From IMG/VR virus record IMGVR_UViG_3300042946_000492, positions 1 to 21,709 of that record: DNA of 21,709 nucleotides. One strand, written 5' to 3'. Shown piece after piece: positions 1 through 21,709 of the stretch (its first letter is position 1; every line of letters begins with the position of its first letter). The notes below the pieces were generated by a model that had not been told where the DNA came from, searched no databases, and saw only the letters and a list, made by a program, of their open reading frames with translations. The translations under genes were made by a program, and so were the position numbers. The DNA comes from a virus.

Positions 1-1265
1 ATAGCACTATTGTTAGCGTAAATTTGGTCAAAATCGATATATGTGTTTTGAACTTGGTTAGTATAAGGGTTTAATTCAGTTTTGAATTTTTTATTACCCG
101 ATGCTCCGTAATTTCCGGTTCCACCACCTCGTCCCCAAGACGCGTATAATACCGTAGATAACGATGTTTTTTCGTTTAATTTGTAATCCCAGTTAATGTT
201 TGAAACGGGTTTGTGGTAAAAATTAACTCTTTCAGATAAAAACTTACCATTCAAATAACCATAGTTATTATTGTAAGTTCTACCAAATCCTAAATAATCC
301 GATATTTTTTTACTAAAGTTTTGATTATGCCATTGAGGTGCTCCTGTAATTAAAAAGTTAAAGTTGTGTTTATCATTTAATTTATAACCTAATGATATAA
401 AATAATTTTGACCCTCACCTTGAGTTCCCTGATTAAATCCGTCTCCTTGCCAATGAGAGAACATTGTTGTAACGGCTAATCCGTTTTTCATTAAACCGGT
501 ACTATATGATGCGGTTGTTTTTAAATAATCATCATTACCAAGTCCGGTTGAAACAAAACCACCTTCTTTTTTATCAATGGTTTTAGTTATAAAGTTAACC
601 GTCCCCCCGACTGAAGATATTGCTAATTTAGATGACCCCAAACCTCTTTGAATTTGAATAGCATTTGCGATGTCACCCATACCTGACCAATTCGACCAAT
701 ACATTTTACCATCTTCCATACCATTAATTGGTTGTCCGTTTAATAAGAATGCTGTATTATCTTGTTGAAATCCTCGAACCGAAATTCTCGAATCACCAAA
801 ACCACCTGATTGACCACCAACATAAATCGATGGTGTGTTAACCATAGTTTGTGTAATGTCATTAGAACCAATTTTAGATTGTATTTCAGCCATTTTGATG
901 GTTGACACTGCGATTGGTGTTTTACGACCTTGTGCAACGTCAATAACCCCTTTTCCAACAACAACAACTTCAGTCAATGAGTTTTCTTCAGGAGTTAATG
1001 AAATAACTTCATTAGTCCCCTTTATTGTATATTGTTTTTTTCCAAAACCTAAATACGATATAGTGATAACGTCATTAGTTTTTGCTGTCTTTAATTCAAA
1101 TTCTCCTTCAAAACCTGTTGTTGTTGATTCTGTTTGAAAATGAATGTGTGCTCCGACCAATGGTTCATTTGTAGATTGGTCAACTACCTTTCCTTTTGTT
1201 TGGGAGAAAGCCCCTAACGAAAATGCTAATGTCATTAGCAATGCTCCGATAATTTTTGTTTTCAT
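1..1265 (-). CDS. TonB-dependent outer-membrane receptor, 3' end outside window
   Basis: About 421 N-terminal residues are visible; the C-terminal barrel lies beyond the window edge. Order: signal peptide (residues 1-21, ending GAFSQ), a carboxypeptidase-regulatory-like beta-sandwich (about 23-95; GKVVDQSTNEPLVGAHI, then SYLGFGKK), a TonB-box-like EVVVVG (99-104), and a plug domain (about 115-230) with ISVRGFQQDN, FLLNGQPING and SSVGGTVNFITKT. Aromatic-rich beta-barrel strands follow. This layout is standard for Bacteroidetes TonB-dependent transporters, which import siderophores, vitamins, peptides or glycans through the outer membrane using TonB energy; the substrate cannot be told here. 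The start is ATG at 1265, followed by MKTKIIGALL. It is odd beside T4-like capsid genes. The upstream octamer at 1388-1395 is the one that precedes the phage genes, so I infer it belongs to the phage, although a host flank or a chimeric assembly is not excluded. The reading frame is intact throughout. Confidence 0.93.
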   Translation of the reverse strand, partial: MKTKIIGALLMTLAFSLGAFSQTKGKVVDQSTNEPLVGAHIHFQTESTTTGFEGEFELKTAKTNDVITISYLGFGKKQYTIKGTNEVISLTPEENSLTEVVVVGKGVIDVAQGRKTPIAVSTIKMAEIQSKIGSNDITQTMVNTPSIYVGGQSGGFGDSRISVRGFQQDNTAFLLNGQPINGMEDGKMYWSNWSGMGDIANAIQIQRGLGSSKLAISSVGGTVNFITKTIDKKEGGFVSTGLGNDDYLKTTASYSTGLMKNGLAVTTMFSHWQGDGFNQGTQGEGQNYFISLGYKLNDKHNFNFLITGAPQWHNQNFSKKISDYLGFGRTYNNNYGYLNGKFLSERVNFYHKPVSNINWDYKLNEKTSLSTVLYASWGRGGGTGNYGASGNKKFKTELNPYTNQVQNTYIDFDQIYANNSA

Positions 1266-1287
1266 TTAATGTTAATTTTGGTTTATA

Positions 1288-1322
1288 ATAAAAAAGTCCC
1301 GAAGACAACTTGCCGTCGAGAC
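1288..1322 (-). terminator. Terminator-like hairpin in the leader of the TonB receptor gene
   Basis: In minus-strand sense, GTCTCGACGGC (1322-1312) pairs with GTCTTCGGGAC (1306-1296) across an AAGTT loop. There is one mismatch and two G-T pairs, and a run of T follows (1295-1291). No minus-strand gene ends just upstream, so it is not the 3' end of an adjacent gene. It lies between the putative promoter octamer (1388-1395) and the receptor start (1265), where it could act as an attenuator or insulator. Confidence 0.6.
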
Positions 1323-1387
1323 CCTTGTTATTTTTAATTTAATAAATAATTATTCAAATAGTTCATATAACTTTTTTTAATACCCTG

Positions 1388-1395
1388 ATAAATAT
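1388..1395 (-). promoter_or_regulatory. Recurrent ATATTTAT octamer upstream of TonB receptor gene
   Basis: Exact copy of the octamer shared by the window's minus-strand units (gene-sense context TTTATATTTATCAGG). It lies 122 nt before the receptor ATG, the longest such distance here, with a terminator-like hairpin between. Confidence 0.5.
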
Positions 1396-1445
1396 AAACC
1401 AAAATATTCAAAAAGTAAAATTGTGTACATTATTTTTTATAAAAT

Positions 1446-1476
1446 TTTGGTCAATTAAAAAAATTAATTATCTTTG
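1446..1476 (+). promoter_or_regulatory. Canonical Bacteroidetes promoter (-33 TTTG, -7 TATCTTTG)
   Basis: TTTG at 1446-1449 and TATCTTTG at 1469-1476 are separated by exactly 19 nt, matching the known Bacteroidetes primary-sigma consensus TTTG-N19-TAnnTTTG at every fixed position. The start codon at 1496 is 19 nt downstream, so a short leader is expected. Confidence 0.8.
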
Positions 1477-1495
1477 TCCAATAAATGTAAATGTT

Positions 1496-1933
1496 ATGAT
1501 AAAATATATCAAAAGAAACTTAAAACGTAGAGCAGTTAGAAAAAAATTATTACAAATAAAAAATTTGTATGACATTGTAGACCCGGGAAAATTAGCCGAC
1601 ATCAACGATTGTATGTTCATTTTTCGTAATACATTGAAACACCCGAACTCAATTTACGAAATCGCACCATTATCTTCTCACAAAATCATTGAAAATAAAA
1701 AGTTGGGAGTATTTGTCATTTTAGATAATAAAAAAATTACAATTATCAACCACGTTTGTTATTATAGTAATATTCCAATGACTGACAGAGATTGGAATAA
1801 AATGATTACTATGTTCAACCATAGAGTTCAGGAAAATCGTATGAAAAGGATTGACCAAATGAAATCTCAAGTTGAATACTCTCTTTCAAAATTAAAGAAT
1901 AGAATGTTACAAAAAATAAAACCCCAAGTTTAA
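1496..1933 (+). CDS. Unknown basic 145-aa protein
   Basis: I do not recognise this protein. I chose ATG at 1496 (MIKYIKRNLKRR) because it lies just downstream of a perfect host-type promoter; an in-frame TTG at 1421 would precede that promoter. The N-terminus is strongly basic (KRNLKRRAVRKK). A hydrophobic beta-rich centre follows (VFVILDNKKITIINHVCYY), then a charged helical C-terminus. No signal peptide or membrane segment is evident. It is on the plus strand, opposite to the capsid cassette and divergent from the TonB receptor gene, and it converges with the gene at 1930-2616, overlapping it by four bases. The promoter type suggests expression by host polymerase, perhaps early in infection, which is an inference. 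The basic N-terminus could bind nucleic acid, but no known domain supports that. Confidence 0.75.
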   Translation: MIKYIKRNLKRRAVRKKLLQIKNLYDIVDPGKLADINDCMFIFRNTLKHPNSIYEIAPLSSHKIIENKKLGVFVILDNKKITIINHVCYYSNIPMTDRDWNKMITMFNHRVQENRMKRIDQMKSQVEYSLSKLKNRMLQKIKPQV

Positions 1934-1949
1934 GTTTGGGGTTTTTTTA
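1918..1949. terminator. Bidirectional terminator between convergent genes
   Basis: AAAACCCCAA (1918-1927) pairs with TTGGGGTTTT (1936-1945), giving a hairpin with a T run on the plus strand (1942-1948) and an A/T-rich tail on the minus strand. It overlaps the stop codons of both convergent genes (1933 plus, 1930 minus) and can serve both. Confidence 0.85.
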
Positions 1950-2616
1950 TTTCTTCTTGTAAAACATTTTTTATTAACTCACGTATTGATTCTTTTCTTG
2001 GTTTGTAACTTGTCATTGTGGGTTTATTACCTTTTCCGGTTTTTGGATTTTTCTTTTCCTCTCTCCTTTTTTGACTACATGCCGATTTTTTCTCGGAATC
2101 ACTCATTTTACCAGCAACCCCTGCCGCTCGACATTTTGGGTATCCTTTTGAATCCGCGTCCGGTCTTCCACATGGTGGGTGTTTACCATCCACTTTTCTA
2201 CATATATTAACCCATGGGCCTTTAGGTTGTTTCGACCCCTTTGGTTTTTTCTTTGTTCCAAACCAAACCGCCAAGTCTTCCTTCAATAATTCTTCTTTTA
2301 AGGGTAAACCACTCATAGTTGGATTAACCGCAGAACCTTCTTCATCATTTTGACCTTGGTAACTTTGTTTTTGTTTCATTAAAATTTTGGATATTTTTTT
2401 TGTTTTAAGTTCAATTTCTTTCCTTTTTTGAGGAGTTTCTTTGAAATCTCCATCGGCTTCTTCATACGCCAATTCAGCATTTGAATAATGATAAACGTTA
2501 TCAGTAAACGGACCTAATTGTTTTTCGTCCCAAATTTGGGGTGCCAAGACAATTGGGGTTTTAAACGACCCTGAATTTCCGGAACCCGTGACTTCACTTA
2601 TATAATTCTTTCTCAT
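1930..2616 (-). CDS. Cys/Lys-rich phage protein, DUF5872-like (tentative)
   Basis: A 228-aa protein starting MRKNYISEVTGSGNSGSF. The central-to-C-terminal part (about 118-190) is the recognisable piece: VWFGTKKKPKGSKQPKGPW, then cysteines in CRKVDGKHPPCGRP, YPKCRAAG and KKSACSQKRREEK. Four regularly spaced Cys in a very Lys-rich stretch suggest a metal-binding or DNA/RNA-contacting module. From memory this resembles DUF5872, a domain of phages and environmental viruses without known function; the family name is unverified. The last 20 residues (ESIRELIKNVLQEEI) form an amphipathic helix. An exact copy of the recurrent octamer lies 15 nt upstream of the ATG, in a 37-bp gap shared with the divergent gene at 2654. 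Probably a structural or DNA-associated phage protein, but this is inference. Confidence 0.75.
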   Translation of the reverse strand: MRKNYISEVTGSGNSGSFKTPIVLAPQIWDEKQLGPFTDNVYHYSNAELAYEEADGDFKETPQKRKEIELKTKKISKILMKQKQSYQGQNDEEGSAVNPTMSGLPLKEELLKEDLAVWFGTKKKPKGSKQPKGPWVNICRKVDGKHPPCGRPDADSKGYPKCRAAGVAGKMSDSEKKSACSQKRREEKKNPKTGKGNKPTMTSYKPRKESIRELIKNVLQEEIKKPQT

Positions 2617-2631
2617 ATTATTAACTTAACA

Positions 2632-2639
2632 ATAAATAT
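2632..2639 (-). promoter_or_regulatory. Recurrent octamer in the 37-bp divergent gap
   Basis: Exact copy, 15 nt from the minus-strand ATG at 2616 and 14 nt from the plus-strand ATG at 2654. It is the only plausible signal in the gap; I found no TTTG-N19-TAnnTTTG promoter for the plus gene. It may therefore serve both directions. Confidence 0.5.
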
Positions 2640-2653
2640 CCAAATAATATATT

Positions 2654-2893
2654 ATGGAACAAGAAAAACAACCCGCAGGATTACTTTTTGGGAGTATTGG
2701 ATACAATAAACCTGAAGATGTCGATAATTTAATAGATAATTTAGATATGTCACAATCATTCTACTTTATCACACAATCCCTACATTACGTTCATGAATCA
2801 AGATTATTCACACTACAAGAAACAGAACTAGTTTCAAAATCATTAAGATTACTTCACAAAATGGTTAGTGGTGAAAAAAATGAATTAGAATAA
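2654..2893 (+). CDS. Unknown small acidic protein (79 aa)
   Basis: MEQEKQPAGLLFGSIGYNKP begins a short acidic, helix-forming protein; the second half (HYVHESRLFTLQETELVSKS) looks like a two-helix bundle. No known domain, signal peptide or membrane segment is seen. It is supported as a gene by its position: it fills the space between a divergent start at 2616 and a clear terminator at 2892-2924, and no long frame competes on the other strand. Upstream, an octamer reading ATAAATAT in its own sense ends 14 nt before the ATG. Function unknown. Confidence 0.7.
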   Translation: MEQEKQPAGLLFGSIGYNKPEDVDNLIDNLDMSQSFYFITQSLHYVHESRLFTLQETELVSKSLRLLHKMVSGEKNELE

Positions 2894-2924
2894 AAAAAGG
2901 GTCTCACGGAACCCTTTTTTTTTT
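2892..2924. terminator. Bidirectional terminator between convergent genes
   Basis: AAAAAAAGGGT (2892-2902) pairs with ACCCTTTTTTT (2911-2921) around an 8-nt loop. T runs follow on both strands, so it terminates the plus gene ending at 2893 and the minus gene ending at 2923. Confidence 0.9.
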
Positions 2925-3858
2925 AGTATATAATTGCTCTTATATAATCTTCCGATAATGAAGGTTTGTGAATCACAATTGTTTTACCTTCATTTTTCTC
3001 AATCAATTTATCTAAGGTTGTTTTAAATGTAGTCATTATCAAAGAACGTCCATTAACTTTTATTCCCAACGCATCAGTATATTTAATTTTAGTTTCTTTC
3101 GGTTTTGTTAAATCATTACCACATGTTGGACAAAATTTAAAATTAGATTTTACTTTTGTGTTACATCCATCACAATATTGTCTAATGTCTTGAGAAGTTT
3201 TATTTTTACTATTTAAAGGATTTATTTTAAAAGTAATTTGGTGTGAGGTAAATGAATTAAATTGTTCATACGAATTAGTAAAACTTTGATTCGATTTTCC
3301 CCCTTTTTCAACCCGACCGGTTTCAATCGACCTTGTTGACAATGAAGATAATACAGGTTGAGAAGAACTACTTGTAAAGGTAGTTGATGTATTTAAAGAA
3401 TTCGTTGTAAAAGTATTTACAACACCACCCATAATGTTTTGATTCCAAGGACGATAAATTGTTCCTGTGGAGGTTGATGTGTTAAATAAATTGTTATAAA
3501 TGATTTGTTCGTCATAGAATTCAATTCTAACATCACCATTTAACTCAATTGCATTACGATTCTCGGATGTATTATTAACTTCGTAGGTGTTAAACTCAAA
3601 TTTATTATTAGTGTCTAAAAACCTCTCCAAAAACATTCTTTGACCGGGTCTTAATACAACACCACTTGATGAAATATACTCACCATTTAATTTAATTTTA
3701 ACTAATACGGAATTTTGTTTTGGATTGTGTATCTCGAATTCGAAGTTGTCTTTATCTTCCATAAAAACAATATGTCCATTGTAGACCTTTAGACGAGATT
3801 TTTTCTTTGTGATGTGAGCAGTCGGACGCTTCACATCGTTGTTTGAAGTGTAATTCAT
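2923..3858 (-). CDS. Phage protein with beta-rich N-terminus and C-terminal zinc ribbon
   Basis: A 311-aa protein. Residues about 20-120 look like a beta-sandwich (FEFEIHNPKQNSVLVKIKLN, then GVVLRPGQRMFLERFLDTNN). Residues about 150-210 are Ser/Thr/Asn-rich and probably disordered. A CxxC-x11-CxxC zinc ribbon (CDGCNTKVKSNFKFCPTCGN) lies near residues 230-250, and an alpha/beta tail ends at IRAIIY. I recognise the general layout from hypothetical phage proteins but know of no function. The zinc ribbon could contact nucleic acid or protein. The leader is unusually long, about 100 nt between an octamer copy at 3963 and the ATG, and holds a predicted folded RNA element. It converges on the terminator at 2892-2924. 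Confidence 0.8.
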   Translation of the reverse strand: MNYTSNNDVKRPTAHITKKKSRLKVYNGHIVFMEDKDNFEFEIHNPKQNSVLVKIKLNGEYISSSGVVLRPGQRMFLERFLDTNNKFEFNTYEVNNTSENRNAIELNGDVRIEFYDEQIIYNNLFNTSTSTGTIYRPWNQNIMGGVVNTFTTNSLNTSTTFTSSSSQPVLSSLSTRSIETGRVEKGGKSNQSFTNSYEQFNSFTSHQITFKINPLNSKNKTSQDIRQYCDGCNTKVKSNFKFCPTCGNDLTKPKETKIKYTDALGIKVNGRSLIMTTFKTTLDKLIEKNEGKTIVIHKPSLSEDYIRAIIY

Positions 3859-3875
3859 TTTTTTTAATTTTATAA

Positions 3876-3953
3876 TAGTTTAATGACTATGTTACCAATA
3901 CCTTCGTGTCCGTGAATACTCAACAGCCGTTAGGGCTGGGGACTGATAAACTA
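3876..3953 (-). ncRNA. Candidate structured 5' leader of the zinc-ribbon gene
   Basis: Three nested helices can form. The outer one is a perfect 7-bp helix (3947-3953 with 3876-3882). Inside it, GTCC pairs with GGAC (3940-3943 with 3908-3911). Innermost, CAGCC pairs with GGCTG around a 5-nt loop (3934-3938 with 3924-3928). The segment is clearly richer in G and C than the intergenic DNA around it. It lies between an octamer copy (3963-3970) and the ATG at 3858, where a cis-regulatory leader RNA would sit. I could not match it to a known riboswitch or ribozyme class; a hammerhead core was looked for and is incomplete. Confidence 0.4.
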
Positions 3954-3962
3954 AAATCAATA

Positions 3963-3970
3963 ATAAATAT
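3963..3970 (-). promoter_or_regulatory. Recurrent octamer upstream of zinc-ribbon gene
   Basis: Exact ATATTTAT copy in gene sense, 104 nt before the ATG at 3858, placed so that a transcript from it would carry the folded segment at 3876-3953. Confidence 0.5.
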
Positions 3971-3982
3971 ATTCGAAAAAAT

Positions 3983-4013
3983 TTTGCAGTAAATTAAAAA
4001 GTATTTATATTTG
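3983..4013 (+). promoter_or_regulatory. Canonical Bacteroidetes promoter (-33 TTTG, -7 TATATTTG)
   Basis: TTTG at 3983-3986 and TATATTTG at 4006-4013 are exactly 19 nt apart. The start codon at 4034 follows 20 nt later, nearly the same geometry as the promoter at 1446-1476. Confidence 0.8.
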
Positions 4014-4033
4014 TAAAATAAAATATAGAAATC

Positions 4034-4354
4034 ATGAAAAAATTATTAGTTTTATCGTTAATGTTATTTAGTGTATTATCTTTTTCACAAGAAAAGAAAA
4101 CCCCGACTATGACAAGAGCCGAGGTTAAAGTTTTTTTCGATTCATTACACAAACGAAATGAAAGAATATTTGATAAAGGTGTTAATACCCATTTTGATTC
4201 AATCTCCAAAATATATAAGGAAAAGATTGTTAGTTATGGGTGGTCCGAAAATGGTGAAGGGTATGTCGTATTTGACATTTCCTACATTAAAAACGGAAAA
4301 TTAACAACAAAAGTTTTGAAAAAAATTAAGGTTGTTGAGGGCAAACTCCCTTAA
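4034..4354 (+). CDS. Small exported protein with signal peptide (106 aa)
   Basis: The N-terminus MKKLLVLSLMLFSVLSFSQE is a textbook signal peptide with a two-Lys n-region, a hydrophobic core and likely cleavage near SFSQ, the style common in Flavobacteriia. There is no lipobox Cys, so the mature protein of about 86 residues should be periplasmic or exported. The mature part is charged, helical at first (AEVKVFFDSLHKRNERIF), then beta-rich (GYVVFDISYIKNGKLTTKVL). No family recognised. It is on the plus strand under a perfect host-type promoter and its 3' end overlaps the convergent OmpA-like gene by 29 bases. In a phage, a small early exported protein could act in superinfection exclusion or envelope modification; that is inference from location only. 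It could also be a captured host gene. Confidence 0.85.
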   Translation: MKKLLVLSLMLFSVLSFSQEKKTPTMTRAEVKVFFDSLHKRNERIFDKGVNTHFDSISKIYKEKIVSYGWSENGEGYVVFDISYIKNGKLTTKVLKKIKVVEGKLP

Positions 4355-5417
4355 CAGTATAACCCGTTTTTCCTAATGGTGACATAACAACTAATCGAGT
4401 ATCTTGTTGGGAGGCGTTAACCTCAATAGAAACGTCTCCTTGACTTACTTCATAAATAACAAATGTTGTAACACCTTGTTTTAGTAATCGTTCTAATAAC
4501 CTCATACCTTGATACACTTCACTACCCATAGGTTTAAAACTTTCAACACTTGGAATAACTGATGGGTCAACAAGCAATTGTTTCAATAAATCCTTAACAT
4601 TATCTGCTTGAATTGTTATTATTTTACTTCCTGACACAGCAGGTGTTCCATTTAATCTTGTTAAACCTGCAACATATTCCGGTACATATTTGAATTGAGT
4701 GTATTTATGAGGTCTAGTGGTCACATATCCGGTGTCTTTTACTATTTGATTTTTTGAGTTGTAAATAACCATCCTATCCGGAATACTTTCACTATTCAAA
4801 GTAATAGTACCAAAATCAATTAGTTTTCTATCTGTTGTAATATAATTATTCGATGCAAGTCCTTGTTTACCCGGTTTATCAATATTTAATCTACAAATAC
4901 TATCATTCCCACCTGTTATTTTTGGTTGTGGATTTTTTTGAGCCGATAAACTTAACTTAACAAATTGATTATTTGTATAATCAGGGTGATTACTACCTTT
5001 AGTTGTATCCCATTCAGGACCTTGCGGACCTAAATCATTAATCTGAACGTTAACCGTTCCACCTAATTTACCTTTAATATATTTTTCAACTTCCGCAGCA
5101 CGTTTTTTCGATAAATCTCCAACCTGCATCCCAACACCTCTATTAGGTACTTTAGATTCTGAGGAATTAATAACAATTGTATCAAAATTACCTTCACCTG
5201 ATTTTAATAAAGATTGTATTTGACTTATCGCATTATCTATTTCCGAGGTGTCCGAAATATTAAATTTTCCACTTGGGAATGACTTACTAATATTAAATGA
5301 AATTTTATTAGGGTCTGTTACCTCATTAAGGATATAATGCCTTTTTGTGGCATTTTCGTGAAGACTCAAAATTCTTTTTCTTTCATCTTCATTTATTGTC
5401 CAAGACTGTCTTATCAT
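4326..5417 (-). CDS. OmpA-like-domain protein, probable virion or envelope protein
   Basis: A 363-aa protein starting MIRQSWTINEDERKRILSLH. Residues about 40-155 resemble an OmpA C-terminal (peptidoglycan-associating) fold: FPSGKFNISDTSEIDNAISQ, a beta strand FDTIVINSSES, the diagnostic-looking helix DLSKKRAAEVEKYIKGKL, and a terminal strand NNQFVKLSLSA. The C-terminal 200 residues are beta-rich and end with a Val/Gly-rich segment containing one Cys; they match nothing I know. No signal peptide is visible, so this is less likely to be a host OmpA-family outer-membrane protein. A phage virion or tail component that touches peptidoglycan is my preferred reading. The N-terminal INEDERKRILSLHE segment resembles short N-terminal tags I recall from other environmental phage proteins; I could not check this. 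It is preceded by an octamer copy 17 nt from the ATG. Confidence 0.65.
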   Translation of the reverse strand: MIRQSWTINEDERKRILSLHENATKRHYILNEVTDPNKISFNISKSFPSGKFNISDTSEIDNAISQIQSLLKSGEGNFDTIVINSSESKVPNRGVGMQVGDLSKKRAAEVEKYIKGKLGGTVNVQINDLGPQGPEWDTTKGSNHPDYTNNQFVKLSLSAQKNPQPKITGGNDSICRLNIDKPGKQGLASNNYITTDRKLIDFGTITLNSESIPDRMVIYNSKNQIVKDTGYVTTRPHKYTQFKYVPEYVAGLTRLNGTPAVSGSKIITIQADNVKDLLKQLLVDPSVIPSVESFKPMGSEVYQGMRLLERLLKQGVTTFVIYEVSQGDVSIEVNASQQDTRLVVMSPLGKTGYTVKGVCPQQP

Positions 5418-5434
5418 AATTTTTTGTTTTAATT

Positions 5435-5442
5435 ATAAATAT
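5435..5442 (-). promoter_or_regulatory. Recurrent octamer upstream of OmpA-like gene
   Basis: Exact copy, context TTGATATTTATAATT in gene sense, 17 nt before the ATG at 5417 and just before the end of the HNH gene (5451). Confidence 0.5.
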
Positions 5443-5450
5443 CAATTAAT

Positions 5451-6137
5451 TTATAATAATTTATTCGACTTACGAATATTCTCCTCACCCCACATTGGTT
5501 GAAGGTTGTCTAATGACCAACATTTCATAAATTCCTCGTCACCCATCTCTTGTATGTCAAACGATGTAATTGGTAGTTTATGGTCTACATGCCAAATTCC
5601 GTAGTTATCCCAAGTCATATCATCTTTGAATTGTTTCTCCAAATGATTAATCAATTCCTCAGGACTATATTGTAGAACGTCAAAGTAGGATTTATTCTTT
5701 TCTACATTATTCTCCTTTAATACTTGATAGATTGCCGTTCTGAAATTTGTAACAAGTTTGTATAATGGGTCTGAGTCTTTACGATTTTTTTCATAATCAC
5801 GTTTGGTTTTTCTCCACTTATCAACATTTTCAGTCCTCCATTTTTTATGGTATTCTGTTAAATATTCTCTATTATTTTCAGACCATTTTTTGTGGTTTTT
5901 CTTTAGACGTTCTTTAACCTCAGGTTTAGAAAAATATTTTTTTGTGGCAACTTCTCTACCACCAATATTTCTTCTACCGGAAGATTTCATAGTAATACCA
6001 TTTTCTTTTAATATTCTTAAAACAGTCGGTTTACTAATTCCCATCTTTTCTGAGATAGTATGAGAACCTAAAAGGTCTTCATTATACATTTTAAGTATCT
6101 TATCTAACTCTTCTTGCGTTGGTATAAATTTTTTCAT
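5451..6137 (-). CDS. HTH-HNH free-standing (homing-type) endonuclease
   Basis: A 228-aa protein. Residues about 24-50 form a helix-turn-helix (HTISEKMGISKPTVLRILKE) like those of resolvases and some homing enzymes. Residues 75-125 hold repeated basic aromatic segments (KKWSENNREYLTEYHKKWR and similar). The C-terminus is an HNH/beta-beta-alpha-metal nuclease: WHVDHKLPITSF with Asp185-His186, then LDNLQPMWGEENIRKSNK with Asn211, Asn220 and Asn225 as likely metal or fold residues. Such enzymes cut DNA and are mobile in phage genomes, often next to conserved genes. It lies directly downstream of the capsid gene, beyond a terminator, with its own octamer 5 nt from the ATG. The frame is intact and key residues are present, so it is probably active. 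Whether it targets the allele of the neighbouring capsid gene is unknown. Confidence 0.88.
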   Translation of the reverse strand: MKKFIPTQEELDKILKMYNEDLLGSHTISEKMGISKPTVLRILKENGITMKSSGRRNIGGREVATKKYFSKPEVKERLKKNHKKWSENNREYLTEYHKKWRTENVDKWRKTKRDYEKNRKDSDPLYKLVTNFRTAIYQVLKENNVEKNKSYFDVLQYSPEELINHLEKQFKDDMTWDNYGIWHVDHKLPITSFDIQEMGDEEFMKCWSLDNLQPMWGEENIRKSNKLL

Positions 6138-6142
6138 ATAAT

Positions 6143-6150
6143 ATAAATAT
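6143..6150 (-). promoter_or_regulatory. Recurrent octamer at HNH endonuclease start
   Basis: Exact copy only 5 nt from the ATG at 6137 (gene sense CTATATTTATATTATATG). This is too close for an ordinary -10 element with a leader. Confidence 0.5.
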
Positions 6151-6194
6151 AGAATAATAATACCAAAAAATCAAGTATTACAAATTAAACATAA

Positions 6195-6219
6195 AAAAAG
6201 GGACATATAGTCCCTTTTT
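6195..6219. terminator. Strong bidirectional terminator after the capsid gene
   Basis: A perfect 10-bp stem, AAAAAGGGAC (6195-6204) with GTCCCTTTTT (6210-6219), around ATATA. It lies 22 nt after the capsid gene stop and separates the capsid transcript from the endonuclease gene. Confidence 0.92.
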
Positions 6220-6241
6220 GTTAAATATTTTAAGATTTTGA

Positions 6242-8032
6242 TTATCTCAATTCTCTTAAATCGAATGTTCTAACACCATCAACAGTAATTCGTCCGTAAA
6301 AACGGTTGTTCACCATTTTTTTCGCGTATCTTGTCATAATCCCTTTAATTGGTGTGAAATTAAATGGGTTATACATTGTTGGAGTTAATTGTAATGGTAC
6401 GTATGGTGCGTAGATGTAACCTGTGTCTAACAATGATGTTCCTTTGTGTCCCATTAACACTTGGTTTGGTGGGAAGTAAGGGTCACGGTAAACTTGGTAA
6501 CGTCCCGCCAATGTTCCAACTCTTTCAATACCCATGTTGTATTGGTCTTGCTCAGGAGAAGCGTTTGATACGTGGAAGTATTCTAAATCGTCAAAGATAG
6601 CAGAGATTTCAGAAGAAACAACAATCCAGTTCGCTCCACCTCTTAAAGTTGATTTGTGGATTTGAGCCGAGATTTGGTTAATCGCTGTGATAAGAGTTTG
6701 GTTCCAGTCTTTTTGAGTGTAAGGAACTGCTGAAGACCCTAAACGTTTCCAACCATTGTAATCCCAACGTAAGTTCCATGCTGCACCTTTACGTAAATCT
6801 CTTAAGATTTCACGGTCAATTTCAGCCGCAACTTGTTCAGATAATAAAGCTGTTAATTCAGCCTCAGCATCAATGTTATGGAATGCTGCAACGTCTTGAG
6901 CCATCTCAGGAGACCATTGTGCTCTTAATTTTCTTTCTGTAACTGATACAGTAACTGACATTAAGTCAAAAGAAACCTCACCAATTCTATCTTCAAACTC
7001 TAAGTTTTTGTAGATTTTATAAGTCGCTGTAAATGCGTTACTTGTTGCAGTACTTGAAGAGAAAGTCGAACCTGTGTAACCATCCATAGAACCTCCACAA
7101 GTGATACATACAGGTACTTGTAAGTCAACCTCTAAATAGATTTTACCTTCTGCGTCACATACGTTGTCATATTGACCACCACCTGTTTTACTTCCAGGGA
7201 AAGTTAATGTTGCGTTATTGTTACCATACTCAACAATACCTTTACCATATCTTTGAGTTACAACTCTAAATAAGTAAGGGTTAGTTGCATTAGCACTTGT
7301 TGTCGTATTACCTGCAACACCATAAACTGTTAAATCAGATAAGAATGACTCATTATCCATTGGTTGACCATCAGGACCAATTAATTTACCAGCACCATCA
7401 GATGCAAAACCTGACATAACGATTAATACTTTTCTATAATCAGATAATGTATAAGCCGAAGGTACTAATGAATCACCAACCCATGCAACTGTAACAACAG
7501 GTGCTGTGATTGCTGAGAATTGACCTTTTGAATAATCATATAAACCTGGTGGGTCTAAAGCTGGTTCGTTACCTTCATAGAATCTATCGTAAAGGTCTTT
7601 TGTGTTGTTATAGTCATAACCTGAGTTTGGTGTTTGGTCATTCGCAGCATTTGGAGAACCGTAAGGAGCCCAGTGCTGATTTTGAGCGTTTTCATATGAC
7701 TGAATGTTTGGTACAAAGTAGAATAATTTACCGATTGGTAAGTTCATAGCTTGTACAGAAACGATATCGTTTGATAATAATTTAGAGAAAACTCTTCTTA
7801 CGATAGGGAAAACCACTGTTTCAAATGCACCTGTATCAGATGTAGTTGACGCTTCGTTAATTAAGAACGATGCTTGGTTTTCATATAATTGTGCAACGTT
7901 TTCTTTCATGTGACCTTTAAGTCCCTCTAAGAAACCTAATTTGTCCCATTTGTTAATTGTATCTTCTTTGATAACTTTTAAATGTTTTAATCCGATGTTA
8001 CCAACAAGACCTGATTCTAATAATGCTCCCAT
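6242..8032 (-). CDS. 23: Major capsid protein, T4 gp23-like
   Basis: A 596-aa protein that forms the hexameric head shell. Signatures shared with gp23: INKWDKLGFLEGLKGH then ENQASFLINEASTT near the N-terminus, VRRVFSKLLSNDIVSVQAM, the helix SPEMAQDVAAFHNIDAEAEL followed by VAAEIDREIL, and near the C-terminus YIYAPYVPLQL and PIKGIMTRYAKK. T4 gp23 has 521 residues and is cut after Glu65 by gp21. Here LINE-ASTT at residues 57-64 fits the I/L-x-E rule, so maturation after Glu60 is likely. The protein is about 75 residues longer than gp23; the extra length is mostly in the middle, including a Cys pair (CITC) and Ser/Thr-rich strands. It follows the core gene by 39 bp with no terminator or octamer between, so they are probably co-transcribed. 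ATG at 8032 begins MGALLESGLVG. Confidence 0.97.
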   Translation of the reverse strand: MGALLESGLVGNIGLKHLKVIKEDTINKWDKLGFLEGLKGHMKENVAQLYENQASFLINEASTTSDTGAFETVVFPIVRRVFSKLLSNDIVSVQAMNLPIGKLFYFVPNIQSYENAQNQHWAPYGSPNAANDQTPNSGYDYNNTKDLYDRFYEGNEPALDPPGLYDYSKGQFSAITAPVVTVAWVGDSLVPSAYTLSDYRKVLIVMSGFASDGAGKLIGPDGQPMDNESFLSDLTVYGVAGNTTTSANATNPYLFRVVTQRYGKGIVEYGNNNATLTFPGSKTGGGQYDNVCDAEGKIYLEVDLQVPVCITCGGSMDGYTGSTFSSSTATSNAFTATYKIYKNLEFEDRIGEVSFDLMSVTVSVTERKLRAQWSPEMAQDVAAFHNIDAEAELTALLSEQVAAEIDREILRDLRKGAAWNLRWDYNGWKRLGSSAVPYTQKDWNQTLITAINQISAQIHKSTLRGGANWIVVSSEISAIFDDLEYFHVSNASPEQDQYNMGIERVGTLAGRYQVYRDPYFPPNQVLMGHKGTSLLDTGYIYAPYVPLQLTPTMYNPFNFTPIKGIMTRYAKKMVNNRFYGRITVDGVRTFDLRELR

Positions 8033-8071
8033 TTTAGTATTTGTTTTTTAATTTATTTTTATTTGTTTTGA

Positions 8072-9616
8072 TTACCTTAATTTACTCATTAAATCTTTCA
8101 TTCTCATGAATTGAGGATTCTCGTAAGTTTTTGATTCAATTAAAGTAGTCGATGAACCTGTGGAAACTGTTTTTTGTATTCTGTTTTCTACCGATTCACT
8201 AATTGATTTTTTAATTTCCGGTTTAGATAATTCACCTTTAATTGACTGATAAAGATTTTTTGATTCTTTTAAAGTTTCAACATCGTCAAATCTTCTTAAG
8301 ATATTAATTTTCTCTTTTTTAGTCGTTGAATGTTCTGTGAATAATCTTGTCGCGTATGCTAAGTTTGAGTTGAAGATTGCAACTTCGTTAAGTTTTTCTC
8401 TGAAAACATTTAACGCTTTTCTATATTCTTCATTTTTCTCTCTCAACATTTTAACTTCAGTCCCAACTGATTCTACTTTAACACCACTATTACCGTAGTT
8501 ATAGTTTCTGTTATTAGTAATTCCTTTTCTAAGACCTCGTCCTTCTTTGGAACCCATTCCATAAGTTCTAGCAGCCTCTTTAGTTTCTTCTTTTTCAAAA
8601 GCTTTTCTTTTTAAAGTATCACCTTTTTTAGTAGTGTAATCTTCTTTACCTCTCATGGTTCTAGATTTATCACCTCTGTTCATTCCGTAATCACCTTCTT
8701 TTGTTTCTGCCTTAACAACTTTGGATTTTCCTTCCATATTTGCACCTTTCTTGTATTCGAATTTTGCTTTACCTGTACCAACAGATTTAGGACCTTGTTT
8801 TTTATCTTCTTTGAATCCACCAGCGGCTTTATCTTTGTAAGTAAATTTAGGACCTGAGCCAATTCCAACACCTTTAGGTTTAACTGTTGATTTTCCTTCT
8901 CTCACAGCTCTTCTTGGGTTGTAAGATTCTTCCAAATCTTCTTCTTCGTCCATCATATCCTCATCGTCTTCAAATTCGATTTCGAACATAACTTCTTCAT
9001 CATCAGAATCCATATCGTCATCTTCAGCAAAAATTGCGTCAATAACATCTGAAGTTGTTTGGTCATCCATTTCCTCATCCATTTCAAATTCCATGTCATC
9101 CATTTCCTCATCCATTTCAAATTCCATGTCGTCCTCTTCATACATATCTTCTTCCGATTCACCAAGTTTAACTAAATACTCTTCATCAGTATCATTATCA
9201 GTTAAGTGGATATCATCACCGTCTTTTTTTACAATGATTCCATCTTCTTCACCCATAGCTTTAAATACTTTAAGAATTTCTTCGTCAGACGCACCTGTTA
9301 AGTCGATTGGACTTTCGTCAGAATCCATGTCCATATCAAAATCCATATCAATGTCCATTTCATCCTCATCTTCATTATCTGTATCCATATCAAAATCCAT
9401 TTCCTCTTCGTCAGAGTCCATTTCATCATCCATGTCAACATCTAATTCAACCTCATCATCTTCTGTTTCTTGTTCAGAAAGAGATTCTTTTACTAGCTGA
9501 TTGATTTCTTCCTTCATAGTTGAAGCAAGTATTCCTTTTGCGTTTTCGGCAATTGCTTCTTCAACTTGTTTCATTTGAATAAGCGCCTCTTGAACTAATT
9601 TATTATTTTCTTGCAT
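8072..9616 (-). CDS. 22: Prohead core/scaffold protein, T4 gp22-like by position and C-terminus
   Basis: A 514-aa protein between protease and capsid genes, where T4 has gene 22. The N-terminal 50 residues are helical. Residues about 55-230 are extremely acidic and Asp/Met/Glu-rich (DMDFDMDMDSD), including MEFEMDEEMDD twice in tandem. Residues about 230-370 are basic and Gly/Lys-rich. Residues about 375-514 are helical (KMLREKNEEYRKALNVFREK, then FNSNLAYATRLFTEH) and resemble the C-terminal part of gp22-type core proteins. T4 gp22 (269 aa) forms the internal core and is degraded by gp21. This protein is nearly twice as long, with the acidic and basic blocks as the additions. An octamer copy 22 nt before the ATG and tandem terminators upstream give it its own transcription unit with the capsid gene. 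Confidence 0.83.
   Translation of the reverse strand: MQENNKLVQEALIQMKQVEEAIAENAKGILASTMKEEINQLVKESLSEQETEDDEVELDVDMDDEMDSDEEEMDFDMDTDNEDEDEMDIDMDFDMDMDSDESPIDLTGASDEEILKVFKAMGEEDGIIVKKDGDDIHLTDNDTDEEYLVKLGESEEDMYEEDDMEFEMDEEMDDMEFEMDEEMDDQTTSDVIDAIFAEDDDMDSDDEEVMFEIEFEDDEDMMDEEEDLEESYNPRRAVREGKSTVKPKGVGIGSGPKFTYKDKAAGGFKEDKKQGPKSVGTGKAKFEYKKGANMEGKSKVVKAETKEGDYGMNRGDKSRTMRGKEDYTTKKGDTLKRKAFEKEETKEAARTYGMGSKEGRGLRKGITNNRNYNYGNSGVKVESVGTEVKMLREKNEEYRKALNVFREKLNEVAIFNSNLAYATRLFTEHSTTKKEKINILRRFDDVETLKESKNLYQSIKGELSKPEIKKSISESVENRIQKTVSTGSSTTLIESKTYENPQFMRMKDLMSKLR
9064..9129. repeat. Exact 33-bp tandem duplication in the core gene
   Basis: Two identical 33-bp units, 9064-9096 and 9097-9129, encode the 11-residue unit MEFEMDEEMDD twice in frame. 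Flanking coding sequence uses the same few residues, so the acidic block probably changes length by slippage. Confidence 0.9.
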
Positions 9617-9638
9617 GAAAAATTATTGTTATTTCATA

Positions 9639-9646
9639 ATAAATAT
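9639..9646 (-). promoter_or_regulatory. Recurrent octamer upstream of core-capsid unit
   Basis: Exact copy, context GGTAATATTTATTATG in gene sense, 22 nt before the ATG at 9616 and immediately downstream of tandem terminators. This is the arrangement expected of a promoter for the core and capsid genes. Confidence 0.6.
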
Positions 9647-9649
9647 TAC

Positions 9650-9698
9650 CAAAAACAAAAAAAGTTTATTTCACCTATTAAATAGATAAAATAAACTT
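9650..9698 (-). terminator. Second of two tandem terminators before the core gene
   Basis: AAGTTTATTT (9662-9671) pairs perfectly with AAATAAACTT (9689-9698) over 10 bp, with a 17-nt loop. On the minus strand it is followed by a T-rich tail (9661-9650). The stem is A/T-rich, so it is weaker than the one at 9717. Confidence 0.55.
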
Positions 9699-9716
9699 AA
9701 ATTATGTTGTATAAAA

Positions 9717-9740
9717 AAAGTGGTCGAATTTGACCACTTT
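9717..9740. terminator. Terminator after the DUF4494-like gene
   Basis: A perfect 9-bp stem, AAAGTGGTC (9717-9725) with GACCACTTT (9732-9740), loop GAATTT. On the minus strand a run of T follows (9719-9713), 11 nt after the stop of the gene at 9752-9961. Confidence 0.88.
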
Positions 9741-9751
9741 ATTAAAATTAG

Positions 9752-9961
9752 TTATTGAATGACTTCATCAATTTTACTTTCAGATACTGAAGTAATTCTC
9801 CATTCATGAGTAAAACCCTCATATTTTTTTGTGACTTTAGCCTCAACATCTGTTACTGAATAACCCTCAACAAGTTTTTCTTCTCTAATTTTTTTAATTT
9901 TACCTGTATTCTCATCAGGTAAATCATACTGAATTTTTGCTACAAAAAATTTTTCTTCCAT
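9752..9961 (-). CDS. Small DUF4494-like protein (69 aa)
   Basis: The sequence pattern, KIQYDLPDENTGKIKKIREE followed by KLVEGYSVTDVEAKVTKKYE and a beta strand EWRITSVSESKI, fits DUF4494, a small domain common in Bacteroidetes genomes and their mobile elements, with no known function. The family call is from memory. The fold should be beta-beta-alpha-beta. It starts 8 nt after the protease gene ends and is followed by a strong terminator, so it is the last gene of the protease unit. T4 has no counterpart between genes 21 and 22, so a role in prohead assembly is only suggested by position. Confidence 0.75.
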   Translation of the reverse strand: MEEKFFVAKIQYDLPDENTGKIKKIREEKLVEGYSVTDVEAKVTKKYEGFTHEWRITSVSESKIDEVIQ

Positions 9962-9969
9962 GTGTTTTT

Positions 9970-10686
9970 TTATTTTCCTAAAAAATCGTTTAATTTTTTC
10001 ATTAAGTCAACCGACTTTTCAACATATTCGTCTTTTTGTTTATATTTTTTTTCTTCATCTAAGTTTTCCTCATATTTATCTCTATCATCCGCGTTAGTAA
10101 ATAAGTAAGCTCCCGGAGTTGATGGAGATGATACCAAGTCAAAACATATCAATTCAAAATCATCTTGAACTTCATTTCTTTCCCCCACTTTTTTTAATGA
10201 CCCAACTCCTCGAGAAGAAATACCTAAAGTAACTCCTTGTCTCATTAAATTAGCCGCTTGGTCCCCTTTGGTTGAGACAATTCCTCTTTCGTGGAAACCT
10301 GGTGAAGTTAGTAATTTAAGTTTACCCATTAAGATGTTTCTATCCCACCATATATCTGTAATGATATGTGATACACGGTCTAAATCAATTAAAGAGGATT
10401 CGGGATGATTTAACTCAGAAGTTGACAACCCTTTTTCAATCGCTCTTTTATAATTGTCAGCCTCTCTTTTTAAAATTCTTTCCGGATACGTTCTTCCATT
10501 TCGATTTGGAGTGTCATACTTTTGAAGTACCGCATAAAACTCAAATGGATTTCTATAATCCATTTCTTTAGCCTCTCTTAAAACTTTTTCATTATGTTTG
10601 TCTTTAGGTGATACCCACCCGGCATCGGCTTCAACTAATATACCATGTCCGGTTTCACTTGCTTCTAATATTCTTAATTGTTTCAT
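9970..10686 (-). CDS. 21: Prohead maturation protease, T4 gp21-like
   Basis: A 238-aa serine protease of the herpesvirus-assemblin-like T4 gp21 group (T4 gp21: 212 aa), which degrades the core and trims the capsid protein during head maturation. Features: YDTPNRNGRTYPERIL (57-72), SELNHPESS with likely catalytic His94, a strand region DIWWDRNILMGKLKLL, GVTLGISSRG with likely nucleophile Ser157 or Ser158, and FDLVSSPSTPGAYLF closing the fold (about 182-196). The last 35 residues are a charged helical tail, a possible self-cleavage region. The ATG at 10686 is preceded by an octamer copy (14 nt) and followed at 8 nt by the DUF4494-like gene. Its place between portal and capsid genes matches T4. 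Confidence 0.95.
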   Translation of the reverse strand: MKQLRILEASETGHGILVEADAGWVSPKDKHNEKVLREAKEMDYRNPFEFYAVLQKYDTPNRNGRTYPERILKREADNYKRAIEKGLSTSELNHPESSLIDLDRVSHIITDIWWDRNILMGKLKLLTSPGFHERGIVSTKGDQAANLMRQGVTLGISSRGVGSLKKVGERNEVQDDFELICFDLVSSPSTPGAYLFTNADDRDKYEENLDEEKKYKQKDEYVEKSVDLMKKLNDFLGK

Positions 10687-10700
10687 TAATTCTTTTTAAG

Positions 10701-10708
10701 ATAAATAT
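10701..10708 (-). promoter_or_regulatory. Recurrent octamer upstream of protease gene
   Basis: Exact copy, context TTGATATATTTATC in gene sense, 14 nt before the ATG at 10686, in the 37-bp gap after the gene at 10724-11164. Confidence 0.5.
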
Positions 10709-10723
10709 ATCAATTATGGTACT

Positions 10724-11164
10724 TTACAAGATAACCTCTTTTTTTGTATTAGAAAATTCAAAATATTTGTTTTTTTGGATATTATTTTTGAAGATAGTTT
10801 GTATTATTTTTTTAATAGAATCTTTTATTTCCGGGGATTTAAAATCAATCTCATTTAATGTATATAAATTAATTTCCAAGTTTAAAAACGATTTTTTACC
10901 ATATAAGATTCCACTTGTTCTTAAATCTAAATCGACAATTGTTTTTTCTTGGAATATTGATGTGTTATTTGATTCATAGACAGAATGTTTTATTTCTCGA
11001 TTTAAGTTTGATACGACTCGGTTCCAATTATCGTAATCGTCTTTAGGTGTGACCCAAGATTGAAGGTTTATGTAGATTGATTTCAAGTTTTTTGAATCTA
11101 CGGTACCATAGTTGGTTTTAATTGAATTGTATAAATTTAATTTTATACTTTTTCCTTTTTTCAT
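10724..11164 (-). CDS. Unknown 146-aa protein between portal and protease genes
   Basis: Starts MKKGKSIKLNLYNSIKTNYG. It looks alpha/beta with several strands (KTIVDLDLRTSGILYG, FLNLEINLYTLNEIDF) and a helical C-terminus (IKKIIQTIFKNNIQ). No family recognised. It lies between terminators and the protease gene, the region where T4 has the small core genes 67 and 68, but it shows none of their strong helical acidic character, so I do not assign it to them. It has a near-canonical host-type promoter of its own (11200-11231) and no octamer. Confidence 0.75.
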   Translation of the reverse strand: MKKGKSIKLNLYNSIKTNYGTVDSKNLKSIYINLQSWVTPKDDYDNWNRVVSNLNREIKHSVYESNNTSIFQEKTIVDLDLRTSGILYGKKSFLNLEINLYTLNEIDFKSPEIKDSIKKIIQTIFKNNIQKNKYFEFSNTKKEVIL

Positions 11165-11199
11165 GAATTATTTTCATTATTCCGTTTATTTTATTTGTT

Positions 11200-11231
11200 A
11201 AAATATAGAATAATTTTGATAACATGTCAAA
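11200..11231 (-). promoter_or_regulatory. Near-canonical Bacteroidetes promoter for the 146-aa gene
   Basis: In minus-strand sense, TTTG (11231-11228), a 20-nt spacer and TATATTTT (11207-11200) lie 35 nt upstream of the ATG at 11164. It differs from TTTG-N19-TAnnTTTG by one spacer base and the final G. The -33 element overlaps the T tract of the preceding terminator. Confidence 0.45.
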
Positions 11232-11276
11232 AAAATAATGGGTGTTATTTACTTTTTAGTCGTAAAAACACCCATT
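11230..11276 (-). terminator. Terminator after the 232-aa gene
   Basis: AATGGGTGTT (11237-11246) pairs perfectly with AACACCCATT (11267-11276) over 10 bp, with a 20-nt loop. In minus-strand sense, ATTATTTTTTTG follows. It lies 20 nt after the stop codon at 11297. Confidence 0.8.
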
Positions 11277-11296
11277 TATTAAATGATTATTTGTAA

Positions 11297-11995
11297 TTAA
11301 ATCGATTCTTCTAAAGTTTTTAATCTTAAAAAACTAATTTGGTCAAATTTTTCATTTCTCAATTTATCAATAGTTTCTGATAATTTTGATTTAACATCTG
11401 ATTCAGTCTCACTTTCCATCATATTGGTAAGTTTAGTGATTGTACTTTCTTTTAAAGTTTCAAACTTACCCTCTAATGTTTTACTATCCTCAGAAATTAA
11501 TTGGAAGAACTCTTTTTTAGACGATTCATCTAAATTTTCAATATATCCTCTTAACGTTTGATTCGCAATACTAACCATAGATTTAATTGGAATGTTAATC
11601 GATTCTTTAATGGTTTCTTTTTTTTCAGTTAAAACTTTAATAATATTCTTTCTTGATTTTATACGTTCATGTAAATCTAACTTATTCGTAGTAATTAACG
11701 TATCTAAATCAGAATAATTGTTGGTACCACTCTCAGATAATGTTTTCGGTAATTTTACAGATGGTAATATTTTCATCAATAAATTAATCCCTTCATCTAA
11801 AAAAATGTTAGCATCTTGTTCCGATAAACCTTGGGGAGTACTCAATTGGTCGTATAATGAGTACGCCTTCGACATAGATTTATTATTCAAAACATTATGT
11901 TTGAACTCTCTTAAAGATTTTTTAAATTCTTTCTCGTCATTATATGACTCAAGTAATTTTTTTTCGATTATGGATTTTATGTTTCCGAATGTCAT
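11297..11995 (-). CDS. Unknown helical protein downstream of portal gene (possible core component)
   Basis: A 232-aa protein rich in Lys, Glu and Ser, almost wholly helical, with long charged segments (KSIIEKKLLESYNDEKEF, then RIKSRKNIIKVLTEKKE, then SKLSETIDKLRNEKFDQI) that could form coiled coils. I chose ATG at 11995; an in-frame TTG at 12004 would add MTT. It directly follows the portal gene and precedes the protease, where T4 carries the minor core genes 67 and 68. A role in the prohead core is plausible from position and composition but no specific similarity is evident. It has an octamer 17 nt upstream and a terminator after its stop. Confidence 0.75.
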   Translation of the reverse strand: MTFGNIKSIIEKKLLESYNDEKEFKKSLREFKHNVLNNKSMSKAYSLYDQLSTPQGLSEQDANIFLDEGINLLMKILPSVKLPKTLSESGTNNYSDLDTLITTNKLDLHERIKSRKNIIKVLTEKKETIKESINIPIKSMVSIANQTLRGYIENLDESSKKEFFQLISEDSKTLEGKFETLKESTITKLTNMMESETESDVKSKLSETIDKLRNEKFDQISFLRLKTLEESI

Positions 11996-12012
11996 TGTTG
12001 TCAATTTTATAA

Positions 12013-12020
12013 ATAAATAT
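12013..12020 (-). promoter_or_regulatory. Recurrent octamer abutting the portal stop codon
   Basis: Exact copy, 17 nt before the ATG at 11995. In gene sense the portal stop codon TAA runs straight into it (GTAATATTTAT), the same construction as at 20716-20723. Confidence 0.5.
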
Positions 12021-13870
12021 TACGAATTTAGTAACTTATTCAATTCTTTTGAAATTTCTCCCAAAGATTCTTGTCCATGGTTTAAATTTATTATTTCTTT
12101 ACCCTCAATTAAATTGTTTTCAACCAATATATTTAAATTATTAAACCTTGATTCCGGAGTAATTTCTGCTTCCCCACCAGGTGATGGCGGAGCAACAGTT
12201 TCTTCTCCTGCCGGTGGTAATTCACTACCTAAATCAGAGGTTTCAATCCCACCACCTCCAAATGACGGAGTTGGTTCTGAGGTTTCCGTTGATGCGGTTG
12301 TTGCAGTACCTCCTGATGAATTACCATAAAGTTTATCAATATTGTCAAATAAACCTGTTTTAGTAATAACGGTAGGAGTCGCTTTAAGTTCTTCACCAAC
12401 CGCTCTTTCAATTCTTTGTTGTTGTAAATCCAAACGAACTTCTTCATCTGACCAACCAAAAATATGTTTTTTAGCCCAAGTTGATGATGTTGCTTGAATA
12501 CCATTTCCGGGGTCTGAAACTAAATCTTTATATAATAAAACTTTCTCTTTCCAAACATCAATCTTCAATAAATCTGCTTGAGTTGACGGATTAGATAATC
12601 CTAATGTAAAGTTTTCTAATTCATCTTCAAACCCTAATAAAAACAAATGTACTATGGCAATTTTATTCAATTCTGCCAACATACTTTTTTGAATTCTATT
12701 TATTGTTCTAGCAAAACGAATGTCCTGTAATGATAAGTTTTTTCCATCACCAACAACTTCTTCAAAACCTAAAAACGCTTTCGGAACACGAAGTGCCGTT
12801 AATAATTTCTTTTGGATATATTCAATATCGGCAATTTCTGATAAGTTTGTTGCTCCCGGTAATGTAGTAATAGGGTCAGGGGCCGAAGGGTCTCTAACTG
12901 GTATGAAGTAATCTTGGTCAACCGCCATTTGATTAAATCTCATATCGACATTACCTGTCTTGTTGTCAACTACTTGTTCTCTTTTGAATTTATTGGCGAC
13001 TCTTTGTACGTACGCTTCAACATCGTCATCATTCATGTTACCAACGAATACTTTAAACATTCTTCTTTCAGGTGCTCTAGATGTTCGATAAATTAACATG
13101 GCATCCTCAGACAATAATAATTGTTTCCAAATACGTCTTGCCTTTTCTAACATAGAAGTACCATAAGGAAGTTTTCTGTCATCACCTAATAATCTAAAGT
13201 GAGCAATTTCCCATGATTGGAATTCCATATTTTTGTTCTTCCAAGTAAAATGTAGAGACTTTTTGTCTTTATCCAATTCTTTTGTAATATCCGTAGAAAT
13301 TTTAGCACTAACGCCAACCTCATGTCTTTCGATTTCAATTGTTGGTAATTGTTGACAACCAACAATACCTTTTTCCGGGTCTAATTTCATATAAACAAAA
13401 TTATCCCCATACTTACAAGTATTTCGTGTCCACATTGGTAAGTTAGTGTTAATATCGAGGGCGTTATTAAATAAATCTGCTAATACTCCCTTTATTCTTT
13501 TTGATTCCGAATAAATTTGTAAAATAAAACCATCTTCATTTGTTGTTGTCGATTCTTCCGCGTAAATGTCTAAAGCGGCGGATATCTCCGGAGTATACTC
13601 CATACTTTCGTAATCATATTGTGCCGATAATCTTGACGGTTCATAATATATTGCTTGGGAATATAAATTATTCTCAACTTTTGCCCATTGATTTGTTAAA
13701 TAAAAAGTTTGTTGTGCCTGTAACTTTTCTTTTTCGTATTCTTCTCTACTTTTTGTACGTAGTAATTCCTTTTTATCAAACTTAAATGTTGGATAATCTT
13801 GACCTAATAAGGAATTTGGTCCCAATGTTTGGGATAACCTCTGCCATACCGTTAAATTTTGTTCACTCAT
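12020..13870 (-). CDS. 20: Portal vertex protein, T4 gp20-like
   Basis: A 616-aa protein (T4 gp20: 524) forming the dodecameric ring at the head vertex through which DNA is packaged and to which the tail attaches. Portal-type features: YTPEISAALDIYAEEST (about 92-108), MWTRNTCKYGDNFVYMKLDP, EIAHFRLLGDDRKLPYGTSM leading into the helix LEKARRIWKQLLLSEDAMLI, then RTSRAPERRMFKVFVGNMND and ALRVPKAFLGFEE. The last 100 residues are an extra Gly/Pro/Thr-rich, probably disordered tail (SSGGTATTASTETSEP and onwards) ending in a short helix, which accounts for the added length. It follows the terminase by 39 bp. The start is ATG at 13870 (MSEQNLTVWQRL). Confidence 0.95.
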   Translation of the reverse strand: MSEQNLTVWQRLSQTLGPNSLLGQDYPTFKFDKKELLRTKSREEYEKEKLQAQQTFYLTNQWAKVENNLYSQAIYYEPSRLSAQYDYESMEYTPEISAALDIYAEESTTTNEDGFILQIYSESKRIKGVLADLFNNALDINTNLPMWTRNTCKYGDNFVYMKLDPEKGIVGCQQLPTIEIERHEVGVSAKISTDITKELDKDKKSLHFTWKNKNMEFQSWEIAHFRLLGDDRKLPYGTSMLEKARRIWKQLLLSEDAMLIYRTSRAPERRMFKVFVGNMNDDDVEAYVQRVANKFKREQVVDNKTGNVDMRFNQMAVDQDYFIPVRDPSAPDPITTLPGATNLSEIADIEYIQKKLLTALRVPKAFLGFEEVVGDGKNLSLQDIRFARTINRIQKSMLAELNKIAIVHLFLLGFEDELENFTLGLSNPSTQADLLKIDVWKEKVLLYKDLVSDPGNGIQATSSTWAKKHIFGWSDEEVRLDLQQQRIERAVGEELKATPTVITKTGLFDNIDKLYGNSSGGTATTASTETSEPTPSFGGGGIETSDLGSELPPAGEETVAPPSPGGEAEITPESRFNNLNILVENNLIEGKEIINLNHGQESLGEISKELNKLLNS

Positions 13871-13899
13871 ATTATAATTTTACTTCTTTACTCAATAAT

Positions 13900-13907
13900 A
13901 TAAATAG
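13900..13907 (-). promoter_or_regulatory. Variant of the recurrent octamer upstream of portal gene
   Basis: CTATTTAT in gene sense, one base off the exact motif, 29 nt before the portal ATG. The terminase stop codon TAA lies directly upstream (GTAATACTATTTAT). Confidence 0.4.
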
Positions 13908-13909
13908 TA

Positions 13910-15670
13910 TTACGAACCAAATAACCACCCATATTTTTGATAATCATCCCTTGTCGCTCCTTGGTTTATTGGGGTTTGTCTACCCATTTGAGGAACCATT
14001 GGATTAAAGAATTCTGATGCGTTTTTATTCTCATTTACCGCTGTCGACCAAGAGTTTAGCATCGCTCTTGTATGGTTAGTTACTTTTTCTAATGATTGAA
14101 AAGATTTTTCCGCAACATATAACGCCATTGACATACCCATAATACAATCATCATGATGATTTTTTTGATGGTCAGGTCTTCCATTTATATAAACAAATGT
14201 GTTCATTTCATTATATAAACGACTCGAATAAATTCTAAACTTATGTCTCATAGCCTCTTCAAATGCTGCAATAATTTGAACCCTTTTTGAATTAAAATTT
14301 AACCCAGGGATTTTTTCATTTAGTTTTGCATCGTACTTCCATTTGTTAGTAGTGTCAACTCCATCAACGTATAACCCACCTTGATAATTCATTTCTTGCA
14401 TTTTTCTTGCGGTGGAAACACCCATACCTCCGGTAATATCAATTACTCCATAAGCGCTATACATCTGTCCCCACTTATAAGCAATTTCTGCCAAAACATC
14501 CGGAGGAACTTTTCCAACGTATTCTAACACTTGTTCTCGTTCATCAAAATCAATTATTTGAATACACGAAAAATCTTCGGAATCCCCTCGAGAGACATCG
14601 ACACCCATAACATATTTATGACCATTTACCGGTTCTTTGAAAATCCATAAACTACCCCCCATCATTTTTGCTTGAGGTTCTTTAACTTGATTTTTCATAA
14701 TGTCTTGCATCATTTCAGAGTCAAATACATTATCACCGGAACCTAAAAAGTTACACTCTAACTCTTGGGCGACTTTTCGTCTATCGTATTTCAATTTTTT
14801 AACCATACCTTCAAACCAAGCAGAACAAGGTTTATAACCATCTTCAATATATTTGGTTACAACACTATGGTCTCTCTCGTACGGATTTTCCATCGATAAA
14901 TTAATAATTACCTCATTTAGGTCATAATCCTCACGATTTAAAAGAAAGTGTACTAAATCCTTTGTTTTGACCATATAAAGGTCTTTGGTGTAACGAGGGT
15001 CACGATACCAAAACATTTCCGAAATTTTGAAATCATTCATTCTTCTTAACGCTTGGTCGTAAATTTCATAATAAATTGGGTCATACCCGTTTGGTGTGGA
15101 CACCACAATTACTTTACCCCCCGTAGATAACGAAGCCATACATGCTGACCAAAAATCCCCATCTGCCTCAATAAACGCAGCCTCATCAAATATCAGGATG
15201 GTTGGAGTATAACCCCTTAACGCATCCTTTGATGTTGCAACGGCTTTAACCTCACATCCATTTGTTAACTTAAAATGTCTTTGTGAATTTTTTTCATTTG
15301 AAAACCCTACACCGACCCAACTCGGCCATTGTTCGGTAAAGGCTCTAACTTTGTTTGCCATCTCAACGGATGTATCCAATTTGTTGGCAATAATTAGAAT
15401 TTTTTCGGGTTTATTCTTTTTAGCGAATACAAGTCGTTTGGATGCCCAAGCCGCGGTTACAGTAGATACACCTGCCTGTCTATACTTAAGGGCAATATTT
15501 TCATTGTAGTTTTCATAATCCTCGATTAAAGATACTTGGTCGGGGAATAAATCTAACGGAACATATTTTGATACCGTATTATCATATGTCGTTAAATAAG
15601 TACGAAGTGCATAAGGAGTATTCCTCATACACTTCGTTATTTCTATTATAAGTTTTTCTTTACTATTCAA
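13910..15670 (-). CDS. 17: Terminase large subunit, T4 gp17-like, TTG start
   Basis: A 586-aa packaging motor (T4 gp17: 610). ATPase half: LFPDQ (41-45, adenine motif), Walker A RQAGVST (64-70), Walker B TILIFDEAAF (157-166) with Asp162-Glu163, and coupling motif STPNG (191-195). RNase H-like nuclease half: VMGVDVSRGDSEDF, YGVIDITGG and HHDDCIMGM supply the acidic metal ligands. It cuts concatemeric DNA and pumps it into the prohead through the portal encoded next. The start appears to be TTG at 15670: the first ATG in frame, at 15628, would remove EITKCMRN, which aligns with the conserved N-terminal helix of gp17 (EYIKCKRD from memory). A non-ATG start may keep synthesis low. Unlike T4, the sheath and tube genes do not separate it from the portal gene. 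Confidence 0.96.
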   Translation of the reverse strand: MNSKEKLIIEITKCMRNTPYALRTYLTTYDNTVSKYVPLDLFPDQVSLIEDYENYNENIALKYRQAGVSTVTAAWASKRLVFAKKNKPEKILIIANKLDTSVEMANKVRAFTEQWPSWVGVGFSNEKNSQRHFKLTNGCEVKAVATSKDALRGYTPTILIFDEAAFIEADGDFWSACMASLSTGGKVIVVSTPNGYDPIYYEIYDQALRRMNDFKISEMFWYRDPRYTKDLYMVKTKDLVHFLLNREDYDLNEVIINLSMENPYERDHSVVTKYIEDGYKPCSAWFEGMVKKLKYDRRKVAQELECNFLGSGDNVFDSEMMQDIMKNQVKEPQAKMMGGSLWIFKEPVNGHKYVMGVDVSRGDSEDFSCIQIIDFDEREQVLEYVGKVPPDVLAEIAYKWGQMYSAYGVIDITGGMGVSTARKMQEMNYQGGLYVDGVDTTNKWKYDAKLNEKIPGLNFNSKRVQIIAAFEEAMRHKFRIYSSRLYNEMNTFVYINGRPDHQKNHHDDCIMGMSMALYVAEKSFQSLEKVTNHTRAMLNSWSTAVNENKNASEFFNPMVPQMGRQTPINQGATRDDYQKYGWLFGS

Positions 15671-15683
15671 AAGAATTTATTGG

Positions 15684-16994
15684 TTATTTAGGTCTCGATA
15701 TACCTAAACTACCCAAGAAATCGTCTAAACCATCGTCATCGTCCTCATCCGAGTCAAATCCTTCATCTTCCTTATAATTCTCGTATTCATCTTTTAATGT
15801 TTCCGCTTCTCTCATGATTTCGTTAAATCTTGAAGTTGCTTTCGAAACTTTTGATGAATCTTCAGATATTGCATTTCCAATGATTTCTAAAAATTCTTGT
15901 GGTTCAATTTGGTATAACACAGTATGAAACCAGTTTATCAAACCTTTATTTTCAGGTTCGTACATTTTATCCGGTAATGCAAATCTAATTCGTTCAACAA
16001 TTTCCGGACCAATTCGTAATTGCATTGGCTCGTTAGGTAAAGTATCTGTTTGTCCCATAACCCTTTGAGCCATTTCAGGGTCTTTTGGTAAACCGTGTCT
16101 TCCTTTAGCCTCTTCTAACCCTTTAATAATTTCATGACATAAAATCGGAAAAATTAATCCTTGAGCCTCGATAATTGTATCCGGTTTTTCTTCACCTTCG
16201 TAATCACCTTCATCTCCTCCTTCTTCGTCATCATTATCTTTTAATTTACTTTTACCTGCAACACCTTGGCCTGATTGACTCATCATTTCAATCATTTGTT
16301 CCATAGTAAAATACATAAAGTCATTGATTGCCATAATACCCAAATAATCTCGATATAATGTAGGGTCAATTGCATCTAATCTTGCTTTGATTTCGGGTTT
16401 TTGGAATAAGTAATGACCTTTCTTTGATGCCCCCTGAATCAATGCGTTAATAATATTTCTTTTATGTTTTTCTAATTCAAAGATTTCATCTTTGGTTAAA
16501 TCCTCAACATCAAAAGAAGGAATTTCCATCTCATCACTTTCATCTTCATCTTCTTCTTCACCTTCTTCATCATCTTCAGGTTTCATTCTAAAATCTGAAA
16601 CATCAGTTATTGGACCTAAAGTCGCATCAATTTCATACCAATCATTTGGAACTTCTGACTCATCTAAAGATGCCTCAATTGCCAATTGTTCAAGTTCTTC
16701 TTTATGTGCGGATTCAATTCTCATAATGTTAGGTAATTTCCTCATCATTTCTTGAAAAATCATACCTTGAACTTGTTGAGAACTTAAATCTTCAATTCCG
16801 GTAACTTGACTTAGTTTTTCAGCTACTTGTTGGAACCGATTACTAACTAATCTTTGGACATCCGCTTCTTTTTTTCTCATAGCAGGATTCTGAGCATATA
16901 GATTTTCAGGACTTGCCAATTTTCTCTCAAGATTAGGGTCCATTCTTTCAGGTCTATTTCCGTAATCTAATTGTTCTTTAATTTTCTTCGCCAT
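15684..16994 (-). CDS. Unknown acidic 436-aa protein upstream of terminase
   Basis: Begins MAKKIKEQLDYGNRPERMDP. Helical folded regions (residues 35-115 and about 160-235, and 280-400) are separated by two acidic linkers: EDDEEGEEEDEDESDEMEI near 138-156 and DNDDEEGGDEGDYEGEE near 250. The C-terminus is again acidic (DSDEDDDDGLDDFLGSLG). I recognise no domain. It occupies the slot just before the large terminase, where T4 has the small terminase gene 16, but it is far longer than gp16 (164 aa) and shows no clear helix-turn-helix. It should therefore not be called a small terminase without structure evidence. It ends 13 nt before the terminase TTG and follows the gene at 17001 by 6 nt, so it is part of the same unit. 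Confidence 0.8.
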   Translation of the reverse strand: MAKKIKEQLDYGNRPERMDPNLERKLASPENLYAQNPAMRKKEADVQRLVSNRFQQVAEKLSQVTGIEDLSSQQVQGMIFQEMMRKLPNIMRIESAHKEELEQLAIEASLDESEVPNDWYEIDATLGPITDVSDFRMKPEDDEEGEEEDEDESDEMEIPSFDVEDLTKDEIFELEKHKRNIINALIQGASKKGHYLFQKPEIKARLDAIDPTLYRDYLGIMAINDFMYFTMEQMIEMMSQSGQGVAGKSKLKDNDDEEGGDEGDYEGEEKPDTIIEAQGLIFPILCHEIIKGLEEAKGRHGLPKDPEMAQRVMGQTDTLPNEPMQLRIGPEIVERIRFALPDKMYEPENKGLINWFHTVLYQIEPQEFLEIIGNAISEDSSKVSKATSRFNEIMREAETLKDEYENYKEDEGFDSDEDDDDGLDDFLGSLGISRPK

Positions 16995-17000
16995 TTTTTT

Positions 17001-17996
17001 TTATTTTTGTAAGATTTGCATAATAACATCCATTATTTTACCTTTAGCTTCTTCAGGTGATGGTCTGTTAGCTTTTGGTTTTGGGTTCACACCAGGATTT
17101 GGATTTTTTCCCGGATGACCAGGTCTTTTACTTGGTGTTGGTTTTGTTCCCGGTTTTGTTGTTGGTGCCGGTTTACTCGGTGCCGTTTGTGTATCTTCTC
17201 CAACTTCTTGTCTTTTCGCCTTTGGTTTTGTCTTCACACCAGGATTTGGATTTTTTCCCGGATGACCAGGTCTTTTACTTGGTGTTGGTTTTGTTCCCGG
17301 TTTTGTTGTTGGTTTACTTGGTGCAACTGAAGGTTCTGACTCGTTTAAATAATTCATAAGTTCTCTTTTGGTAATTTTTGGTGGTAAATTTCTTTCCACG
17401 ATTTTTTCTATTTCACTTTCAAGGAACAAAGATAATGGATTTTTACCTTCTTTCAAAGATTTTTTTACATCTTTAACACATCTCTCATATTTGTTATTTT
17501 CTTTTGCACTCCACAAGTGTCTTTCTCTAGTACCAAATTCTTTACCCAATTGAGATGTACAAATAGCCCAAGGATTATCCTCATCTTTTTTTGATTTCTT
17601 TTTTCCTTCACTCATTCCAACCATTTTACGGTCTTTATTCTCAGGTGAAGTGTCATCATCCATACCATCATCTGCCGATTGATATTCGTCATGAGAACCT
17701 TGCTGACCCGTATACGCTTGGTCTGCATCTAAATCAAAATCATCTTGTTCAGACATTTCAGATTCTGTTGCGGTAACCATAACTTCTTTAGTGTTTGGGT
17801 CTTGTGTAATATTCAAATTACCAACCTTACCACCTGATGGACCTACTTTATAAGTCTTTTTAGCCGGAACTTCGGTTACTTGTTCAGACACTAATTTCAA
17901 ATGTAAAACATTTATTTGAGATTCGGTTAATTTTGAAACGGTTTTAGAAGATAATCCCTTCTCAATTAATTCCAATGCTTTAATGTTAGTTTTCAT
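17001..17996 (-). CDS. Unknown modular protein with duplicated Pro/Lys-rich tail (331 aa)
   Basis: Modules in order: N-terminal helix segment (MKTNIKALELIEKGLSSKTV, then KLTESQINVLHLKL); acidic, probably disordered region (residues 80-125); a small Cys-containing segment (NPWAICTSQLGKEFG, YERCVKDVKKSLKEG) around 140-180; a helix (FLESEIEKIVERN); then two copies of a 27-residue basic Pro/Gly/Lys unit (TKPGTKPTPSKRPGHPGKNP and onwards), and a short helical end (IMDVIMQILQK). Both N-terminal segment and Cys module remind me of recurrent modules in uncharacterised Bacteroidetes phage proteins, but I cannot name a family. The basic Pro-rich tail resembles DNA-binding tails. It overlaps the upstream gene by 11 bases. 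Confidence 0.75.
   Translation of the reverse strand: MKTNIKALELIEKGLSSKTVSKLTESQINVLHLKLVSEQVTEVPAKKTYKVGPSGGKVGNLNITQDPNTKEVMVTATESEMSEQDDFDLDADQAYTGQQGSHDEYQSADDGMDDDTSPENKDRKMVGMSEGKKKSKKDEDNPWAICTSQLGKEFGTRERHLWSAKENNKYERCVKDVKKSLKEGKNPLSLFLESEIEKIVERNLPPKITKRELMNYLNESEPSVAPSKPTTKPGTKPTPSKRPGHPGKNPNPGVKTKPKAKRQEVGEDTQTAPSKPAPTTKPGTKPTPSKRPGHPGKNPNPGVNPKPKANRPSPEEAKGKIMDVIMQILQK
17086..17166. repeat. 81-bp direct repeat, copy 1
   Basis: Identical over 81 bp to 17233-17313, with an offset of 147 bp (49 codons), so the reading frame is kept. It encodes the Pro/Gly/Lys unit. Similarity extends with mismatches on the low-coordinate side. Confidence 0.92.
17233..17313. repeat. 81-bp direct repeat, copy 2
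   Basis: Partner of 17086-17166. No base differs within the 81 bp, although third codon positions would be free to vary, which points to recent duplication or ongoing conversion. Confidence 0.92.
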
Positions 17997-18378
17997 ATAT
18001 TACTTTCTTTTCAAATTCTAATATCAAATCTCTTTCATAGAGTTTGTCTTTTATTTCTTGTTCGGGAGTACCAAACCTAAAAACCATTCTTTTTTGGTTT
18101 TCATCATCACTTTCCCACGCCAACGCAATAACATCATCAATTGCATCTACCATAGAAAAAAAATCGGAGTTTTGAATCAATTCCAATTTTACATCAGTAT
18201 CTCTCAAAACTCCTACTTTTTTAATATATTTTAATTCAGGTGGTTGAGGATATCCATTTGATGGTTTATTATCCCACGATTCACCCCACACATCTAATTT
18301 ATCTGAGAATATGAATTCGTAAAGATTGTCACCTTTATAATTAGGACCTAAACCATTTACGTAAATCAAATAACTCAT
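17986..18378 (-). CDS. Unknown 130-aa protein
   Basis: Starts MSYLIYVNGLGPNYKGDNLY and is alpha/beta with aromatic-rich strands (YEFIFSDKLDVWGESW), a middle helix (FFSMVDAIDDVIALAW), and a charged C-terminus (EIKDKLYERDLILEFEKKV). No family recognised. Translationally coupled at both ends: its ATG overlaps the stop of the upstream 440-aa gene by four bases (18375-18378) and its end overlaps the next gene by 11 bases. Such tight packing implies an obligate operon member and perhaps a partner of one of the two flanking proteins. Confidence 0.8.
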   Translation of the reverse strand: MSYLIYVNGLGPNYKGDNLYEFIFSDKLDVWGESWDNKPSNGYPQPPELKYIKKVGVLRDTDVKLELIQNSDFFSMVDAIDDVIALAWESDDENQKRMVFRFGTPEQEIKDKLYERDLILEFEKKVIYEN

Positions 18379-19697
18379 ATCAATAAACCTTCTGGTGTAA
18401 TTTTTACTTCTTTACCTTTATTCTCAAATACTAAATTATTTTTATTAGTTTTCCCAACAATTTTAGCATTTATATTTTCTTCTAAAAATTTTTGTGACGC
18501 CAATTCTTGTTCAATACTTTCAGTTAATTTAACTATCGATTTCATTTTTTCTCTAACGTCAGAAACTCTTTTAGTGTTTTTTTGAACGTTTTTTTGTTTT
18601 GATTCTAAAATTTCTTTTTTAGAGATTTCAAAATATTTAGATAAAACTTTATCTACTTTTGATTCGCTGAAAATACTGTCTAAAATAGCACCATTACCGT
18701 AATCACCAAATTTTTTCATAGATTTTTTTGGTTCGTACGATACTTCAAATTCGTCAAAGTTGAAATCATCCGGATTATCATCATCCACATCATCATACAT
18801 AAATCCTTCTTCAAATTCGCTTTCCATTGGAATGTCCATATCTGCCTGAATATCTTCAACTTCACTATCGTCAGTTAAATCTTCTCCATCCATGTCATCA
18901 CCACCTAAGTCTTCAGTTTCGTCCTCAAATTTAGATAAAATATCCTCTCTATCTTCTTCCGATAATTCATTTAAATCAAATGATGATAACACCATATTAA
19001 TTACGTATTTAATATCTTCAGAAGTCATACCTTCTTGAGACTCTAATGTTCTAATTTTTTGAGTTAATTTACCGGTTAATTTTTGAATTGATTTGAAAGT
19101 TATGGTTTCTTCTGAATCTGTTTCAACTTCAGTATCAACTTCAACTTCGGTATCTCCCATACCAGTATCGTCAAGACCTAAATCTTCTCCACCCATATCA
19201 TCAATACCTAAGTCTTCTCCTCCCATATCTCCAACCGGAGATGGTGGTAATTCAGGAGATGGAACCGCAGGTGGTGCTGAAGGAACTTCAGCCGGTGCAG
19301 GCATATCCATTTTTGGTTTTGGAGTTTTTAGAGTGAATTTTTTTTGTTCACCATACAATGATAAACCTTCTTCATTTTCATTAAGTCTATTCAACTCACC
19401 GGCAACTAAATTTAACCTTTTAAACGCTTGTGAATAAGATGAATAATATTTTCTATTTTTCATTGGTTCAAGATAATCCGTTTCAGACTCTGAAATAGTT
19501 TTCTTAATGATATAACCTTGTTTTTCTTTAACAATTTCATATTTATTACCATCCGCAAGACCAATAGAATATTCTGATTTCGCAGTTTCGTTTATACGAT
19601 TAGGGATTACTTCGTTAAAACGAGCAATCTCCATTATTCTTTTAAGTTTTTGGTCCCCTGTTAGTTTTTCACTACCAATTGGTTTTAAATTTCTCAT
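18375..19697 (-). CDS. Unknown very acidic 440-aa protein, possible structural or core protein
   Basis: Residues 1-110 form an alpha/beta N-terminus (EYSIGLADGNKYEIVKEKQ, YSSYSQAFKRLNLVAGELNR). Then come a Pro-rich linker (APAEVPSAPPAVPSPELPPS), an acidic Gly/Asp block with GGEDLGIDDM repeated as GGEDLGLDDT, a helical segment (FKSIQKLTGKLTQKIRTL), a second long acidic block (residues 250-320), and a basic helical C-terminus (KVDKVLSKYFEISKKEIL and onwards) ending with a small beta unit (NAKIVGKTNKNNLVFENKGK). No family recognised. The acidic-then-basic-helix design resembles the prohead core protein at 8072-9616, though I see no sequence similarity beyond composition. It starts 21 nt after the small gene at 19719. 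Confidence 0.78.
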   Translation of the reverse strand: MRNLKPIGSEKLTGDQKLKRIMEIARFNEVIPNRINETAKSEYSIGLADGNKYEIVKEKQGYIIKKTISESETDYLEPMKNRKYYSSYSQAFKRLNLVAGELNRLNENEEGLSLYGEQKKFTLKTPKPKMDMPAPAEVPSAPPAVPSPELPPSPVGDMGGEDLGIDDMGGEDLGLDDTGMGDTEVEVDTEVETDSEETITFKSIQKLTGKLTQKIRTLESQEGMTSEDIKYVINMVLSSFDLNELSEEDREDILSKFEDETEDLGGDDMDGEDLTDDSEVEDIQADMDIPMESEFEEGFMYDDVDDDNPDDFNFDEFEVSYEPKKSMKKFGDYGNGAILDSIFSESKVDKVLSKYFEISKKEILESKQKNVQKNTKRVSDVREKMKSIVKLTESIEQELASQKFLEENINAKIVGKTNKNNLVFENKGKEVKITPEGLLI

Positions 19698-19718
19698 TGT
19701 ATATTATTTGTTTGTTTT

Positions 19719-19925
19719 TTAATTATTTAATCCGTTAAATCCGCCAAGAGCAATTGCACTTAAATCGGTTACGGTATTTCCTGTTAAACCTGTTGATATC
19801 GATACTGCAACTGGATGTGGTGCAACTCCATTTGATGGTCCTCCGATTGTAATCGACCCACCACTAAAATTACCCAATATTCCAACAGAATAATCGTATT
19901 GTGTATTTGCGCTAACTTGTGACAT
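19719..19925 (-). CDS. Small Gly/Ser-rich protein (68 aa)
   Basis: MSQVSANTQYDYSVGILGNF begins a low-charge Gly/Ser/Thr/Val-rich sequence (GGSITIGGPSNGVAPHPVAV, then TGLTGNTVTDLSAIALGGFN) with a beta-strand pattern and no Lys or Arg. It could be a small virion decoration or fibre-like protein. No family recognised. An octamer copy lies 14 nt upstream of its ATG, so it opens the unit that continues through the 440-aa gene. Its clear start, clean upstream signal and lack of a competing frame support it as a real gene. Confidence 0.65.
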   Translation of the reverse strand: MSQVSANTQYDYSVGILGNFSGGSITIGGPSNGVAPHPVAVSISTGLTGNTVTDLSAIALGGFNGLNN

Positions 19926-19939
19926 TTAATTTTTTATTT

Positions 19940-19947
19940 ATAAATAT
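19940..19947 (-). promoter_or_regulatory. Recurrent octamer upstream of small Gly-rich gene
   Basis: Exact copy, 14 nt before the ATG at 19925, context CATATATTTATAAAT in gene sense, in the 54-bp gap after the nucleotidyltransferase gene. No further octamer occurs until the portal gene variant, so this may start a unit of six genes. Confidence 0.55.
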
Positions 19948-19979
19948 ATGATTATTATCATTTATTGATATTTTAACCT

Positions 19980-20711
19980 CTAATCTTCTAATTTTCTTTC
20001 AATTGAAAGTTCTTTATCTGTACCTTTATTGATTGCGTCAAATAATTTCTGAATGTGTCCTGACCTTCTTAGATATTTAAAAACCAAATTTTCATACGAT
20101 AATTCACCATCACCATCCAATCCTGATTGTCGATATTTTTTTATTTTGTCTTTAAGTGATTCTAAAGATTTAATAGTTCCCTCATCAATTGTTTTATCAA
20201 TTTTTTCAACCCAATTTTGGATTTTATCCTCAAGTACTTTTTTATTTATATCAAGTTTGGATTTTTTTGGAACATTAATCCAAGAATTATTCATAATGGA
20301 ATAAACCCCTGAACTTACGTGAGGTTCTTCGGCATCTTGAGCATACAATTCAACATCATACCCAAAGATTTTAATATTGTGTTTGTCGTTAAACACTTGT
20401 TTTTTTAGGTTAAATAATTCTTTATATAATTCATCATCATCCCCATATTCATCCATATCAACAACGATATGTAAATCAAAATCAGAATATTCTGACCAGT
20501 TAAAATTTGATAATGAACCTGTTAATATAACATCCTCAACAAATACATCTTCTCCCAAATAATTAACGAACTCATCGGCAATACGCTCAAGAGCCTTTCT
20601 CACTTTGGGAACCATAGTTGCTTTCTTAGGATTATCCGGATTTTCCCAAACTTTTGGATTAAGGGTTGATTTGATAGAAAAACTATCGATGATTTGTTGT
20701 AATTTACTCAT
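19980..20711 (-). CDS. Nucleotidyltransferase-fold protein (Pol beta superfamily)
   Basis: A 243-aa protein. The catalytic pattern is complete: VILTGSLSNF (GS at 65-66), SDFDLHIVVD with Asp77 and Asp79, and a third acidic residue in YDVELYAQ (Asp119 or Glu121). This GS-x(10)-DxD plus distal D/E arrangement defines the Pol-beta-like nucleotidyltransferases, which move NMPs onto nucleic acid, small molecules or proteins. The C-terminal half is helical and charged (LEDKIQNWVEKIDKTIDEG) and has no match I know. The target cannot be inferred: tRNA, antibiotic-like small molecule, or protein AMPylation are all open. The ATG at 20711 is 4 nt from an octamer and 11 nt after the KTSC gene stop. Confidence 0.83.
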   Translation of the reverse strand: MSKLQQIIDSFSIKSTLNPKVWENPDNPKKATMVPKVRKALERIADEFVNYLGEDVFVEDVILTGSLSNFNWSEYSDFDLHIVVDMDEYGDDDELYKELFNLKKQVFNDKHNIKIFGYDVELYAQDAEEPHVSSGVYSIMNNSWINVPKKSKLDINKKVLEDKIQNWVEKIDKTIDEGTIKSLESLKDKIKKYRQSGLDGDGELSYENLVFKYLRRSGHIQKLFDAINKGTDKELSIERKLED

Positions 20712-20715
20712 TCTA

Positions 20716-20723
20716 ATAAATAT
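20716..20723 (-). promoter_or_regulatory. Recurrent octamer at nucleotidyltransferase gene start
   Basis: Exact copy only 4 nt before the ATG at 20711. In gene sense it follows directly from the KTSC stop codon (TTGTAATATTTAT). Confidence 0.5.
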
Positions 20724-20968
20724 TACAATTTCTTATACTTGTAAGTTTTTGAGATGTCCGTTGTAAAGAATTTCCCTTGCGACTCCGACATTCTAAATCT
20801 TGTGTATGTTTGATGAGGGACTTCTTCATATTCGTATTTGAATCCATTATTGAATTCAACTACCAATTTTTTTGTCTCTGTATCATATTCTGTTCGTTTA
20901 ATGTTTGAAGATTTTATTTCATTAATAATCTTCGTCCCCTTGATTTCCTCTCTCGTAATCCCCATCAT
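20723..20968 (-). CDS. KTSC-domain protein (81 aa)
   Basis: Residues about 19-81 match the KTSC domain pattern: SSNIKRTEYDTETKKLVVEF, a strand with GFKYEYEEVPHQTY, then the signature SESQGKFFTTDISKTYKY. KTSC is a small domain of unknown role, named after a lysyl-tRNA-synthetase fusion, and common as a stand-alone protein in phages and bacteria. Two adjacent ATGs (20968 and 20965) are possible starts. The first 47 bases overlap the 3' end of the preceding gene in another frame, so translation is probably coupled. Confidence 0.85.
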   Translation of the reverse strand: MMGITREEIKGTKIINEIKSSNIKRTEYDTETKKLVVEFNNGFKYEYEEVPHQTYTRFRMSESQGKFFTTDISKTYKYKKL

Positions 20969-21257
20969 TTAATGGTGTTATGTCGTTTATTTTTTGTAAT
21001 ATCGGTTGAATAAACTGGTTGAATTCAGTCCAATCAACATTTTCAAATCCAATATCCTTTAATTGTTTAAAAAGGTCTCTCTGTTCATCACCAAAATTAT
21101 GGAATAAATTCATTAACCTATCAGTATAATACGGAGGACTTGATAAATCTTTTTCACTCCATCCTTGAGATTGAAAGTATTGTCTTAATTCAAGATAAGT
21201 ACTAGTTAGTCGTTGAAGTCCGACCGAACCTTCCAAAAATTTTTCAAATGTTTTCAT
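20922..21257 (-). CDS. Unknown 111-aa helical protein
   Basis: MKTFEKFLEGSVGLQRLTST starts a mostly helical protein (RLMNLFHNFGDEQRDLFKQL, then EFNQFIQPILQKINDI) with an acidic end. No family recognised. I chose ATG at 21257 because it lies 4 nt from an octamer. The frame opens further up with a GTG at 21296, but that lies within the upstream terminator. Its 3' end overlaps the KTSC gene by 47 bases. Confidence 0.72.
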   Translation of the reverse strand: MKTFEKFLEGSVGLQRLTSTYLELRQYFQSQGWSEKDLSSPPYYTDRLMNLFHNFGDEQRDLFKQLKDIGFENVDWTEFNQFIQPILQKINDITPLNDGDYERGNQGDEDY

Positions 21258-21261
21258 AATA

Positions 21262-21269
21262 ATAAATAT
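21262..21269 (-). promoter_or_regulatory. Recurrent octamer at 111-aa gene start
   Basis: Exact copy 4 nt before the ATG at 21257 (CCATATTTATTATTATG in gene sense), directly after a terminator. Confidence 0.5.
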
Positions 21270-21283
21270 GGAATAATATGAAA

Positions 21284-21311
21284 TAATAAACCCCACCTGT
21301 TGGGGCGGGGT
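21284..21311 (-). terminator. Terminator after the UVR-motif gene
   Basis: In minus-strand sense, CCCCA pairs with TGGGG around ACAGG (21305-21291), and TTTATTATTT follows. An alternative outer pairing uses ACCCC with GGGGT. It lies in the 60-bp gap 12 nt after the stop at 21318. Confidence 0.7.
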
Positions 21312-21317
21312 CTTATT

Positions 21318-21704
21318 TTATTTTTTCAGTTCTTTCAACTTATCTCGAAGTTCGATAGATTTTTCAAAATTTAGGTCTTTAATTGATTGTTTTAATTCTT
21401 GTTCCAATTCTTCAATTTGTTTTTGATTGGTTTCAAATTTTTTAATTTTATCTCTTAATTCGACCGCCATTTCAAAATCTTCATTTTCGATTGCGATTTC
21501 AAGTTGTTTTTGTAGAGATGTAAGACCTGATGGTTTTTTCATATCAAAAGGTTCGTTACCTTTATAATATGTGGTTATTCTTGTAGTACCATCATCGGAT
21601 ACTCTTGTTTGAGATTTCCATTCTCCTAAACGAGAATCAAACTGAGAGAACATCTCATCGAATGCTCTAAAAAAATCATTAAAGTTTTTTTCGTTTCTAA
21701 ACAT
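21318..21704 (-). CDS. Protein with two UVR motifs (128 aa)
   Basis: The C-terminal half carries two copies of the UVR (UvrB/UvrC) helical-hairpin motif: LQKQLEIAIENEDFEMAVEL-RDKI (about 63-86) and ELEQELKQSIKDLNFEKSIE-LRDKLKEL (about 98-125). Each has the DFE/NFE-x-A/S-x-ELRDK core. In UvrB the motif binds UvrC; in McsA and Clp-related adaptors it mediates protein contacts. The N-terminal 60 residues (FNDFFRAFDEMFSQFDSRLG, TRITTYYKGNEPFDM) match nothing I know and lack a zinc-binding Cys set, so this is not a plain McsA. Likely a protein-interaction adaptor. ATG at 21704; its upstream region lies at the window edge. Confidence 0.8.
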   Translation of the reverse strand: MFRNEKNFNDFFRAFDEMFSQFDSRLGEWKSQTRVSDDGTTRITTYYKGNEPFDMKKPSGLTSLQKQLEIAIENEDFEMAVELRDKIKKFETNQKQIEELEQELKQSIKDLNFEKSIELRDKLKELKK

Positions 21705-21709
21705 AATTT

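Follow-up and report, generated by a model that had tools for sequence, protein, structure and literature searches.

Why does a TonB-dependent receptor (TBDR) gene lie next to the head genes of a T4-like phage, does it belong to the phage, and what would the phage gain from it? The window, i.e. the whole stretch of DNA analysed, is a 21.7-kb IMG/VR record whose base composition shows no abrupt change. At its left end an open frame of 421 amino acids runs out of the record at the edge. An earlier note on this DNA had read the frame as a full receptor N-terminus, and Pfam searches combined with sequence reading bore this out, since signal peptide, regulatory domain, TonB box and plug are all present:

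3..1265, minus strand: TBDR, first 421 of 900 residues (open reading frame; Pfam CarbopepD_reg_2 and Plug); the gene goes on to the left of position 1
1200..1265, minus strand: putative signal peptide, residues 1-22, with the hydrophobic stretch MKTKIIGALLMTLAFSLGAFSQ (sequence reading)
960..1196, minus strand: carboxypeptidase-regulatory-like N-terminal domain, residues 24-102 (Pfam PF13715, CarbopepD_reg_2, E 1.8e-12)
948..980, minus strand: TonB-box-like segment SLTEVVVVGKG, residues 96-106, near-invariant in six intact phage copies (sequence reading)
600..926, minus strand: plug domain, residues 114-222 (Pfam PF07715, E 5e-12)

The remainder of the protein is found in relatives. A protein search retrieved six further IMG/VR records of 10.7-115 kb (L002-L007), which together with the window are referred to as group A, and all six contain an intact receptor of 900 residues. 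L002 showed no difference from the window in those shared genes that were compared, and L003-L007 showed 86-99% identity to it in the receptor part. By sequence reading, the export signal and the TonB box are kept in the six intact copies; the plug was also matched by PF07715 in the L004 receptor (E 2.8e-13). The AlphaFold2 model of the full-length L002 copy (pLDDT 80, pTM 0.77; the signal peptide and parts of the plug are modelled with low confidence) contains about 22 long strands after the plug, which corresponds to a predicted 22-strand outer-membrane barrel; the Pfam barrel model gave no match to the phage receptor in profile searches. Foldseek with this model returned PqqU, FhuA and FecA as the best PDB matches (probability 1.00), along with other TBDRs. 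We therefore regard the window gene as, almost certainly, a phage-borne TBDR.

More specific identities of the receptor were considered. No SusD partner lipoprotein was seen in the gene lists flanking the receptor in group A or in host loci, and the reading as a SusC/SusD glycan importer was dropped for this reason. In Riemerella anatipestifer, the TBDR-like RA0C_RS04915 and the DUF5689 protein RA0C_RS04920 are essential for natural transformation (PMC8459023), and a flavobacterial counterpart pair was matched by annotation. The phage receptor is of the same broad receptor class; however, the putative flavobacterial counterparts of the transformation-type receptor are only 22% identical to it, and no DUF5689 partner was seen among the flanking genes of the phage loci. 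The identity as flavobacterial natural-transformation receptor was rejected on these two grounds.

The genes on the other side of the receptor start are those of a phage head locus, preceded by a small gene of opposite orientation:

1496..1933, plus strand: divergent small gene of unknown function that moves with the receptor cassette (open frame from TTG at 1421; the ATG at 1496 agrees with L003)
1930..2616, minus strand: conserved head-side neighbour in group A phages (79-84% identical in L003, L004, L005 and L007; only a partial match of 34% in L006)
6242..8032, minus strand: major capsid protein gp23 (PF07068, E 3.5e-71)
9970..10686, minus strand: head maturation protease, gp21 (phrog_207, E 1.8e-42)
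12020..13870, minus strand: portal protein gp20 (PF07230, E 4.5e-76)
13910..15670, minus strand: large terminase gp17 (PF03237, E 4e-16)

With gp23, gp20, gp17, the head protease, sheath and tube all of T4 type, the phage is T4-like. The earlier statement that no integrase is present held for all seven group A records, in none of which tyrosine integrase PF00589 was matched; tRNAs, sought as a clue to the host, were not found.

The receptor is truncated by the window edge, and this is the sole point in favour of a host flank or a chimeric assembly, for which host genes or a coverage break beyond the receptor had been named as the decisive sign. The sequence to the left of position 1 was examined via the relatives: the same junction is repeated in six other contigs, and beyond the receptor these have phage genes, not host genes. 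The position of the receptor is constant throughout group A, with gp23 and its neighbours on one side and tail-type genes on the other. In the 115-kb contig about 107 kb of phage sequence follow past the receptor, including PhoH, DNA polymerase, tail sheath and tube, UvsX, ribonucleotide reductase and baseplate wedge genes. In addition, a full-length receptor of the phage type was absent from the bacterial genomes searched, the best match being 76% identical over residues 85-900. A plasmid search gave distant matches only, and a further scan of viral contigs gave no new loci. Since the receptor is enclosed by phage genes in the contigs themselves, the reading as host flank or chimera is refuted, and its probability is practically nil. 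The window receptor is a phage gene.

Two further features of the head locus were observed. Several head-locus proteins share the N-terminal motif MIKQxWNINEDEKNRILNLHExATK (window 4326-5417, minus strand; twice in L004, at 123-1301 and 1797-2969), which, by analogy with the internal proteins of T4, could be a capsid-targeting sequence. A small gene at 4034-4354 (plus strand), with similar genes in L003 and L004, encodes a product with a Flavobacterium-like signal peptide start (MKKLLVLSLMLFSVLSFSQ), and the phage may on this basis export further proteins.

Placement of the receptor in a tree of host receptors, which the earlier note had proposed, pointed to its origin. In a maximum-likelihood tree (quick search, LG+G4) the six phage receptors form one clade nested within Flavobacterium, whose sister is a chromosomal receptor beside pgi. 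The closest cellular relative, the 76% match mentioned above, is likewise chromosomal and has the same pgi synteny. Judged by these relationships, the receptor was captured by a T4-like phage from a Flavobacterium chromosome. The pgi-linked chromosomal TBDR of Flavobacterium (e.g. strain BAL38, L015; G669 contig 94) shows 66-76% identity and the same plug-barrel layout. It differs in its fixed setting of pgi, M23 peptidase and tryptophan dioxygenase, whereas the phage copy is set among T4-like genes, behind a phage-specific leader hairpin, and its N-terminal domain is diverged.

The receptor has also moved between phages. In L006, gp23 shares 72% protein identity and 78% nucleotide identity with that of the window (dS 0.67), and a tail-side protein is merely 58% identical to its L004 counterpart, while the receptor shows 97.9% DNA identity to the window (dS 0.086). 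A sliding comparison of L006 and the window revealed high identity from about 1925 leftwards to near the receptor stop codon and a sharp drop outside. Since the receptor is nearly identical while gp23 and the tail-side flanks diverge sharply, we attribute this pattern to the recent exchange, between distant T4-like phages, of a cassette comprising the receptor, its leader and the divergent small gene. An endonuclease-VII-like gene lies beside gp23 in the window (5451-6137, minus strand) and in L002, and an HNH-like gene, identified by sequence reading, directly follows the receptor in L003 (12752-13270, minus strand). Genes of these types can promote gene exchange between phages, and those near the receptor cassette may promote its exchange.

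Pairwise dN/dS values of the receptor among intact phage copies were 0.04-0.11 at dS 0.36-0.87, which shows purifying selection. The receptor is a candidate auxiliary metabolic gene, host-derived and retained by the phage, with a presumed metabolic effect in infection. The clear origin from a host chromosome would also fit a passively transduced host gene of no benefit to the phage. Such cargo would hardly stay intact and constrained in six sequences across this large synonymous divergence, at an identical genomic position throughout and behind a phage-specific leader, and a second independent capture in at least 75 contigs, described below, argues against it as well; we consider it very improbable. 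The phage-borne TBDR, by contrast, is very probably functional, and we infer that it transports.

Conservation was also compared region by region. The phage plug is 82-86% identical to the nearest Flavobacterium plugs, i.e. at the level found between hosts, and in the barrel, for strands and remaining regions alike, phage and host copies differ by amounts within or close to those found among hosts. Among phages, barrel regions outside the strands show the same conservation as the strands themselves. Distinctly greater divergence from the host copies is confined to the N-terminal regulatory domain. These data bear on a role in superinfection control, in which the phage receptor would replace, titrate or mask the host copy and so block adsorption of competing phages or toxins. 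TBDRs commonly serve as phage receptors, and phage T5 offers a precedent for control of a TBDR during infection, as proposed here: its Llp blocks the host TBDR FhuA, and PDB 8a60 was among the structural matches. Llp, however, is a small lipoprotein, whereas the window phage itself encodes a TBDR. The earlier suggestion of receptor masking or replacement fares poorly, as the phage plug differs from host plugs by no more than these differ among themselves, and the divergence of the non-strand barrel does not exceed that seen among hosts. Neither a TonB box nor an intact plug would be required in a decoy, and dN/dS gave no indication of diversification, though pairwise averages could miss diversification at a few sites. 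Superinfection control is thus an improbable, if conceivable, function.

If the receptor serves the phage, it should be under phage control, and its upstream region has the following features:

1388..1395, minus strand: octamer ATATTTAT, a promoter-like phage motif 123 nt upstream of the receptor ATG; the aligned upstream regions share a conserved TTATAYTTATM
1287..1332, minus strand: conserved leader hairpin with a T-run in its 3' arm, terminator- or attenuator-like, about 21 nt before the receptor start codon
1921..1948, no strand assigned: terminator-like hairpin with a T-run, near one boundary of the exchanged cassette (sequence reading)

An octamer typical of the phage had been noted upstream of the receptor, and ATATTTAT is indeed enriched: the window holds 14 copies against 4.3 expected, a number reached in none of 100 shuffles. 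Eleven of the 14 have the orientation of the head genes (minus strand), and most of these lie a short way ahead of a phage gene. The copy at the receptor lies 123 nt from the ATG; for most others the distance is 5-25 nt. Between this octamer and the start codon sits the leader hairpin, conserved in all seven aligned phage leaders, with a fold of −17.6 kcal/mol (z −4.3) and 95.7% of its pairs kept. Covariation is slight: most pairs are invariant, and a single pair has changes in both of its bases. An RNA structure is therefore suggested by conservation and stability more than by covariation. The 21-nt core was found in group A phage loci only. The resemblance of the hairpin to a terminator makes attenuation, a short RNA or insulation from read-through possible functions. 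No Rfam family came near its gathering score in the region upstream of the receptor, and the reading of the leader as a riboswitch or other known RNA was dropped accordingly.

Which substrate would such a receptor import? The genes beside its cellular relatives offer several clues. In most Flavobacterium, pgi, an M23 peptidase and tryptophan dioxygenase constantly accompany the receptor gene, with pgi the commonest neighbour; this setting gives no hint of nucleic acids. An S1/P1 nuclease is present in one of six host Flavobacterium genomes. Relatives lie beside a nucleotide phosphodiesterase lipoprotein (PF01663) in four genomes and, in Bacteroidales, beside a DNA/RNA endonuclease and a DUF5689-like lipoprotein. 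In many Flavobacteriaceae the relative is near an Exo_endo_phos_3 enzyme and a TBDR-DUF5689 pair, the latter, similar to the Riemerella transformation pair, being one or two genes away in about 25 chromosomal loci (among L015-L094). Other relatives adjoin a peptide transporter, a zinc carboxypeptidase (M14) or a WD40/DPPIV-type protein. Two records labelled "UNVERIFIED: Bacteriophage sp." (MT837128 and MT837399; L011 and L012) gave the best full-length matches and may represent a nucleic-acid utilisation locus; as phage receptors they were set aside, their neighbours resembling a Bacteroidales chromosome.

A second set of viral receptors was reached through an alignment with the Bacteroidales relatives. 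It comprises at least 75 further viral contigs (group B), with receptors 36-39% identical over their length. These make up a single clade, separate from every cellular sequence sampled, in a tree whose cellular sequences were picked by similarity to group A and thus leave out the cellular relatives 60-73% identical to group B. Groups A and B are separate captures of the receptor family. Two group B records (252,603 and 113,339 bp) contain gp23; it was unmatched in the others tested, mostly fragments, many of which have genes for DNA polymerase B and of sliding-clamp and clamp-loader type.

In at least 15 of the 75 group B contigs an S1/P1 nuclease (PF02265, E 1.5e-59) is encoded downstream of the receptor, mostly adjoining it and in some a gene or two away. 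Viral contigs with this arrangement are as follows:

L167, L133, L127/L225, L128, L131/L227, L224, L226, L228-L230, L232-L234, L095, L099, L096 and L108: receptor with a downstream S1/P1 nuclease of secreted type

The reverse search took the nuclease as its starting point: of 15 contigs long enough to show it, 14 encode the receptor upstream, no further than about 4 kb away. The contigs being related, this shows linkage and not 14 independent events. L235 had no receptor within 8 kb, and L231 is cut. About 60 of the 75 contigs have no adjacent nuclease, some owing to their shortness. Genes for IMP dehydrogenase and ribonucleotide reductase also occur near group B receptors. The nuclease link is that of group B, since no S1/P1 nuclease was found in the group A records, the 115-kb and 59-kb contigs included.

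Because nucleic-acid enzymes recur beside the receptor family in several unrelated contexts, we favour a nucleic-acid-derived substrate, with somewhat less than even confidence. The clue comes from neighbouring genes, for the window's own phages only indirectly, and the assignment is a reasoned guess, given that group A has no nuclease, that pgi is the commonest neighbour and that some relatives stand beside peptide-related genes.

Phage-borne TBDRs as such have precedents. A putative TBDR ("SusC") was named in the marine megaphage Mar_Mega_1 and in LR745206 and proposed to raise uptake (PMC9723777). These resemble the window phage in that a large phage carries a TBDR; neither a T4 type nor a nuclease link was reported for them. 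In LR745206.1 (634,780 bp; L014:4875-8391) the TBDR is followed by PnuC (TIGR01528, above cut-off) and a NadR-like enzyme, which by gene content would form an operon for import and salvage of nicotinamide riboside. This TBDR of 660 aa is about 32% identical to the window receptor over part of the plug and has no regulatory-domain match. Among the public Lak megaphage records, which carry no annotation, Prevotella phage Lak-C1 encodes a 689-aa TBDR with plug and barrel (L013:4851-6920). The claim that no described phage has such a gene must be narrowed in the light of Mar_Mega_1, LR745206 and the Lak megaphages; it stands for cultured T4-like phages, in which none was found. The cultured 160-kb Flavobacterium phage vB_FspM_immuto, whose gp23 places it among the nearest cultured relatives (43% identity across 56% of the query), gave no TBDR match in its genome. 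In the literature covered, with few subscription papers and preprints, neither a T4-like phage with a TBDR nor the exchange of one between such phages was found described, and the same holds for a TBDR-nuclease module of a phage. Apparently new are the TBDR in T4-like phages, its exchange between them and the receptor-nuclease link, whereas phage-borne TBDRs were already known in megaphages.

The different TBDR of LR745206, with its PnuC and NadR, indicates that phages acquire TBDRs for other nutrients too. A functional phage TBDR could accordingly import something else, such as a peptide, metal, vitamin or sugar derivative, and the nuclease link of group B would then be a separate specialisation. 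Several kinds of small-molecule TBDR fit the fold equally well, and the host neighbours pgi and M23 peptidase, as well as the peptide transporter, M14 peptidase or DPPIV-like protein beside some relatives, agree with this. However, no single alternative substrate is recurrently supported, whereas nucleic-acid enzymes recur near the family. We regard import of another substrate as a serious possibility, on balance doubtful.

For the reading we prefer, import of nucleic-acid-derived material, the following course can be proposed. The receptor would be expressed during infection, probably from the ATATTTAT-type promoter, and its transcript would pass through the leader with the terminator-like hairpin. 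The host would export the protein, which would insert into the outer membrane, and host TonB would power it; uptake of the receptor's natural substrate by the dying cell would thereby increase. The likeliest substrates would be DNA fragments, oligonucleotides, nucleotides or nucleosides, which could also be a source of phosphate, and the imported material would feed phage DNA synthesis. The links of this chain differ in strength. That the phage receptor raises uptake of some nutrient we consider likely, and a virus of Flavobacterium-type bacteria probably alters the uptake of the infected cell; the earlier proposal of altered host nutrient uptake during infection is plausible on the sequence data. 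The whole chain, a captured working TBDR made in infection and raising uptake of nucleic-acid-derived nutrients, is tentative, with a probability not quite reaching one half. More doubtful still is the broader proposal that T4-like phages of Bacteroidota captured this receptor family at least twice in order to harvest extracellular nucleic acid, for example from lysed neighbours, for their genomes, one lineage having added an S1/P1 nuclease and nucleotide enzymes.

The finding gives a substrate lead for a widespread and conserved Flavobacterium receptor for which no assigned function was found. The linkage of receptor and nuclease in group B leads to a concrete and testable proposal, in which nucleic acid from the environment serves as food for some phages. 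Phage metabolic genes known so far mostly act in the cell interior or at the inner membrane. If the proposed role is true, a phage-made outer-membrane importer would let the virus alter external uptake late in infection.
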